Assembly: GCF_024298845.1 (NCBI RefSeq)
Contig: NZ_CP101156.1
Location: forward strand, 1,488,001 to 1,552,000
Reading direction: 5' to 3'
From: Natronosalvus amylolyticus
GTDB taxonomy: Archaea; Halobacteriota; Halobacteria; Halobacteriales; Natrialbaceae
DNA: 64,000 bases
In this document: positions 1 through 64,000 of the stretch, in pieces
Numbering within the stretch: the stretch's first letter is position 1
Layout of the letters: each line of letters opens with the position of its first letter
Translations under genes and position numbers: made by a program
Notes under the pieces: generated by a model
Databases searched by the model: none
What the model was told of the DNA's origin: nothing
Seen by the model: only the letters and a program-made list of their open reading frames with translations

Positions 1-942
1 TTCGAACAGTTCCCGGAAATCCTCGAGGCACATCTCCTTGCTCATGCCTGGCTGGCCGGGCATCATGTGGAAACCGACTTTGAACGCCGAATCCCGGAGC
101 CGGCGGTTGGCATCGATGGAGTCTTTCGTCCCGTGGCCGCGGTGCATCTCCCGGTTGATGCGCTCGTAGGTCGTCTGTACACCCACCTCGACTTTCGTCC
201 CGCCGAGTTCGAGCATGCGGTCGATCTGTTCGGGGTCACACCAGTCGGGCTTGGTCTCGAACGTCGTCCCGATGTTTCGGACGTCGTTCGTCTCGTTTTC
301 GGCGATAACGTCTTCGATGTATTTGAACTCGTACTCGTCGAAGTCCTGGGCGAAGCTGACACCTTCTGCCGGTTCAGGTTCTTTCTCGACGTCGTAGTCG
401 TTCATCGCCTCGAGGGCGCGTTTGACGAACCACTCCTGATAGTCGTGGCTTCGGGCGGTCATCGTTCCGCCCATCAGGATCAGTTCGACTTTGTCGACAG
501 GATGTCCGATTTCGCGTAGCTGCTCGAGTCGTAAGGTGACCTGTCCGTAGGGGTCGTAATCGTTCTGAACGCCACGGGCGGCGGCGGGTTCCTGCCCGGT
601 GTAGCTCTGAGAACTCGAGAACTCCGAATCGGGGCCACCGGGACAGTACAGGCACTTCCCGTGTGGGCAGCGCTCTGGACTGGTCATAATCGCCACCGGC
701 GAGACCCCAGAGGCCGTTCTGACGGGTTTGCGCTGCAACACTGCCTCGAGCGTCTCGCGGTGTTCCTGTGGCGCGTAATCGAGCAGTTCGGAGTTTTTCG
801 GCACCTTCGGTGCTGAGTGTTCCGAACACGCCGCTAGCTTGGCCTTCTCGACCTCGTCTCGCTCGATTTCACCGTCGAGGATTCGCTCGACGAGTGTTTC
901 ACACACTGCCTCGAGGGCCTCGGTTTCACTGGCACCGCTCAT
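1..942 (-). CDS. elp3: Elp3-family tRNA uridine-34 modifying enzyme (partial, N-terminal 314 aa)
   Basis: The reading frame opens at an ATG ending at 942 and runs off the left edge with no stop. The protein carries the Elp3 radical-SAM cysteine cluster (CPHGKCLYCPGG, about residues 81-92), followed by the family-typical PDSEFSSSQSYTG segment, and later ETKPDWC and a radical-SAM barrel. Elp3 uses SAM, an Fe-S cluster and acetyl-CoA to begin carboxymethylation of wobble uridine in tRNA; in archaea it acts alone. The C-terminal acetyltransferase domain must lie outside the window. The family assignment is from visible motifs and is strong; the exact product is inferred from the family. Confidence 0.93.
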   Translation of the reverse strand, partial: MSGASETEALEAVCETLVERILDGEIERDEVEKAKLAACSEHSAPKVPKNSELLDYAPQEHRETLEAVLQRKPVRTASGVSPVAIMTSPERCPHGKCLYCPGGPDSEFSSSQSYTGQEPAAARGVQNDYDPYGQVTLRLEQLREIGHPVDKVELILMGGTMTARSHDYQEWFVKRALEAMNDYDVEKEPEPAEGVSFAQDFDEYEFKYIEDVIAENETNDVRNIGTTFETKPDWCDPEQIDRMLELGGTKVEVGVQTTYERINREMHRGHGTKDSIDANRRLRDSAFKVGFHMMPGQPGMSKEMCLEDFRELFE

Positions 943-1091
943 CTGGGAATGTATGGCCGTGGAACCCGGTTAAGGGTATCGTCTCGACTGTCGAACCTGT
1001 AGACTGATACTTACAGGAGAGCAGCCAGCCGCTGAGAAGAAACGAGAGGAGACCACTACACAGCGATGGGGCCAACGTTTTCTACCTACAG

Positions 1092-1132
1092 TAACCTGTG
1101 TGGCCACGCTAACCTGTGTCAATATTATATGC
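1092..1132 (+). promoter_or_regulatory. Promoter of the PfpI gene with direct repeats
   Basis: TAACCTGTGT occurs at 1092-1101 and again at 1110-1119, an 18-bp period, just upstream of a TATA-like AATATTATATG at 1121-1131. The TATA lies about 37 nt before the ATG at 1164, so a short leader is expected. The paired repeat could be a regulator site next to the B-recognition element; no regulator is known. Confidence 0.45.
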
Positions 1133-1163
1133 GAGTTCGATGTAGGACTTTCCGGGTGAGACT

Positions 1164-1754
1164 ATGGGAAAACACATCCTCATGATCGTCGGCGATTTCG
1201 GTGAAGATTACGAGATAATGGTTCCGTTCCAGACCCTCGAGGCCGTCGGTCACAGCGTCGATACGGTCTGTCCGGAGAAAGAAAGCGGCGACACGGTCAA
1301 GACGGCCATCCACGACTTCCGTGGCGACCAGACGTACCTCGAGGAGCGCGGCCACGATTTCGTCCTGAACGCCACGATGGCCGAGGTCGACCCAACCGAG
1401 TACGACGCGCTGGTCGTCCCGGGCGGGCGCGCACCGGAGTACCTCCGCACCTACGACGAGGTGCTCGAGACGGTTCGGCACTTCTTCGAGGCGGACAAAC
1501 CGGTCGCCTCGTTGTGTCACGGGCCGCAGATTCTGGCTGCCGCCGGCGTGCTCGAGGGGTACGAGATGACGGCCTACCCGGCCGTTCGCGCCGAAGTCGA
1601 AGCAGCCGGCTGTTCCTGGGTCGACGGCGTCGTACGCGACGGCAACCTCGTTACCGGACAGGCCTGGCCGGACCACCCCGAGTGGCTCGCCGAATTCATG
1701 GCCCTGCTCGGTGACGAAATCTCACACGGAGAGCCGATCGCTGCAGACGACTGA
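1164..1754 (+). CDS. DJ-1/PfpI family protein
   Basis: A 196-aa protein of the DJ-1/PfpI superfamily (class I glutamine amidotransferase-like fold). The Rossmann-like start [15 protein letters not shown], the VVPGG loop (about residues 86-90) and the nucleophile elbow SLCHGPQ (Cys near residue 117) are all visible. Members include deglycases, cysteine proteases and chaperones; the substrate cannot be read from sequence. It is monocistronic, followed by a convergent SHOCT gene. The conserved Cys and an upstream acidic residue (E12/E15 region) suggest an active enzyme. Confidence 0.9.
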
Positions 1755-1792
1755 TCAGACGAACACAGTACAGACGACGTCGAGAACGGGGC

Positions 1793-2230
1793 TTACTCGA
1801 GCTCCAATCTCCGGTCGCGTGATCGGCTTCTGGAGTCCTGTTCGGACAGTCGGTCCTCGAGATCTTCGAGCGATTCGGTCTCGAGCAGGTGCTCGAGTTT
1901 CCGTTCGAACTGTTCGTCGGTCAGTTCCCCGCGAGCGTACCGGTCCCGAAGCGTCTCGAGGGCGTCGGTCGCATCCATATCTCCGTTTGCGTCCGCTGCT
2001 TTCCGGTCGGCACTCTCGTCTTCGTTCCAGTCACCTTCCCACTCGTCCTCGTCGAACAGCATCGAAACGATGGGAATCACGGCGACGTAGCCAAAGAACA
2101 TGACGGCGAGCCAGAGGTCGCCACCGACACCGCTCACCAGCAACCCGAGCCACAGGCCGGTAATCAGGGTCGCTGCGATGCCCGAGGCGTTCCGGCGAAA
2201 ACGCTCTCCAACCGTCGATTCCGTTGCCAT
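1793..2230 (-). CDS. Two-TM membrane protein with C-terminal SHOCT domain
   Basis: 145 aa. Two hydrophobic segments (about residues 17-36 and 40-60) are followed by an acidic linker and a SHOCT-type module (about residues 90-122, LRDRYARGELTDEQFERKLEHLL), then a charged Arg/Ser-rich tail. SHOCT is a short helical oligomerisation module common in haloarchaeal membrane proteins. Function unknown. The stop lies 38 bp from the convergent PfpI gene. Confidence 0.82.
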   Translation of the reverse strand: MATESTVGERFRRNASGIAATLITGLWLGLLVSGVGGDLWLAVMFFGYVAVIPIVSMLFDEDEWEGDWNEDESADRKAADANGDMDATDALETLRDRYARGELTDEQFERKLEHLLETESLEDLEDRLSEQDSRSRSRDRRLELE

Positions 2231-2305
2231 AACAGATTGTCATTTCGGAGGTAAAAAGACGTTTCTACTCCGAGAGGTTGCAGTCGAAGAAAGACGACGG
2301 TTCGC

Positions 2306-4375
2306 TCAGTTCAGGCGCTCGCCAACGGCCTCGAGGGCGGCCTCGCGAACCGCGTCGCGCTCGCCCGAGAGGAACGTCAGGTAGCCATCGCGCCCGCCGA
2401 CGACGTGAACGCCAGCACTCGGCACGGCCTTTCGAACGGCCTCGCCCAGTTCTCGAACGTCGATGGCGTCACCGTCGCGGACGTGCAGTTCGTCCTCGTC
2501 GACGCCGAGCGTTACCGCAACGTCGTCTCGCCGGTGGAGTTCCTCGAGCAGCAAGATAGCCGTCGGGAAGTTGAACCGGTGGGTGAACGCCGCCGTATCG
2601 AGGACGTTGACGGCGCTGCCGTCCACATCCTCGGTGGTGAGGTTCACGCGTGCTGCCTCGAGTTCGGTCTCGAGTTTGTCGCGGAACTGCTCGGAGACGT
2701 GGGCTGCGAGGTCACCATCGTCGTCGAACAGCAAGTCGGCGATGAGTTCGCGTTTGTCCTTGTAGGACTGGTAGTAGGCCTCGAGGGAAACCGCTTCACG
2801 TCGCTCCGATTGGGCGGTCTCGTCGTAGCCGGCAGACGCGGCGAGTTCGGCGTACACCTCGGGGACGTCGCCCCAGAAGCTCACGGCGGGAAGGTGCTCG
2901 AGGTCGCCACGGACGTCGTCGTTGACGTGGGCGGCGACGTTCGCTGCCAGAACGCTCGAGGTGACCGTCGAGAGGTCGACCTGGTCGCCAGCGAGCGACG
3001 GTGAGACAGCGACGGAGACGGCGTCGACGATTTCGGCGTCGGCGCGACTGTCGTCGATGACCAGCCGGTCGACTCCGTAGATGTCGAGCAGGTCGTAGCC
3101 GTCGAGCGAGTCACGCGTCCCACCGGCGTCGACCAGCACGACCAACGGGAGTTGCTCGTCGTGACGGTCGCGAGCCTCGAGCATCGAGGTAACGTCGCCA
3201 GTTGCCGCGTCCATGTCGTAGACGTGGCCCTCGAGCGGGCGTCGCTCGAAGTAGTGGTAGACGGCGTCGTCGCGCGTGTGCTTCTCGGCGATCAGCGGCA
3301 AGACGGCGCGTTCGATGGCCGCACCGGCGATGTAACCGTCTGCCGTCGCACTGTGGCGGACGACGATCGGGCGCGCTTCCATGACGGCGCGGCGAATCGT
3401 CGTCGCAGCCTCGACAACGTCGTCTTCGACCGCGGCGACCGATTCATCTTCGGCCAGCGGCGCGACGATAGTTGGGCGTGCTTCCTGTTCGATAGCGGCG
3501 TCGAGTCGGGCCTCGACGGTCGCTTCCTCTTCACCCTCGAGGATTTCGAGCGCTTCCGTTTCGACCTGTAGGTCGCCACGGCGGCGTTCGACTTCGCCAC
3601 CCAGCGAAACCATATCGCCGGTTTCGACCGACGGGTAGGCACGAACGCCGGCTTCTTCGAAGGCGGCACATTCGACAGTCCCGGTTTCGTCGCTGAGTTC
3701 GAACACGGTCGGACCGCTGGTCTGGCGGACGCTCGCAATCTCGCCCTCGAGGCGAACGAGCGAACCGACCTGGTCGCCGATGGCGTCGACGGTCGTTCGG
3801 TTGAGTTCGGCCGTCGCGTCGGCCGCGTCGTCGGTCGCCGGTTGCGCGGTTGCCGTCGCAGCACCCGCCCCACCCTCGCTCGTCGATTCGACGGGCGATG
3901 GCGACGGAGCGGTCGTCGGTTGCGCGGTATCCGTCTCGGAATCGGCTTCCGGTTCGGTGCTGTCTGCTGCGTCGTCCGCGTCGTCATTTCGCTCCTCGGG
4001 GAGGACCTGTTCGCCGTCAGCCGTCTGAATAATCTCGCCGCGGAACTCACGTGGTTCCTGGCGGATCGACCAGCCGAGGTCGACGTTTCCGTTGTCCCGG
4101 ACGTCGAGCACCTGGACGTAAACGGAGTCCCCGGGCTCGAGGTCGAGGCTTTCGAGACGACTATCCAACTCGCTTCGGTGAAGCAAACCCGTGACGTGGT
4201 CTCCGATATCGACGAAGAGACCGAAGTCGGCGTAACCGTCGACAGTCCCTCGGTAGTACCGAGGTGGGACGAGTTCCGACGGGGACGTGCCTTCGAACTC
4301 GAAGGCGACGTCCTCCTGGTGGAACTCACAGACCCAGCCGTCGACGGGCTTGCCACAGATGATACAGTTACCCAT
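2306..4375 (-). CDS. DHH/RecJ-like protein with zinc finger, S1 and OB-fold domains; degenerate catalytic motifs
   Basis: 689 aa. Order of parts: a small zinc finger (C4, C7, C16, H19), an S1 RNA-binding domain (about 37-102), a low-complexity acidic/Ala-rich linker (about 125-190), a tRNA-anticodon-like OB fold (about 195-280), and a DHH/DHHA1 phosphoesterase region (about 300-689). Haloarchaea carry several RecJ-like DHH proteins linked to replication, repair or RNA metabolism. Here the canonical DxD of motif I reads TAD (residues 344-346) and the DHH motif reads DDS (441-443), so the metal site is probably incomplete. The protein may be a structural or nucleic-acid-binding relative, as Cdc45 is of RecJ. 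Start ATG at 4375 is directly followed by the zinc-finger residues. Confidence 0.85.
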   Translation of the reverse strand: MGNCIICGKPVDGWVCEFHQEDVAFEFEGTSPSELVPPRYYRGTVDGYADFGLFVDIGDHVTGLLHRSELDSRLESLDLEPGDSVYVQVLDVRDNGNVDLGWSIRQEPREFRGEIIQTADGEQVLPEERNDDADDAADSTEPEADSETDTAQPTTAPSPSPVESTSEGGAGAATATAQPATDDAADATAELNRTTVDAIGDQVGSLVRLEGEIASVRQTSGPTVFELSDETGTVECAAFEEAGVRAYPSVETGDMVSLGGEVERRRGDLQVETEALEILEGEEEATVEARLDAAIEQEARPTIVAPLAEDESVAAVEDDVVEAATTIRRAVMEARPIVVRHSATADGYIAGAAIERAVLPLIAEKHTRDDAVYHYFERRPLEGHVYDMDAATGDVTSMLEARDRHDEQLPLVVLVDAGGTRDSLDGYDLLDIYGVDRLVIDDSRADAEIVDAVSVAVSPSLAGDQVDLSTVTSSVLAANVAAHVNDDVRGDLEHLPAVSFWGDVPEVYAELAASAGYDETAQSERREAVSLEAYYQSYKDKRELIADLLFDDDGDLAAHVSEQFRDKLETELEAARVNLTTEDVDGSAVNVLDTAAFTHRFNFPTAILLLEELHRRDDVAVTLGVDEDELHVRDGDAIDVRELGEAVRKAVPSAGVHVVGGRDGYLTFLSGERDAVREAALEAVGERLN

Positions 4376-4573
4376 CTACTCGACACAAACAGGTAGTGCC
4401 TAAAACGGTTGTCGAAATACGTTCGCCACACTCGAGGGAGCGATCCGGAGAGATTTTTCACAGGCTATCGGTCCCGTTGCTGTCGGTTTCAACGTGTTCG
4501 GGCCAGGATTTTCGGCCGGTCCCGCCGACTTTCAGCTGACGGCTATGGCGAATCCGTTCGCATGCCCGATGCC

Positions 4574-4840
4574 CTACTCTTCGAACACGGGCGAGGAGTC
4601 CTCGAGGTCGGCCAGGTCGTCTGCAATCGCTCGAGCCTCTTCGGGAAACAGCGCGACCTGTACCTCGTTGCCTTCGTCGTCTTCGAAGACGAGCTTGACG
4701 CGTTTGTCGCCGAACTCGCGGGCCTCTGCCTCCTCGACAGCGAACAGTTTTGCCGTCGCCGATTTATTCGTCGGGCCGACGTTTTTCAGGCTGCCGTCTT
4801 TCAGTTCGATCATGAAATTCTCGAGATTCAGCGTGATCAT
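4574..4840 (-). CDS. Conserved haloarchaeal hypothetical protein
   Basis: An 88-aa acidic protein beginning at the internal ATG (MITLNLENF...). A longer 123-residue frame exists, but its extra N-terminus looks like translated promoter sequence. The protein has a beta-rich N-terminal half (ITLNLENFMIELKDG) and a helical acidic tail (FPEEARAIADDLADLED). I recognise no named domain. It is monocistronic between the DHH-protein promoter and the metallo-hydrolase. Confidence 0.7.
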   Translation of the reverse strand: MITLNLENFMIELKDGSLKNVGPTNKSATAKLFAVEEAEAREFGDKRVKLVFEDDEGNEVQVALFPEEARAIADDLADLEDSSPVFEE

Positions 4841-5057
4841 GTGACCGGCAGCTACGAACGGCGCGTACAAAAGTGGGTGTGGCCCGTTTCCGTAACAAAA
4901 CGCTATAGTAGCCCTATCTCGACCCCTCGAGAGGGCGTAATTCACCTCGATCCTGGACAGATTCGTCTCAATCCCGGGGCAGATTTACCTCGAGTGGTTC
5001 TGAAGGCTGGGAAGCGACGGCCACTTTTATATTTCTGTCAGCGGAAGGGACAACCGT

Positions 5058-5780
5058 ATGGAGCTTACCTGGCATGGCCACTCGACGTGGCACGTTACCG
5101 TTGGCGACACCGACCTGTTGATCGACCCCTTCTTCGACAATCCGAAGACTGACCTCGAGCCGGATGACGTCGACGCACCTGACTACGTTCTGCTCACGCA
5201 CGGACACGCCGACCACATCGCCCACGCCGAGGCGTTCCCCGATGCGACCCTCGTCGCGACACCCGAACTGGTGTCGTACTGCCAGGACAACTTCGGTCAC
5301 GGGAACGCCGTCGGCGGCATGGGCATGAACCTCGGCGGCACCGTCGAGTGTGGGGACGCGTACGTGACGATGCACCGCGCTGACCACACGAACGGCATCA
5401 TGACCGAGTACGACGTCGAGGCCGGCATGCCAGCCGGGTTCATCATCTCCGATACGAAACCGACCCAGGTCTCAGACGAGGAGTCGACGACGTTCTATCA
5501 CACCGGCGACACCGGCCTCATGACCGAGATGCGAGACGTTATCGGTCCGCACCTCGAGCCGGATGCCGTAGCCGTCCCCATCGGCGACCACTTCACTATG
5601 GGCCCCTGGCAGGCCGCCATCGCCGTCGACTGGCTGGACGTCGATTACGCCTTCCCACAACATTACGATACGTTCCCACCGATCGAGCAGGACCCGGCGG
5701 ACTTCGAACGCGAGGTGACGGCCACCGGCAGCGACGCCGAGGTCGTCGTCCTCGAGGGCGACGAAACGTTCTCGCTCTGA
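5058..5780 (+). CDS. Metal-dependent hydrolase, metallo-beta-lactamase superfamily (UPF0173 type)
   Basis: 240 aa. The N-terminal WHGHSTW and the metal-binding THGHADH (HxHxDH, about residues 53-59) are diagnostic of the MBL fold. HTGDTGL (about 156-162) supplies the bridging Asp, and FPQHYDTFP near residues 197-205 another His. The overall layout matches the UPF0173/UlaG-like group of L-ascorbate-6-phosphate lactonase relatives; the physiological substrate is unknown. The gene stands alone, 78 bp before osmC. Confidence 0.88.
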
Positions 5781-5858
5781 CGAAGGTCGCGCTCAGCACG
5801 AATCCATTTGGCCGACTCCGTTGCGTTTACGGCGGTGGCTGTCGAGAGGTAAAATGCA

Positions 5859-6254
5859 ATGACAAAAGAAGTCACCACCGTCTCCGAAGCGGGATTCAGC
5901 GCGACGAATACGATCCGACAGTTCGAAACGACCATCGACGCCACCGGCGAGGACGCGCCGGACACGCTCGAGACGCTGTTGGCGACCTACGGAGCCTGTT
6001 ACGTCCCGGCGCTTCGCGTCGGCGGCCAACAACGCGGGGTCGACGACCTCGGGAAGATCGCTATCGACGTCACCGGCGACCTCAACGACGACGACAAACT
6101 CGAGGCAGTCAGTTTTGATATTCGCGTCGAAGCAGACGTCGACGACGAAACCGGCGACAAGATCGTCGACCGCGCGTTCGAACTGTGTAAGGTCCACGAC
6201 GCCCTGAAGGACTCGCTGCACGCCGAGACGAGCTTCGAAGGCGACGCGTTCTAG
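5859..6254 (+). CDS. OsmC family protein
   Basis: 131 aa. OsmC/Ohr-fold proteins reduce organic hydroperoxides with two cysteines, and both are present: GACYVPAL (about residue 47) and ELCKVHDAL (about residue 108). The central beta sheet carries the IAIDVTGDLNDDD stretch. It is a probable cytoplasmic peroxide-protection protein. The start is chosen at the ATG preceded by AGGTAAAATGCA. Confidence 0.85.
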   Translation: MTKEVTTVSEAGFSATNTIRQFETTIDATGEDAPDTLETLLATYGACYVPALRVGGQQRGVDDLGKIAIDVTGDLNDDDKLEAVSFDIRVEADVDDETGDKIVDRAFELCKVHDALKDSLHAETSFEGDAF

Positions 6255-6614
6255 ATCGACTCGATCACGTATTCCTCAGTTCGTGTACGGTAGCAGGCTC
6301 TGGGGAAGGCACTCCACCGAGAGGAGAGGGAGCTAATACGAGCAACCAGCTATCCCTTCAGAAAACCCATCTATACATACCCAAGTGATTGACATATAAT
6401 AGAGAGTGTCAGATTTATACGATGGTCTCGGTTTTCCGCTCCCTCGAGCAAGGAACAATAGAAGCCTATAGCGGCTTTTCAAACCCATTTGAGTTTTCCT
6501 CACGACCACCCATGACACGAATTAGCAAATACTTCGGGATAATAAGACAATTCAAATATAATGTCAATCGAGATATGTTTATGCTGTTGGGTGTCCAATA
6601 CAACATGATCAATC
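6255..6614. other. Gene-free AT-rich stretch
   Basis: This 360-bp stretch is clearly richer in A+T than its neighbours. It holds no convincing ORF on either strand. A TATA-like CAAATATAATG near 6554-6564 could serve the downstream membrane-protein gene with a leader of about 30 nt. No repeat or RNA gene was recognised. Confidence 0.5.
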
Positions 6615-7454
6615 ATGTCGACAAGAGACATCGCCATTGAGACAGCACCATCGTCGTTCAAAGACCGATCTACAATCGGGAAGACTCGAATCGTCGCGTT
6701 CACCCTTGCCCTGGTCACGGCGGCAATCATGACCGTTGCATTCCTGCCAGAGTTACTCGCGACGCTCGTGACCGGATGGACCGGGACTGGTGGAGCAGAA
6801 CTCGGCATCCATCGCCTTCACGTCATGGGAATCGCGGCTGTAGTTGCCGTGTTCCTCCTTGGATTATTTGCACAGGCGTACAAACCGAGAACCCGCATCG
6901 CTTCCATGTGGGGTGCGTTCGTCACGATTCTCGTTATCACCGTCGGCACCGTCTGGTACGGGGTCGGCCGACCCGAGGAGGTACTCCCGTTCATGGCAAT
7001 CACGAGCATCGTGCTGGTTGCCCATCCAGCGGGTCGTACCCTGCTCCGACGCGGCAGTTCCTACAGCCCCGTCATGCTGGCACTGGTCGCCATCGCGGCG
7101 GTTCCGCTTCTGGCGTTCGCGTTCAACCAGTGGAGTCTCTCCACGAGCGCAACTGACCCACACGCACTCGACGGGCACTACGTGATGATGGCCGGACTCG
7201 CCATCGCACCGCTCGCGTACGGATTCGTCGCCGCACTCGGGTTCACCGGCTGGCGGCTGGCCGCCTGGCTCGCCGCGCTGCCGATGACCTACTACGGCCT
7301 CATGTCCATCGCGTTCACCGACCAGTCCGGGTCGACCGGCGTCCTCTGGGGCGCGCTCGCGATTATCTGGGCCATCGCGTTCGTCGCAACCGCAGAGTAC
7401 TCCAGACTCGAGCCCGCGACGCTGATTCGACGGAACGTCACGCCAGCACCCTAA
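6615..7454 (+). CDS. Polytopic membrane protein, function unknown
   Basis: 279 aa with about eight hydrophobic segments, spread from residue ~25 to ~265 (for example AFTLALVTAAIMTVAFL, VMGIAAVVAVFLLGLFA, VILVITVGTVWYG-like and LAIIWAIAFVATAEYS). The short charged N-terminus (MSTRDIAIETAPSSFKDRS) is probably cytoplasmic. I see no transporter signature. The gene follows an AT-rich promoter region and is monocistronic. Confidence 0.75.
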   Translation: MSTRDIAIETAPSSFKDRSTIGKTRIVAFTLALVTAAIMTVAFLPELLATLVTGWTGTGGAELGIHRLHVMGIAAVVAVFLLGLFAQAYKPRTRIASMWGAFVTILVITVGTVWYGVGRPEEVLPFMAITSIVLVAHPAGRTLLRRGSSYSPVMLALVAIAAVPLLAFAFNQWSLSTSATDPHALDGHYVMMAGLAIAPLAYGFVAALGFTGWRLAAWLAALPMTYYGLMSIAFTDQSGSTGVLWGALAIIWAIAFVATAEYSRLEPATLIRRNVTPAP

Positions 7455-7671
7455 CCAGTCAGGCTACTACTGACATCGTTCCCACGATGAACGTCGAGGG
7501 AGACCACCTCGAACGTCACTCGAGGGAAACGCTGATACGCTGGACCACGAATAGTCGACCATGGCCAATTCGTGGAGTGATCGCGTCGTCGGCGAGCGAA
7601 TGACCGTCGACCGGGAGTTCTCCTCTCGCGTCGAGAGTTCACGCTTTACCAGCCAGGAGTGGAGCCTCATC

Positions 7672-8004
7672 ATGACCGCGACGGAGTTCGAAATCGAGAA
7701 CCCCGATGACCCGGAGACGGCGCGCGTCGTCGCCAACACCGACAAGGTCGAACAGATTCTCCCGGAACTCGAGAACATTCGAAACCAGGCCGGTGCGATG
7801 GGTGCTGATCCGGGTGCTGGCTCCTCGAGTTCTGGCGGTTTTCTCTCGTCGATCAAGGGTGCCCTCGGTATGGGCGGTGAGGCCTCCTACGACGAAGAAC
7901 GTGAGGCTGCCGAGACCCTCACACAGGAGTACGCCCAGCAGTTGCAGGCGAAAATCGAAGCGAACGGCCGCTGGGAGGAAGTCTGCTCGCTGGCGGCCGA
8001 GTAG
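7672..8004 (+). CDS. Conserved hypothetical protein
   Basis: 110 aa, acidic and soluble. The start at 7672 is preferred over an upstream ATG at 7561 because AGGAG lies about 9 nt before it and the upstream 37 residues look like non-coding sequence. Features are an N-terminal acidic segment (TEFEIENPDDPETARVV), a Gly/Ser-rich middle (GAGSSSSGGFLSSIKGALGMGG, about 45-66) and a helical C-terminus. No domain recognised. Confidence 0.6.
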   Translation: MTATEFEIENPDDPETARVVANTDKVEQILPELENIRNQAGAMGADPGAGSSSSGGFLSSIKGALGMGGEASYDEEREAAETLTQEYAQQLQAKIEANGRWEEVCSLAAE

Positions 8005-8150
8005 TCACCCAACGAACCCGTGTCCGCCATCTCGACCGAATAGTGGCTTCCTCGAGATGAGTACGGCAGCTTCCTCATACCGTGCCCGAGGGTACCCCGT
8101 CAACCGCTATCGGCACAGTTCTCACACAGCAAGTCTGGACAGGGGCTCGA

Positions 8151-8294
8151 TCAGTCCCCAGCGTGAAACAGGGTACGTTCACTTGCCTCGTAAATGCTGA
8201 TCAGTTCGCTGACCAACTCGTCGTAGGATTCGTCCTCCACACGGAGATTGTCGAGGCGGTCGATCGTTTCTTCCTCGAGTTCGACACTGGGCAT
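8151..8294 (-). CDS. Small DUF7557-type, antitoxin-like protein
   Basis: 47 aa (MPSVELEEETIDRLDNLRVEDES...). The pattern of a short strand followed by two helices, and the ETIDRLDNL and YDELVSELI segments, resembles small ribbon-helix-helix/VapB-type haloarchaeal proteins usually grouped as DUF7557. No toxin gene is adjacent, so a free-standing DNA-binding or antitoxin-like protein is the best guess. The start is the internal ATG at 8294; a longer frame from 8336 exists. Confidence 0.65.
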   Translation of the reverse strand: MPSVELEEETIDRLDNLRVEDESYDELVSELISIYEASERTLFHAGD

Positions 8295-8406
8295 GTGCGA
8301 ACCCTTGACACCCAGGCGTATAAAGACGACAGTCACACCAAATGACTGTCAGGATTGGAGGGAGAAAGTCACAGGGTCTTTAGGGATGCCCACCAACTAC
8401 AGAGCC

Positions 8407-8697
8407 ATGTCAGACGAAATCGAAACGACGACGTTCACCATCGAAACCGAAGACGGCGAGACCGACGACGTGACTATTCCCTCCGGATTGGTCGATTTGC
8501 TCGCCGAGGAGGGACAGGACCGTGCCGAAACGGTCGCTGACATCACGCTGCTGTCGTTCGCCAGTCGCGCTCACCACATCGTCCACCACGGCGAGGGCCC
8601 CGACGCCGAACTCGAGGCCCAGGAAGCACGCATCATGGATCTGTTCGAAGAGCGATTCGGCGTCACGTTTGCCGAAGCGACCGGGCACCACCACTAA
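8407..8697 (+). CDS. Conserved haloarchaeal hypothetical protein
   Basis: 96 aa, strongly acidic, beginning MSDEIETTTFTIE. A beta-rich N-terminal half (TFTIETEDGETDDVTIP) leads into helices (LVDLLAEEG, VADITLLSFASRAHHIVHHG) and a His-rich C-terminal end (ATGHHH). The scattered His residues hint at metal binding, but no family is recognised. The longer upstream frame from 8248 is antisense to the DUF7557-type gene and rejected. Confidence 0.65.
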   Translation: MSDEIETTTFTIETEDGETDDVTIPSGLVDLLAEEGQDRAETVADITLLSFASRAHHIVHHGEGPDAELEAQEARIMDLFEERFGVTFAEATGHHH

Positions 8698-8996
8698 TCG
8701 CTCATAGCGATCCATAGAACGCTCAGCACCGTCTGTTACTCCCAACTACGGACGAAAGCCGAGTCAATTACTATCTTCAATCGCGGGCCAACCACCTCGT
8801 ACGACCGTGGCCAGCAACCTCGTACGACTGTGGCCAACCACCACCTTCGATCAGGACCGAACTGTTTCCCGGCAAGTGATCGCTCGAGGTAACCACATCC
8901 GAACCGTGATTTTGGTACGAAATACATAGTAAACGGTACAAGATCAGTATCGTCTTAGTATAGTAATTAGATCATGCTCACTCGAGCCCGCACGCA
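8698..8996. repeat. Intergenic stretch with a 23-bp direct repeat
   Basis: No gene is visible. Between about 8788 and 8844 a 23-bp unit (core ACCTCGTACGAC flanked by GTGGCCA) is repeated about 2.4 times with two or three substitutions. A half-site GTAAACGG at 8929-8936 resembles the arm of the biotin operator just downstream. The rest is AT-rich upstream sequence of bioY. Confidence 0.5.
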
Positions 8997-9036
8997 AATC
9001 TCGTAAACGGAAGTTTTAATCACGGTTTACGAGATT
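8997..9036 (+). promoter_or_regulatory. BirA-like operator overlapping the bioY promoter
   Basis: A perfect 12-bp inverted repeat, AATCTCGTAAAC (8997-9008) and GTTTACGAGATT (9025-9036), is separated by 16 bp. The inner arms GTAAAC/GTTTAC match the known biotin-operator consensus bound by the BirA repressor-ligase in bacteria and archaea. The spacer holds the likely TATA box (AGTTTTAAT, about 9012-9020), and the ATG follows 8 bp after the right arm, so a bound repressor would block the basal factors. The identity of the regulator is inferred. Confidence 0.75.
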
Positions 9037-9044
9037 GGTCCGAT

Positions 9045-9626
9045 ATGGCTACTTCGAACCAGCCGGTCGACCTGGTCGATGGCGACGTGGTACAGTCGTT
9101 CGCTCGAGCAGCCCTTCTCGCGGCGTTGATCAGCGCAACCGCGTACGTCTCGATTCCGCTCCCGGTATCGCCAGTTCCATTGACACTCCAGGTACTGTTC
9201 GTTTGTCTCGCCGGCCTCGCTCTTGGGCCAGTCTGGGGGCCCGTTGCGATGGTCCTCTATCTCGCTGCAGGAGCAATCGGTATCCCCGTCTTCGCCGGCG
9301 GCAACGGCGGAATCGGCCACCTGTTCGGACATACGGGCGGGTACCTCTGGTCGTACCCGGTTGCAGCGTTCGTCATCGGGGCGATGGTACATCGTGGGCG
9401 AACCCTCAGGGAACTCACAGCCGTCTCGATACCCGTCCTCGCGGTGAGCCTGGTTTCGGGCCTGACGCTCATCTACGGCATCGGCGTTCCGTGGCTCGCC
9501 TCGGTGCTCGAAATTAGTCTTGCAGAGGCATTCGTGCTGGGTGCGGCCTACTACATCCCACTCGATCTGGTGAAACTCGCCGCAGCCGCCGCTATCGTCA
9601 AAAGCGGCCGCATCGAGACGGTCTGA
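9045..9626 (+). CDS. bioY: Biotin ECF transporter S component BioY
   Basis: 193 aa, six predicted membrane helices. The family signature is clear: the ISATAYVSIPLPVSPVPLTLQ start and the conserved GGIGHLFGHTGGYLW loop (about residues 86-100), typical of BioY, followed by FVIGAMVHRG. BioY binds biotin at the outer face and passes it to the energy-coupling module encoded by the next two genes. A BirA-like operator lies directly upstream. The start at 9045 fits a leaderless transcript. Confidence 0.95.
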   Translation: MATSNQPVDLVDGDVVQSFARAALLAALISATAYVSIPLPVSPVPLTLQVLFVCLAGLALGPVWGPVAMVLYLAAGAIGIPVFAGGNGGIGHLFGHTGGYLWSYPVAAFVIGAMVHRGRTLRELTAVSIPVLAVSLVSGLTLIYGIGVPWLASVLEISLAEAFVLGAAYYIPLDLVKLAAAAAIVKSGRIETV

Positions 9627-9630
9627 CCCG

Positions 9631-10353
9631 ATGATCGAGTTTCGGTCCGTCTGTCACACCATCGCCGACGTCGAGGTACTCAGCGACGTCTCCCTCGAGA
9701 TTGGCGACGGCGAGTTCGTTCTGGTGGCTGGGGCCAACGGAAGTGGAAAGACGACCCTGTTGCGTCACTGCAACGGCCTGCTCACACCCACTTCTGGAAC
9801 CGTACTCGTCGACGGCACACCGGTCGAAGACGACCTCGTGGCGGCACGGACAGCCGTCGGTATGGTCTTTCAGCAACCTCGAGACCAGTTCGTCGCCGCA
9901 ACCATCGGCGAAGACGTGGCCTTCGGCCCCGAAAACCTCGGCCTCGAACGTGCAGAAATCGACGACCGAGTGCAGCGAGCGCTCGAAGCCGTCCGCCTCG
10001 AGGGACGCGAAACCGAGCGTATACAAACGCTTTCCGGCGGCGAACAGTCGAGAGTCGCCATCGCCGGCGCGCTCGCGATGGAGCCGACCCATCTGGTGCT
10101 CGACGAGCCGTTCACCGGCCTCGACGAACCCGCCAGACAGTCCGTGCTCGAGCACCTCCGCACGCTTTCTGCGGCGGGGACAGGGATCATCGTGGCCACG
10201 CACGACCTGCGTGACCTCCACGCGATTGTTGACCGAATCATCGCCATGCGCGATGGCGAAATCGTCCTCGACGACGAGCCGAAACGGGCACTCGCCGAAC
10301 TCGAGGCCCTGAACGTCCGCGTTCCCGAAGCGGGAGCGGAGACTCGAGCCTGA
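9631..10353 (+). CDS. bioM: ECF transporter ATPase (BioM/EcfA type)
   Basis: 240 aa ABC ATPase. Walker A GANGSGKTT (about 34-42), Q-loop VFQQPRDQF (about 79-87), signature LSGGE (about 135-139), Walker B HLVLDEP (about 154-160) and the H-loop ATHD are present. It starts 4 bp after bioY, so the three genes form one operon (bioY-bioM-bioN). The context assigns it to biotin uptake, although such ATPases can be shared among S components. Confidence 0.92.
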   Translation: MIEFRSVCHTIADVEVLSDVSLEIGDGEFVLVAGANGSGKTTLLRHCNGLLTPTSGTVLVDGTPVEDDLVAARTAVGMVFQQPRDQFVAATIGEDVAFGPENLGLERAEIDDRVQRALEAVRLEGRETERIQTLSGGEQSRVAIAGALAMEPTHLVLDEPFTGLDEPARQSVLEHLRTLSAAGTGIIVATHDLRDLHAIVDRIIAMRDGEIVLDDEPKRALAELEALNVRVPEAGAETRA

Positions 10354-10374
10354 GTGTCGCCATCCAATAGATCA

Positions 10375-11079
10375 ATGCTCACCTACGAACCCGACGACAC
10401 GCTCGCTCATCGTCTCGACCCGCGATCGAAGCTCGCGGTCCAGGTCGGGTTCGCTGCGAGCGCACTCGCGCATACGACGCCCTCCGCCCTCGCCGTACTG
10501 ACTGGGCTCGCACTCGGGTTGCTCTGGAGTGCACGAGTCCCCCTCCGCCAGGCCCTGTACGCCTACCGTTTTGCCCTGCCCCTGCTGGCCCTGGCACCAC
10601 TCGTCAGTGCGTTCACACTCGGGGCACCCTGGTTCGATCCCCAGGCGGCACTCGTTCCCGCACTGGCAAGCTACCGCGTGCTGTTGATCATCCTCGTCAG
10701 CGCTGCCTACATCCGCTCGACGCCCGTCCGGGACTCTCGAGCGGCCATTCAACGAACGGTCCCCGGCAAACCCGGCCAGTTGCTCGGCATGGGCGTTGCA
10801 CTCGTCTTTCGGTTCCTCCCACTGCTCAGACAGGACCTCGAGACGATTCGTGACGCCTCGGCCGCCAGACTCGGTACCGAGCGAAGCCTCCTCGAACGTG
10901 TCGTCCACATCGGAACCGTCTCGCTCGAGCGGGCGTTCACCCGCGCTGACCGGCTCTCGCTCGCGCTGCAGGCACGGTGTTTCGCCTGGAACCCGACGCT
11001 GCCGCCGCTGGTGCTGACCCGTGGAGACGCTCCCGCATTCGCGCTGGCAGGTGTGCTCGTCGTGACAGTGCTGTTGTAA
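10375..11079 (+). CDS. bioN: ECF transporter transmembrane (T) component, BioN/EcfT type
   Basis: 234 aa with four or five hydrophobic segments. The start YEPDDTLAHRLDPRSKLAVQ holds the family's typical HxLDPRxKL motif. Later come the coupling-helix motifs with Ala-Arg/Arg-Gly-like groups (DASAARLG near residues 157-164 and ALQARCF near 198-204). The start is set at 10375 because the conserved region begins there; an ATG/GTG seven codons upstream overlaps the intergenic spacer. It couples BioM hydrolysis to BioY. Confidence 0.9.
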   Translation: MLTYEPDDTLAHRLDPRSKLAVQVGFAASALAHTTPSALAVLTGLALGLLWSARVPLRQALYAYRFALPLLALAPLVSAFTLGAPWFDPQAALVPALASYRVLLIILVSAAYIRSTPVRDSRAAIQRTVPGKPGQLLGMGVALVFRFLPLLRQDLETIRDASAARLGTERSLLERVVHIGTVSLERAFTRADRLSLALQARCFAWNPTLPPLVLTRGDAPAFALAGVLVVTVLL

Positions 11080-11107
11080 GCGTCGCTGAGACGGCGTTCG
11101 GGACGGC

Positions 11108-11821
11108 TTACGACTCGACGGGTTCGATAACCGCTCTGTCGTCTCCCACGAGCGCGGACTCGAGTGCGTCGCGGACCGCCTCGTAGCCGATATCTTGATT
11201 TGCCAGCGCCAAACTCCCGACAGACCGCCTATCGAACGGGACATCCAGTGCGCCGTACACCGCCTCGAGCACGGCAGCCAGTTCGTGGGCCCCAGTGACG
11301 ATGGCAATTCCCGAAACGACGGCGGCCTCGCGCTGGACCCGCTGGGCGATACCGACCACTTTCCGCGGCGCATTCGCCTTCCCGGCAGTGAGCGAAAGCG
11401 AGTGCGCGCCCGGACAGAAGGAGTCGGCGGGTTCTCCACGGCTCACCTCGAGACCCAGGCCGTCGAGCGCGTTTTCGACGTCGCTCGTGAGTCGCTCGTA
11501 CCGGTCGTCAGTCCCTCGTCGGAAATCCGCGACCGGTTCAGCGCGGGCGAACGCCAGCGTGGTCGTTCCGTCGTAGACGACTGCTCGGCCGCCGACCCGT
11601 CTTTGGACCGGTGGGAAACCGTGTTCCGCAGCGGCCGATCGAGCCATCTCGTAGCCCTCGAGGCGGCTATCGCGACGACCGAACGCGACCTGCCGATGGG
11701 GTGTCCAGACGCGAACCGCGCGCTCGCCTTCGGCCGCAACCTCGAGCAAGCGACCGCTGGCTGCCCGGTCGTCTTCGATGGTCGAGGCGCGACCCCGAAG
11801 CACTCGAACGGATTGCGTCAT
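11108..11821 (-). CDS. Lipoate/biotin-protein ligase-fold protein (LplA-like)
   Basis: 237 aa of the BPL/LPL catalytic fold. The substrate loop RRVGGRAVVYDG (about 74-85) corresponds to the RRxGGGxVxHD of lipoate ligases, and APRKVVGIAQR (about 151-161) carries the candidate catalytic Lys. It is convergent with bioN with a 28-bp gap. Members attach lipoate or octanoate to 2-oxoacid dehydrogenase E2 or GcvH. The third Gly of the loop is Arg and the His is Tyr, so the specificity may differ. Biotin ligation is possible given the neighbours but is not shown by sequence. Confidence 0.82.
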   Translation of the reverse strand: MTQSVRVLRGRASTIEDDRAASGRLLEVAAEGERAVRVWTPHRQVAFGRRDSRLEGYEMARSAAAEHGFPPVQRRVGGRAVVYDGTTTLAFARAEPVADFRRGTDDRYERLTSDVENALDGLGLEVSRGEPADSFCPGAHSLSLTAGKANAPRKVVGIAQRVQREAAVVSGIAIVTGAHELAAVLEAVYGALDVPFDRRSVGSLALANQDIGYEAVRDALESALVGDDRAVIEPVES

Positions 11822-11873
11822 GGCGACGGCTTCGAGCCGAGGTATCTAAAGCCCCGCGACCCCACCTCGAAAT

Positions 11874-12863
11874 ATGGACTCGTCGGTGATAGTCGACTCG
11901 TCGTTTCTGTCCCACACCGTCAGATTCTCGCTGTACAACTCGCCGTACACCGCCCACGACCGAGGCTCTGCCATCGACCTCTATCCTGGAACGCTTGCGG
12001 ACGGACGAACCACCGTCGCACCGTCACCAGTCTCGGGGACCGTCCTCGAAACCCGGAGCGTCCGTGCGCCCGCAAAGCCGTACGCGCCAGAACACGACCA
12101 CCTGATTTTACTCTCGTGTGACGGTCCGCCGTCCGTCGCCGGTCTCGTCGCCCGAATACTGCACGTCGATCCCGACGTCGAACCCGGCGAGTACGTGGAC
12201 GCCGGCGACTCGCTTGGCACGCTCGTCCGCGCCGGATTTTTCGCCCCCTGGGTCGACAACCACCTGCACGTCGGTTTTCGGAAGCCAGACCAGAACCATC
12301 ACCGAGCCAGCGGCTCGCTCGAGCTGTCACTCGACATCGACGTCACTCCCCTCGAGTGGGACGGCACCGGCACCGTCGTCGAGACGGGAGAGACCTACGC
12401 CGTCCTCGACCAACCCGTACACCCCACCCCAGGTTCGGGCTTCGTTGGCGTTGGCGCCACCAGACACAGAGGAAGGGGGACGGCCAAAAGGGGGACAGCG
12501 ACGGACAGAAGACAAGAGACAGCAACGGCGACAACAGGCGTGCTCGATGGCGGGCTTCCCCATTACCAGGGCGGTGGCTTTCTCGAGCCTGATAGGTCGA
12601 GTGACGAACGCCACTCTCCGTCTGAGCGGACGGACGGCACCGTCAACCTCCTCGGCACTGACCTCGGATCCGTAACCGGACGAACGATTACCTGGGACGA
12701 CGTGACCGTCACCGTAGATGGAACGCCGATTACTGGCCTCTCCTGTTTTTGCGCTCGAGACGGTGGGTTCGGAGCGAAACTCATCTGTCCCGACCACCAC
12801 CTCGAGCGAGGGGCGATGGTGCACGTTGACATCGACACCCACGCGCACCAGAAAAGAATCTGA
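11874..12863 (+). CDS. M23 peptidase/LytM-like fold protein, haloarchaeal
   Basis: 329 aa, no signal peptide seen. The part HDRGSAIDLYPG (about 28-39), then VAPSPVSGTVLET and DNHLHVGF (about 127-134), follows the order of an M23/LytM domain, with HxH conserved as HLH. The first zinc-ligand motif HxxxD is stretched to H-x6-D, so catalysis is uncertain. A low-complexity Gly/Arg/Thr-rich insertion (about 199-224) separates a C-terminal beta-rich part with paired Cys (SCFCARDGGFGAKLICPDHH). The role is unknown; it could be a cytoplasmic member of the fold. Confidence 0.65.
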   Translation: MDSSVIVDSSFLSHTVRFSLYNSPYTAHDRGSAIDLYPGTLADGRTTVAPSPVSGTVLETRSVRAPAKPYAPEHDHLILLSCDGPPSVAGLVARILHVDPDVEPGEYVDAGDSLGTLVRAGFFAPWVDNHLHVGFRKPDQNHHRASGSLELSLDIDVTPLEWDGTGTVVETGETYAVLDQPVHPTPGSGFVGVGATRHRGRGTAKRGTATDRRQETATATTGVLDGGLPHYQGGGFLEPDRSSDERHSPSERTDGTVNLLGTDLGSVTGRTITWDDVTVTVDGTPITGLSCFCARDGGFGAKLICPDHHLERGAMVHVDIDTHAHQKRI

Positions 12864-12917
12864 CGAGCGGGCACCAACGGAAAGGGTTAGGTTGCTCAAG
12901 GCCACTACTCATTCCCA

Positions 12918-13151
12918 ATGACTGCACTGAACGCTGACTTGCTGATCGAGTTCGCCGTCCTTCTCGCCTACGCTCTGGCTGCCGGGATACTGACGGCACT
13001 TGGTGCTGCAGCCGAGTACTTCAGTCTCCAGTACCTGGGTTCCGGCGAACTCGTCGTGGCCCTCTGGCTCGCGGCTATGGGTGCCATCATGCTGTACGCC
13101 GGCGTCGTCGGCATCGGCTACCGCAAACTGTTCGCACAGATCGTCGGTTAA
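12918..13151 (+). CDS. Small two-TM membrane protein
   Basis: 77 aa with two hydrophobic helices (about 9-33 and 43-68) joined by the loop EYFSLQYLGSG. The second helix is Gly/Ala-rich (LVVALWLAAMGAIMLYAGVVGIGY). It resembles small haloarchaeal membrane proteins of unknown function. The start has a good position 55 bp after the M23-like gene; its own promoter is possible. Confidence 0.75.
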   Translation: MTALNADLLIEFAVLLAYALAAGILTALGAAAEYFSLQYLGSGELVVALWLAAMGAIMLYAGVVGIGYRKLFAQIVG

Positions 13152-13219
13152 GGCTTCGGACAATCACTCGAGGTCGCTGGAAACGAAGGAGGAACGATCA
13201 GTTACTCGAGACCCACAGA

Positions 13220-13807
13220 TTATAGTCGGCGACAATCCGGGCAGACCAGTTGGCCGTTGGCATCCTGTAGCGAATCGGTGAGCGAGCCACAGGCCTCACA
13301 GACGCCCTGCGTGCTGAACTCGTCGTTGCCGTTGCCGTTAGTGAGCAACGTCTGTCCGACCTCACCCTCCGGCTCGGCCGCCGGTCCGCTCGAGACCGGT
13401 TCCCCCGTCGCGTTTGCCGCCCCCTGGAACGAACCCGTCACGGCGATCACGTCGCGCTGGGTCAACACGCCCAGTACGTCGTCTTCGTCCTCTACGACGA
13501 GATTACGGATGTTTTCTCGAGCCATCATATCGGCCGCGTCGGTTACTGAACGGTCCGCTTCGATCGACAGCACCGGCGAGGACATGACGTCGCCGACGGT
13601 CGTCGTAGCCGGGTCGGCTTCCTCCTCTACGAGGCCGAGAACGTCCCATTCAGTCATGATACCGACTGCCTCTGAGCCGCGAACAACCAAGACACAGCCG
13701 GCGCGTTCGTGACGCATCAGCCGAACGGCACCAAGCACGCTGTCAGATTCACTCACCCCGACGTATTCAGTGGTGAGGGTTTCTCTGACCGAGAGATTAG
13801 ATTCCAT
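13220..13807 (-). CDS. CBS-pair protein with C-terminal zinc ribbon
   Basis: 195 aa. Two CBS motifs (about 8-62 and 71-124) form one Bateman module that usually binds adenosyl nucleotides; GIMTEWDVLG and GVLTQRDVIAV are the characteristic ends. After an Asn/Gly-rich linker a zinc ribbon follows (CEAC at about 168-171 and CPDC at about 189-192). Such proteins are abundant in haloarchaea and probably sense energy state; the partner is unknown. Confidence 0.88.
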   Translation of the reverse strand: MESNLSVRETLTTEYVGVSESDSVLGAVRLMRHERAGCVLVVRGSEAVGIMTEWDVLGLVEEEADPATTTVGDVMSSPVLSIEADRSVTDAADMMARENIRNLVVEDEDDVLGVLTQRDVIAVTGSFQGAANATGEPVSSGPAAEPEGEVGQTLLTNGNGNDEFSTQGVCEACGSLTDSLQDANGQLVCPDCRRL

Positions 13808-13930
13808 ATCCTAATAGACTGCACTGACGACCTAAAAACTACCTCCAGCACGTTTATACACTCACACACCGAATTGTCGGGTCTTGCTGTTCGTCTCGAG
13901 TGCGGTTGGTGTGGACCTTCGAGGGACCCG

Positions 13931-14692
13931 TTACCGCTCGAGTTCGACCTGCGTGCCGCGTGCTCGACATCGTTCGAGGGCGTGTTTTGCCGCATACCCT
14001 GCGTCGTGTGCGCTCTCACCCCGCCCGACACCCACCTGGAGAGCTACTTCAACGTCCGACTCGACGTGTTCGATAGCATCGACGTAGTCCGCACGCTCGA
14101 GGTCCGGGCAGACGACGATAATGTTGTCACCGCCGACGAAGAACGAGAGGCTGTCGTGGGCGTGGCGCATGTAGCGCATGAGCGAGGCGTAGCCCTGTTC
14201 GATTTCGATGAAACTGTCGAACGCGTTGAGTTCGTCGGTGTACTCGCCGGTCGCGTCGATCACGTCGAAGTGAGCGATCTGGAGGTCCTCGGGCGTTCGA
14301 TACGCAGTATCGATGGTCCGGCCATCAAGGATTTCGCGCCGGTTTTCGTCCTGGGCGCTACCGGCATCCTGAATCAACGAGGTGGCGTCAGAGAGCGCCT
14401 GTGCCGGCGTCGTCCCCGTTGCGACGCCGAGACTGAGCGTGACCGGATAGCGGTTCCCCACCGACTCCTGTAACAGCCGGTGGTCCTCCAGGTCGAGGCC
14501 GTTCGTCACGGCGATCATATTGTCGAAGCGAGTAAAGAAAACGTAGCCGTTCCGGTTGCCGACGAACTGGGAAATGTCGGCATACAGTCGCGACTGGAGA
14601 GTCTGTAGATCCGCCTCGCGTCGCGGCTCCGGGGTTACCGTCCACGGCCCGTAGTTGTCGATCTGAACCAGTGTCACCTGCGTGTTCGTCAC
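13931..14692 (-). CDS. arfA: GTP cyclohydrolase III (ArfA)
   Basis: 253 aa. The archaeal type III enzyme converts GTP to formylaminopyrimidine ribonucleotide phosphate, the first step of archaeal riboflavin/F420 synthesis. Diagnostic pieces are TQVTLVQIDNYGPWTVTPEPRREADLQ at the N-terminus (given here only in part: QIDNYGPW), FFTRFDNMIAVTNG, and the second-half repeat FVGGDNIIVVCP, matching the two diverged cyclase-like palm domains. The GTG start at 14692 is supported by a TATA box 30 nt upstream; a longer ATG frame from 14797 would span the promoter. Confidence 0.93.
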   Translation of the reverse strand: MTNTQVTLVQIDNYGPWTVTPEPRREADLQTLQSRLYADISQFVGNRNGYVFFTRFDNMIAVTNGLDLEDHRLLQESVGNRYPVTLSLGVATGTTPAQALSDATSLIQDAGSAQDENRREILDGRTIDTAYRTPEDLQIAHFDVIDATGEYTDELNAFDSFIEIEQGYASLMRYMRHAHDSLSFFVGGDNIIVVCPDLERADYVDAIEHVESDVEVALQVGVGRGESAHDAGYAAKHALERCRARGTQVELER

Positions 14693-14713
14693 GGTATTGC
14701 TTCGTTTCGAACG

Positions 14714-14731
14714 GTATCGTATAAGCGATAC
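14714..14731 (-). promoter_or_regulatory. arfA promoter: TATA box inside a palindrome
   Basis: On the minus strand GTATCG-CTTATA-CGATAC forms a perfect 6-bp inverted repeat around the TATA-like hexamer, about 30 nt before the GTG start of arfA. This could be a basal promoter with a chance palindrome or an operator for a flavin- or F420-related regulator; the second is speculation. Confidence 0.5.
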
Positions 14732-14854
14732 GTAATCCAGATCTGAGATGGGGTCAGTATCACCTCGTCGGATCGACAATGCAGCATTGTTGCTCACAGT
14801 TGCGAGCGCGAGAAACGAAATCGAAACACGCCAAATTCCACCCCTGGGGCGCTG

Positions 14855-15175
14855 TTAGGCCGATTTCTGCTTTGGGTTCGAACCGACCGGATGATAGTCC
14901 CAGAAGTTGCCTTTCCGCATCGCCGCACCGACAGCCTTGTGCATGTCCACGATGGTTTCGAACTCCTCGGGTTCGACGTACTCGAAGATTTCACGCAAAG
15001 CGACGACCGACTGGTGGTTGATTCGAATCGGTTCGTCACCGTGGGCCTCGACAAAGGCATCACGCTCGAGCGGGAAGTCTTCGTCCTCGTCGACTTTCTT
15101 GGCGATGACCGCCATATCGAACTTGCGCATTCCCTCGCTGCCTTCGTCCCCGTCCGGATCGTGTGGCCAGTCCAT
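14855..15175 (-). CDS. DUF5785-type conserved haloarchaeal protein
   Basis: 106 aa beginning MDWPHDPDGDEGSEGMRKFDM, a start highly typical of the haloarchaeal family I know as DUF5785. It is acidic with helices (FVEAHGDEPIRINHQSVVAL, FETIVDMHKAVGAAM). Function unknown. The start is the internal ATG at 15175; the longer frame to 15259 adds unconserved sequence. Confidence 0.75.
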   Translation of the reverse strand: MDWPHDPDGDEGSEGMRKFDMAVIAKKVDEDEDFPLERDAFVEAHGDEPIRINHQSVVALREIFEYVEPEEFETIVDMHKAVGAAMRKGNFWDYHPVGSNPKQKSA

Positions 15176-15641
15176 ACCGGAAGGTGTGGGTGGGTGGCGC
15201 AAAAGCGTTACTGTCCAACCCAAAGATCCACCCGAGACAGCCTCGACACCTCGGGACACCGAACACGGTACTCGAGGGAGTCAGTCCGGTCATCTTGCAC
15301 CGTTTCCAAGTAATAAATTAGCTGCTGTTTATTAAAAGTCTGCAAGTCGTCAGAACTGGCGCCGACGACCCCTCAGAATTGGCGACCCATAATAAGAACG
15401 GAAATAGACACAGTGGCACCAGTTCACGGATTTTTCGGGTGCCGAGGAAACAGACTCTCTCGAGAACCGAACCCGTACACAAAAGAAAGTGATTTGGAAA
15501 GCAGATGCATAGGAACGGGCGAATTAGCCAGTATACTCTACAGTATGTGTGTTAGCCGATGGGGGATCGGTTATCAATTTATTGTTGTTAACCTTATCGC
15601 AGTATATCTCATAAAATTCTTAGAAGTTTATTAATTACGGT
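15176..15641. other. Gene-free AT-rich stretch upstream of rdfA
   Basis: The 465 bp hold no supported gene of normal size. A+T content rises sharply after 15300. An inverted repeat TAATAAA-N10-TTTATTA sits at 15311-15334. TATA-like CATAAAATT (15610-15618) and TTTATTAATTA (15627-15637) precede the short ORF and rdfA. Confidence 0.5.
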
Positions 15642-15788
15642 ATGCTGAGGTCCCGGCCGATCACCACCTGGCCGACCACGGAAACCGGTACACACGAATA
15701 CATCGAACTCGAACCCGTCCGTATGAACGCAAACACGATCCAACCGAAGGCAGGTCGCGAACCGCGAGGGGCCAACGATGCCAACTAA
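15642..15788 (+). CDS. Possible 48-aa leader ORF overlapping rdfA
   Basis: An ATG at 15642 opens a 48-codon frame that ends with a TAA at 15786-15788, overlapping the first 11 bp of rdfA in another frame. A TATA-like CATAAAATT centred about 28 nt upstream would give a leaderless start. The peptide (MLRSRPITTWPTTETGTHEY...) has no recognised domain. It may be a translationally coupled leader or simply an untranslated leader region; a 21-codon version starting at 15723 is also possible. Confidence 0.3.
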   Translation: MLRSRPITTWPTTETGTHEYIELEPVRMNANTIQPKAGREPRGANDAN

Positions 15789-16374
15789 GGTGGCCCGTCT
15801 GCTCGAGGAAGAGCCACTCGACGGCCTCGGATTCGAACTCGAGCAACGGTGGCTCGGCGAGGGATACGAACGCGAAAGCTTGCGGGCACTCGCCAGGCGA
15901 TTCAACGTCCGGCTCCTCGAAGAACGCCTCTCACAGGCCGGCCAATCCCCGCTCGACGGCGAAGCCGAAAACACGTACCGACTGCTCACCGACGACGACG
16001 TCAGTGCCGGGATGCGTATCCAGGCAGAACGGGAACTCGAACGTGCGGGCATCGACGTCGATAGGTTACGTTCCTCGTTCGTCTCCCATCAGGCGATTCA
16101 CACCTACCTGACGACCGATCGAGAACTCGAGGGTCCGGGGAACGAGACCTCGCCTGAAGAGCGACTCGAGAAAGATACAGACTCGATTCAACGGCTCTCG
16201 AGCCGACTCGCCGCCGTCACCGAAGACACCATCGAGCGACACGCGAGTTCGGGTTCCATCGAACACGAATCCGTCTCCGTCCTCGTCGACGTGAACGTCC
16301 TGTGTGAATCCTGTGGAGAGCAGTACGACGTGCGGACGTTCCTCGAGGAAGGCGGTTGTGGCTGCGAAGAATGA
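15778..16374 (+). CDS. rdfA: Rod-determining factor RdfA-like protein
   Basis: 198 aa. The N-terminal block LLEEEPLDGLGFELEQRWLG, the middle SPLDGEAENTYRLLTDDDVSAGMR and SHQAIHTYLT are the conserved core of the haloarchaeal RdfA family, linked to rod-shape formation in Haloferax. The C-terminus has a four-Cys zinc-ribbon-like cluster (CESCGEQY and GGCGCEE, about residues 178-196). It is followed 101 bp later by an SMC-related gene, the pairing usually seen for this family. How it acts is not known. Confidence 0.85.
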   Translation: MPTKVARLLEEEPLDGLGFELEQRWLGEGYERESLRALARRFNVRLLEERLSQAGQSPLDGEAENTYRLLTDDDVSAGMRIQAERELERAGIDVDRLRSSFVSHQAIHTYLTTDRELEGPGNETSPEERLEKDTDSIQRLSSRLAAVTEDTIERHASSGSIEHESVSVLVDVNVLCESCGEQYDVRTFLEEGGCGCEE

Positions 16375-16443
16375 GCGGCCACGAGTACGGACGGCGTGGT
16401 CAGTCTCGGAGCGAACGGCACAACTGCCCCGATTCGACGTAAC

Positions 16444-16452
16444 CATATAAGT
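16444..16452 (+). promoter_or_regulatory. TATA box of the SMC-related gene
   Basis: CATATAAGT lies centred 28 nt before the ATG at 16476, the haloarchaeal spacing for a leaderless mRNA. This gives the SMC-related gene its own promoter in addition to any read-through from rdfA. Confidence 0.65.
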
Positions 16453-16475
16453 AGGTCCTCCCCCAAAGGCTCCCA

Positions 16476-18410
16476 ATGAGCACTTCGGAAACGACGACAC
16501 GCCCGACGGTAACCGTCAAAAACATCGGCGGTATCGACAGCTCGACGGTCGAACTCACGGACGGCGTCAACGTTCTCACCGGGAAAAACGCAACCAACAG
16601 AACGTCTTTCTTGCGGTCAATTATGGCCGCGCTCGGAAGCAACAAGGCTTCGCTCAAAGGCGATGCCGATGAGGGGTACGTCCGATTGACGATGCAGGGC
16701 GAAACCTACGAGCGTCGGTTCGAACGGCGAAACGGGACAGTCGTCACCAGCGGGAGCCCGTACCTCGAAGATCCGACACTCGCCAATCTCTTTGCGTTCT
16801 TGCTCGAGTCGAACGCCGCCCGCCAGGCGGTTACCCAGCAACGGAACCTGCGTGACGTCATTATGCGTCCGATCGATGTCGACGAAATCGAAGCGCAAAT
16901 CCAGACGACCACCGCAGAGAAGCGAAAGCTGGACCAGGAACTCGAACGGTTAGAAGAGACGAAATCGACGCTGCCATCGCTCGAATCTCGAAAACGCTCA
17001 CTCGAAGACGAGATCGAAGCGACCGAAGACGAATTGGAGACGGCCCGCTCCGAACTCGAGAAAGCCCGTACCGAACGAGAACCCGACGACGAGGCGGTCG
17101 ACGAGAAACTGGACGAACTTCAGCGCGCGCGCAACGAACTCGAGGAAACCCGATTCCAGCAAGAAACCGAGCGACAGAGCATCGAAACCCTGGAAGACGA
17201 ACTCGAGGAACTCCGGGAAGACCTCGAGGAGCTACCGAGCAGTCTCGAAACCGATCCGGACGCCCTCGAGACCGAACTCGAAGAGTTGCGTGAACGGCGG
17301 TCGTCAATCGATGCCGAGACATCGAAACTCCAGAGCATCATCCAGTTCAACGAGGAGATGCTCGAAGGAACGAACCAGGAGATCACAGCTGCCCTCTCCG
17401 ACGAGGAAGCGGCTTCAGTCACCGACCAGTTAGTCGAACCCGACGACGAAGTGGTCTGCTGGACCTGTGGCTCGTCCGTCGAACGGGCCCAGATCGAGGC
17501 GACAATCGATCGGTTACGTTCTCTCCGTGAAGAGAAAGTTCACGAACGAAACCAACTCCGTCAGCAGATCGACGATCGAAAATCGACGATCGAAAACGCG
17601 CGCTCGATCACCGACCGCCGCCAGCGGCTAACCAAGCGCGTCGACCAGACGGAAACGGAGATAGACACGCGCACGGAACGGCTCGAAACGCTCGAATCGC
17701 AAGAGGACACCCTCGAGGAACGAGTCGAAACCCTCGAGGAAACCGTCAGCGAACTCGAGACCGAAAGCGAGGACGAAACCCTCGATCAACAAAAAACCGT
17801 CACGGAACTCGAGTTTCGACTCGAACGAAAACGCGACGAGTTCGCGGACGTCGAAGCCGATATCGAAGATGCAGAAGACGCGGCCGACCGAATCGAAGCC
17901 GTTCGCGACGAACGCGATGCGGTCGCCGAACGCCTCACCGAGTTGCGAACGCGTATCGACCGCATCGAAGAAGAGGCCGTCGAGGCGTTCAACGAGCATA
18001 TGGCCTCCGTGCTCGAGGTACTGGAATACGAAAATATCGAACGGATCTGGATCGAACAGACCGAACAGAACGTGAAACAGGGACGTCGACGCGTCGAGCA
18101 GACGGTGTTCGAGCTCCACATCGTTCGCCAGACCGAAGACGGTCAGACCTACGAGGACACCATCGAACACCTGAGCGAAAGCGAGCGAGAGGTGACCGGA
18201 CTGGTCTTCGCACTCGCCGGCTACCTCGTCCACGACGTGTACGAAACGGTGCCGTTCATGTTGCTCGACTCGCTCGAGGCGATCGATTCGAACCGTATCG
18301 CGCGACTCATCGATTACTTCAGCGATTACGCGGACACGCTCGTCACGGCGTTGCTCCCCGAGGACGCGGCCGCGCTCGACGACGAGTACCGGCGCGTGAC
18401 GTCGATCTGA
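16476..18410 (+). CDS. Archaea-specific SMC-related protein (RdfA partner)
   Basis: 644 aa with Rad50/SMC architecture: N-terminal ATPase half, two long coiled coils of Glu/Leu/Arg-rich heptads (about 135-310 and 340-525) and a zinc-hook-like CWTC (about 328-331) between them, then a C-terminal ATPase half. The P-loop reads GKNATNRT (36-43): the invariant Gly-Lys before Thr/Ser is Asn-Arg. The signature motif is LSESER (about 566-571) and Walker B is FMLLDSLEAID (about 593-603). It is annotated in haloarchaea as an SMC-related protein paired with RdfA; a role in cell shape or chromosome organisation is inferred from that pairing. Confidence 0.88.
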   Translation: MSTSETTTRPTVTVKNIGGIDSSTVELTDGVNVLTGKNATNRTSFLRSIMAALGSNKASLKGDADEGYVRLTMQGETYERRFERRNGTVVTSGSPYLEDPTLANLFAFLLESNAARQAVTQQRNLRDVIMRPIDVDEIEAQIQTTTAEKRKLDQELERLEETKSTLPSLESRKRSLEDEIEATEDELETARSELEKARTEREPDDEAVDEKLDELQRARNELEETRFQQETERQSIETLEDELEELREDLEELPSSLETDPDALETELEELRERRSSIDAETSKLQSIIQFNEEMLEGTNQEITAALSDEEAASVTDQLVEPDDEVVCWTCGSSVERAQIEATIDRLRSLREEKVHERNQLRQQIDDRKSTIENARSITDRRQRLTKRVDQTETEIDTRTERLETLESQEDTLEERVETLEETVSELETESEDETLDQQKTVTELEFRLERKRDEFADVEADIEDAEDAADRIEAVRDERDAVAERLTELRTRIDRIEEEAVEAFNEHMASVLEVLEYENIERIWIEQTEQNVKQGRRRVEQTVFELHIVRQTEDGQTYEDTIEHLSESEREVTGLVFALAGYLVHDVYETVPFMLLDSLEAIDSNRIARLIDYFSDYADTLVTALLPEDAAALDDEYRRVTSI

Positions 18411-18573
18411 GTAGCTTCCCGAACCTGAACAGTTCCGGTCAATATCTGTGGAGGCAAGGAGCCCGTCGAAACCACCCCTGGATTGTACGTATCCGTTATA
18501 CAATTGTGTGATTTTACTGTAAATACTGTCTATGCGAACAACGCTGCCGTTGCACACAGTCGATAGTTGGGGT

Positions 18574-19911
18574 TTATGTGTCCGGACGACACGCTCGAGT
18601 CAGTGAGGAAACGGGAACGGTCGTGGGTTCTCGAAGTACCTCCCAGGCCTCGAGAGCCTTTTCCTCGCCGAGTGTCGGTTCGGTGAGCGACCGGAACTTC
18701 TCGCGAAGTTGCGCCTCGGTGATGGGACGTTCGCTTCCACCGCGAGCCTGTGTGACCGTCCGTGTGTGTTCTGTTCCATCTTCGAGTGCGACCGCCACTC
18801 GAGCCCCTCGTGAATCTGGGAGGGCATCGATGAACCGCTGCGTGCTCGTAACCGAAACCCGTTGTGCGAGTTCCCGTGTCCTTCCGGAGATTGCGTGGGG
18901 TTCGAACGCGTCTTTACCCGAACCACCGTTGATCAGCCGAGTGGCGACGGCAAACGGGATCGAGAACTTCGCCTCGAGGCGGGTCGTCGGATTCGTCTCA
19001 GTCAGCGTTGCCGCGGCAGGATAGGTTTCGACGGTGACCGACGAAACGGTGTCCGGTTGGATAGACTCGCTCTCGAGTAGGTCCTCGAGCGCATCAAGCG
19101 TCGGATGCGTGTACCGACAGGCAGCGTGAACTTTGAAGTACCCGTTGGTGATCTCCCAGCGGTCGCCGAGCGTCTCGACGGGCGCCGGATCGACGCCTTC
19201 GGCGGTGATTCCCTCGAGATGGCGACTGATGCCGTCCTCGAGGCCGGTGAACCCGGCGGCTGCCTGTTCGACGGCAAAGAGTGCAGCTGGGGCGTTCATC
19301 GCGGCGTAGGTGTCCCGGACGGTGGCTCCCTCGAGTGCCGCTTCGAATCTTGTGTGTTGGGCGTGATTGGCCGCCATACGGAGTGCGTTGGTCGTCTGGG
19401 ATCGGTCGAGATTCGTCGCGTGAGCGACGGCGGCCGCCGCTCCGACGACGCCCCAGACGCCGTGTGGGTGATAGCCGTCAGCCAGCGGCGTACATCCTCG
19501 AGCGATCCTCACTGCGGTTTCGTAGCCCGCAACGAACGCAGTGACGAAGGCTTCACCCGACAGGTCGTCGCGTTCGGCCACAGCGAGCACCGCCGGGAGC
19601 ACGTGAATTGACGGGTGACCGGCGGCCATTTTGTGTCCTTCGTCGAGTTCGAGCACGACGCCAGCGATGCCGTTACAGAGTGCGCCACGATTCACCGGGA
19701 GCTGCACGTCGGTTCCAAGAACTGGGACCGGGCCTGCTTCGGTTCGGTGATACCGGTCACTGAGGCTGTGGACTGGTTCGGTCGAGGCGCCCCCAACGAT
19801 CGCGCCAAACGTGTCTGCAACGACGAGCCCAACTCGGTCACGCACGTCGGCCGGTAACTCGTCGTAGGTGAGCTGCGTCGTAAACGACGCAATATCGTTG
19901 GCGAGCGTCAT
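18574..19911 (-). CDS. MmgE/PrpD family protein
   Basis: 445 aa. The family includes 2-methylcitrate dehydratase, cis-aconitate decarboxylase and iminodisuccinate epimerase. Typical segments are VADTFGAIVGG, ELDEGHKMAAGHPSIHVLPAVLA, DGYHPHGVWGVVGAAAA and FKVHAACRYTHPTLDAL. It overlaps livM by 4 bp (ATGA), so it is the last gene of the transporter operon, suggesting that it acts on the imported compound or its derivative. A paralogue lies at 27635-29011. The substrate cannot be assigned. Confidence 0.88.
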   Translation of the reverse strand: MTLANDIASFTTQLTYDELPADVRDRVGLVVADTFGAIVGGASTEPVHSLSDRYHRTEAGPVPVLGTDVQLPVNRGALCNGIAGVVLELDEGHKMAAGHPSIHVLPAVLAVAERDDLSGEAFVTAFVAGYETAVRIARGCTPLADGYHPHGVWGVVGAAAAVAHATNLDRSQTTNALRMAANHAQHTRFEAALEGATVRDTYAAMNAPAALFAVEQAAAGFTGLEDGISRHLEGITAEGVDPAPVETLGDRWEITNGYFKVHAACRYTHPTLDALEDLLESESIQPDTVSSVTVETYPAAATLTETNPTTRLEAKFSIPFAVATRLINGGSGKDAFEPHAISGRTRELAQRVSVTSTQRFIDALPDSRGARVAVALEDGTEHTRTVTQARGGSERPITEAQLREKFRSLTEPTLGEEKALEAWEVLREPTTVPVSSLTRACRPDT

Positions 19912-21044
19912 TCGTTCGTCTCGGGTGCTGAATCGGCCAATTCCTCTTCGGTCTCGAGGTCACTGTCGTACGGGCCGTGCTCGTGTAACAACGACAGTAA
20001 CCGACTCGGCCACGAGACGACTCCCTTCGGACTGTACAGGACGATACCGATCAGGAGGATCCCGTAGACGATGTGATCGAAACCGGGGACGTCGACGCTT
20101 TGCCTGGCGAACTCACTGAACGGGATCACGATGAAGGCACCGACGATCGGACCGATAACCGTGCCGACGCCGCCCACGATTGCGGGCAGGAGGACTTCGA
20201 CGTTGATCAGGATATCGTAGACCGTTTCCGGCCGGATCGTATCGAAGTACATCGCCCAGAACGCGCCCGCCCAGGCGGTGAAGAACGCACTCACGGTGAC
20301 GCCGAGCAGTTTGTAGCGGAACGTCGGGATACCGACAGCCGCGGCAGCGTTCTCATCCTCCCGAATCGCGAAGAGATACAGGCCAAGCCGTGACTCCTTG
20401 ATTCCAAAGGAGACGATCGTGACGATTGCCAGGAACGCCAGAATGACGTAATAATACGGTAACGTCTCCTGGAACTGGAACGCAACCAGGCCAAACCCCT
20501 CGGCGTACTCACGCGGCAGTGGTTTGAAGAAGCCACTCGCGCCACCGAGCTGTGGGACGGTGTTGAACGTAAACCGAAGTAGTTCGGCGAACGCGAGCGT
20601 CGCCAGCGCGAAGTAGTGTCCTCGAAGATCGTATCTGAAACAGAGGAGGCCGATGAGGAGTCCGTACAGTCCGGCAATCGTCGCGCCGATAATCATCCCG
20701 ATCCACGGGTTGAGACTGTAGGTACTCAACAGCAAGATGGTCCCATAGGCACCGAGCCCGAAGAAAGCAGCATGCCCGAACGAGAACTGGCCCGTGTAGC
20801 CCGACATCATGTTCCACGATTGAGCGGTGGTTGCCCAGACGAGCGTTATCACGAGCATGTGGACGCTTACCCAGCTGCCGAGACTGAACCCGAAGGCATA
20901 CAGGCCGAGCGTAAACGGCAACACAGCGAGCGCCAGGAAGATGATCGTCAAGATGATTGGAACGCCATACCAGGCACTGGTAAACGAACGGTATCGGAGG
21001 CGGGCACCATCGAGACGCTGTGAGAAGCCATCGGTTGCCATCAA
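19908..21044 (-). CDS. livM: Branched-chain-type ABC transporter permease LivM
   Basis: 378 aa, about nine or ten membrane helices. The LivM family hallmarks are visible: QSWNMMSGYTGQFSFGHAAFFGLGAYG near residue 95 (quoted here in part: SGYTGQFSFGHAAF) and TVIGPIVGAFIVIPFSEF in the C-terminal part. Transports amino acids or small carboxylates/amides with livH. The N-terminus has two adjacent Met codons; either may be used. The start overlaps the livH stop by 4 bp, indicating translational coupling. Confidence 0.92.
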   Translation of the reverse strand: MMATDGFSQRLDGARLRYRSFTSAWYGVPIILTIIFLALAVLPFTLGLYAFGFSLGSWVSVHMLVITLVWATTAQSWNMMSGYTGQFSFGHAAFFGLGAYGTILLLSTYSLNPWIGMIIGATIAGLYGLLIGLLCFRYDLRGHYFALATLAFAELLRFTFNTVPQLGGASGFFKPLPREYAEGFGLVAFQFQETLPYYYVILAFLAIVTIVSFGIKESRLGLYLFAIREDENAAAAVGIPTFRYKLLGVTVSAFFTAWAGAFWAMYFDTIRPETVYDILINVEVLLPAIVGGVGTVIGPIVGAFIVIPFSEFARQSVDVPGFDHIVYGILLIGIVLYSPKGVVSWPSRLLSLLHEHGPYDSDLETEEELADSAPETNE

Positions 21045-21979
21045 GAACCACCTCCGAACAGCCCTTCAGGTTTTAACAGCAACACCAGGATGAAAATCAG
21101 GAAGATCGCAATCTGATTGCCAGATCCCGGGAGGAAGAACTGACCGAACACGTGAACAAATCCGATTATCATGCCGCCGACGAGGGCACCGGGGAACGAA
21201 CCCAGTCCCCCGAGGACGACGATAACGAACGCGTTTATCAGATAGGTATCCCCGAGATGCGGATCGATTTGCTGAATAAACGGAATTACAGCTCCCGCCA
21301 ATCCGGCCAGCGCTGCACCGAGTCCGAACGTCAGGTAGTCGATTCGAGGCACGTTGATTCCGACGTACTGAGCCGCCTCACGGTCGTCAGCCGTTCCACG
21401 GATCGCTCTGCCCAGTTGCGTTCGCTGTAAGAACGCCCAGACGATCACTACCGCAACGATTGCGATTAGCAATGCAATGAGCTGGCCACCGGGTAACGCG
21501 ACCCCGCCAATACCGACCGCTCCGAGGTCCAACACTCGAGATTGCGGATCAGCAGAAAACGTGATTTCGATGGCGCTGACGATGATCAACAACACACCGA
21601 ACGTAACTATCAGTTGGTTTTCCTGTGGGGCGTCCATAATCGGTGCAATCGTTACCCGGTGGATAGCGATACCGAGCACGAACAAAGCCACGACAGCGAC
21701 GGGAATCGTCAGGAACGGATTGAGACCGACGGCTGTCGACAACCACCAGACGATGTACATACCGACGACCATGAGCGCGCCATGGGCGAAGTTGATCACG
21801 TCCATCACGCCGAAAATCATTGTCAACCCGAGCGCGACCAGCCCGTAAATGCCACCGAGCAAAATCGCGAACGCGAGTAACTGCAGAAACGTCGACGGCC
21901 GGATAAAAGACGGCGACAGCTGGAAGGCTGTCACCGAATCCGCCGTGACGAACAGCAGACCGGAGATGCTGACACTCAT
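21041..21979 (-). CDS. livH: Branched-chain-type ABC transporter permease LivH
   Basis: 312 aa polytopic permease. LivH motifs include ALGLTMIFGVMDVINFAHGALMV (about 50-70, cited in part as GVMDVINFAHG), RAIRGTADDREAAQYVGINV (coupling loop) and VLGGLGSFPGALVGG. Lies 6 bp after the binding-protein gene in the operon order and overlaps livM by 4 bp. It forms the channel with LivM; energy comes from the fused ATPase encoded upstream on the same strand. Confidence 0.93.
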   Translation of the reverse strand: MSVSISGLLFVTADSVTAFQLSPSFIRPSTFLQLLAFAILLGGIYGLVALGLTMIFGVMDVINFAHGALMVVGMYIVWWLSTAVGLNPFLTIPVAVVALFVLGIAIHRVTIAPIMDAPQENQLIVTFGVLLIIVSAIEITFSADPQSRVLDLGAVGIGGVALPGGQLIALLIAIVAVVIVWAFLQRTQLGRAIRGTADDREAAQYVGINVPRIDYLTFGLGAALAGLAGAVIPFIQQIDPHLGDTYLINAFVIVVLGGLGSFPGALVGGMIIGFVHVFGQFFLPGSGNQIAIFLIFILVLLLKPEGLFGGGS

Positions 21980-21985
21980 CTGGGG

Positions 21986-23287
21986 TTACAGTTGAACCTC
22001 GCTCTCGGCAAACTCTTCTGGGAAGATGACACGGTCTTCCAGATCCTGGACCTGGAACAGCGGTGCCAGTGCGTTTTCGTTTTCACCATCGGGACCGAAC
22101 GTAATCGGCGGCATCGCCGCGATGTGGTCTTCGACAGTTATGTCGGTGAGTGCGTCGTTGATGTCGTCCGGGTCATCGGAGCCGGCTGCTTCGATACCGG
22201 CGATAATGACTTCCGCTGCAGCGTAGGTCATCGCAACGTTCGCATCGAACGATTGATCGAATTCGTCTTCGAATCGCTGGCGCACTTCGGCCGCTCGGTC
22301 ATCGACCGGGTTGAGCGCGAAGTTCGTTGCAAACGCACCTTCTGTCGTCTCGCCCATCTCCTGGAGCGCCGCCCTGTCGTTGAGCGCCTCGTTAGCACAG
22401 CCAGCCAGGAACGGTGGCGAGTAGTCCTGGTCGTCCATGGCCCGGACGAGTTCGACCGTTTCAGCTTCGTATGAGATAGCAATGACGACATCCGGATCTG
22501 CATCGGCAAGCTGTGTCACCTGTGTGTCGGCGGTTTCGCCGAAGTCGATACCAACTTCCTGCACGATTTCGACGTCGTTTGCAGGCAACTGCTCACGTAG
22601 GTGGTCTCGAACCGACTGGCCAAAGTCGATATCGATGTAATAGATACCGGCGGTTTCGACTGAATGCCCCGCATCACGGATCACCTGTGTCATCATCTCC
22701 GCGTGGTTGAGGGCCATCTGGTTAGCCGGTGGCTGTGGCCTGTAGATGTAGTCCAGTTCGGTTTCCTGCAAGATGGCGTCGTCGACGGACACCGATACGA
22801 CGAACGGGATGCCGGCTCGTTCGGCCGCCCGTGTGGCCGTACTCGTCACCGGCGAGGAGAAACACCCGGTCAGTATCTGTGCACCATCGTCGATGAGTTC
22901 GTCAGTCACCTCACCGCCCAGTTCCTGTTCACCCTGGTTGTCGCCGCTGATAACCTCGAGTTCGGCACCGCCGAGCGATTCGATGCCGCCGTTTTCGTTT
23001 TTGATCATCGCCGCCAGCTTCACGGCGTTGTCCATGCGAGTTCCCGTTCCACCGAGCCCGCCACTGAGTGGATGGTTCGATCCGATCACGACTTCGTCAA
23101 CGTCTGGATCAGCACCGTTGCCGTTTCCATTACCGTTTCCGTTTCCGTCGTCGTCGCCGTTGCCGTTCCCGTTACCATCGTCGGCATCCGGATCGTCTCC
23201 GATACAGCCGGCCAGACCGATTGCACCTGCTGCACCGAGGTACTTGATAAACGAGCGTCTCTCAGACTGCTTGCTATTCGTCCCCAT
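21986..23287 (-). CDS. ABC transporter substrate-binding lipoprotein (LivK/amide type)
   Basis: 433 aa from the ATG at 23287. Signal sequence: twin-arginine RRSFIKYLGAAGAIGLAGC with a lipobox LAGC, so Tat export and lipid anchoring are expected. A Gly/Asn/Asp-rich linker follows (about 26-55), then a periplasmic-binding type I fold (VVIGSNHPLSGGLGGTG..., GDNQG, LTGCFSSPVTSTATRAAERAGIPFV). The ligand of this group ranges over branched amino acids, amides and urea. A longer 442-aa frame from 23314 is disfavoured because a TATA box (23311-23320) lies within it. Confidence 0.92.
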   Translation of the reverse strand: MGTNSKQSERRSFIKYLGAAGAIGLAGCIGDDPDADDGNGNGNGDDDGNGNGNGNGNGADPDVDEVVIGSNHPLSGGLGGTGTRMDNAVKLAAMIKNENGGIESLGGAELEVISGDNQGEQELGGEVTDELIDDGAQILTGCFSSPVTSTATRAAERAGIPFVVSVSVDDAILQETELDYIYRPQPPANQMALNHAEMMTQVIRDAGHSVETAGIYYIDIDFGQSVRDHLREQLPANDVEIVQEVGIDFGETADTQVTQLADADPDVVIAISYEAETVELVRAMDDQDYSPPFLAGCANEALNDRAALQEMGETTEGAFATNFALNPVDDRAAEVRQRFEDEFDQSFDANVAMTYAAAEVIIAGIEAAGSDDPDDINDALTDITVEDHIAAMPPITFGPDGENENALAPLFQVQDLEDRVIFPEEFAESEVQL

Positions 23288-23310
23288 ACACACACCGTAG
23301 CAAGCAACAC

Positions 23311-23320
23311 ACATATAAGT
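23311..23320 (-). promoter_or_regulatory. TATA box of the binding-protein gene
   Basis: On the minus strand ACTTATATGT is centred 28 nt upstream of the ATG at 23287, consistent with a leaderless or near-leaderless transcript covering the binding protein, both permeases and the PrpD gene. A second TATA-like GTGTATATAAC lies about 13 bp further upstream. Confidence 0.6.
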
Positions 23321-23379
23321 TTGTTATATACACCAGACAACAATCGGAGAAAAGAAGTGCCAGATCGATTCTGTGATTT

Positions 23380-25008
23380 TTACTCGAGGCCGAGATACAA
23401 ATTCACGAGTTCGTCCTCATCGAGGAGATCGGCTGCCGGACCGTCGAACTGGAGTTGACCCTGGGCAAGGATGTAGACGTAATCGGCGATACGAAGCGCT
23501 TCGCGGACGTTCTGTTCGACCAGAATGACCTGCGCACCCTGATCGACCAGGGACTGTGCCATCCCGAACACGTCGTCGATAAGCGAAGGAGCCAATCCAC
23601 TCGAGGGTTCGTCGAGCAAGTACAGGTCCGATCCGGTCATCATCGCCCGGCCGAAACTCAACATCATCTGCTGGCCGCCCGAAAGCGAGTGTCCCTTCGA
23701 ACCGAGTTTCGGCTCGAGGTCGGGGAACGTCTCGAGAACGTGTTCCAGACGTGCCTCGCGAACCGACCGGTCGTCGACCTGGTACCCACCGAGCAGGAGG
23801 TTCTCTTTGACCGTGAGCTTCCCGAAGATTCCGCCATCCTGTGGGAGCATCACCATCCCATGCTCGAGGTTCTCGTGTGCGCTCGTATGCGTGATGTCGG
23901 TGTCGCCGTAGTGAATCGACCCGGACCAGACCGGGACGGCACCGACGAGCGCTTTGAGCAGGGTCGATTTCCCGCTGCCGTTCGGACCGAAAATACAGGT
24001 CACCCCTGGTCGGCTCTCGACGGAAACACCATCGATGACGGTGTGATTACCGTACCCGGTGATGATATCGTCGGCGACGAGCGTTTTGTCCGTCGATTCG
24101 CCACCGACGACAGTTGCCGAAGTGGCCGTCGGATCGGTCTGGACTCCACCTGGGCTGCTGGCGACCGTTCCAGCGCCCCCGCCGCCGTTCGTCCCCGCCG
24201 CCTGGGCAGGCGCCTCGCTGGCCCCCCCAGTACTGACCGAGGCGTCGAGCGTCTCCGCGAGTCCAGCATCCGGGTCAGTGGCTTCGCCGAGGTAGGCCTC
24301 TCGCACCCGTTCGTCACTCGTTACGGTCTCGAAATCACCCTGCATGACGACCCGACCCTGGTTGAACACCGTCACACGGTCGGTCAATCCCGAGATCACG
24401 CTCATGTCGTGTTCGATGATGACGAAGGTCCGTCCTCCCTCATTGAGCTCACGAAGGTGCTCGAGAATACGGTTCTGCAACGCCGGGTTGACGCCGGCCG
24501 TCGGTTCGTCGAGCATGATACACTTGGGGTCGAGCATCAGGATGCGACCGAGTTCGAGCAGTTTCTGTTGACCACCACTGATATCGCTCGCTTCGTGTTC
24601 GGCGATGTGCTCGATCTCGAGTTGTTCGAGAATTTCCGCTGCGCGGCGTCTTTTGTCCTCGCTGACACGAAGGCCGGATCCCAGGCCGGCCGTGTAGACG
24701 CTCAACAGGTTCTCTCGGACGGTTAGATCCCGGAACGGAGAGGCTATCTGAAACGTTCGACCCAGTCCACTGCGGGCGATTTTGTCCGGCGATTCGTTCG
24801 TAATCGTCCGACCGTCGAAAATGACGTCACCGCCGTCAGCGTCGTAGAATCCCGTTACCGTATTGAAAAACGTCGACTTGCCACTCCCGTTCGGGCCGAT
24901 GATACCGTGGATCTCGCCCGCTTCGATCTCGAGGGAGATCCCGTCGTTAGCTACCAGGTTGCCGAACTGCTTTCGCAGCTCGACAGTCTCGAGTATGCTT
25001 CCGGTCAC
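23380..25008 (-). CDS. Fused LivG-LivF ABC transporter ATPase
   Basis: 542 aa, two complete ABC ATPase domains in one chain. Domain 1 (about 1-245, LivG-like): Walker A GPNGSGKST (about 37-45), signature ISGGQQ, Walker B MLDEPTAGVNP. A flexible Ala/Gly-rich linker spans about 250-305. Domain 2 (about 308-542, LivF-like): Walker A GPNGSGKST, signature LSGGQQ, Walker B LLDEPSSGLAPS, and the C-terminal LIV-type region. In most organisms these are separate genes. It lies upstream of the binding protein on the same strand, separated by 92 bp. All catalytic motifs are intact in both halves. Confidence 0.93.
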   Translation of the reverse strand: MTGSILETVELRKQFGNLVANDGISLEIEAGEIHGIIGPNGSGKSTFFNTVTGFYDADGGDVIFDGRTITNESPDKIARSGLGRTFQIASPFRDLTVRENLLSVYTAGLGSGLRVSEDKRRRAAEILEQLEIEHIAEHEASDISGGQQKLLELGRILMLDPKCIMLDEPTAGVNPALQNRILEHLRELNEGGRTFVIIEHDMSVISGLTDRVTVFNQGRVVMQGDFETVTSDERVREAYLGEATDPDAGLAETLDASVSTGGASEAPAQAAGTNGGGGAGTVASSPGGVQTDPTATSATVVGGESTDKTLVADDIITGYGNHTVIDGVSVESRPGVTCIFGPNGSGKSTLLKALVGAVPVWSGSIHYGDTDITHTSAHENLEHGMVMLPQDGGIFGKLTVKENLLLGGYQVDDRSVREARLEHVLETFPDLEPKLGSKGHSLSGGQQMMLSFGRAMMTGSDLYLLDEPSSGLAPSLIDDVFGMAQSLVDQGAQVILVEQNVREALRIADYVYILAQGQLQFDGPAADLLDEDELVNLYLGLE

Positions 25009-25157
25009 GAGTGTATATCAGAGGGGGTGTGCATAAGGGTTTCCCACCACACGAGGGTGAACCGCCAGGTAGCGGCACGCAATGGGACTCGAGACGTCGG
25101 GGCTGTCGTCACCGGAACACCCGTGAGGATTAGTACATCCCATCCGAACAGCGGAGT

Positions 25158-25991
25158 ATGAACGAGACACCATCCGAACAGTGGTTCGGCGGTCGAACGG
25201 CCATCGTCACCGGTGCGGCTGGCGGGATAGGCCGAGCCTGTACACGCACGCTCGCCGAACGAGGTTGTACGGTGTACGCCTGCGACGTCGCCGACCTCGA
25301 GTCACTCGACGAGGTGCCCCCTAACGCGGATAGATCCACCGACGTGACAGAACCGACTGACGCCAGTGGAGCCAGCGAGCGCAGTGGGACCGTTCACCCG
25401 CTCGAGGCGGACGTAACCGATCAGCAGGCCCTCGAGAGCGTCGTCGACCGCGCTGACAACGGAACCGGTATCCACGTCCTCGTCAACTGTGCGGGAATCA
25501 TCGACCGCTCACCGATCGACGACCTCGAGCCCGAAACCTGGTCGAATGTGCTCGAGGTGAACCTCACCGGCACCTACAATGCAATTCGAGCAGCGACACC
25601 GGCACTCCGCAACGCGGACGAGCTCGGGAGTGCAATCGTCTCCATCTCGTCGATGCTCTCGACGGTCGGGGCACCGGAACGGGTCGCCTACAGCGCGTCG
25701 AAAGGCGGACTCGATTCGATGACTCGAGCGCTGGCTGCCGAACTGGGATCGGCCGGAATCCGGGTCAACGCGGTCAACCCGGGCTATATTCGAACGGATA
25801 TGACACAGATCCACTCTGATTCGGGGGACGAAGACCGGTACCGGCAACAGACGGCAATCGAGCGAGTTGGCCGCCCACGGGACGTCGCCGAACTGGTGAG
25901 CTTTCTCGCCAGCGACCGTGCTCGCTATATCTCGGGCCAGACGGTCCACATCGATGGCGGGCAGTCGGCCATCACCGACTCCTCGAAATAA
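25158..25991 (+). CDS. Short-chain dehydrogenase/reductase (SDR)
   Basis: 277 aa, classical SDR. Cofactor motif TGAAGGIG (about 18-25), NCAG (about 113-116), catalytic Ser in SISSMLS, YSASKGG (Tyr-x3-Lys, about 178-184) and C-terminal DGGQS. An unusual acidic/Ser-rich insertion (about 55-90) follows the second strand. It is divergent from the fused ATPase gene with a shared 149-bp promoter region, so it probably belongs to the catabolic island. The substrate alcohol or ketone is unknown. Confidence 0.9.
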   Translation: MNETPSEQWFGGRTAIVTGAAGGIGRACTRTLAERGCTVYACDVADLESLDEVPPNADRSTDVTEPTDASGASERSGTVHPLEADVTDQQALESVVDRADNGTGIHVLVNCAGIIDRSPIDDLEPETWSNVLEVNLTGTYNAIRAATPALRNADELGSAIVSISSMLSTVGAPERVAYSASKGGLDSMTRALAAELGSAGIRVNAVNPGYIRTDMTQIHSDSGDEDRYRQQTAIERVGRPRDVAELVSFLASDRARYISGQTVHIDGGQSAITDSSK

Positions 25992-26033
25992 TGATTGTCG
26001 TCGGACTCACCTCGTACATCAACGCGTGAGGAA

Positions 26034-27014
26034 CTACTGTGGGGCGGCCGCCTCGAGAACGGCTTCGACCGCGGTTCGGTCGACACCGATCGGTGCTCGC
26101 ACGATGGGAAGGCCGACACCGACCATACGCAATTCGTCGAGGCGGTCACGGACCTTGGAGGGGCGACCGGTGATCGCGACCATATCGAGAAACGCCGGAT
26201 CGACCGCGTCGGCTGCCGTGTCGGTCGACGGGGCGTCGTTCACGGCCTCGAGCATGGCTTCGAACCCGGCTTCGACCGCGACACGGTCGTAGAAACCGGG
26301 AATGTCTCGGAAGTACGTTGCGACGTGACGGGCCGCCGCGCGTCTGGCCCGGTCGGGGTCGTCGTCGACCGACGCCAGTACGTACATCGCCACGTCGACA
26401 TCCACGAGCCGGCGGCCGCCGCGTTCGGCACCGTCTTCGAGCCAGCCCAGGGCGGTTTCGAACTGCTCGAGCGGGTAGAGATTCGGAAGCCAGCCGTCGG
26501 CCAGGTCGCCGGTCAGGCGAACGTTTCCCGGACCGAGTGCCGCGTTGTAGATCGGAACATCGGCTCGAACCGGGTCGAAGGCCTCCCAGAACGCCGTTCG
26601 ATCGGGAGTGAAAAACTCCCCGTCGAAGCCGCCAGGCGTTCCCTCGAGATATCGCCGAACGAGTCGGATGTACTCGGCCATTCGCGCGAGCGGCCGGTCG
26701 AACTCGACGCCGTGGAAGTCCTCGATAACGCCAGGATGGGCCACGCCAAGCCCCAGTATCGCTCGTCCGTCGGAGTGTGCGTCGAGGGTGGCAATCGCCT
26801 GAGCCGTCGCCGCCGGCGTTCGGGAAAACACGTTGACGATTCCCGTCGCCAACCCAATCTCGTCGGTGACAGTCGCCCACCGCTCGAGTTTGCCGAACGC
26901 GGTTTTACCTTGCCCTTCAGCAGCCCAGACGCTCTCGTATCCGAGTGTCTCCGCTCGTGCGACCAGTTCGAGGTCGTCGCGGGTCGAAAACAGGACGCCA
27001 GTTCGTTCGGTCAC
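26034..27014 (-). CDS. LLM-class (luciferase-like) oxidoreductase, probably F420-dependent
   Basis: 326 aa TIM-barrel protein of the luciferase-like monooxygenase/F420 reductase group. Visible hallmarks: SVWAAEGQGKTAF, VTDEIGLATGIVNVFSRTP, ILGLGVAHPGVI (about 88-99) and IYNAALGPGNVRLTGDLADGWLPN. It resembles the haloarchaeal F420-dependent subgroup. It overlaps the NTF2-like gene by 4 bp (ATGA), so both are co-translated. It could oxidise a substrate of the island or reduce an unsaturated bond. Confidence 0.88.
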   Translation of the reverse strand: MTERTGVLFSTRDDLELVARAETLGYESVWAAEGQGKTAFGKLERWATVTDEIGLATGIVNVFSRTPAATAQAIATLDAHSDGRAILGLGVAHPGVIEDFHGVEFDRPLARMAEYIRLVRRYLEGTPGGFDGEFFTPDRTAFWEAFDPVRADVPIYNAALGPGNVRLTGDLADGWLPNLYPLEQFETALGWLEDGAERGGRRLVDVDVAMYVLASVDDDPDRARRAAARHVATYFRDIPGFYDRVAVEAGFEAMLEAVNDAPSTDTAADAVDPAFLDMVAITGRPSKVRDRLDELRMVGVGLPIVRAPIGVDRTAVEAVLEAAAPQ

Positions 27015-27421
27015 CGCTCTCCCTCCGCGGCCGTGCCGGCCGTCTCCGGTGTGACCACCCCGTCGGCCGCGAGGTCGTTGTAGATGTCCAGCCGTTCGAT
27101 CAGCCCGTCCTCGACCCGATACACGTCCACGTAGCGAACGTCCTCGAAACGTTCACCATCGATGTCTTCCCCATACAGCGTTCCCTGGCTGATACAGTAG
27201 TCGCCGGCTTCGATCCAGGTTCCGTAAGATTTCGCCGCCCAGTCGTACCGTGGCGCGAGCCACTCGAGCATCGCGTTCGCCGCGTCCGGCCCGCTGAAGG
27301 TTGCCCCAGGAAGCGTGATCGTGGCATCAGTTGCAAACAGTTCGCCGACGGTTTCCCGTTGGTCATCATCAGCCATGCGGTCGAAAAAGTCCTCGACGAC
27401 GGCTCTCGGTGTCCGTGACAT
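27011..27421 (-). CDS. NTF2/SnoaL-like protein
   Basis: 136 aa. The N-terminal VVEDFFDRMADDDQRETVGELFATDATITLPG pattern (cited in part as FFDRMADDDQRETV) and a C-terminal beta region with YVDVYRVEDGLIERLDIYNDL match the cone-shaped NTF2/SnoaL fold, used in isomerases, cyclases and hydratases. It is the first gene of a two-gene unit with the LLM oxidoreductase. The active-site residues cannot be assigned with confidence. Confidence 0.82.
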   Translation of the reverse strand: MSRTPRAVVEDFFDRMADDDQRETVGELFATDATITLPGATFSGPDAANAMLEWLAPRYDWAAKSYGTWIEAGDYCISQGTLYGEDIDGERFEDVRYVDVYRVEDGLIERLDIYNDLAADGVVTPETAGTAAEGER

Positions 27422-27634
27422 ACCTACGCATTCGCCGCGAGTGGCTTAAGCGCTCCCGTAGCTCCTTCGACGTTCTCCAATCGGCGATCGACAGTCGAAC
27501 GAGCGCTCGAGGAACCTTTAGGTACCTCCCAGCGAATGCGTTCGTATGACACGGAGTAGTTGCCGAAACGAACCAGCACCGCGTCTCGAGTCCATCACCG
27601 AATCACCGACAGCGGCCAGTTGGAGGAGTTCGAG

Positions 27635-29011
27635 ATGACGAACCCCGAACCGGTGGGCGAGTGGGAGGCGTCCATTTTCGCGTTCCTCGAGGAACCGGTC
27701 CCGGAGAACGTTCGAAAACGCGGCCAAACGATGGTTACAGACGTCCTCGCCGCCACCGTCGCGGGGAGCGAAGCCGAGCCCTATCGCGAGGCCTGGAAAC
27801 GTATGGACCTGCCGCCGGGCGACACGACGGTCATCGGCTCGGGTCGAACCACCGCACCCGTGCAGGCAGCCACACTCAACGGCACCGCAGCGATCGTCCA
27901 GGAGATCGAAGAGGGACACAACACGGGCGGCCACGTGGGTTCCGGCATCGTCACCGGTGGGTTGGCGATGGCCGAACACGTCGACGCCGACGGACGGATG
28001 CTCGTCGAAAGCTGTGTCAAAGCCTACGAAATCTGCACCCGACTCGAGGAAGCGATTTTCGCGATGAAAGCCCGTATGAACGACGCCGTTCCGTGGCTGG
28101 TGCGGAATCCACACGCCACCTGGACGACGGTCGGACCTGCAGTTGCGGCAGTCCTCTGTACCGATCCCAACCCACAAACCGTTCGAGAAACGTTCAGACT
28201 GGCTGCTAATCGGGCCGTCGTCTCGATGGACGACCCGTACACGTCCGGACCGCCCTCACGCAATCTCACTGCAGGCGCATCCGCAGGTGTCGGCGTCACG
28301 ATGGCCCAGTTCGCTCGGGCAGGTATTCCGGGCTCCGGAGCCGCCATGTCGGCCGTCTACGATCCCTTCGAGGAACTGCTCCCGGATGGCTTCGACCGGC
28401 TGTTCGCGGATCTTGGTACGCGATGGTCGGTCACCGAACACTACGTCAAGCCGTACCCCTCGTGTCGGTACACCCACGCGCCCGTCGATGCAATTCGCGA
28501 GATCGAACGAACGCACGAAGGCCCACTCGAGGCCCAGACGATCGAACGAGTACTGGTCGAGACCTACGCGAACGCCGCCGAGATGGACAACCATAGCCCG
28601 GAGACGCTCACAGCGGCGAAGTTCTCGATCCCGTACGTCTGCTCACGCTATCTCCACGATGGGTCCATCGAACTCGAGCACTTCAGTGACGAGGCTATCG
28701 CCGACGAGACGGTGCAAGCGCTCGCAGACCGGGTCGAGATTCGTGTCGACGACGACTACGAGGCGGCGTTCCCCGAAGACTGGGGGGCGAGAGTGACCCT
28801 CGAGTTCGCAGATGGATCGAGTGTCGTGGGCGAGCGAGCCTACCCGGCGGGAGACTACCGCGACCCGATCCCGGCCGACGAGTTCGAAGCCCGAATCGAG
28901 ACGTTGCTGGCCTACGGTCTCGGTGACGAGGCAGCGACGACGGGACTGCAGACGGTACTCGTCCCGGACGAACACGCTGCTCGAGCGCTCGGTCGCGCGC
29001 TCCGGGAGTAA
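27635..29011 (+). CDS. MmgE/PrpD family protein (second copy)
   Basis: 458 aa from the ATG at 27635, which follows a GGAGGAGTT Shine-Dalgarno-like stretch 6-13 nt upstream; the longer frame from 27560 is disfavoured. Family segments include MVTDVLAATVAGSEAEP, QEIEEGHNTGGHVGSGIVTGGLAMAEHV (in part HNTGGHVGSG) and HYVKPYPSCRYTHAPVDAI. Paralogue of the gene at 18574-19911. Both the SDR and this gene are transcribed rightward while most of the island runs leftward. Confidence 0.88.
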   Translation: MTNPEPVGEWEASIFAFLEEPVPENVRKRGQTMVTDVLAATVAGSEAEPYREAWKRMDLPPGDTTVIGSGRTTAPVQAATLNGTAAIVQEIEEGHNTGGHVGSGIVTGGLAMAEHVDADGRMLVESCVKAYEICTRLEEAIFAMKARMNDAVPWLVRNPHATWTTVGPAVAAVLCTDPNPQTVRETFRLAANRAVVSMDDPYTSGPPSRNLTAGASAGVGVTMAQFARAGIPGSGAAMSAVYDPFEELLPDGFDRLFADLGTRWSVTEHYVKPYPSCRYTHAPVDAIREIERTHEGPLEAQTIERVLVETYANAAEMDNHSPETLTAAKFSIPYVCSRYLHDGSIELEHFSDEAIADETVQALADRVEIRVDDDYEAAFPEDWGARVTLEFADGSSVVGERAYPAGDYRDPIPADEFEARIETLLAYGLGDEAATTGLQTVLVPDEHAARALGRALRE

Positions 29012-29112
29012 GTCGAATCGCGTCGCCGAGCCTGCGGATCTGTTCTAGACTGGGTGCTCGCCGTCTCGAGATCACGTCGGTAAAATCGGTACAGACCACC
29101 TCGAGTGAGTCG

Positions 29113-29655
29113 TTACTCGGTCTGGGTAGCCAGTTTCTGTCGGGTGTACGCCTCGAGGCCACCCTGGTCGACGAGTTCCTGTAAGAACTGCGGTAAGGGC
29201 TCGGCCTCGTAGGTTTCCCCGGCGTCGTGGTCGTGGACGAGGCCGGCGTCGAGATCGATCGACACCGAAGCACCGTCCTCGATAGCACCGGCGTCCGGAC
29301 AGATCAACACCGGTAGTCCCAGATTGATCGCGTTTCGAAAGAAGATCCGGGCGAACGACTGGGCGATGACCGCCGAGACGCCCGCGCCGATCAGCGACAG
29401 CGGTGCGTGCTCCCGGGAGGAACCGCCGCCGAAGTTCTCGCCGGCGACGACGAAATCACCGGCTTCGATGTCAGCCGAAAACGCCGGTCGGAGGTCGTTG
29501 AACGCGTGTTCGGCGAGTTCGGCCGGTTCCGTCGAAACGAGAAACCGGGACGGCGTGATCTGATCGGTGTCGATATCGTCGCCGAACACCCAGGCTCGAC
29601 CGGGTTCGTCCACAGGCGGCGTTCCGCCGTCGGCTCGAGGTGCTGTGTCCGTCAT
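29113..29655 (-). CDS. Aconitase-family hydro-lyase, small subunit (LeuD/DmdB type)
   Basis: 180 aa swivel domain of the aconitase superfamily. Signature GENFGGGSSREHAP (about 72-85) includes the substrate-binding Ser-Arg. Starts as WVFGDDIDTDQITPSRF, typical of LeuD-like subunits. Overlaps the large-subunit gene by 4 bp. In the island context the pair may hydrate an alkyl-maleate or isomerise a 2-hydroxy-dicarboxylate; genuine leucine synthesis is less likely because leuA, leuB are absent here. Confidence 0.9.
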   Translation of the reverse strand: MTDTAPRADGGTPPVDEPGRAWVFGDDIDTDQITPSRFLVSTEPAELAEHAFNDLRPAFSADIEAGDFVVAGENFGGGSSREHAPLSLIGAGVSAVIAQSFARIFFRNAINLGLPVLICPDAGAIEDGASVSIDLDAGLVHDHDAGETYEAEPLPQFLQELVDQGGLEAYTRQKLATQTE

Positions 29656-30977
29656 CGTCCCCCCTCCACGGTAGCCACTGCGTAATCGTCGTACCGGTCG
29701 GTCTCGAGGTCACGCGGGTCGGTAATCTCGCCATACAGCGCCGTTGCACCAGCGGTTGCCGGACTCGCGAGATATACCTCGCTCTGCATCGATCCCTCCC
29801 GACCGGGGAAGTTTCGATTCGCCGTCGCGAGACAGACGTCGTCGTCGCCGAGAACGCCCTGGTGATAGCCGGCACAGGGACCACACCCCGCACTCTGGAA
29901 CGTTGCACCGGCCTCGACCAGCGTCTCGAGGACGCCCGTCTCGAGGCAGGTCTGGTAGACCGTTTTCGAGGCTGGAACGACGATCAGCCGCGTGTTCGAA
30001 TCGATCCGCTCGCCCTCGAGGACGTCCGCGACGGCACGAATGTCTTCGTAGCGCCCGTTGGTACAGGTGCCGACGAACACCTGGTCGACCGGCGTGCCAG
30101 CCACCTCGTCGATGTCGACCGCGTTTTCGGGGTTCGACGGCTTCGACACCTGCGGCGCGAGATCGCTCCCACGGTAGGTGTACACCGCCTCGTAGTCGGC
30201 GTCGGGGTCAGAACCGAGATCCGGGTCGAGCGACACGTCGAGACCCGACTGGCGCTCTAGGTAGGTGACCGTTCGCTCGTCGGGTTCGACGATACCGGCT
30301 TTCCCGCCCATCTCGATGGCCATGTTCGAGAGGACGAGTCGCTGGTGGATCGGCAGATCTGCGATGGCAGACCCGCCGTACTCTGCCGTTTTGTACGTCG
30401 CGCCGTCGAAGCCGACGTCGCCGATGAACCGCAGGATGAGGTCTTTGGCGTAGACGCCGTCCGGAAGCGTCCCCTCGACCTCGAATCGGATCGTTTCCGG
30501 CACCCGAAACCAGAGTTCGCCAGTCGCGAAGACGGTCCCGAGGTCAGTCGAGCCGACGCCGGTGCCGAACGCGCCGAGACCGCCGTAGGTCGTCGAGTGT
30601 GAGTCCGCCCCGATGATGAGGTCTCCCGGCCGGACGAAGCCCTCTTCGATCATCACCTGATGACAGATGCCGTCGCTGATCTCGTACTGGTGAGTACCGT
30701 ACGTTTCGGCGAACTCGCGGACGATATTGTGGTTGTTCGCGGCTTCGACGCCGTCGGCCGGCGCGTGATGGTCGAGCGTGAAGACGACGCTCTCGGGGTT
30801 GGCCACCGTCCCGTCATCGCCGGTAACGCTCTCGAAGACGTCGATTGCGAGCGGCCCCGTCACGTCGTGACCGACCATCGCGTCTATCTCCGCCTCGACG
30901 TAGTCGCCGGCCGTCACCTCGCGACCGGCTTTCGTCGAGAGGATCTTTTCGGTTATCGTTCGTGCGCTGGAACTCAT
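29652..30977 (-). CDS. Aconitase-family hydro-lyase, large subunit (LeuC/DmdA type)
   Basis: 441 aa. The Fe-S ligands appear as GTCTNGR (about 303-309) and CGPCAG (two Cys, about 366-371). Other family motifs are DHHAP, GADSHSTTYGGLGAFGTGVGSTD (cited in part) and YLASPATAGATALYGEITDPR at the C-terminus. Members include isopropylmalate isomerase, homoaconitase, maleate and dimethylmaleate hydratase. A possible second ATG lies 6 codons in. Located downstream of the HMG-CoA-lyase-like gene with a 139-bp GT-rich gap. Confidence 0.92.
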   Translation of the reverse strand: MSSSARTITEKILSTKAGREVTAGDYVEAEIDAMVGHDVTGPLAIDVFESVTGDDGTVANPESVVFTLDHHAPADGVEAANNHNIVREFAETYGTHQYEISDGICHQVMIEEGFVRPGDLIIGADSHSTTYGGLGAFGTGVGSTDLGTVFATGELWFRVPETIRFEVEGTLPDGVYAKDLILRFIGDVGFDGATYKTAEYGGSAIADLPIHQRLVLSNMAIEMGGKAGIVEPDERTVTYLERQSGLDVSLDPDLGSDPDADYEAVYTYRGSDLAPQVSKPSNPENAVDIDEVAGTPVDQVFVGTCTNGRYEDIRAVADVLEGERIDSNTRLIVVPASKTVYQTCLETGVLETLVEAGATFQSAGCGPCAGYHQGVLGDDDVCLATANRNFPGREGSMQSEVYLASPATAGATALYGEITDPRDLETDRYDDYAVATVEGGR

Positions 30978-31002
30978 GGCGATCCCTCAACTGGGAACGC
31001 AC

Positions 31003-31096
31003 TCGAGTGTGTACGTGGCTGTGAAATCGTGTGCATAGATTGGGTGGTTGTGAGTGGTCGTGTGGATGAGTGGTCGTGTGAGTGACCGGTGAGTGT
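31003..31096. repeat. GT-rich low-complexity spacer with a repeated 13-mer
   Basis: The plus strand is almost free of C and A runs: GAGTGGTCGTGTG occurs twice (about 31051 and 31068) within a GT-rich 90-bp segment between two leftward genes. It holds the promoter for the aconitase pair if that has one, but I see no good TATA box. Confidence 0.4.
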
Positions 31097-31116
31097 ACCT
31101 TGGGAGCCAGTGGTCG

Positions 31117-32079
31117 TTATTTTTTCGCCCCTCCCGCACTCGAGGCGGCCGTCTCCAGGACCTGCTCTCGAGTGCCCCCCATCAGGACGCGACTTGGGGT
31201 GCCCAACTCGAGTCGGTCGGCGACGTCGCGAGCGACTTCCCGGAGGCGGGCATCGTCGACGTTCGTGTGAACCTCCATGTCGTGAAACATGTTGACCAAG
31301 TCCTCCGTCGGCGTGTTACCGACGTCACCGAGGCCGCCGGGCAGGATGGTCCCCCCGCCCAGTCCACAGACGGAGGTGTCGAAACGGTCGACGCCACACT
31401 GCATCGCCGCGAGCGTGTTGGCCAGACTCATCCCGTTCGTATCGTGGAGATGCAAGCCCACGTCCGCATCCGGATGGTCGTCGTACAACGCCTCGAGCAT
31501 GTCGGTCACTCCCCTCGGATCGGCCATCCCCATCGTCGTCGCCAGCGTCACCTCGTCCACGCCAGCCTCGAGTACCGCATCGACGACCCCTAACGTCCGC
31601 TCCTGTGGAATCTGCCCGTCGTACGGACAGAAGAAACTCGTCCCCAGTCCGGCCTCGACTTCGATTCCCGTCCCCGCAGCCAACTCGACGATACGACGGA
31701 TCTGCTCGAGGTTCTCCTCGAGAGTCATCCCACCCTGGTTTTTGCTTCGATATCCGTCACTGATGACGACCAGTGCGTTGACCTTGTCCAGATCGGCCTC
31801 GATCGCTCGTTCCATCCCGACGTCGTTGGGGACGAGCGCCCGGTAGGTGACGTCGTCGTGACGAGTGATGCCCGCGGCTACCTCGCCGGCGTCCCGTAGT
31901 GCCGGGACTGCTTTCGGGTGGGTGAACGACGTGATCTCGATTTCGTCGACGCCGGTCGTCGACAGCGCGTCGATCATCTCGATTTTCGCCTCGGTCGGGA
32001 TGAACTCCGGGTACCGCTGGAACCCATCGCGGGGGAGCATCTCGACGATTCGGCCACGCGCCGGTAGCTCGAGAGCCAT
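31117..32079 (-). CDS. HMG-CoA lyase-like DRE-TIM aldolase, lacking the usual active-site Cys
   Basis: 320 aa. Fold and metal site are those of HMG-CoA lyase: LPRDGFQRYPEFIPT (RDGxQ metal/substrate motif, about 15-29), ITSFTHPKAVPAL, and HLHDTNG (HxH, about 210-216). The glycine loop GLGGGTILPGG (about 243-253) replaces the GLGGCPYA of true lyases, so the catalytic Cys is Gly. A nearby Cys (SVCGLGG) might substitute. It overlaps the CoA-transferase gene by 1 bp, indicating that it cleaves the CoA ester made by that enzyme. Substrate not necessarily HMG-CoA. Confidence 0.85.
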   Translation of the reverse strand: MALELPARGRIVEMLPRDGFQRYPEFIPTEAKIEMIDALSTTGVDEIEITSFTHPKAVPALRDAGEVAAGITRHDDVTYRALVPNDVGMERAIEADLDKVNALVVISDGYRSKNQGGMTLEENLEQIRRIVELAAGTGIEVEAGLGTSFFCPYDGQIPQERTLGVVDAVLEAGVDEVTLATTMGMADPRGVTDMLEALYDDHPDADVGLHLHDTNGMSLANTLAAMQCGVDRFDTSVCGLGGGTILPGGLGDVGNTPTEDLVNMFHDMEVHTNVDDARLREVARDVADRLELGTPSRVLMGGTREQVLETAASSAGGAKK

Positions 32080-33284
32080 TAGATCACTCCCTCCTGTTCG
32101 AGTTCGGCGAGCACGTCGGCGTCGTACGACAGAAACTCGCCGTATATTTCATCGTTGTGTGCGCCCAGATCGGGGCCGAGATAGTCGACGTCACCCGGCG
32201 TCTCGCTGAATTTCGGAATCGTGTTCTGGACGGCTGCCGTCCCGAGGTCAGGGTCGTCGATTTCGACGACTGCCTCCCGCTCGCGGTAGTGGTCGTCCTC
32301 GAGGATATCCGCGACGTTGTAGACGGGCGCGATGGTCGCGTCGTGTTCCTCGAAGATCTCGAGGATGTCCTCGCGGGTGTGCTCGGCCATCCAGTCGCCG
32401 ATGATCGCGTCGAGTTCTTCGACGTTCTCGAGGCGTTTTTCGTTGGTTTCGAACCGCGGGTCGTCTTTCAGTTCGGGACGGCCGATGGCGTCGAAGGTCC
32501 GCATCGCCAGCGGTTGAGCGCTCGCGGCGAGGGCAACCCATCGGTCGTCACCGGTTCGATAGACGTTTCGGGGTGCTGAGGAGGTCGATCGGTTCCCCGA
32601 ACGGCGAGCGATTTCGCCCGTCTGATCGTAGGTGAGCGGGAACGGCCCGATGAGGTTGAATATTGGCTCGATAAGGCTCACGTCGACGACCTGGCCGCTG
32701 CCGCCGTTGACGTCGCGATGATAGAGCGCAAACATGAGCGAGAACGTCGCGTACAGGGCAGCGATGTTGTCGGCCAGTCCCGTCGGCGGCAACAGCGGTG
32801 GCCGGTCGTCGAATCCGTTTACGTAAGCAAAGCCGCTCATCGCCTCCGCTAGCGTGCCGAAACCGGGTTTCTCAGAGTACGGACCCGTCTGACCGTAGCC
32901 CGACAGCCGCACCATGACCAGTTCCGGATTTACCGCCGACAGTCGCTCCCAGCCGATCCCCCATCGCTCGAGGGTACCCGGTCGGAAGTTCTCGACCAGG
33001 ACGTCGGCTTCTGAGATGAGATCGAGGAAGACGGCAGACCCCTTCTCGCCGGAGATGTTGAGCGTTATCGACCGCTTATTGCGACTGAGGTACTTGTGCC
33101 ACATCCCGATACCGTCTTTTTGTGTCCCGAAATTTCGGATGTGGTCACCGTACTCCGGATGTTCGATTTTGATCACCGTCGCACCGAAGTCCGCCAGAAA
33201 GCGGCCCACGGTCGGCCCGGAAATCATCGATCCCGCTTCGATTACTGTCAGCCCGTCTAACGGGCCAGATTGGGTGTTTGTCAT
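32079..33284 (-). CDS. Class III CoA-transferase (CaiB/BaiF)
   Basis: 401 aa. Family III CoA-transferase: N-terminal DGLTVIEAGSMISGPTVGRFLADFGATVIKIE (cited in part as GRFLADFGA), LSGYGQTGPYSEKPGFG, and TGLADNIAALYATF with the probable nucleophilic Asp near residue 173. It activates a carboxylate by moving CoA from succinyl-CoA or acetyl-CoA. It sits between the amidohydrolase (20-bp gap) and the lyase (1-bp overlap), consistent with an operon. A paralogue at 40294-41484 belongs to the methylaspartate cycle. Confidence 0.92.
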   Translation of the reverse strand: MTNTQSGPLDGLTVIEAGSMISGPTVGRFLADFGATVIKIEHPEYGDHIRNFGTQKDGIGMWHKYLSRNKRSITLNISGEKGSAVFLDLISEADVLVENFRPGTLERWGIGWERLSAVNPELVMVRLSGYGQTGPYSEKPGFGTLAEAMSGFAYVNGFDDRPPLLPPTGLADNIAALYATFSLMFALYHRDVNGGSGQVVDVSLIEPIFNLIGPFPLTYDQTGEIARRSGNRSTSSAPRNVYRTGDDRWVALAASAQPLAMRTFDAIGRPELKDDPRFETNEKRLENVEELDAIIGDWMAEHTREDILEIFEEHDATIAPVYNVADILEDDHYREREAVVEIDDPDLGTAAVQNTIPKFSETPGDVDYLGPDLGAHNDEIYGEFLSYDADVLAELEQEGVI

Positions 33285-33304
33285 AGTTGTGTGATTGTGG
33301 CAGC

Positions 33305-34711
33305 TTATACCGGCCGGTCGATGTGCGTTCCCGTCCCCGGTGCCGCGAGCACTTCACCGTCGTCGTAGGCAATCTCGCCGCGAACGATCGTCTGGGTCGG
33401 CCATCCCGTCACCGATCGACCCTCGTAAATCGAATAGTCGCCGTCGCTCTGGAGCAGTTCCGGCGTGACCGTCTTCGTCTCCTCGAGGTCGACCACCGCG
33501 AGGTCGGCGTCGCTGCCGACGCGGATGGTTCCTTTCTTCGGATACAGGTTCCACGCTTTCGCCGTATTCGTACTCGTGACCGCAACCGCGCGCTCGAGGT
33601 CGATGCGACCCTCGTTGACGCCTTCGGAGAGAATCAACGGGAGCATCGTACCGCTCGAGGGGAAGCCCAGTTTGCTGTCACGGATGGTCGCGCCGATTTT
33701 CTCGTCCGTGCGGTTCGCACAGTGGTCGGTCCCGATACAGGAGATAGTTCCGTCGGCGAGGCGTTCCCAGAGTGTCTCCTGGTCTGTCTCGTGGCGCACC
33801 GGCGGATTGACTTTCATCCGGTCGTCACACTCCTCGGCAGTGAGTGTCAGGTAGTGCGTACAAGTTTCGCCCGTGAGTTCGTAGCCCGCTTCCTGTAAGT
33901 TGGCGAGTTCGTCTGCCGTTCGGCCGGCACTGACGTGGACGGCGTAGAAGCTCTCGTCGTAGTCGTGCTGCCGAGCCAGACTCGCCCCGGCGACCATACT
34001 CTGGGTTTCCGCATAATCCGGGAACTCCTCGAGGAAGACCTCGTAGGTTTCATCGGAGTCGCCTGTCGGCTCGTCGCCCTCGGATTCGACGTACGGATTC
34101 CCGCCGGCGAGCGCGTTCGTGATCTCGACGTTCTCGGAGTGATAGCCGAGCGTCGTCGGGACGTCCTGCTCGGCGAGCGTCCGGATGAACGCATCGCCGA
34201 AGTCGTCGAGCATGTCACAGTCGACGCCGAACTTCTCGCTCGCGGCGTACTTGTAGTTCATGTACCACTTGAACGAGGTGATGCCCAGTTCGTCGATAAT
34301 CCGGGGAATCTCCGCGACGTGGTCGAACGAAAGCAAGCCCAGCGAGAAGAAGTAATCGTGGCGGTAATTCGCTTCGGCGTCTTCGAAGTAATCGTCCATG
34401 ATATCGCCGTAGGCACCCGGTCGGCGGAAGAAGTTCCCGATCGTCGTCACCCCGCCGACCAGGTCCGAGCGGCTCTCGGTATCCGCATCTGACTCGAGGG
34501 AGTTGTAAATGCCGTGGTGGGTGTGTGGATCGATTGCGCCCGGTAGCACGTACTTGTCCGCCGCATCGAGTGTTTCCTCGCCTGTAAGCGTCCCGCTCGC
34601 CCCGATGGCGGCGATTTTCTCGTCCGCAACGCCGAGGTCGGCGTCCTCGAGGCCAGTTTCCGTGACGAGCGTGCCGTTTGCGATGACCAGGTCGTACGTT
34701 CCGTCGCTCAT
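33305..34711 (-). CDS. Hydantoinase/dihydropyrimidinase-like amidohydrolase
   Basis: 468 aa metal-dependent amidohydrolase. DPHTHHGIYN (HxH metal ligands, about 57-66), the carboxylated-Lys motif SFKWYMNYK (about 143-151), GYHSENVEI (His ligand, about 182) and GTDHCANR (Asp ligand region, about 323-330) are in the order seen in hydantoinases. These open cyclic imides, hydantoins or dihydropyrimidines. It overlaps the isochorismatase-fold gene by 4 bp, so ring opening and amide hydrolysis are probably sequential. Confidence 0.92.
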   Translation of the reverse strand: MSDGTYDLVIANGTLVTETGLEDADLGVADEKIAAIGASGTLTGEETLDAADKYVLPGAIDPHTHHGIYNSLESDADTESRSDLVGGVTTIGNFFRRPGAYGDIMDDYFEDAEANYRHDYFFSLGLLSFDHVAEIPRIIDELGITSFKWYMNYKYAASEKFGVDCDMLDDFGDAFIRTLAEQDVPTTLGYHSENVEITNALAGGNPYVESEGDEPTGDSDETYEVFLEEFPDYAETQSMVAGASLARQHDYDESFYAVHVSAGRTADELANLQEAGYELTGETCTHYLTLTAEECDDRMKVNPPVRHETDQETLWERLADGTISCIGTDHCANRTDEKIGATIRDSKLGFPSSGTMLPLILSEGVNEGRIDLERAVAVTSTNTAKAWNLYPKKGTIRVGSDADLAVVDLEETKTVTPELLQSDGDYSIYEGRSVTGWPTQTIVRGEIAYDDGEVLAAPGTGTHIDRPV

Positions 34712-35379
34712 TCGTCATCACCCATCGACTCGAGGTACGTTTCGACTTCGGCCGTCTCGAGCACTTCGGCGTATTTCATCCACATATCGAGCAGTCCGAT
34801 TTTGTGGGAGGCCTCGATCCGGTCGAAAATGCACTCCTGTGGCAGGACGACGTCGAAACCGTGTTGTTGGGCGTCGACCGTCGTCGCCCGTACACAGCCG
34901 CTTGTCGAGTTGCCGACGATGACGAGCGTGTCGACGTCGTCCCTGACGAGCCGCGAGAGCAAGTCAGTCCCGTAAAACGCACTGGCGTAGCTCTTGTCGA
35001 TCACCGTGTCTTCGGGTTCCGGTGCGACGGGGTCGACGATCGCCAGGTCCTCGTGATTCGGGTCATCGTAGCTCGTCGGAACGACCCGGGTGTAGGTCAC
35101 CGGAATGTCTCGCTCGCGGGCAAAAGACAGGAACGACTGGATGTGCTCGATGGCGTCCCACGCGATTTCGCCCATCGCCGTCCGATACTCCTCGACGGCC
35201 TCGAGGATGGGGACGTTCTCGCCGACGATCAGTTGTTGGACGTCGATGACGAGCACCATCGGATTCTCACCCGTCCCGCGTGACTCCCACGAGGAGGCGC
35301 CCTCGCTGTCGTAACCGGCCTTCTGGATGACTTGCTTGTCCTGCTCAGAGAGGAGGTCCTCCCAAATACGATCCGTCAT
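34708..35379 (-). CDS. Isochorismatase-fold amidohydrolase (N-carbamoylsarcosine amidase-like)
   Basis: 223 aa. The cysteine hydrolase triad is visible: Asp in LVIDVQQL (about residue 46), Lys in VIDKSYASAF (about 132) and Cys in VGNSTSGCVRATTVDA (about 161). Members cleave N-carbamoyl compounds, maleamate, nicotinamide or ureidoacrylate. It is the first gene of the leftward unit isochorismatase-hydantoinase-CoA-transferase-lyase. A maleamate-like or carbamoyl substrate produced by the adjacent hydantoinase-type enzyme is the likely one (inference). Confidence 0.92.
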   Translation of the reverse strand: MTDRIWEDLLSEQDKQVIQKAGYDSEGASSWESRGTGENPMVLVIDVQQLIVGENVPILEAVEEYRTAMGEIAWDAIEHIQSFLSFARERDIPVTYTRVVPTSYDDPNHEDLAIVDPVAPEPEDTVIDKSYASAFYGTDLLSRLVRDDVDTLVIVGNSTSGCVRATTVDAQQHGFDVVLPQECIFDRIEASHKIGLLDMWMKYAEVLETAEVETYLESMGDDE

Positions 35380-35571
35380 AGCTGATACTGTGTGACCGAG
35401 TCGTTATATAGTTGTGTCCTCCCAGGATTGCCAACCGGGCCACTCGAGTGACGCCGAGCTATTTTATTGACCCCCGAACGAGTCCGTTTCCGCGTTTCCG
35501 GGCTCACACATTGTCTCGAGTGACGGGAGCGCACAACACGACCTGCGTGACGAGCGGTTCGAACCGTCATC

Positions 35572-37023
35572 CTACGAGAGATCCTCACCTTCGATAGCGG
35601 CCCCCGCATGACGACCTGCCAGTCGACCGAAGCCCAGGGCGGTCGTCAATCCGTTGCCGCTCAGATACCCACCCGGTCCATGGCCGCTGATTCCCGCTGC
35701 CGTCCCACCGCCAGCGTACAGGTTTCCGACCGGCGTCCCATCCGTTTTGCGGACGCGTGCGTGTTCGTCCACCTCGAGTCCCCCCTGCGTGTGAAAGAGC
35801 GCGCCGACGACGGCCGTCCCGTAGAAGGGTGACTCGAGTTCGTGTCGACTATCGAGGCGGCCGACGCTGTCGGGTTCACCTTCTCGAACGGCCTCGTTGT
35901 ACGCCTCGAGGGTCGACGCAGTGTCTTCGGGGTCACATCCCAGCGTCTCCGCGAGCGATTCAATGTTCGGAGCCGAGGTGTACGAACCCAGTTCGACGGC
36001 CTCGTCGAAATCGTCGAACTCGCCCTCGAGTTTCTCGTAGATTCGCTGGTCGAAGATTTCGTAGGCAATACCCCCCGGTTGGGCGACCACGTCGTGGGCG
36101 AGCGCCGAGTATCCCTTCGCCTCGTTGCCGAACCGTTCGCCGTCTTCGTTGACCAGAAAGCCGCCGTTCATAATGACCGCGTAGGTCGAGAGCGCACCGG
36201 TGCCGTGGACAACGGTCGCGTGACCCTGGTAGGCGTCCATGTACGCGATTTCGGCGTCGAGTGCCGAGCCCCACCGAATGCCGTCGCCGGTGTTCCCGTC
36301 GGAGCCGAAGTAAAGCGCCTCCGAAATCTCACCGCAGTGCTGTTCGACCATCCGTCGGTTGCCCGCAAACCCGTCCGTCGCGAGGATGACTTTCTTCGCT
36401 CCGATGACTTCTGTGTGTGTTTCGCCCGCGACCGCGCCCACGACTGCATCTCCGTCGGCGACCAGCTTTCGCACTGGCGTGTTACGCAGGAGTTCGATAT
36501 TCGGTGTCGATTCGATTCGTTCCCCGAGTTCGGCGATCAGGTTCTCGCCGTTTCGCCCCGCTGGGGCGTGCATTCGGTACGTAGAGTGACGCGGATAGCG
36601 AAAGTCGTCGACGAGGTTGAGCGTGATATCCCATTCGTCGATCAACCAGTGGATGAGGTGTTTGCTCTCCGCACAGAGATGTTCGACCATCGCCTCGTCG
36701 GCCTGATAGTCGTTTTTTTCGAGAATATCTCGAGCCATATCCGCTGGAGTTTCCTCGATTCCCGCCTCGCGCTGGAGTCGCGTCCCTGCAGCGGGTATCA
36801 TGCCCGTCGACAACGACGTGTTCCCGCCCAGTCGGTCGGATTTCTCGAGAACAGTTATCGTCCCATCCGTTCGGTCTGCCGCAGCGAGGGCTGCGACGAG
36901 GCCCGTTCCGCCGCCACCGGCGATCAGGACGTCGGTTTCCACGTCGATTGAGACGTCGTCGCTCGAGACGACCTCCGGAGGTGACTCGTCTATCGTTCGC
37001 TCGCCTAGCTCGGAGCCTGCCAT
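35572..37023 (-). CDS. FAD-dependent oxidoreductase, fumarate reductase/ketosteroid dehydrogenase type
   Basis: 483 aa from the ATG at 37023 (TATA-like sequence at about 37045-37058 supports this over a longer frame to 37062). FAD motif VLIAGGGGTGLVAALAAA (about 29-46), then EKSDRLGGNTSLSTG, and the C-terminal NLYAGGGTAAGISGHGPGGYLSGNGL (cited in part as GGGTAAGISG). Such enzymes reduce or introduce C=C bonds next to carboxyl or keto groups. No separate Fe-S or membrane subunit is encoded beside it. It is separated by 192 bp from the isochorismatase gene and faces the IclR gene divergently. Confidence 0.9.
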   Translation of the reverse strand: MAGSELGERTIDESPPEVVSSDDVSIDVETDVLIAGGGGTGLVAALAAADRTDGTITVLEKSDRLGGNTSLSTGMIPAAGTRLQREAGIEETPADMARDILEKNDYQADEAMVEHLCAESKHLIHWLIDEWDITLNLVDDFRYPRHSTYRMHAPAGRNGENLIAELGERIESTPNIELLRNTPVRKLVADGDAVVGAVAGETHTEVIGAKKVILATDGFAGNRRMVEQHCGEISEALYFGSDGNTGDGIRWGSALDAEIAYMDAYQGHATVVHGTGALSTYAVIMNGGFLVNEDGERFGNEAKGYSALAHDVVAQPGGIAYEIFDQRIYEKLEGEFDDFDEAVELGSYTSAPNIESLAETLGCDPEDTASTLEAYNEAVREGEPDSVGRLDSRHELESPFYGTAVVGALFHTQGGLEVDEHARVRKTDGTPVGNLYAGGGTAAGISGHGPGGYLSGNGLTTALGFGRLAGRHAGAAIEGEDLS

Positions 37024-37366
37024 ACGATGTATCACGTCCAGGAGTATGTAAAGATATCTCACGAGGAGGAGCCAGGATAGCTGTACATCGAGGGCGTCGT
37101 CCTCCTCTCACGAACACGTGTACACATCTACGGGCCACTGGGACGAAATAGGGGTCACAGCGCTCGGAATAACGAGGAGGAACCCAATTCGTTCGGGCAG
37201 AAAAAACGCCTGTTCATTCTGAAGAAACATAAACCAATGATAACACACCACAATGGTGGGTGTGCGTCAATTGTAACACTCTTTCACGATAATTCCGCCA
37301 TGAATGAACTCATGTTCGGGCTGGACGAACGGTAAGGATTATTGAACTGGGGTGTGATGTACTCAC
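37024..37366. promoter_or_regulatory. Divergent promoter region between flavoprotein and IclR genes
   Basis: 343 bp with no gene. A TATA-like segment near 37045-37058 serves the leftward flavoprotein. A symmetrical CCACAATGGTGG (37248-37259) in an ACACACC/GGTGGGTGT context and TTGTAAC at 37270-37276 lie on the IclR side and could be regulator sites. CACAATGGTG recurs near 39862 inside another palindrome. Confidence 0.45.
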
Positions 37367-38134
37367 ATGAACGAGACAGAAGGGGAAAATCAACACGTTC
37401 GCGCCGTCGTAACGAGTTTTCGGATCCTCGAGGTGCTCAGAGAGTCCGGCGGTGGTGTCTCGGCGATTGCGTCGGAACTCGACCTCGCGAAAAGTACCGT
37501 GCACAATCATCTCCAAACGCTCGAGCAGCTGGGATACGTGGTTGCCGACGACGGAGAATACACCCTGGGGCTTCGATTGCTCGATCTCGGGTATCACGCT
37601 CGCCGCCCGTATCGGCTGTACGAGGCCGCCAAGCCCGAAGCTGACGACATCGCCGAGCGGACCGGCGACCGCTGTCAGGTCATGGTCCGCGAAGGAACCG
37701 AAGGGGTGTACGTTTACCAGACGTCCGGCGAACAGGCGATCACGACGGACTCGCACATCGGGACGCGAGTTGACTTGCACGCGACGGCAGTTGGAAAGGC
37801 GTACCTCGCATACCTCCCGGAGAGCGACCTCGAGGAGATTCTCACGAGCAGCCCGCTCGAGAAGATAACCGAAAAGACGACGACGGACCGTGAGGACCTC
37901 CTCGAGGAACTCGAAGAGATTCGAGAACAGGGAGTGGCGTTCAACGACGAGGAGCGAATTCTCGGGATGCGAGCGGTCGGTGCGCCGATTCTAGCCCAGG
38001 ACGGCACCGTCCTCGGGGGGTTGAGCGTCTCCGGGCCCACCACGCGGTTTCAGGGAGATCGATATCAAACAGAGATACCAGATATCGTTCGCCGGAGCGC
38101 TCGAGTTATCGGAATCAAAGCGACGTACGTATAA
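37367..38134 (+). CDS. IclR family transcriptional regulator
   Basis: 255 aa. N-terminal winged helix (about 10-75: VVTSFRILEVLRESGGGVSAIASELDLAKSTVHNHLQTLE, cited in part as LAKSTVHNHLQTLE) and the C-terminal IclR effector domain (VMVREGTEGVYVYQTSGEQ, GTRVDLHATAVGKAYLAYLPE, AVGAPILAQDGTVLGGLSVSGP). IclR proteins usually control aromatic or carboxylate catabolism next to their own gene. Divergent from the flavoprotein gene, so control of the island is the simplest idea. Confidence 0.93.
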   Translation: MNETEGENQHVRAVVTSFRILEVLRESGGGVSAIASELDLAKSTVHNHLQTLEQLGYVVADDGEYTLGLRLLDLGYHARRPYRLYEAAKPEADDIAERTGDRCQVMVREGTEGVYVYQTSGEQAITTDSHIGTRVDLHATAVGKAYLAYLPESDLEEILTSSPLEKITEKTTTDREDLLEELEEIREQGVAFNDEERILGMRAVGAPILAQDGTVLGGLSVSGPTTRFQGDRYQTEIPDIVRRSARVIGIKATYV

Positions 38135-38439
38135 TCTCCCGAAGACAGTCGTGACTCGAGGTGAACCGACAGCCTTCGAAACCAGGGTTACTGATAATCC
38201 AACCGATACCGGTGTTCAACTCGCCTGTATAATCTAATGTTACAAAGTTATGTGTGTAACACCACCGCAGGTAGTGTCATACTATCGTCGGGTCTGCGGT
38301 GCCGGTACCATTACAACAGTGGCACTGTTGGTAGCAGATACGAAAACGGGATGGGTAATCACTCGTTGCTGGTTCAATTGAGAGGGTTTCTGTGAAATCA
38401 AAGCGAATCGAGCCGGGAGCTACTGAAAAATAACGCCCT
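38135..38439. other. Gene-free stretch with an inverted repeat, before the IS element
   Basis: No ORF is supported. A perfect repeat TGTTACA-N10-TGTAACA lies at 38238-38261, preceded by a TATA-like CTGTATAATC at 38225-38234; the 10-mer AGTGTCATAC at 38273-38282 recurs at 41534-41543. The segment may be an orphan promoter whose gene was lost when the IS element inserted. Confidence 0.4.
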
Positions 38440-38483
38440 GAGTGGTCTGCGAAAGGGTTGACCCCGTTGGAAGCGTATAAGCC

Positions 38484-39047
38484 GTGATGAAGAGCAGTTC
38501 ACGGGGCCTTTTGGTGAAGCATCTGACGGAAATAGAACTCGATCACGCGATCGAAGAGGCCAAGAAGGCGGACGAGACCCGTCTCGTCCGGCGGTTATGT
38601 TTCGTAAAGAACCTCTATCAGGGTGATAGCCGGAAAGAAGCTGGCGACCGCATCGGGATCTCCCGATCCACGACGCGTCGCTGGGCCCACCTGTGGAACG
38701 AGGGCAATGTCGACGGGCTCCGACCGCGCTTCGGCGGCGGCTGGCCGCCGAAGCTCACCCTAGCCCAGTTTGACGAACTCTGTACGATTCTCGAAGATGG
38801 CCAACCTTGGACGCCACGACAGGTCCACGCACTCATCGAAGACCGCTACGGCGTCATGTATCATCCATCCCACTTGAGCCGGAAACTTCGCGCTGCAGGA
38901 ATGAACTACGCGAAACCACGACCGATGGATCCACGTCGGCCGGCCGATGCAGAGGAGATTCTCGCCGAGCGCCTTGGTCAGGCGCTCAGCGAGGACGAGC
39001 ACAAGGCTTGTGGTGATGAGCCCGTCGTCTTTGGGTTCTTTCGATGA
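38484..39047 (+). CDS. IS630 transposase, first frame (N-terminal part)
   Basis: 187 aa, starting at GTG 38484 or ATG 38487. It holds the helix-turn-helix part of an IS630 transposase (RKEAGDRIGISRSTTRRWAHLWNEGN, cited in part as GDRIGISRSTTRRW; WTPRQVHALIEDRYGV; SRKLRAAGMNYAKPRP). The frame ends PVVFGFFR-stop, just short of the first catalytic Asp. Continuation as FFDEAW requires a +1 shift at TTT-C (39039-39042), giving a protein of about 353 aa. Either programmed frameshifting or a mutation explains this. Confidence 0.82.
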   Translation: MMKSSSRGLLVKHLTEIELDHAIEEAKKADETRLVRRLCFVKNLYQGDSRKEAGDRIGISRSTTRRWAHLWNEGNVDGLRPRFGGGWPPKLTLAQFDELCTILEDGQPWTPRQVHALIEDRYGVMYHPSHLSRKLRAAGMNYAKPRPMDPRRPADAEEILAERLGQALSEDEHKACGDEPVVFGFFR

Positions 39048-39546
39048 AGCGTGGCCGCAGCCGTTCGAGAATTCTCAGCGAATGTGGTCGTTCGATCGGA
39101 CAGTACAGATCGAAAAGCCGTTAGTCACCTTTCCATGGCGGTCGATCGGCTTCTACGCGCTGACTTGCCAGAGCATGATTACGTTCAAAGAACGGTTGGT
39201 CAAAGAGACGATCGTCGAGGCGCTCGAAGAGAGCCGCGAGCAGAATCCGGTCGGGCGGATTCTGCTCGTGGCCGATAACTATGGCTCCCATCACGCGAAA
39301 CTCACCCAGAAACGGGCCGACGAACTCGGCATCGAGTTCGTCTTCATCCCGCCATATTCACCCACGCTCAACGCGATCGAACCGCTCTGGAAGAGCACCA
39401 AACGAGAAATCTCGCCAGAGATTTTCGAGGACAAAGATCAATTCAGAACGTTCCTCACTGAGACATTTCTCCGATTGAGTCATCGGGTGAGCTTCACTAG
39501 CGACTGGATTGAGACATTTCTTCCAGATGTTCAGAAGTTGTGCTGA
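39043..39546 (+). CDS. IS630 transposase, second frame (DDE catalytic part)
   Basis: About 167 aa in the +1 frame (an ATG-initiated open frame extends back to 38947). The DDE triad is complete: Asp in FDEAW, Asp in LLVADNYGSHH, and Glu in SPTLNAIEPLWK. The C-terminus FLPDVQKLC ends 6 bp before the right terminal repeat. Without frameshifting, only a catalytic fragment lacking the DNA-binding part could be made. Confidence 0.82.
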   Translation, partial: DEAWPQPFENSQRMWSFDRTVQIEKPLVTFPWRSIGFYALTCQSMITFKERLVKETIVEALEESREQNPVGRILLVADNYGSHHAKLTQKRADELGIEFVFIPPYSPTLNAIEPLWKSTKREISPEIFEDKDQFRTFLTETFLRLSHRVSFTSDWIETFLPDVQKLC

Positions 39547-39552
39547 CCACTC

Positions 39553-39726
39553 TTCCTCGAGGTAGGCTGCTGCCTCGCGCTCGTCTTCGGTTCCGGAGAC
39601 TCGCTCGAGGTCGCTAAATCGTTCGACCAGCGCCCAGGGCTCGGTTTCCGAGATGTCATCGAAGAGTTCCTTCTCGAAACCGGAGACGGACGCCTCCCCT
39701 TCGTATAGTGCAGTAGCTCGTGCCAT
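39553..39726 (-). pseudogene. N-terminal fragment of an M28-type peptidase, truncated by the IS
   Basis: About 58 codons remain: MARATALYEGEASVSGFEKE..., ending SGTEDEREAAAYLEE at the right IS boundary, then running into the terminal repeat. The N-terminal FSDLERVSGTEDEREAAAYL pattern is that of haloarchaeal M28 aminopeptidases. No matching C-terminal part was found to the left of the element, so the remainder is deleted or moved. Probably non-functional. Confidence 0.65.
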
Positions 39727-40293
39727 GATACCTTGTCACTAACGCAGCGACAAAACCGTTTCCGTCGCGGCACGTGTATACCCGCGGGCCGAGATTGTCA
39801 GGATAAATATAAATGTCCGATTGTTATGCAACAGTATTTTATATTATTTACAATACCATTGCACAATGGTGAGATTTCCCAATGACTCCATCGATACACG
39901 TATAATACGAACAAATGCGCCGAGTATCGCATATAAATCAAAATACCGATTGTATACTTGCATATTTACGGTAAATAAATATTTTGTAGATGGGATCGAG
40001 TCGATCCGCAGATAGACCGCTAATTCGAGATTTGGGTACACGAAGCGTTGCTTATCGCCTCCCAACACCTGCGGAGAAGACGCACAGGTCGACGCCCACT
40101 AATCAATATGTTCCACAATATTAAATGAGAACAGTCACAAGACATGTTTGATGTCCATCGCAAATTGAACAACAAACAATAGCGCAGCTATCTCGAGTCA
40201 TCATAGGCCCCACGGTTCCGGACATATGCCGAGCGACCGCGCTCGAGAGAGTTAAAAACGTGTAAAAAGCCGGCAATTAGTCTACAGACCGTG
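39727..40293. other. Gene-free AT-rich stretch with a palindrome
   Basis: 567 bp, much richer in A+T than the surroundings, no supported gene. ACCATTG-CA-CAATGGT (39855-39870) is a near-perfect 16-bp palindrome. Its composition suggests an old insertion boundary or a horizontally acquired spacer between the degraded peptidase and the methylaspartate-cycle CoA-transferase. Confidence 0.45.
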
Positions 40294-41484
40294 TCAATCC
40301 GTTTCGGCTCCGTGCTCGATCCCCTCCCGTCGCCCATTCTGCTCGAGGAGTTCCTCTCGATGCTCGTCGAGCAGCGGTGCCCGACCACGCGGCCGTGGCG
40401 GGGTTTCGCTCATCTTGATCGGACTACCGGCGATGTCGACCCGTCGGTCTGCACCGGGTTGTTCCACCGACACCAGCATCTCGCGGTCGTGCACGTGCGG
40501 GTCGTCGAAAATATCCGCCGTGGTCTGGACCGGGGCGACTGGAACCTTACCCTCGAGCGCATCGATCACCGTCTGACTCGGGCGCTGGCGCGTCCACTCG
40601 AGAACCCTTTCCCGAAGGGACTCGCGGTGCTCGAGCCGACTGCCGGGCGTTGGATAGCTCTCGGCGAGTTCTGGCTCGTTCATTGCCGCACACAGTGCCC
40701 GCCAGTGATTGGTCCCGAAAGCGGCGATGACGACGTAGCCGTCGGTCGTCTCGAACGCGTCGTAGGGGAACAATGTCGGATGGGAGTTCCCCTGTCGGGT
40801 CGGCGGCTCGCCGGTGTACGAATGCTGGTAGATGGCTCGTTCGGTCATGCTGATCATCGCGTCGTACATCGCGGTGTCGACGTACTGGCCCTCACCAGTT
40901 TGGTCCCGATGGTGGAGCGCGGCGAGAATCCCGATGCAGTTCAGTGTCGCCGTAAAGAGATCACCGATACCGGGACCAACTTTCGTCGGCGGTCCATCCT
41001 CCTGTCCCGTTATCTCCATGACGCCACCCAGTGCCTGCGCGATGAGATCGAACGATGGTTGGCCCTGACGGTGGGTCTCACCGGTCCGGGGGTCACCGAA
41101 CCCGCGAATCGAGGAATAGATCAGTTCCGGGTTGTACGCACGAAGCGTTTCGTAGCCGAGATCGAAGCGCTCCATCGTACCCGCGCGATAGTTTTCGACG
41201 ACCACGTCCGCCTCCTCGACGAGCGAGAGAAACTCCTCCCGGCCGGTTTCCGAACCGAGATCGATCTCGAGGCTACGTTTCCCACGGTTGACGCTCTGGA
41301 AGTAGCCGCCGTAGGCTTCCTCCTCGGCGTCGTCGACGAACGGTGGGTTCGGGCGGATCAGATCCCCACCCGGGCGTTCGATCTTTACCACGTCCGCGCC
41401 CATATCCGCGAGCAACATCGTACAGTACGGGCCAGCCAGCACCTGGGTCAGGTCCAGCACACGAAGCGAAGAGAGCGCTCCCAT
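40294..41484 (-). CDS. mct: Class III CoA-transferase, probable succinyl-CoA:mesaconate CoA-transferase
   Basis: 396 aa. Family III motifs: LRVLDLTQVLAGPYCTMLLADMGADVVKIE (cited in part as LAGPYCTMLLADMGA), GFGDPRTGE, and VGPGIGDLFTATLNCIGILAALHHRDQTGEGQYVD in part, with the probable nucleophilic Asp in GIGD (about residue 173). It is divergent from the glutamate mutase genes; in the haloarchaeal methylaspartate cycle this enzyme turns mesaconate into mesaconyl-CoA. Context makes the assignment good; the specificity is inferred. Confidence 0.85.
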   Translation of the reverse strand: MGALSSLRVLDLTQVLAGPYCTMLLADMGADVVKIERPGGDLIRPNPPFVDDAEEEAYGGYFQSVNRGKRSLEIDLGSETGREEFLSLVEEADVVVENYRAGTMERFDLGYETLRAYNPELIYSSIRGFGDPRTGETHRQGQPSFDLIAQALGGVMEITGQEDGPPTKVGPGIGDLFTATLNCIGILAALHHRDQTGEGQYVDTAMYDAMISMTERAIYQHSYTGEPPTRQGNSHPTLFPYDAFETTDGYVVIAAFGTNHWRALCAAMNEPELAESYPTPGSRLEHRESLRERVLEWTRQRPSQTVIDALEGKVPVAPVQTTADIFDDPHVHDREMLVSVEQPGADRRVDIAGSPIKMSETPPRPRGRAPLLDEHREELLEQNGRREGIEHGAETD

Positions 41485-41528
41485 GGGTGATGCTCTCGAA
41501 AGGTGCGTAAAAACCTTTACTATAAATC

Positions 41529-41541
41529 ATGACAGTGTCAT
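41529..41541. promoter_or_regulatory. Palindrome in the divergent mct-glmS promoter
   Basis: ATGACA-G-TGTCAT is a perfect 13-bp palindrome in the 150-bp gap between the CoA-transferase and glutamate mutase genes, beside a TATA-like TACTATAAATC. The neighbouring 10-mer AGTGTCATAC also occurs at 38273. It may bind a regulator of the cycle; none is identified here. Confidence 0.45.
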
Positions 41542-41600
41542 ACAGCCCCACAGAAGGTGTGTTAGGAGATAATAGGTGTTTTATCATGATCGACCATTAA

Positions 41601-41608
41601 CTTTAAAC
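41601..41608 (+). promoter_or_regulatory. TATA box for the glutamate mutase operon
   Basis: CTTTAAAC centred at about 41604 lies 31 nt before the ATG at 41635, which supports that start (short or no leader) over an in-frame ATG at 41620. Confidence 0.55.
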
Positions 41609-41634
41609 ACCCATCTATCATGGTTGTGCATACA

Positions 41635-42075
41635 ATGTCCCGTACGGTGGTTCTCGGGGTCATCGGTTCCGACGCACACGTCGTCGGAATTACGATCCTC
41701 GAGCAGGCGTTCAGTGCAGCAGGGTTTACGGTCATCAACCTCGGCGTCCAGAGCTCCCAGACGGAGTTCGCCGAGGCCGCTGTAGCTCACGATGCTGAGG
41801 CCGTACTGGTCTCATCACTGTACGGGCACGCCGAACAGGACTGTCAGGGCTTCCATGAGGTCCTCGAGGACCACGGCGTCGATGCCGTTACCTACATCGG
41901 TGGCAACCTGAGCGTCGGCCAGGCGGATTTCGAGGAGACCCGTGAGACCTTCGAAGCGCTCGGTTTCGATCGCGTCTTCGACGCCGAAACCAGGCCGGAA
42001 GAAGCGATCGCTGCGCTCAAGCGTGATCTCCAGATCACGACGACAGAGCGCGAACGCGCGACGGTGACGACGTAG
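41635..42075 (+). CDS. glmS: Methylaspartate mutase (glutamate mutase) S subunit
   Basis: 146 aa. Cobalamin-binding domain with the DxHxxG base-off motif in GSDAHVVGITILEQAF (about 12-27) and GGNLSVG. Together with the E subunit encoded 9 bp downstream it isomerises glutamate to 3-methylaspartate using adenosylcobalamin. First committed step of the methylaspartate cycle, or of mesaconate-type glutamate fermentation elsewhere. Confidence 0.94.
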   Translation: MSRTVVLGVIGSDAHVVGITILEQAFSAAGFTVINLGVQSSQTEFAEAAVAHDAEAVLVSSLYGHAEQDCQGFHEVLEDHGVDAVTYIGGNLSVGQADFEETRETFEALGFDRVFDAETRPEEAIAALKRDLQITTTERERATVTT

Positions 42076-42084
42076 CCGACCACG

Positions 42085-43530
42085 ATGATACGAGACGAAC
42101 GCATCCAATCCGAGCAGTTACGACGCATCGACGAGGAACTACGGACCGAGTGGCCGACCGGGCAGAAAGTCGATTTCGAGGAAGCGGTTCGCTACCACGA
42201 GTCGCTCCCGGCACACAAACGATTTGCCGACGTCCTCGAGGGAGCCGACCAACCGCTCTTGCAACCCAGAGCGGGCGTCCCACGACTCGAGGACCAGATC
42301 GAGTTGCTCCAGTATCTCCACACCGAGGGGGAAGCCGATCTCCTCCCCACGACCATCGACTCCTACACGCGCGACAACGAATACGCAAAAGCTCAAGAGG
42401 GGCTCGAAAACGCTCGCGAGTCCGGCACGGATACCCTCAACGGCTTTCCGGCGGTCAACCACGGCATCGACGGCTGCCGGGCGTTGATCGACTCTGTCGA
42501 CGCCCCCATCGAAGTTCGCCACGGCACGCCGGACGCCCGATTGCTAGCTGCCATCACCTTCGCCGGTGGGTTTCAGAGCTTCGAAGGGGGTCCAATTTCG
42601 TACAACATCCCCTACACCAAGCGCCACGACCTGGCGACGACCATCGAACACTGGCAGTTCGTCGACCGTCTCGCCGGCGCGTACACCGAGCGAGGGGTGC
42701 GAATCAATCGCGAACCGTTCGGTCCGCTCACCGGCACCCTCGTCCCCCCGAGTATCGCCATTACCGTGATGCTCCTGGAGGGACTGCTCGCGGCAACCCA
42801 GGGTGTCCGATCGCTCACGCTCGGCTACGGACAGGTCGGCAACGTCGTTCAGGACGTGGCCGCCCTGCGGGCCCTTCGCTCACTCGGAGAAGAGTACTTG
42901 CCCGATGCGGTGTGTGTGACGACCGTCTTCCACGAGTGGATGGGGGGATTCCCGCCGGACGAGGCACGGGCGAACGGCGTCATCAGCCTCGGCGGCATGA
43001 CCGCGGCAATCGCCAGACCCGACAAGGTCATCACGAAATCACCGCAGGAGTTCCAGGGCGTCCCCACGAAAGAGGCCAACGCGGCCGGCTTGCGAACGAC
43101 GAGACAGGTCATCGATATGGCACTCGAACAGCAGATCGACATCGACGGTATCGAAGACGAACAGGCGTTGATCGAACGTGAAACCCACGCGTTGATGGAC
43201 ACTGTGTTCGATCACGGCGACGGCGACGTGGCTCGAGGCACCATCCGAGCGTTCGACGCCGGCACACTCGACGTCCCGTTCGCGCCCAGTGACAGCGCGA
43301 GCGGAGCGGTCTTGCCCGCCAGGGACGACGACGGTCGCGTTCGTATCCTCGAGTTCGGTGACCTCGCCATGGGCGAGGATATCCGCGAGATTCACGCGGC
43401 CCGACTCGCCCGCCGTGCCGAAACCGAGGGCCGAAAACAGTCGTTCCGTATGGTCGCCGACGACGTCGACGCGATCAGCGACGGTCGTCTCATCGGTCGG
43501 CCCAACGGAGGTGGAAACCGTGCAGATTGA
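42085..43530 (+). CDS. glmE: Methylaspartate mutase E subunit
   Basis: 481 aa, the catalytic TIM-barrel subunit. Motifs: GFPAVNHGIDGCRALID, VRHGTPDARLLAAITFAGGFQSFEGGPISYNIPYTK (cited in part as GTPDARLLA and GGPISYNIPY) and TVFHEWMGGFP. Complete length for the family. Overlaps the next gene by 11 bp, so translation is coupled. Confidence 0.95.
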   Translation: MIRDERIQSEQLRRIDEELRTEWPTGQKVDFEEAVRYHESLPAHKRFADVLEGADQPLLQPRAGVPRLEDQIELLQYLHTEGEADLLPTTIDSYTRDNEYAKAQEGLENARESGTDTLNGFPAVNHGIDGCRALIDSVDAPIEVRHGTPDARLLAAITFAGGFQSFEGGPISYNIPYTKRHDLATTIEHWQFVDRLAGAYTERGVRINREPFGPLTGTLVPPSIAITVMLLEGLLAATQGVRSLTLGYGQVGNVVQDVAALRALRSLGEEYLPDAVCVTTVFHEWMGGFPPDEARANGVISLGGMTAAIARPDKVITKSPQEFQGVPTKEANAAGLRTTRQVIDMALEQQIDIDGIEDEQALIERETHALMDTVFDHGDGDVARGTIRAFDAGTLDVPFAPSDSASGAVLPARDDDGRVRILEFGDLAMGEDIREIHAARLARRAETEGRKQSFRMVADDVDAISDGRLIGRPNGGGNRAD

Positions 43531-44842
43531 ATCGGTTCGAGCCACCCCTGGCCTTGCAGGATTCTACACGGACGACCAGCGAGCGATCAAAGACGGGGCT
43601 CGAACCGACGGGTTTGCCTACGATGGCGACCCGGTGACGGAGGGCTTCGATGCCATCCGACAGGCTGGCGAAGCGCTTCTCGTGGACCTCGAACTGACCG
43701 ACGGGACGGTCGTTCGCGGCGACTGCGCTGCCGTCCAGTACTCGGGTGCTGGCGGGCGCGACCCGGTCTTTCGCGCCGACAGGTGCAAACCGCTCGTCGA
43801 AGGTCCCGTCGCAGACGCGTTCGAGGGGCGCGATCCGCGAGCGTTCGGCGAGAACGTGGCCTCCCTCGAGTCGCTCGGACCGGACGGCAAGCCACTGGCT
43901 CGGGACGGCGAGTTAGCCGGCAGTTCCGGGGAACAACTGCACACGGCCATCCGCTACGGCGTCTCACAGGCGCTGCTCGCCGCCGCCGCTCGAGCCCGCG
44001 GAACGACAATGACCGACGTACTCGCCGAGACGCTGGGAACCCAGCCAGCAACCGAACCCGTTCCCGTGTTCGGCCAATCCGGCGACGACCGGCGAACGAA
44101 CGCCGAAAAGATGCTGCTCAAAGGCGTGCCAGTCCTGCCACACGGGCTGTTCAACAGCCGCTCGAAGATGGGACCCGACGGAGAGAAACTCGTGGCCTAC
44201 CTCGAGTGGCTTCGAGAGCGCTCGAACGAACTGGCACCTTCCGGCTACGAGCCCCGATTTCACATCGACGTCTACGGCATGATCGGCGAACTGTTCGGTG
44301 CCCCCTTCGACAGCGACGCTGTGCTCGAGTATTTCGAACGCCTCGAGGAGGCGACGGGCCACATTCCGCTCCAGATCGAGGGTCCGATGGATGTCGGCAC
44401 CCGCGAGTGTCAGATTCACGCGATGGCTGAGTTACGAGATGGCCTCGATTCGACGGGCATCGACGTCGATATCGTCGCCGACGAGTGGTGCAACACGCTC
44501 GAAGACGTCCGCGCGTTCGTCGATGCCGGGGCGGCGGACGTCGTCCAGATCAAGACGCCCGACCTCGGCTCAGTTCACCGCAGCGGCGAGGCCGTTCGCT
44601 ACTGCGAGGGGACGGACACGCGAGCGTACCTCGGCGGGACCTGCAACGAGACCGATCGCTCTGCCCGCGTCTGTGCACACGTGGCCCTCGCCACCGACGC
44701 CGCACAGGTGCTCGCCAAGCCCGGCATGGGCTTCGACGAGGGCTACATGATCGTCGAAAACGAGATGCGCCGAACGCTGGCCCGGCGGGTAGCGAGGGAG
44801 TCGGAAGCCACCACACAGACGGAGGTGATGGCGAATGACTGA
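43520..44842 (+). CDS. mal: Methylaspartate ammonia-lyase
   Basis: 440 aa, enolase superfamily. It deaminates 3-methylaspartate to mesaconate. The motif QIKTPDLGSVHRS includes the catalytic Lys (about residue 342), and PLQIEGPMD supplies metal ligands. GTG at 43520 is chosen because GGAGGTG (43507-43513) is 6 nt upstream and the conserved sequence begins there; an open frame extends back to 43289 inside glmE and is spurious. The stop overlaps the start of the hydratase gene. Confidence 0.94.
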   Translation: MQIESVRATPGLAGFYTDDQRAIKDGARTDGFAYDGDPVTEGFDAIRQAGEALLVDLELTDGTVVRGDCAAVQYSGAGGRDPVFRADRCKPLVEGPVADAFEGRDPRAFGENVASLESLGPDGKPLARDGELAGSSGEQLHTAIRYGVSQALLAAAARARGTTMTDVLAETLGTQPATEPVPVFGQSGDDRRTNAEKMLLKGVPVLPHGLFNSRSKMGPDGEKLVAYLEWLRERSNELAPSGYEPRFHIDVYGMIGELFGAPFDSDAVLEYFERLEEATGHIPLQIEGPMDVGTRECQIHAMAELRDGLDSTGIDVDIVADEWCNTLEDVRAFVDAGAADVVQIKTPDLGSVHRSGEAVRYCEGTDTRAYLGGTCNETDRSARVCAHVALATDAAQVLAKPGMGFDEGYMIVENEMRRTLARRVARESEATTQTEVMAND

Positions 44843-46043
44843 CGACCTCGGAATGACTGACGACCTCGAGTGGACCGACACGGACACGTTCGCACGGGCA
44901 CTCGAGCGGGCCGAGACCCGCGAGAAAGGACACTGCTTCGAGGATTTCGAGGTGGGTCAGCGCATCGACCACGAACCCGGCCTGACGCTCACCCGCTGGG
45001 GGAACGAACTGTGGACGAGCCAGACGTTGAACCACGATACGCGCTACTGGCGGCGGGACGTGGCTCGAACGCATGGAGGAAAGGACGTGGCTCGAACGCA
45101 TGGGAGCGGGCCCGATGGTACTCAGACGCGTGGCTCTGCGTCTGCCGCGGACGCTCGAGACGGGGAGTCGGGCGGTGAAGAACTCGACGCGCCGCCGATT
45201 CATCCCGACTACCTGCTGGCGGCCACCCTCGGCTGTACCGTCGAGGACCTGAGCGAGAAAGGCGGCTACTTCCTCGGCCGAACCAACGTTCGGTTTCCGG
45301 TCGACGGAATCGCACCCGGCACCGACCTCCGCGTCGAAAGCGAGGTCCTCGAGACCAAGACCTCCCGCTCCCGGCCCGAGTACGGTATCGTCACCTGGCA
45401 GACTCGAGGCTACGATGGTGACACCGAAGAGACGCTGTGTACGTACGAACGAACGAACATGATTCCGCGTCGAGAGCCGGCATCGGTGGAGACCGATGGC
45501 GGAAGTGAGCGGCCTCCTTCCGAGCAGGCGGCCACCCCGTCGCTTCCGGAGCCCTTCATCACGCCCGGGGGCGAAGCGTTCGAGGATTTCGAGGCCGCCC
45601 TCGAGACCGCTCGAGGCGAAAACGGTGTCGTCGCCTACCGACACGAGCGCGGCCGCACAATGGATGACGTGACCGTCGCCACCCTCCCGCTCGCGACGCT
45701 CAACACGGCCAAACAACACCACAACGTCGACGCGATGGCCAACTCGCCATCGGGCGACATCGTCACCTACGGCGACGTCACCCGATCGACGGCCCTCGGC
45801 CACGCCCGGTCGGACGAACGCACGTTCCGCGAGGTCGGGTTCGAAAACGAACAGTTCCACACGTTCGTCACGCCCGGCGACACCGTCTACTGTTTCACCC
45901 GCGTCCTCGAGACCAGCCGTGAAACGACGACAGCCAACGGACGAGCGGGGACGGTCAGATTCGAACACATCGCGTTCAACCAGCGCGACGAACCGGTGTA
46001 CTCCGGCACTCGTACCGCCGAAATCCTCACTCGAGATACGTGA
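44835..46043 (+). CDS. mch: Mesaconyl-CoA hydratase (MaoC-type double hot-dog)
   Basis: 402 aa, two hot-dog halves. The first has EDFEVGQRIDHEPGLTLT and LNHDTRYWR; the second FEDFEAAL..., HNVDAMAN. It adds water to mesaconyl-CoA to give beta-methylmalyl-CoA. Two oddities: the start is a near-exact 18-bp tandem duplication (MTDDLGMTDDLE, second ATG at 44853 usable), and a hydrophilic insertion (about 75-115) contains an exact 20-bp repeat, GACGTGGCTCGAACGCATGG at 45057 and 45084, coding VARTHG twice. Overlaps mal by 8 bp. Confidence 0.9.
   Translation: MTDDLGMTDDLEWTDTDTFARALERAETREKGHCFEDFEVGQRIDHEPGLTLTRWGNELWTSQTLNHDTRYWRRDVARTHGGKDVARTHGSGPDGTQTRGSASAADARDGESGGEELDAPPIHPDYLLAATLGCTVEDLSEKGGYFLGRTNVRFPVDGIAPGTDLRVESEVLETKTSRSRPEYGIVTWQTRGYDGDTEETLCTYERTNMIPRREPASVETDGGSERPPSEQAATPSLPEPFITPGGEAFEDFEAALETARGENGVVAYRHERGRTMDDVTVATLPLATLNTAKQHHNVDAMANSPSGDIVTYGDVTRSTALGHARSDERTFREVGFENEQFHTFVTPGDTVYCFTRVLETSRETTTANGRAGTVRFEHIAFNQRDEPVYSGTRTAEILTRDT
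45057..45103 (+). repeat. In-frame 27-bp tandem duplication inside mch
   Basis: GACGTGGCTCGAACGCATGG is found at 45057-45076 and 45084-45103, a 27-bp period (nine codons, DVARTHGGK). It lies in the non-conserved insertion of the hydratase, where length changes are tolerated. Confidence 0.8.
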
Positions 46044-46080
46044 GCGACGAGTATCCGCCCCGAGGACCGACACACGAACT

Positions 46081-46250
46081 GCAACAAAGCAACCGGATGA
46101 AGCGACAAAAACGACCGGACGAAGCGACAAAAACGACCGGACGAAGCGACGAAATCGACCGGACACCACGACAAAAACGACCGGACACCACGACAAAAAC
46201 GACCAGAAATAGCGACAAAAACGACCAGAAATAGCGACAAAAGCAATAGC
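46081..46250 (+). repeat. 22-bp tandem repeat array between mch and the lyase gene
   Basis: Six full 22-bp units, 46102-46233, with core CGACAAAAACGACCGGAC, plus a degenerate first (46081-46101) and truncated last (46234-46250) unit that touches the ATG at 46251. Neighbouring units share their 3' variants in pairs (ending ACGAA, ACACC, AAATA), showing local duplication. No spacers, so not a CRISPR. The strand is A-rich and likely unstructured in mRNA, and has no in-frame role. Confidence 0.9.
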
Positions 46251-47294
46251 ATGACTCGACACATCTGCCGAACGTTCCAGACCGCACCGGCCGCCGTCCC
46301 CAGAGACGACACGGCGAAATACCTCCGCTCGGGCCTCACCGCCGAGGGCTTTCAGGCTCCCGACTGGCTCGTCCCCGACCTCGAGGACGGCACCGCACCC
46401 GATATGAAGGCGACCGCCCTCGAGAACGTCTGCGAACTCGTCCCCGAACACGACTTCCCGGGCGAAATCTGGCCGCGCGTCCAGTGGAGTTACGACGACG
46501 AGAGCTTTCGGGACCGAGGCCGCGAGGAGATCGCGACGCTCGTTCGGGAACTCGGTGACCATATCGACGGCGTCGTCGTCCCGAAAGTCGGCCGTCGCGG
46601 AGACGTCGAACGAGCGCTCGAGGCGGTCGCCGATGCCGAATCCGAAGCCGGGCTGTCCGATGGTTCGATCGGCCTCTCGATCATCATCGAGACCGCGGCT
46701 GCACGGTCTGACCTCCGAGAAATATCGATGCTCGGGGACGGTTCCCACGCGAGGCTCACCGCACTCGTCTTCGGCCCGGTCGACTACGCCGCCGAACTCG
46801 GCGGCCGGGACCTCGGTGATGGTCGCCCGCGCTGGGACGGCCTCCTCGAGGCGCTGTCGAACGAGGCCAGCGCGAACGGGTTGCTCGCCATCGGCGGCCC
46901 CTTCGACGACCTCTTTCGGGAACGGGCGGGCGTCACCATCTACAACGCCGACGCCTACGCCGACCAGGTTGAGCGCGAGGCCCAGATCGGACTCGATGGC
47001 TCCTGGTCGCTGTACCCGAAACAGACCGTCCAGGCCAATCGAATTCACCTGCCAACGCCCGCCGAACTCGAGCGCGACGTCCACAAAATCGAGCGGTTCA
47101 ACGCGGCCAAAGCCGAGGGCACGGGCGCGGTGACCATCGACGGACAGATGGTCGACGAGGCGACGTTCAAGAACTTTCGCAACACCGTCGTAACGGTGCG
47201 AACGGTCCACGGAACTCGACCCGAACAGACGACCGAGTTGTACGACGATGGATTGCTCGAGCGTGTGCTGGACCTCGAACTTTCCTATCGGTAA
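46251..47294 (+). CDS. HpcH/CitE-type lyase, probable beta-methylmalyl-CoA lyase
   Basis: 347 aa. CitE-like TIM barrel: WLVPDLEDGTAPDMKATALENV (in part), VPKVGRRGDVERAL, LSIIIETAAARSDLREI and a conserved VFGPVDYAAEL. In the methylaspartate cycle it splits beta-methylmalyl-CoA into glyoxylate and propionyl-CoA and may act on malyl-CoA. Last gene of the rightward cluster; translation starts at the repeat array boundary. Confidence 0.88.
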   Translation: MTRHICRTFQTAPAAVPRDDTAKYLRSGLTAEGFQAPDWLVPDLEDGTAPDMKATALENVCELVPEHDFPGEIWPRVQWSYDDESFRDRGREEIATLVRELGDHIDGVVVPKVGRRGDVERALEAVADAESEAGLSDGSIGLSIIIETAAARSDLREISMLGDGSHARLTALVFGPVDYAAELGGRDLGDGRPRWDGLLEALSNEASANGLLAIGGPFDDLFRERAGVTIYNADAYADQVEREAQIGLDGSWSLYPKQTVQANRIHLPTPAELERDVHKIERFNAAKAEGTGAVTIDGQMVDEATFKNFRNTVVTVRTVHGTRPEQTTELYDDGLLERVLDLELSYR

Positions 47295-47375
47295 CCGTAG
47301 TATTTTCATATCAGTATCAAAATATTTGTTTTGGCAGACGGGAGGATTATTACCCAGTAATCCGAATAGCAGGGT

Positions 47376-47567
47376 ATGGATTACAAGGACGCCGTCGTCG
47401 CCGGCCTCGCGTTCCTCTCCGGTATGACCGGTGCAGCCATAGCCGGCGGGATCGGTCTCGTTGCTGGGCTTTTCGTGGGTGCTGGCTTCGGTGCAACCTG
47501 GGCACACAGAACCGATCGACGTACACGACAGAAACCCAAAGCGCCGAATCAACCACCTGAGAAGTGA
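47376..47567 (+). CDS. Small single-TM glycine-zipper protein
   Basis: 63 aa. A long Gly/Ala-rich hydrophobic stretch (about 7-44) with GxxxG spacing (GMTGAAIAGGIGLVAGLFVGAGFG, cited in part as AIAGGIGLVAG) followed by a basic tail (RTDRRTRQKPKAP). Promoter-like AAAATATTT lies about 45 nt upstream. No family recognised; likely membrane-associated. Confidence 0.6.
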   Translation: MDYKDAVVAGLAFLSGMTGAAIAGGIGLVAGLFVGAGFGATWAHRTDRRTRQKPKAPNQPPEK

Positions 47568-47928
47568 ATCAGGTGAGTGATATTCCTGGTTCGTTCTCGA
47601 GTGAGACCCCATCCCACAAATATCACTCATCAAATACACATCCAGACAAGTTACTGATTGTTCCTGCGGAGCAGTGTTGGGCGCTGAACGAGCAGGACTC
47701 GATTGTCGGACAGACTCGAGCGATAGACGGATAGTAGCCATTGAAGCGATTTACACACCTACTGCGACGCCTGCTTGCGATAGGGTGTGCAATGACTTTC
47801 ACTGGCTACTATAGTACTCGAGTATAGCAGTGCCCTCGAAAATAAGGGCCTTCGACACTGCAATCGGCGACCGTCGGCGACACCAAGCGGAACCACACTT
47901 TTTTCTCGGCCCAGGGCCCAGGTTCAGT
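47568..47928. other. Gene-free stretch between the small membrane protein and uspA
   Basis: 361 bp. Apart from the 82-bp palindromic element at 47731-47812 there is no recognisable gene. The portion nearest uspA has CACACTTTTTTCTC (about 47895-47908), a weak promoter-like segment. Confidence 0.45.
47731..47812. mobile_element. 82-bp MITE-like palindromic element
   Basis: Ends are perfect 10-bp inverted repeats, ATAGTAGCCA (47731-47740) and TGGCTACTAT (47803-47812); similarity continues inward to about 29 nt per arm (TTGAAGCGATTTACACACC against the complement of GGGTGTGCAATGACTTTCA). The centre holds only about 25 bp and no ORF. This has the form of a small non-autonomous element or an RNA/DNA hairpin. 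No target duplication is evident. Confidence 0.65.
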
Positions 47929-48339
47929 ATGGCAATCCTCGTTCCCTACGACGGTTCGACACCCGCCCAGCAGGCGGTTCGACACGCAGCCGAGACCTAT
48001 CCCGACGCCGAGTTGATCCTCCTGCGGGTGATCGAGCTCGCGGAGGGCTACACGAGCGCGGGATACAATCTCCTGCGAGAACGGTTCGACGAGGCCGAAG
48101 CGGCACCCGATGTGTCCACAGAATTACGGACCCTCCTGGATGAGGCTGGCGTCGAGTTCCGGGTCGAAACCGCCGTCGGCTCTCCCGCTCGAGAGATCGT
48201 CGAGTTCGCCGCCGAGAACGACGTGGACCACATCGTGGTCGGAAGCCACGGTCGACAGGGCGTCTCCAGGGTCCTGCTCGGAAGCGTCGCCGAGAAAGTG
48301 GTTCGCCGGGCACCGATACCGGTGACAGTGGTTCGATAG
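47929..48339 (+). CDS. Universal stress protein (UspA domain)
   Basis: 136 aa single Usp domain. The ATP-binding signature GSHGRQGVSRVLLGSVAEKVVRRAPIPV (in part GSHGRQG...LLGSV, about 104-118) matches the G-x2-G-x9-G-S/T pattern. ATG at 47929 begins directly with the first strand (AILVPYDGS); an upstream frame to 47830 is dismissed. Likely regulates stress or metabolic response in the cytoplasm. Confidence 0.92.
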   Translation: MAILVPYDGSTPAQQAVRHAAETYPDAELILLRVIELAEGYTSAGYNLLRERFDEAEAAPDVSTELRTLLDEAGVEFRVETAVGSPAREIVEFAAENDVDHIVVGSHGRQGVSRVLLGSVAEKVVRRAPIPVTVVR

Positions 48340-48357
48340 CGCCTCTACAGAAGGTCG

Positions 48358-48558
48358 TTATTCTTCGTCGTCATCGAGACGTTTGGCCAGTTCGATGATT
48401 TCGACTTCCCAGTCGTGCGTCGATCCGCGCGTTTGAAACTCCCAGGCGCCACGAACGTCGACGTCGGCTTTGATCGCCTTTTCTATCACCTCGGCGAGGA
48501 TAGCCTCGAATTCGTCGGCAGTGGTGATCGAAAGGTCGCTGAGTTGATCGCGTGTCAT
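48358..48558 (-). CDS. Small conserved haloarchaeal protein
   Basis: 66 aa (MTRDQLSDLSITTADEFE...), acidic, helix-strand-helix, with the Trp-containing core GAWEFQTRG and DWEVEI. Looks like a compact conserved haloarchaeal domain of unknown function. The start at 48558 follows the divergent promoter of the HTH-10 gene; a 116-aa frame extends further but adds promoter sequence. Confidence 0.65.
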   Translation of the reverse strand: MTRDQLSDLSITTADEFEAILAEVIEKAIKADVDVRGAWEFQTRGSTHDWEVEIIELAKRLDDDEE

Positions 48559-48780
48559 AATGGATGGGCCACAATCCTCGACTCGAAGAGTTGGGGGTAA
48601 GCCACGACCACATCCACACCACTGGGTCGTACTTCGCGTAGGGCGTTCGGTCCACTCCCCTCGAGGGTCGCCACCCCAATAGGTCTGCCGTTCTGCATGG
48701 TACACCATGCAAACCTCGTGTACGTTGGTGCACCAGGCCGACTATATTTACCCCTCTCGGTCCCCAACGTATATAGAAGG

Positions 48781-49467
48781 ATGGCTGTTATCGTGCATCT
48801 ACGGATTCCGGCCGACTCGTTCGAACTCGGTCGGATCCTCGAGTTGGAAGCCAGCGGGACGATAGAACTCGAGAACATGGTCCCGCTTGGCGAAAAAGCC
48901 GTCCCGTTCTTCTCGGTGACCGATGACGTTCGAGAATCGTTCGAGGAAAACGTCGAGGCGCACCCGTCGGTCGAACGCATCGTCGAAGTGACCCACCACA
49001 ACAACGAGCGATTGTATTCGCTCGACTGGAACGTTTCCCGCGACGTGTTTTTCCAGGGAATCCTCGAGTTGCAGGGACAACTCCTGAGCGCGACCGGTAC
49101 ACCGAGCACGTGGGAGTTCGAGATTCGGTTTCCAACGCACGATTCGCTCAGTGAATTCCAGGAGTACTGTTCGAACGGGCATATCCCCCTCGAGGTCGGA
49201 CGGATTTACAACCCCGTTCGGCCCGGGACTGGTATGTGGTACGGGGTGACGAAAGCCCAGCGCGAAACGCTGATGCGTGCTGTGCAGGGTGGATACTACG
49301 CAATCCCCCGCCGAATGTCCACCCAGGACCTGGCTGATGAACTCGGAATATCCGATCAGGCCGTCACGGAGCGACTTCGACGGGCTATCGAGACGCTCAC
49401 TGAAAACACACTCATCGCCATGGATGAGGAACTCGAAGACACGTTCGAGCCGGTCCAGAATACCTGA
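48781..49467 (+). CDS. HTH-10 (bacterio-opsin-activator-type) transcriptional regulator
   Basis: 228 aa. The N-terminal domain (about 1-155) is a haloarchaeal sensor-like beta/alpha region, and the C-terminus is an HTH-10/Bat-type helix-turn-helix (about 160-215): KAQRETLMRAVQGGYYAIPRRMSTQDLADELGISDQAVTERLRRAIETL, cited in part as TQDLADELGISDQAVTERLRR. TATA-like ACGTATATAG lies very close upstream (48768-48777), while an earlier TATATTTACC at 48744 fits a leaderless start. Targets unknown. Confidence 0.9.
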   Translation: MAVIVHLRIPADSFELGRILELEASGTIELENMVPLGEKAVPFFSVTDDVRESFEENVEAHPSVERIVEVTHHNNERLYSLDWNVSRDVFFQGILELQGQLLSATGTPSTWEFEIRFPTHDSLSEFQEYCSNGHIPLEVGRIYNPVRPGTGMWYGVTKAQRETLMRAVQGGYYAIPRRMSTQDLADELGISDQAVTERLRRAIETLTENTLIAMDEELEDTFEPVQNT

Positions 49468-49569
49468 TCACCGCTACAGACGGTGCCGAGCCTGCTGCTG
49501 CCGGGGGTAGATCAAATGCTTGGTTCACCATGCCATATGGATAAGCACCTGTGAGACATATCGACACAC

Positions 49570-49884
49570 GTGAGTGATACGATGGGTTTTAACCAGATCG
49601 CGAATGCTCTTGGGGCGCAAGCACGGCGCCACATACTCCTGACACTACTGGATCACAATCCAGTGGGACAAACGGAAACTATGGCGGAAATCCATCCCCG
49701 AAAGAAGGACGTACGGGAACTGGAGTTGATCCATTCCCATCTACCAACACTCGATGACATGGGCTACATCGTGTGGGATCGCGAACACGAGAATATCGTC
49801 AAGGGGCCAAACTGGGAGGAAATCGAGCCGGTGATTCGGTTACTCAGGGAGAACAGCGACGAAATACCGGCAGATACGTTTTAA
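49570..49884 (+). CDS. Winged-helix DNA-binding protein (DUF7344-like)
   Basis: 104 aa starting at GTG 49570 (ATG at 49582 also possible). QIANALGAQARRHILLTLLDHNPVGQ and LIHSHLPTLDDMGYIVWDRE (cited in parts) are the recognition helices and wing of an ArsR/DUF7344-type regulator. Common in haloarchaea as stand-alone regulators. No partner gene adjacent. Confidence 0.78.
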   Translation: MSDTMGFNQIANALGAQARRHILLTLLDHNPVGQTETMAEIHPRKKDVRELELIHSHLPTLDDMGYIVWDREHENIVKGPNWEEIEPVIRLLRENSDEIPADTF

Positions 49885-49900
49885 GCGAAAATATCCAAAC

Positions 49901-50257
49901 TCACCGATTCGCCTCGAGCCATTCGCGTAGCTCCTCACCCGGAATGAACCCATCGGCCCGTCTCGCGACCACGTCACCGTTTTCGAACAGGACGAAGAGG
50001 GGGACGCTACGAACGTCGAATCGCTCGATCAGCGGTGGATCATCTCGCGGGTTGATCGTTCCCACCGCGATATCCGTCGATTTGGCGATGCCGGTAATAA
50101 CGGGTTCCATCGACGCACAGATGCCACAGCCATCGGTGTAAAACTCGAGCAAGACGACCGAGTGTTCGTCGACGAACGACTCGAGGTCTGACTCGTCCTC
50201 GAGGGCAACGGGTCGGTTGACTGGTTCGTCGCCGTCGGGTGGGGCAGTGTCGCTCAT
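49901..50257 (-). CDS. Thioredoxin-fold protein with CGIC active site
   Basis: 118 aa. FYTDGCGICASMEPVI has the redox pair CGIC (about 49-52 counted from the ATG at 50257) instead of thioredoxin CGPC; FDVRSVPLFVLFENGDVV contains the cis-Pro. An acidic N-terminal extension of about 25 residues precedes the fold. Likely a cytoplasmic thiol-disulfide reductant; partner reductase not in the window. Confidence 0.88.
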   Translation of the reverse strand: MSDTAPPDGDEPVNRPVALEDESDLESFVDEHSVVLLEFYTDGCGICASMEPVITGIAKSTDIAVGTINPRDDPPLIERFDVRSVPLFVLFENGDVVARRADGFIPGEELREWLEANR

Positions 50258-50496
50258 AGCTCTAGAATGCGCTCGAGGTACCTTGAGCGTATGGCCTCGA
50301 AGAAGGGAGTGGCCGATGGAAAGAGAGTACCCAGTGAAACTCATTACACACCGTCTCAACGGCACCCGTAGACTGCATTAGTCCCTATGCGCGTCGATAT
50401 TCCGACCCGTCGCCGAAACAATTGCTCCCGTTTCGCCCTCTCACGCCGCGATGATTTTCAGGCACTTTAATAGGGGTCGCTGAGTCCCAACGGCAT

Positions 50497-51879
50497 ATGG
50501 AACACGTTGACGTCGCCATCGTCGGCGGTGGCCCGGCCGGCGCATCCGCCGCCGAGCGCGCCGCGGCCCACGGTGCCGAAACCGTCCTCTTCGAGCAGGG
50601 CGTCCCCCGCGAAGATCGCGAGGGACTCGGCCCCGATTCGACCGACGCTGCGGGGATGCTCGACTACTGGATCGACATCATGGACTTCGACTACGAGGAG
50701 ATTCCCGACGAGATCATCCACCGCGAACTCGAGGGAACCGAGTTCATCGGCCCTTCGAGTCGCGTCCGCCTCGAGACGACTGGCATCGAAGCCAGCTATC
50801 CGAAGTTCGGCTACACCTTCCACCGCGCCCGAATGGACGACTGGCTCCACGAACGCGCGGCCGACGCTGGAGCCGACCTCCGTGTCGGAACGGGCGTCAA
50901 GAATCTCGAGACCGACCTCTCCGGTACCGAGACGACCCATAGACTGACGCTTTCGAACGGCGACCAGGTCGAGGCAACCCACGTCGTGCTGGCCGACGGT
51001 CCACAGCGTCGAATCACGCTGAACGCTCTCGATCAGTTCCTCCCGGTTGGTAAGAGCGTCTCGGATCACCTCTCGCCGCCGAAAGCGAATCACATCGCCT
51101 ACCAGGAATATCGCGAGTTCCCCGAAGAACTGTTCGAGGAGTTCGAGGACACCCTCAAGTTCTGGTGGGGGTACATGCCCGGCGAAACCGCCTATCCGTG
51201 GATCTTCCCCAACGACGGGACGGTCGCCCGCGTCGGCCTGACGATGCCCATCGGGATGGACCTCGCGGACGTCGCCCACCCCGAATCGTACAAACTCCTG
51301 CGTCCGAGCGACGAGCGCATCCCACAGGGTGGCGAGTACATCCGCCGTCTGCTCGAACTCGAGTACGGCGACGAGTACGACATCGAAGAAGACATTCCCC
51401 TCGTCGAAGACCGCGGGAAGTCGAAGGGCACCGAAACCTATCCGATCTCCTCGACGCGTCCCATCGAGTCGCCGGTGGGAGCGAACATCGCCGTCGCGGG
51501 CGGTGCGATGGGCACCACGTCGGCGTTCCACGAAGGCGGCTACCACGTCGCCGTTCGCTCGGGCAAGATCGCCGGGCGACTCGCAGCGACTGACGGGCTC
51601 GAACACTACAACGAGGTCTGGAAACGCGCAATCGGTGACGAACTCCTGCGGAACATCGCGTTCGCCGACATCGTCAAAGACTACGAACCCGACGACTGGG
51701 ATTGGGCGTTCGACGTCGTCAGCGGGATGCAAGGCTCGAGCAACGAGGGATCGATTCTCGGCAAGAAATACAGTGCCGGCGTGGGTGCGACGAAGATTCT
51801 TGCGGCGTACAAGCGACGGAAGTTCAAATTCCGCGACGGAAAGTACGTTCAGTTGCGCGAAGACGAGTACGTGTACTGA
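50497..51879 (+). CDS. Geranylgeranyl reductase-family FAD oxidoreductase
   Basis: 460 aa. FAD motif VAIVGGGPAGASAAERAAAHG (in part GGGPAGASAAE, about 7-17), GYTFHRARMDDWLHERA, and a substrate-domain patch PRRITLNALDQF-like. The family saturates isoprenoid chains of archaeal lipids or menaquinone. Here the C-terminal third (FKFRDGKYVQLREDEYVY) is typical of haloarchaeal copies. Start ATG at 50497 fits a TTTAATAGGGG TATA-like element at about 50465. Confidence 0.88.
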   Translation: MEHVDVAIVGGGPAGASAAERAAAHGAETVLFEQGVPREDREGLGPDSTDAAGMLDYWIDIMDFDYEEIPDEIIHRELEGTEFIGPSSRVRLETTGIEASYPKFGYTFHRARMDDWLHERAADAGADLRVGTGVKNLETDLSGTETTHRLTLSNGDQVEATHVVLADGPQRRITLNALDQFLPVGKSVSDHLSPPKANHIAYQEYREFPEELFEEFEDTLKFWWGYMPGETAYPWIFPNDGTVARVGLTMPIGMDLADVAHPESYKLLRPSDERIPQGGEYIRRLLELEYGDEYDIEEDIPLVEDRGKSKGTETYPISSTRPIESPVGANIAVAGGAMGTTSAFHEGGYHVAVRSGKIAGRLAATDGLEHYNEVWKRAIGDELLRNIAFADIVKDYEPDDWDWAFDVVSGMQGSSNEGSILGKKYSAGVGATKILAAYKRRKFKFRDGKYVQLREDEYVY

Positions 51880-51913
51880 GCGCAAACGGATAGCGTCGTA
51901 GCTGACGTGGTTT

Positions 51914-53197
51914 TTATTCACTCGAGAGTCGTTTCATCGCCCCCGCAAGTACCCGCGTTGCCGTCGCACAGTCCTCCCAGTCGGTCCACTCGAGCGGGCT
52001 GTGGGAGTAGCCTCCGCGCGAGGGGGCAAAGAGCATCCCGGCGTCAGTAACGCGGGCGACGTGCATCGCATCGTGAGCTGCCCCGGAGTGGAGGTCCAGC
52101 GAGTCGATATCCATCGCGGCTGTTTCGGATTCGAGTGCCTGCCGACAGCGCTCGCTCATCGGGGCTGGCTCGACCTCGAGGTGACGTTCGATCGTCGTTT
52201 CTACGCCACGTTCGCCCTCAAGATCCTCGAGGAACGTCTCGGCCTCCCCGAGCAACTCGCGCATGACCTCGCCGTCCACGTCTCGCACGTCTACACCGAG
52301 GTCGACGGAGCCGGGAATCACGTTCGTCGCGTTCGGTCGAGCAGTACACTTGCCAACCGTCGCGACCGCAGTGTTACCGCCGGCTTCGGCCGCGCGACTG
52401 CCTGCCGCCTCGAGTCTCAGTACGAACTCGCTGGCGGCCGCGAACGCGTCGGTCCGGTCGTCCATCGCGGTCGTGCCAGCGTGGTTGGCCTCACCGCGTA
52501 TTCGGACGCTCGAGTGTGAGATACCCGTGATATCGGTGACGATGCCGACAGGAACGTCGCGGGACTCGAGTACGGTATCCTGCTCGACGTGAACCTCGAG
52601 GAAGGCGTCCCAATCGCTCGCGTCGAGTCGACCCTCGCCACGGTAGCCGATGGCTTCGAGGGCGTCCCCGAGCGTTCGTTCCTCATCCTGGCACTCACCG
52701 CCGTCGCTCAGCGCGCCGCCGTCGGACAGGGCCAGGGCGTCTTCGGCCGAGCGCTGGCCGGTGGCAACCGATGAGCCGAGCAATCCGCCCGAGAATGTCG
52801 ACCCCTCCTCTTCGGTGAACGAGACGACCGTGAGCGGGCGGACAGGTTCGAATCCAGATTCCTGTAACGAGCGAACGGCTTCGAGGGCAGCGTAAACGCC
52901 CAGCGCCCCATCGAAGATACCGCCCTCGGGGACCGAATCGAGATGACTGCCGGCGGCGACCGCTCCGGCCTCCCGGTCGGCGCTGGGGGGCGTCCAGGTC
53001 CCGGTCACGTTACCGACGGCGTCGACACCGACGGTCAGTCCGGCGGCCTCGAGTCGCTCGACGAACCGATCTCGAGCCTGCCGATTGGCTTCGCTGCCCG
53101 TGAGCACCGTTCGCCCCCAGCCCTCGGACGCGTCAACTTCTCCAATCTTGCCGGAGGCCTCGAGGTCGGCCCGTAATCGTTCCGCGTCGATATCCAT
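51914..53197 (-). CDS. M20-family amidohydrolase (allantoate/N-carbamoyl-amino-acid hydrolase type)
   Basis: 427 aa. Zinc-binding segments SHLDSVPEGGIFDGALGV (about 83-100) and FTEEEGSTFSGGLLGS (about 127-142), plus dimerisation-domain GEANHAGTTAMDDRTD and C-terminal LHSGAAHDAMHVA. Acts on N-carbamoyl compounds such as ureidoglycine, beta-ureidopropionate or N-carbamoyl-amino acids. It is far from the hydantoinase-like gene but could cooperate with it. Confidence 0.92.
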   Translation of the reverse strand: MDIDAERLRADLEASGKIGEVDASEGWGRTVLTGSEANRQARDRFVERLEAAGLTVGVDAVGNVTGTWTPPSADREAGAVAAGSHLDSVPEGGIFDGALGVYAALEAVRSLQESGFEPVRPLTVVSFTEEEGSTFSGGLLGSSVATGQRSAEDALALSDGGALSDGGECQDEERTLGDALEAIGYRGEGRLDASDWDAFLEVHVEQDTVLESRDVPVGIVTDITGISHSSVRIRGEANHAGTTAMDDRTDAFAAASEFVLRLEAAGSRAAEAGGNTAVATVGKCTARPNATNVIPGSVDLGVDVRDVDGEVMRELLGEAETFLEDLEGERGVETTIERHLEVEPAPMSERCRQALESETAAMDIDSLDLHSGAAHDAMHVARVTDAGMLFAPSRGGYSHSPLEWTDWEDCATATRVLAGAMKRLSSE

Positions 53198-53523
53198 ACC
53201 CGCGTCTCGTCGGCCAGGGCGATGTGTGTTGTGTCACAGGCGATCCACACCGAGGCAGTTTCGTCCGGACGACGTGTCAGGGAAACTGTCGTGACACTGT
53301 ACCGTCGAGCGCTCGTTACGAGGTTTGGGTTCGGTGGCACGCAACTATACGAGAGGTCCGCTCATACGGTCTACTGTCACTTTTTCCCGGGGTTGCCCAT
53401 ACCGGATCGGCAATCACCGGGAAGCGAATACAGTAACCCGTCTCAGTTCTTGCAGTCGCCTCCGGATAGCACGCCACTCGAGACACCACGCTTTTTGCCC
53501 TCCCGGCACCATCTTCGACCAGC
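53198..53523. other. Gene-free stretch between amidohydrolase and dUTPase-fold genes
   Basis: 326 bp of ordinary composition, no supported ORF or repeat. It contains promoters for the two flanking divergently transcribed genes but no clear TATA box was assigned. Confidence 0.4.
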
Positions 53524-54006
53524 ATGTCCGTCGAAAACGACGTCCTTCCCTACGTCGATAACCTGGTGTACGAACCGACGCAAGTCCACGACCACGGCGT
53601 CGACCTGACGGTCAGCGCCATCTACGAGGTCGCCGGTCCCGGCCGACTGGATTTCGGCGGCGACGAACTCGAGGACGCAGACCTCGAGCCCGTGGAAACC
53701 GAGCCGCGAAATCCGGACGACGAGTACGAGTGGTGGGATCTCCAGGGCGGCCAGTACGTCGTCCAGTACAACGAGTTCCTGACCGGGGCGGACGGCCCGC
53801 TCGTGGTCCAGCCCCGAAACGAGTTGCTGGCCCGCGGTGGCACCCACCCGACCGTCCACGTGGTCTCTCACCTGCCGTTGTTGCCGCTGTCGGTTCCCGC
53901 CGGTGGCCTCAGACTCAAAGAAAACGCGCGGGTTTCGACGTTGCTATCGACGGTCGCTACCGACGACGAGAGCGATGCCACGGCCGTCGACGCAACCGAG
54001 CAGTAA
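53524..54006 (+). CDS. dUTPase/dCTP deaminase-fold protein
   Basis: 160 aa. GQYVVQYNEFLTGADGPLVVQPRNELLARGG (in part YVVQYNEFL, PRNELLARGG) and SVPAGGLRLKENARVSTLL (in part GGLRLKENARVSTL) follow the order of trimeric dUTPase/dCTP deaminase motifs. The nucleotide-binding tail is Asp/Ala-rich. Could hydrolyse dUTP or be a structural relative. Fold assignment is by eye only. Confidence 0.55.
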   Translation: MSVENDVLPYVDNLVYEPTQVHDHGVDLTVSAIYEVAGPGRLDFGGDELEDADLEPVETEPRNPDDEYEWWDLQGGQYVVQYNEFLTGADGPLVVQPRNELLARGGTHPTVHVVSHLPLLPLSVPAGGLRLKENARVSTLLSTVATDDESDATAVDATEQ

Positions 54007-54183
54007 CCGTACGACGTGGCTACCGTCCCCAGTACTCACACCGAACGATTGTTGCAACGTCACTTTAGTTGCGGTAATATTCGATTTACTCGGCACTGAT
54101 TTCTGGCGTGGTGTGGGCGACATATAACGCGAACGTGTGTCAGCTTCATATACGAGTTTGGTGGAGATTGTCCCGGTGATACA

Positions 54184-54612
54184 GTGACCGAAACCAGCTT
54201 TGCCACCCACGAATGGTGGGAATCGTTCAAGGAGACGGTGAACGACGACGACGAGATGCAAGTGCGAGGGCACGACAAGTTCGACGAAAACTTCTACATC
54301 GACATCGGTGACGAGCGAGTCCTCATCAGAATGGACGGCGGACAGATCAGCGACATCACGCCGAACCCGACGATGAACCACCAGTGGTCGTTCGGCGTCG
54401 AAGGTGACCGCGAAGCCTGGGAAGAGTTCGTCCAGGAGACACCTCCCGCGTTCAATCACGAGATCATCGCCTCGCACTATCGCAGTGCGGTTCGCAACGA
54501 GGACGGGCACCTCCAGTTGACCGGCGACAACAAGCGTATCTTCCAGAACCTACGTGCGTTCCAGCGAACGCTGGATCTGATGCGCGTGGCACACAACAAC
54601 GGAGGCTCATAG
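54184..54612 (+). CDS. SCP2-like lipid-binding domain protein
   Basis: 142 aa starting at GTG 54184. FDENFYIDIGDERVLIRMDGGQISDITPNP is a beta-hairpin pattern resembling SCP2 sterol-carrier domains, with a helical C-terminus (NKRIFQNLRAFQRTLDLM). It ends TAG immediately before the ATG of the alpha/beta hydrolase, so the two proteins are co-translated and probably act on the same lipophilic or CoA-linked substrate. Assignment moderate. Confidence 0.6.
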   Translation: MTETSFATHEWWESFKETVNDDDEMQVRGHDKFDENFYIDIGDERVLIRMDGGQISDITPNPTMNHQWSFGVEGDREAWEEFVQETPPAFNHEIIASHYRSAVRNEDGHLQLTGDNKRIFQNLRAFQRTLDLMRVAHNNGGS

Positions 54613-55578
54613 ATGACGGGGACACACCAACACGGCGACGTCGAACCGATTACGGGCAAATACGTCCACGTCGAAATCGAGGGCGTCAACCACCGCGTGT
54701 ACGTCGAAGAGAACGGTCCCGAAGACGGCATCCCGCTGCTCTGTCAGCACACCGCGGGGAACAACTGTCAGGAGTGGCGACACCTTCTGACCGACGAGAA
54801 TCTGACCGAAGACTTTCGCATCATCGCTCACGACCTGCCGTTCCACGGCAAATCCGTGCCACCGACGACACAGCAGTGGTGGACCGAAGACTACACCATG
54901 ACCGCAAAGCGGTTCACCGAAACCCTCGTCGGTATCGCCGACGCGATGGACCTCGAGGACCCCATCTACATGGGCTCGAGCATGGGCGGAAACATCTGTC
55001 TCGAGCTGGCAGACTGGTATCCGGACCGATTCCGTGCACTGATCGGTCTCGAGTGCGGAGCGCACAGTCCCGGCTTCTACATCGACTGGCTGGACCACCC
55101 GGAAGTGAACACCACGGAGGTAAACGCCTACGCCTGCTGGGGGCTGATGGCACCGCAGAGCCCCGAACAGGCCCGACGGGAGACGATGTATCTCTACGAG
55201 CAGGGGGCGACGGGGGTGTTCAAAGGCGACCTGTACTACTACTCCGTCGATCACGATTACCGGGACAAACTCGACCAGGTCAACGCCCAGGAGTGTCCGC
55301 TCTATATCGTCAACGGCGAGTACGATTACCTGACGACCCCCGAAGATGGTCGACAGACGGCAGAGGGTATCGGTGAAGGCGCAGTCGCCGTCGAAATGGC
55401 CGAAATCGGCCACTTCCCGATGAGCGAACATCCCGAACTGTTCAACGCCTACATTACGGAGATTCTGGCGGACGTCACCGGCGAACGGGACGAGGACCTC
55501 CCGGACGTGATGACGCCAGATGATGTGGGTATCGAACTACACCCACCAGCACCAGCCCGCGAGAAACCAGCGGACTGA
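54613..55578 (+). CDS. Alpha/beta hydrolase
   Basis: 321 aa. Oxyanion/HG region CQHTAGNNCQEWRHLL, nucleophile elbow MGSSMGGN (Ser near residue 119), acid in NGEYDYLTTPEDG and His in IGHFPMSEHP (near residue 266). A C-C bond hydrolase or esterase role is possible. First residues directly adjoin the SCP2-like gene stop. Confidence 0.9.
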   Translation: MTGTHQHGDVEPITGKYVHVEIEGVNHRVYVEENGPEDGIPLLCQHTAGNNCQEWRHLLTDENLTEDFRIIAHDLPFHGKSVPPTTQQWWTEDYTMTAKRFTETLVGIADAMDLEDPIYMGSSMGGNICLELADWYPDRFRALIGLECGAHSPGFYIDWLDHPEVNTTEVNAYACWGLMAPQSPEQARRETMYLYEQGATGVFKGDLYYYSVDHDYRDKLDQVNAQECPLYIVNGEYDYLTTPEDGRQTAEGIGEGAVAVEMAEIGHFPMSEHPELFNAYITEILADVTGERDEDLPDVMTPDDVGIELHPPAPAREKPAD

Positions 55579-55674
55579 GACGGCAGCTTTAGCCCTCGAG
55601 CGTATTTTTCCTCGAGAGTATTGTATTATGAGAAGAGAGGTTTGGACGTTGAAAACGATCAGTACAGCAACCTC

Positions 55675-55729
55675 TTTTACCGGGGTCCTCCCTCGTTCGC
55701 TTTGCTCACCCGGTCGAACCCCGGTAAAA
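55675..55729. repeat. 12-bp perfect inverted repeat
   Basis: TTTTACCGGGGT (55675-55686) and ACCCCGGTAAAA (55718-55729), spacer 31 bp. The spacer contains CGTTCGCTTTGCTCACC. Could form a hairpin on either strand. Confidence 0.8.
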
Positions 55730-55747
55730 CCCGTTGATGCCAAAAGG

Positions 55748-55780
55748 CCGCCGTCGCGGGGTTTCACCCCGCTCCGGCGG
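55748..55780. repeat. GC-rich stem-loop
   Basis: CCGCCG pairs with CGGCGG and GCGGGGT with ACCCCGC around a TTC loop, with only a TC/TC bulge between, so 13 base pairs in 33 nt. It lies 19 bp after the preceding inverted repeat. Confidence 0.75.
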
Positions 55781-55919
55781 TGAACCGCTCACTTCGTTCG
55801 CGGATGCTCAACAATTCCTAGTGTTCTATTCGCAGCTGTACTGATCGTTGTGGACGATACAATGACACGCTGTCGAGACTCGAGACACGTCACCGGAGCG
55901 TATCGCTGCCGTTCTCGGG

Positions 55920-56012
55920 TTATAAAAGTCCGTTTACGATGAGGGCAAGCGAGATTGCGATACTGAGCAGCCCAGCCGCAACTCCAAGCCGGCGCTTTCG
56001 TGTCTCGGTCAT
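55920..56012 (-). CDS. Very small single-TM protein (30 aa)
   Basis: ATG ending at 56012 begins a 30-residue ORF: MTETRKRRLGVAAGLLSIAI followed by SLALIVNGLL and stop TAA at 55920-55922. Basic N-terminus and one hydrophobic helix make a typical small membrane peptide. On the minus strand ATGATATATGTC lies about 27 nt upstream. No homologue can be named; short coincidence cannot be excluded. Confidence 0.45.
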   Translation of the reverse strand: MTETRKRRLGVAAGLLSIAISLALIVNGLL

Positions 56013-56178
56013 ACACTACTCTACTGCAGGAATGAGACATATATCATTTTTCAACTGTACCGGGAGACCACCGATAAACTCAGATTATCTGATGGTATTT
56101 GAGATCGACGTATAAAGGAGACTCAATAACACGCCAAGCCTTAAGTCAGCAGCCTCGCTGGTTCAGGATATTGCGTCC

Positions 56179-56298
56179 ATGAAAACGCGCCCTGTTGCAC
56201 AAAAAACCGAAGACGGTTCGACCACGATTTATGACCCCGAAAACGACGACGCCTGGATTCGGTCGGAAACCAGCTTTTCACTGGCCTGGCAAACCTGA
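56179..56298 (+). CDS. Small DUF7331-like protein (39 aa)
   Basis: ATG at 56179, stop TGA at 56296-56298. The sequence (MKTRPVAQKTEDGSTTIYDP, then ENDDAWIRSETSFSLAWQT) has the TEDG...YDxEN-xAWI-SxT pattern of a small haloarchaeal family I know as DUF7331. TATA-like CCTTAAGT lies about 37 nt upstream. It converges with btpA, 12 bp apart. Function unknown. Confidence 0.6.
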   Translation: MKTRPVAQKTEDGSTTIYDPENDDAWIRSETSFSLAWQT

Positions 56299-56310
56299 CT
56301 GTGGTACTCG

Positions 56311-57147
56311 TTAGGCGCCCGTCTCTCCGGCGGCCGCCCGCGCCGCCTCACACACGGATTTCACGCGCTCGCTCGAGACCCGGTTCGTGGTTTCCCCATC
56401 GACTTTGAGAGCGGTGCCGACGATCGCGCCGCTCGCCCCGGCCGCGAGGCAGTCGTCTACCGTCTCAGCGGTGACTCCGCTTCCGACGAAGACGGGGACG
56501 TCTCGTTCGAGACCCTCGAGGGCCGACGCAACTCGTTCGACATCCTCGAGCCCGGTTTCTTGGCCGGTCCCGCTCCCGGAGACGATGAGGCCGTCCGCTC
56601 GCCCGCGTTCGGCGGTCTCGAGCGCCGTCCGCTCGAGACTCGCGTCGCCAACTGGCGTCGCGTGTTTGACGTGTACGTCCGCCAGAATACCCACGTCGGC
56701 CTCGAGTCGGTCGCGAAGCCGGAGCGTCTCGTGAGCCTGTCCCTCGAGGACGCCCTGGTCGGTTGCGGCGGCCCCGACGTGCACGTTCACCCTGATAAAC
56801 GACGCGCCGGCCGCCGCGGCGACTGAGAGCGCGGCTTCGGCGTCGTTTCTGAGGACGTTGATGCCCACCGGAACGTCGACCGCGCTGGTCAACGTCGTCG
56901 CGATGGCACTCATTTCCGCGACCGTGTGTGTCGGGACCGAATCGGGATAGAACGGCGAATCACCGAAGTTCTCGACCACGATACCGTCCACGCCGCCAGC
57001 CTCGAGCGCCGCCGCGTCCTCGAGGACTCGGGTTCGAATCGCTTCGCGGCTCCCGTCGTAGCCGGGGGCACCGGGCAGTGCAGGCAGGTGAATCATCCCG
57101 AGAATCGGGCGGTCTGTCTCGAACGTCTCCTGTAGATTCCAGGCCAT
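56311..57147 (-). CDS. BtpA/SgcQ family TIM-barrel protein
   Basis: 278 aa from ATG 57147; a 308-aa frame from 57237 is disfavoured since conserved residues begin AWNLQETFETDRPILGMIHLPALPG (in part LGMIHLPALPG). Later IVVENFGDSPFY, PVGINVLRNDAEAAL and FVGSGVTAETVDDCLAAGASGAIVGTALK (in part). BtpA is needed for photosystem I assembly in cyanobacteria, but archaeal members probably have a nucleoside/ sugar related role; not known here. Confidence 0.88.
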   Translation of the reverse strand: MAWNLQETFETDRPILGMIHLPALPGAPGYDGSREAIRTRVLEDAAALEAGGVDGIVVENFGDSPFYPDSVPTHTVAEMSAIATTLTSAVDVPVGINVLRNDAEAALSVAAAAGASFIRVNVHVGAAATDQGVLEGQAHETLRLRDRLEADVGILADVHVKHATPVGDASLERTALETAERGRADGLIVSGSGTGQETGLEDVERVASALEGLERDVPVFVGSGVTAETVDDCLAAGASGAIVGTALKVDGETTNRVSSERVKSVCEAARAAAGETGA

Positions 57148-57359
57148 AGCGACAGTTGCTCGAGCGAGGCGATTATCCTGTTGGTCTCGAGAGGCGAGTT
57201 TTCGGATTGATATCGATAATGTAGTTTTTGGAACCAATAATGTAGTATATTATACAAGAATTATAGTATTTACTATTGTTTTTATAGTGGAGCGCTCGAG
57301 TTCCGGCAAACACCTCGGCTGTCGCGTCGGTTTTCCCCCTCGAGACGCAACGGTGGTCA

Positions 57360-58451
57360 ATGACCGATCTGTTCTCCTCGCTGCAGCTTCGTGACCTCGA
57401 GATTCCAAACCGCATCGCTGTCTCGCCGATGTGCCAGTACTCCTCGCCGACGGACGGGCTGGCTCGCGAGTGGCACCGCGTTCACCTCGGAAGCCGTGCC
57501 GTGGGCGGGGCGGGCCTCGTGATGGCCGAGGCCACGGCCGTCGAACCCCGCGGGCGCATCTCGACCCACGACCTCGGCATCTGGAGTGACGAACACGTCC
57601 GGGCGCTCGAGCCGATCACGGCGTTCGTGAAAGACCAGGGTTCGGTCCCGGCGATTCAACTCGCCCATGCGGGCCACAAGGCGAGCAAGAACCAGCCCTG
57701 GGAGGGGAGTCTCCCCGTGCCGGAATCCGAAGGCGGCTGGGAAGTGCTCTCGCCCTCGCCCGAAGCGTACCCCTTCGAGCACGAACCCGAGTCCATGCGT
57801 CGGGCGACGGCGGCTGATATCGAGTCCGTCATCGAGTCGTTCCGCTCGAGTGCCGAGCGCTCGCTCGAGGCCGGGTTCGACGTCGCAGAGGTGCACGCCG
57901 CCCACGGCTACCTGTTGCACCAGTTTCTCTCGCCGGTCACGAATCGCCGGGAGGACGACTACGGCGGGAGTTTCGAGAACCGAACCCGCATCGTCCGTGA
58001 AATAACAGCAGCCGTGCGGGAGGTCTGGCCCGACGATAAACCCGTGTTCGTCCGGATTTCCGGGACTGACTGGCTCCCCGACCGCGAGTCCTGGGACCTC
58101 GAGGGGTCGAAACGCCTCGCCAGCGACCTCGTCGAACTCGGCGTCGACCTGATCGACGTCAGTTCCGGCGGGATTCACCCCGACCAGGAAGGCCCCTCGG
58201 GGCCGAACTACCAGGTGCCCCTCGCGGAGGGAATCGGCGACGCCGTCGGCAACGAAGTCGCCGTCGGTGCCGTCGGCGGTATCACCCAGCCCGAACAGGC
58301 CGACGCCCTCGTCCGCAACGACCGGGCCGACCTCGTGCTAATCGCTCGAGAGTTCCTTCGCGATCCGTACTTCCCGCTTCGCTGGGCCGACGACCTCGGC
58401 CTCGAGGGCCCCGAGTGGCCGGTGCAGTACCGTCGTGCGGTCGGGAAGTGA
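57360..58451 (+). CDS. NADH:flavin oxidoreductase (old yellow enzyme, YqjM/NamA type)
   Basis: 363 aa OYE-like FMN enzyme. ISPMCQYSS-like VSPMCQYSS (Cys near residue 25, regulating FMN redox in the YqjM class), QLAHAGHKAS (about 100-109), and substrate-activating EVHAAHGYLLHQFLSP (about 177-192; two His). Reduces activated C=C bonds of unsaturated carbonyls with NAD(P)H. Preceded by an AT-rich promoter; stand-alone. Confidence 0.94.
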   Translation: MTDLFSSLQLRDLEIPNRIAVSPMCQYSSPTDGLAREWHRVHLGSRAVGGAGLVMAEATAVEPRGRISTHDLGIWSDEHVRALEPITAFVKDQGSVPAIQLAHAGHKASKNQPWEGSLPVPESEGGWEVLSPSPEAYPFEHEPESMRRATAADIESVIESFRSSAERSLEAGFDVAEVHAAHGYLLHQFLSPVTNRREDDYGGSFENRTRIVREITAAVREVWPDDKPVFVRISGTDWLPDRESWDLEGSKRLASDLVELGVDLIDVSSGGIHPDQEGPSGPNYQVPLAEGIGDAVGNEVAVGAVGGITQPEQADALVRNDRADLVLIAREFLRDPYFPLRWADDLGLEGPEWPVQYRRAVGK

Positions 58452-58465
58452 GAATCAGTTCCCGG

Positions 58466-59029
58466 TCACTCGTCTTTCCACTTGATCGAACAACCCTGTG
58501 AGGGCTGCCACTCGAGGTCGACGTCTTCGCCGGCGAGGACGGCGTCGATAGCTTCGCGAATGTGGAATCGCGTCGGTTCGTCGTCGGGATTCAGCGCGTC
58601 GTCGAGGCGGCCCTGATACACCAGTCGGAACTCCTCACCGTCGTTCTCGAACAGGAACGGGTCCGGAGTACAGACCGCTCCGTAGGCCGTGGCGACGGCC
58701 TGAGTGTGGTCGTACAGGTAAGCGTCGTAGGCGATGGTGCCGTCCTCGACGAGTTCCTGCATGTTCTCGAAGGAGTCCTCGGGGTACTCCTCGGCGTCGT
58801 TGGAGTTGATACCGACGACGGCGACGTCCTCGTACTCCGCGGCCAGTTCGTTGAGCGGATCGAACTTCGCCTTCGCGTACGGGCAGTGGTTGCAGGTGAA
58901 GACGACCAGCAGGGCCTCGTTATCCTCGAACGACTCGAGCGTGTACGTCTCTCCGTCTGCGCCCTCGAGTTCGAAACTCGGTGCAGGGTCGCCGGCCTCG
59001 AGTTCGGACTCGGACTCTTTCAGTGCCAT
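58466..59029 (-). CDS. Thioredoxin-like/AhpC-TSA family protein
   Basis: 187 aa from ATG 59029. [25 protein letters not shown] (in part) and [34 protein letters not shown] (in part [11 protein letters not shown]) give a CNHC redox motif of the DUF-like peroxiredoxin/thioredoxin group. It probably reduces peroxides or disulfides. Convergent with the OYE gene with a 14-bp gap. Confidence 0.88.
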
Positions 59030-59239
59030 GTTGGCGGCTTCCGTGCGACTGGGCTTAAACGTCGTGTTCTCGGAACACACCATCACAACGTTTTTATTCT
59101 ACCTGAGACTACCTCGAGACACGATGGTAGGTGTCTACTTTACAGGGCCGCCCGCCCGCTTTTAAACCTCACCTACTTCCTGCTGTTCCGAATCACCAAC
59201 GAGCTATTGCTGTCTCCGGACAGTCATCACACAGCCACC

Positions 59240-61198
59240 ATGTCAGAATCCGAATCCCAATCCGACGCTGAACAGTCACCGATTACGGTCATCCTCCCGG
59301 ATGGCTCCGAACTCGAGGTCCCCGCCGACGCCACGGTCGAAGACTGCGCCTACGAGATTGGCCCCGGTCTCGGCCGCGACACCGTCGCCGGCAAACTCGA
59401 CGGCGAACTCGTCGCCAAGGAGGCCCCGGTCTACGACGGCGTGCGCCTCGAAATCGTCACCGACCAGTCAGACGAGTACCGCGAGGTACTCCGTCACTCG
59501 GCGGCCCACTGTCTCGCCCAGGCCGTCGAGCGCCACTTCGACGACGTCAAACTCGCCATCGGCCCGCCGACCGATGAAGGCTTTTATTACGACTTCGACG
59601 ACCTGGACGTCGAAGAGAGCGACTTCGACGCGCTCGAGGACGAAATTGAGGCCATCATCGAGGCCGATTACGACATCGAGCGCGAGGAGGTGTCGATCGA
59701 AGAAGCCGAAGATCGACTGGCCGACGAACCGTACAAACTCGAGTTGCTCGAAGAACTCGCTGCGGAGGGCGAGCAGGTCACCTTCTACAGCCAGGGCGAG
59801 TGGGAAGACCTCTGTGCGGGCCCCCACGTCGCATCGACGGGCGAGGTTGGCGTCGTCAAACTGCTCGAGATCGCCGGCGCGTACTGGCGCGGCGACGAGG
59901 AGAACCCGATGCAGACCCGGATCTACGGGACTGCCTTCGCCGAGGAGGGCGACCTCGAGGCCTACCTCGAGCGCCGCGAGGAAGCCAAAGAGCGCGACCA
60001 CCGCAAAATCGGGTCGGAGATGGACCTGTTCTCCATCCAGGACGTGACGGGGCCGGGACTTCCGCTGTATCACCCGCCCGGAAAAACGATTCTCCGGGAA
60101 CTCGAGCGCTTCGTCGAGGACCTGAACGAGGATTCGGGCTACGACTACGTCGAGACGCCCCACGTGTTCAAGACCGAACTCTGGCACCGCTCGGGACACT
60201 ACGAGAACTACCAGGACGACATGTTCATCTTCGACGTCGGCGACGACGAGTTCGGCCTGAAGCCGATGAACTGTCCCGGTCACGCCGCCATCTTCCAGGA
60301 CCACTCCTGGAGTTACCGCGACCTGCCAGTTCGCTACGCAGAAAACGGGAAGGTCTACCGCAAGGAACAGCGCGGCGAACTCTCGGGGCTCTCACGAGTC
60401 TGGTCGTTCACCATCGACGACGGGCACCTGTTCGTCCGCCCCGACCAGATCGAACGCGAGGTCGAGGCCATCATGGACAGCATCGACACGGTGCTCTCGA
60501 CGTTCGACCTCGAGTACGAGGTTGCGCTGGCGACCCGCCCCGACAAGAGCGTCGGCAGCGACGAAATCTGGGAGAAGGCCGAATCCCAACTCGAGTCCGT
60601 CCTCGAGAAACGCAACGTCGATTACGATCTTGAGGCTGGCGACGGGGCTTTCTACGGCCCCAAAATCGACTACGCATTCAAAGACGCCATCGGGCGAAGC
60701 TGGGACGGGCCAACGGTCCAACTGGATTTCAACATGCCCGAGCGCTTCGACCTCGATTACGTCGGCGAGGACAACGACACGCACAAACCCGTGATGATCC
60801 ACCGCGCGCTCTATGGCAGCTACGAGCGGTTCTTCATGATGCTCATCGAGCACTACGAGGGCAACTTCCCGTTCTGGCTCGCCCCCGAACAGGTTCGGGT
60901 TCTCCCCATCTCCGACGCGAACCTGGGCTACGCACACCGCGTGAAAAACGAGTTCGACGAGTTCCGCGTCGAGGTCGACGGCCGCGACAGCACCCTCGAG
61001 CGCAAGATTCGGGCCGCTCACGACGACCGGGTCCCCTACCAGATCATCGTCGGCGACAACGAAGAAGAAGCCGGCAACATCTCGGTTCGCGACCGCTTCG
61101 AGGACCAGGAGTACGACGTCGAAATCGAGGCGTTCAAAGCCCACCTCGAGGCCGAACGCGACGAGAAACGACCGGAGCCGGATTTCCTGGCCGAGTAA
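59240..61198 (+). CDS. thrS: Threonyl-tRNA synthetase
   Basis: 652 aa from ATG 59240. Domains: TGS (about 14-75), SAD editing domain with [11 protein letters not shown] (about 86-96) and later Cys/His-rich segment, class II catalytic core (about 270-540) with motif [15 protein letters not shown], ..., [11 protein letters not shown] (zinc Cys region, about 336-346), and anticodon-binding domain (about 545-652). The open frame continues upstream to 58562 over antisense of the thioredoxin-like gene and is not coding. Full-length bacterial-type ThrS. Confidence 0.96.
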
Positions 61199-61243
61199 GC
61201 CTGCCTCGGGCCAGTAGTCGGTCTGCTAGCCGAGTAAACCGTA

Positions 61244-61924
61244 TCAGGCTGGCTGTGGCCGCCGTTCGGGTCGATGTTCGATGACGAACTCCCGGAGGTC
61301 GGCACCGAGTTTTAACAGTACCAGCACGATCAATCCTGGGAGCGTCGAGTGCAACAGGACGACGAACACGACGCCAAGCGTCACGACCAGGTGCATGAAC
61401 CAGAGGCGACGATAGGCGTACCCGATAACGTCATCGGGGACAGCCGTTCGATACGCCCCGAGGAAGACGTACTCGTGGCCGGTCGTGAACAGATAATTGA
61501 GCGTGAATGCCCCGAGTGCGAGCCAGAACCACGACTCGAGGGAAGCGGTCACGGCTGTCCACTCGGGAACCAGGAAAAACAGCCAGAGCACCAGACCGTG
61601 GGCGACCCAGAAGCCAAAGTGTTGAAGGAGAAAGCCGCCGGCTTCACGTCGATTTCGCGAGCGCCGACGGCTCGAGGCGTCGATCACCGCTGCCGATTGG
61701 GTGGTATCAGCATCCTCGAGTGGCCCACCGGCAAATCGCATCTGTACGGCCGTCGTCAGACCGACGATAGCGGTCTCGAACCAGTAGAGCAAGAGGAGTG
61801 CGCCGACACTCCACCCGGCGACGAACACGCCGACGAGCGGAAAGATATTCACGACGATGAGGCCGAAAAAGGCTAGCTGAACGTGCCGTGGAGGACCATC
61901 AGTGTTTTCTTCACCATCACTCAC
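61244..61924 (-). CDS. DUF6498-type membrane protein
   Basis: 226 aa, about six membrane helices (about 17-38, 40-60, 98-120, 125-150, 165-185, 187-212). GFLLQHFGFWVAHGLVLW and ETAIVGLTTAVQM are typical of DUF6498. Function unknown. Convergent with thrS, 45 bp apart. Confidence 0.8.
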   Translation of the reverse strand: MSDGEENTDGPPRHVQLAFFGLIVVNIFPLVGVFVAGWSVGALLLLYWFETAIVGLTTAVQMRFAGGPLEDADTTQSAAVIDASSRRRSRNRREAGGFLLQHFGFWVAHGLVLWLFFLVPEWTAVTASLESWFWLALGAFTLNYLFTTGHEYVFLGAYRTAVPDDVIGYAYRRLWFMHLVVTLGVVFVVLLHSTLPGLIVLVLLKLGADLREFVIEHRPERRPQPA

Positions 61925-62045
61925 ACCTGTTATTACCCAACGCGGCGTGAATTACGTTCCGATTCGACGATAACCACGTCCGTGGATATTCTCGGCTGTA
62001 TCCGCATCGATATGTTCATACTTACACAGTCGTGACAGGCGAGGT

Positions 62046-62756
62046 ATGAACCGCGCCGAAAAAGCCGCACTCCAGCTGAGGGCCGTCGACGTGCTGTGTA
62101 TGCTCAAAGAAACTCGCACGTACGACGAACTCGCCGAGCGAACCGGCCTCCCCGCCGGCGACCTCAACCGGTACGTCAACGGCCACGTCCTCCCCGGCAC
62201 CGAACGCGCCCGAACCGTCGTTGAGGACGTCGGTCGGGAAGCACTCGTCACCGAACTCGAGGCTCGCATTCGGGTCGACGAGGACGGCTACGTCGACAAC
62301 TCCGGTGCCGTCTTCGATCAGCCGTTTCTCGACCTCGTCGCCCCCGTGGTCGCGGACGCGTTCGACTTCGGTCGTCCCGACGTCGTCCTCACAGCCGCGA
62401 CCGACGGCATCACCCTCGCGTCCGCACTCGCGAGTTACTACGGGACCCGCTGTGCCTACGCCAAAAAGCGCAAAGAGACCGCCGTCGAAACGTTCGTCGA
62501 AGCCCGCGAACGCCTCGAGTCCGGCATCGAACTCACCTACTACCTGCCCGCCTCGGCCATCGACGAGGGCGACAGCGTCCTCGTCGTCGACGACCTGATT
62601 CGCTCCGGCGAAACGCAAGAACTCCTCCTCGACATCGTCGACACCGCTGACGCCGAAACCGCAGGCGTCTTCGCCCTGATTGCCGCCGGAACCGATGGCA
62701 TCGAACGAGCGCGAGCGCGAACCGACGCCCCGGTTGGCTCACTGACTTCAGTGTGA
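62046..62756 (+). CDS. gfcR: Transcriptional regulator GfcR (HTH plus phosphoribosyltransferase fold)
   Basis: 236 aa. N-terminal HTH (about 18-55: TYDELAERTGLPAGDLNRYVNG in part) and an orotate-phosphoribosyltransferase-like domain with PRPP motif SVLVVDDLIRSGET (about 186-199). In Haloferax, GfcR activates sugar catabolism genes; the PRTase fold is used as a sensor. Stand-alone, with TATA-like AATTACGT near 61960-61970. Confidence 0.9.
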   Translation: MNRAEKAALQLRAVDVLCMLKETRTYDELAERTGLPAGDLNRYVNGHVLPGTERARTVVEDVGREALVTELEARIRVDEDGYVDNSGAVFDQPFLDLVAPVVADAFDFGRPDVVLTAATDGITLASALASYYGTRCAYAKKRKETAVETFVEARERLESGIELTYYLPASAIDEGDSVLVVDDLIRSGETQELLLDIVDTADAETAGVFALIAAGTDGIERARARTDAPVGSLTSV

Positions 62757-62826
62757 CCGCGTCGTCGCGCTGTAGAACGGACTATGGAGCGCGAAGTATT
62801 TGGCTCTCGAGAGCGTAGTAAGCCGT

Positions 62827-63231
62827 ATGGCACAACCAAATTCAGTGTCCGACGCACTGGAAGCACTGCTCGAAGCACCCTCCGAAGACGCCCTCGAAGC
62901 GGCCGACAAAGTCGATTCCGACCTCGAGACCGAAGAGTCTCCCGACCTGCTCGAACTGCTCGAGCGTCGACACGCACTGGCCGTGTTGCGGGCGGTCGCC
63001 ACGACGCCTGACTCTCGACGGTTCTCCGAACTCGAGGAAGAAATCGGCGCGGCCCCGAGTACGCTCTCGGCCAGACTCTCCGAGTTTACCGAGGCCGGCT
63101 TGCTCGAGCGCGAGTCATACGACGAGATGCCCCCGCGCGTCGAGTACCGGCCGACCGAAGCCGCCACAGCGCTGGCCCCGCTTTTCACCTACCTCCGACT
63201 GTGGGAGAGTCGCTACGGCGACGACGCCTGA
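62827..63231 (+). CDS. HxlR-type winged-helix transcriptional regulator
   Basis: 134 aa from ATG 62827. LLELLERRHALAVLRAVAT, FSELEEEIGAAPSTLSARLSEFTEAGLLER (in part) and VEYRPTEAATALAPLF follow the HxlR pattern. An acidic N-terminal extension of about 40 residues precedes the domain. Overlaps convergently with the phosphatase gene by 19 bp. Confidence 0.85.
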   Translation: MAQPNSVSDALEALLEAPSEDALEAADKVDSDLETEESPDLLELLERRHALAVLRAVATTPDSRRFSELEEEIGAAPSTLSARLSEFTEAGLLERESYDEMPPRVEYRPTEAATALAPLFTYLRLWESRYGDDA

Positions 63232-63644
63232 TCGACGAACTCGGCCTCCAGGTCGTCGAACAGGGCGCGAACCCGCTCGCTGATCTCCTCGCGAATTTCG
63301 TGGACCGTCTCGAGATCCTTCCCGTGTGGGTCCTCGAGGTCCCAGTCACGCACGTCGGTCTCGGCACCGAGTTCGAGCGTCGAACACCCCATCGTAGCGA
63401 CGACGTCACAGGCCTCGAGTTCCGCGTCGGTGACAGGCTTTGGTGTTCGAGTAGAGAGGTCGAATCCCACTTCGGCCATCGCCTCGACGACGATATCGTG
63501 AACGGAGTCGGCTGGATGGGTCCCACCAGTGATGATTTCGACCTGCGATTCGAGCCCTCGCGCCTCCCGTTCGGCTTGGGCGTAGGCTGTGGCCATCTGG
63601 CTGCGACCGGCGTTCTGGACGCACACGAGTCCGATACGAGTCAT
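63213..63644 (-). CDS. Low-molecular-weight phosphotyrosine phosphatase/arsenate reductase-like
   Basis: 143 aa. P-loop CVQNAGRS (CX5RS, residues 8-15), and DWDLEDPHGKDLETV (general acid Asp in DP, about 106-120). Such proteins are either arsenate reductases or protein-tyrosine phosphatases; no ars genes adjoin. Tail-to-tail overlap of 19 bp with the HxlR-type gene. Confidence 0.9.
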   Translation of the reverse strand: MTRIGLVCVQNAGRSQMATAYAQAEREARGLESQVEIITGGTHPADSVHDIVVEAMAEVGFDLSTRTPKPVTDAELEACDVVATMGCSTLELGAETDVRDWDLEDPHGKDLETVHEIREEISERVRALFDDLEAEFVDQASSP

Positions 63645-63777
63645 TTGACGTGAGAAGGACTCGAGGTGTCCTAAGGCTTGGTATGAGGGCAGTTGTGTGT
63701 TCTATTGACATGGAGAGACGGCCCATCGTCGGTACAGCGACCGATACCGGTTTGTGACTCGCCAGTCATCGTCACCT

Positions 63778-64000
63778 ATGACCGTCGACGCCGTCCTGTT
63801 CGACCTCGACGACACGCTCTATCCGTACGGACCCTGTAACGAGGCTGGCAAAGCCGCCGCACGAGCGACTGCGAGCGAGGGAGGCTACGAATTCGCCGCA
63901 GACCCTGATACCTTCGAAGCGTTCTATCAACGTGGCCGTCACGGGGCCAAGCGCGACGTCGCTGGTACCGCAGCCTCTCATCACCGACTGCTGTACTTCA
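63778..64000 (+). CDS. HAD-superfamily hydrolase (partial, right edge)
   Basis: The frame starts ATG 63778 and leaves the window after about 74 codons. MTVDAVLFDLDDTLYPYGPC contains the HAD motif I DxDxT (FDLDDTLY). A GMP-like PPM-type specificity cannot be judged from the fragment; haloarchaeal relatives include pyrimidine 5'-nucleotidase-like proteins. Product likely a phosphatase or dehalogenase. Confidence 0.85.
   Translation, partial: MTVDAVLFDLDDTLYPYGPCNEAGKAAARATASEGGYEFAADPDTFEAFYQRGRHGAKRDVAGTAASHHRLLYF

Follow-up and report, generated by a model that had tools for sequence, protein, structure and literature searches.

Rod-determining factor A (RdfA) of Haloferax volcanii, encoded by HVO_2174, and the SMC-like protein Sph3 are both needed for the rod form, in that deletion of either rdfA or sph3 leaves Haloferax with disk-only, non-motile cells; as regards RdfA, the requirement for rod shape was shown for HVO_2174 only, and synteny of rdfA with a gene for an SMC-like protein was reported for 42 of 54 RdfA proteins (PMC10869688). 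Each of four sph deletions in Haloferax lowers survival in a gene-conversion assay, and sph2 and sph4 cannot be deleted jointly (PMC11276520). A further report, PMC13286277, assigns plate-shape maintenance to Sph3, which is the opposite of the data in PMC10869688 and PMC11276520, where the sph3 deletion gave no rods. Sph proteins are presented in the literature as ATPases whose part in rod shape, and in gene conversion, has been read by analogy with SMC motors. Both families, their synteny, the zinc hook, and the shape and gene-conversion roles are already known. We found no statement in the open-access literature of catalytic-residue loss in most haloarchaeal Sph proteins, of a graded series of such losses, or of RdfA beside methanogen members of the family, although absence there is not proof of novelty; nor did we find a published measurement of ATP binding, hydrolysis or interaction of Sph.

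The rdfA-sph pair in Natronosalvus amylolyticus and elsewhere

The window, which is the whole stretch of 64,000 nucleotides analyzed here, contains two adjoining open reading frames on the + strand, rdfA at 15778-16374 (198 amino acids) and sph at 16476-18410 (644 amino acids). The first product passes the Pfam PF21811 gathering cut-off at full length (E=1.1e-72, residues 3-197; 244.4 bits versus 27), and the second matches the NCBIfam model NF045487 for the archaea-specific SMC-related proteins, or ASRPs, over residues 16-629 (671.8 bits, cut-off 300). These matches confirm the identities given to the two proteins by a first-pass annotation made from the sequence; its start for the pair, 15642, lies in upstream sequence, as the first start codon of the RdfA frame is that at 15778. 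The closest named relative of the window Sph, from Natronosalvus hydrolyticus, is 95% identical to it. Neighbors of sph are rdfA and genes for DUF5785 and MmgE/PrpD, the last being the next gene beside the pair and on the opposite strand, with no mre11 next door. Upstream of the pair, the opposite strand carries a GTP cyclohydrolase III gene with weak GGDEF-like similarity (13934-14797, -). The genome also encodes a second Sph (C5), which is accompanied by its own RdfA.

A TATA-box-like sequence, ATATAAGTA, is located at 16445..16453 (+), 23-31 nt before the sph ATG, and TATAAGTA/TATAAGTG occurs at a comparable distance before sph in four congeners (L114, L133, L135 and L136). The element, for which promoter function is presumed, suggests that sph has a leaderless promoter of its own, although it follows rdfA. 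In one member of the same genus (L114, genome G045, about 5000-6632) the two genes are separated by about 1.6 kb; in other relatives they abut.

An AlphaFold2 model of Sph (mean pLDDT 85.5) showed a confident two-lobed head and long antiparallel helices, and its best Foldseek matches were Rad50 and SMC proteins. As modeled, Sph would have an SMC/Rad50-type fold, with a single head built from the N- and C-terminal halves and an antiparallel coiled coil leading to a CxxC hook. The hook, CWTC at residues 328-331 (17457..17468, +), is flanked on both sides by long helices, and CxxC was present in all 193 of the distinct haloarchaeal ASRPs compared; it should dimerize through zinc, and the first-pass annotation was correct in reporting it. 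The RdfA model (mean pLDDT 89.6) is helical with a small Cys-bearing tail, and a PDB fold search with it gave no match at E<=0.001. The Cys-rich tail noted earlier consists of a C-terminal cluster, CESC-x14-CGC (C176, C179, C194, C196; 16303..16365, +), each Cys of which is at least 90% conserved in 36 RdfAs, and which is probably a small Zn site.

The linkage of the 2 genes, which the first-pass annotation had also proposed, is close and widespread, as is consistent with the published synteny (PMC10869688). In 80 genomes searched for RdfA, rdfA was located within 1 kb of the ASRP gene for 101 of 119 ASRPs, and was not found beside the other 18; the median gap between the two, as measured from estimated gene ends, was about 80 bp. 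The arrangements were same strand with rdfA first (59) or last (18), convergent (14) and divergent (10), and such adjacency, maintained through changes of orientation, points to a functional tie and not merely an operon. Distances among Sph proteins and among RdfA proteins were correlated (Spearman rho 0.88, reached in 0 of 500 permutations), although shared descent contributes part of this, and the nearest RdfA was always one beside the same Sph class (101/101), to which shared descent also contributes. All 7 of the methanogen-type ASRPs with usable flanks had a neighbor matching a methanogen RdfA profile, which was itself built from 4 of the 7; against the haloarchaeal RdfA profile, 6 of these neighbors matched at E<=1.2e-5 and the seventh at 0.002, and profile-profile comparison gave 97% probability (E=8e-11). 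The presence of RdfA-like genes beside these seven ASRPs implies that the pair is older than the haloarchaea. No RdfA was seen in the flanking stretches read for more distant ASRPs (family f41, L097).

The window locus is a routine member of the haloarchaeal RdfA-Sph module, a known cell-shape module. A defense system and a phage origin were both rejected: matches to the PADLOC defense models LmuB, JetC and PtuA were weak and partial (mainly in the coiled coil or P-loop region), with none over RdfA, and PHROGs matches were all weak and to SbcC-like, tail-tape or unnamed phage families.

The altered nucleotide site in Sph and in other ASRPs

As compared with GxNGxGKSS, the Walker A sequence of the window Sph, GKNATNRTS at residues 36-44 (16581..16607, +), has Asn for Gly at 41 and Arg for Lys at 42, with Thr43 unchanged. 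The ABC signature, expected to be LSGGE/Q, reads LSESER at residues 566-571 (18171..18188, +), and Walker B reads FMLLDS at residues 594-599 (18255..18272, +), where Asp598 is kept and Ser599 replaces the catalytic Glu. The register of Ser599 was given by a PDB profile search, in which it pairs with a position of SMC1A; of the three matched chains, one has Glu there and two have Gln. The H-loop region is ALLPED, and neither an H-loop His nor a Q-loop Gln was seen in Sph. The Walker A and Walker B stretches are at their expected N-terminal and C-terminal places, but the P-loop Lys and catalytic Glu of an active SMC-superfamily ATPase are replaced. The first-pass annotation had read the P-loop (as GKNATNRT in place of GxxxxGK(S/T)) and the signature as we do; it had also counted Walker B as kept, which holds for the Mg-coordinating Asp598 but not for the catalytic Glu.

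These departures are highly conserved. The columns invariant across 47 homologues include 8 of the 9 in the P-loop, all six in the signature, and D598 and S599, as against 84 of 644 overall. Among 131 distinct sequences, each of the six Arg codons is used for R42, and both boxes of Ser codons occur at S567 and at S569, so that selection acts on the residue and the DNA is not simply frozen. Chance or sequencing artefact was rejected as a source of the motifs because they are invariant across independent genomes. A halophile composition effect on the P-loop was also rejected, since Rad50 of the same genome is canonical (GVNGSGKST, LSGGER, LILDEPTVFLD); a second SMC-type protein of this genome, in an 899-aa frame, reads GPNGSGKSN. 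Nor is there an alternative conserved lysine at position 37, in the deviant-Walker style (G-K-N), as the clade has R, K, E, Q or N there.

Alignment-based motif counts for the 193 distinct haloarchaeal ASRPs gave three types. The N-R-T type of the window accounts for 135, every one with D-S at Walker B, so that the variant P-loop marks a clade and is not peculiar to this gene, and any suggestion in the first-pass annotation that the locus is unusual is unsupported; both Sph copies of this genome are of the NATNRTS/DS type. A GK type accounts for 43 (D-G 38, D-R 2, and D-S, D-D and D-E 1 each), with DGLGGLA as the Walker B region of the clade, and an NK type for 15 (D-S 12, D-A 2, D-T 1). Thr/Ser43 and Asp598 were kept in all 193, and Glu at 599 was found in 1. 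That protein, L295 (G141:C3:79800-83800, ORF 1061-2974), is of the GK type (AGNWQGKTS, LLLDELGGLD) and is the sole one of the 193 with both the P-loop Lys and the catalytic Glu, which makes it a candidate active Sph. In another haloarchaeal ASRP, L279, Asp stands at the catalytic Glu position. A third clade (L276-L278, L280-L288 and L293) carries an NK P-loop (GPNAANKSS and similar); most of its members have an LAESER signature and DSLGAFD, and in most of them rdfA overlaps or abuts the ASRP gene.

Outside the haloarchaea, the seven methanogen-type ASRPs found beside RdfA, from seven methanogen-related genomes, have the P-loop xxNAxGKT and D-E at Walker B. The canonical methanogen relatives read DELTYLD, in which Glu keeps its usual position and Thr stands at 601. 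Canonical methanogen ASRPs (GKT, D-E) also have a non-GG signature, LSTSE or LSKSE, so that a change in the signature is by itself uninformative on hydrolysis. The ASRPs of genome family f41 (L235-L240, L242 and L243) read APNAKGKSS and VIDDNMNTFD, so that Asp occupies the place of the catalytic Glu.

In a tree built leaving out the catalytic columns, the GK clade and an NK+NR clade were sisters inside the haloarchaea, with the larger NK clade beside NR and one small NK clade nested within it. The deep branching is less certain than this within-haloarchaea pattern, as several outgroup branches are long and meet (a program warning). The nested clade has reverted to Lys (NASNKSS), and Lys is evidently tolerated. 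GK and NK clades without Glu fall between the outgroup and the NR type, and these surviving intermediates suggest a stepwise loss in which Glu and Gly would have been altered earlier and Lys later. A first tree had suggested that Glu was lost just once, and cleanly, on the stem of the haloarchaea, but this was abandoned when wider sampling yielded L295 with Glu and L279 with Asp; the Glu of the basal GK-type L295 means that Glu was lost at least twice, or was lost and then regained.

Readings of the altered site

From the sequences, the Sph head is very probably a repurposed ATPase site that does not hydrolyze, and absence of ATP turnover, taken alone, we regard as likely. The whole statement, that Sph is an RdfA-partnered zinc-hook scaffold without ATP hydrolysis, we hold with somewhat less assurance, as the better bet. 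In ATPases of the ABC and RecA types, change of the Walker A Lys to Arg usually spoils hydrolysis more than binding, and changes of the Walker B Glu trap ATP-bound heads. The scaffold may bind nucleotide without hydrolyzing it: the fixed Thr43 and Asp598 are Mg-nucleotide residues, and nucleotide, if bound, would be kept rather than turned over. The heads would either remain engaged or pair via protein contacts, and ATPase cycling would be replaced by control through RdfA, presumably in direct contact with Sph, and through protein abundance.

It is rather unlikely that nucleotide binding is wholly absent and that the site is conserved purely as a surface, whether structural or for a protein such as RdfA. 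Such a surface would accord with the joint absence of the P-loop Lys, the catalytic Glu, the Gly of the signature and the His of the H-loop, and with the co-variation of RdfA with Sph; yet if no Mg-nucleotide were bound, it would be difficult to account for the invariance of the Mg-coordinating Thr/Ser43 and Asp598 in 193 proteins.

Some ABC-type proteins hydrolyze slowly without the canonical Glu, and Arg is sometimes able to replace the P-loop Lys. Sph could still be an ATPase with an unorthodox site, where Arg42 does the work of Lys and another residue, for example Glu601 (DSLEAID), or Glu568 or Glu570 of the signature in the partner head, polarizes water. E601, E568 and E570 are invariant in the 47 homologues, and the strong constraint on the site is that expected of a working one. 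However, the DELTYLD of the methanogen relatives, with the usual Glu and Thr at 601, indicates that change ran from a standard to a non-standard site, and the GK clade lost Glu with no gain of E601 (DGLGGLA); we consider this explanation unlikely. That Sph is the degenerate half of a heterodimer with an active ATPase subunit, like asymmetric ABC transporters, would fit the several ASRP paralogues of many haloarchaea and the two of this genome, but is quite improbable given that both copies here are of the same altered type, that about 52 of 67 haloarchaeal ASRP genomes showed no GK-type copy at E<=1e-5 (counted by hand, with distant copies liable to be missed at this threshold), and that GK-type copies other than L295 also lack Glu.

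The non-hydrolyzing scaffold is the reading we prefer, and by homology with Haloferax Sph3 and RdfA it would favor the rod form and motility. Deletion of either gene, which the first-pass annotation put forward as a check, is already published for those homologues, with one and the same outcome (PMC10869688). The proposal in that annotation of a scaffold with altered nucleotide use is partly supported overall: the altered site stands, and the scaffold is favored also on the wider evidence. A more general scheme, to which we give slightly less than an even chance, is that haloarchaeal proteins of the Sph2-4 type form a pseudo-ATPase clade of the SMC superfamily, derived stepwise from active ancestors (catalytic Glu and P-loop Gly first, then P-loop Lys) and maintained as such by selection; on this scheme they would serve, in cell shape and in gene conversion, as zinc-hook scaffolds that are static or gated by RdfA, and the RdfA-ASRP partnership would be older than the split between haloarchaea and their methanogen relatives.

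If the NATNRTS type cannot hydrolyze ATP, then the usual loop extrusion or clamp cycling is excluded for that type, leaving a scaffold or cytoskeletal role as the simplest model. The extant graded series (GKT with Glu, GK without Glu, NK, NR) is a natural experiment in the passage from an SMC-type ATPase to a non-cycling protein, and the methanogen RdfA link means that the pair can also be studied in a second setting, a non-halophilic one.

Comparison with known systems

The H. volcanii pair of RdfA (HVO_2174) and Sph3 (HVO_2175) shares with the window its 2 families and the adjoining of rdfA to an SMC-like gene (PMC10869688). The Haloferax pair has a ddfA neighbor, whereas none adjoins the window pair, and the likeness to Sph3 is one of family, with Sph2 and Sph4 as other candidate orthologues of the window Sph. 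The ASRPs, which include Sulfolobus coalescin ClsN (PMC9389158), resemble the window Sph in the full-length NF045487 match, zinc hook, coiled coil and split head. In that study ASRPs are taken to be ATPases, with Walker A at the N-terminus and Walker B at the C-terminus, and no consensus among neighbor genes is reported; in contrast, the Sph2-4 type examined here lacks the catalytic residues, and RdfA is the common neighbor in the haloarchaeal and methanogen-type genomes examined.

Arcadin-4 (Rkd4) is also an SMC-like protein with a published cytoskeletal link, to the archaeal cytoskeleton protein crenactin (PMC10869688). The arcadin-4 model matched Sph in the coiled-coil region only (residues 135-507, 26 bits versus a cut-off of 860), which is no evidence of membership.

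Rad50 and Sph have in common a CxxC zinc hook, a similar fold and a similar N-terminal region. However, Rad50 has an Mre11 partner where Sph has RdfA as neighbor, and its catalytic set of GxxGxGKS, LSGGE and D-E is absent from Sph, which reads GKNATNRTS, LSESE and D-S; the NCBIfam Rad50 model matched Sph over the coiled coil only, at 53.4 bits versus 700. The earlier description of the protein as Rad50-like is apt for hook and fold but not for descent, as phylogeny places ASRPs outside Rad50 (PMC9389158). Sph1 of Halobacterium salinarum (plasmid pHSAL1, L244) is like the window Sph in being an ASRP beside rdfA from which the catalytic Glu is missing (ILLDGI), and differs from it in keeping the P-loop Lys (ASNFQGKSS) and in its LSEGER signature, as a D-G protein of the GK type.
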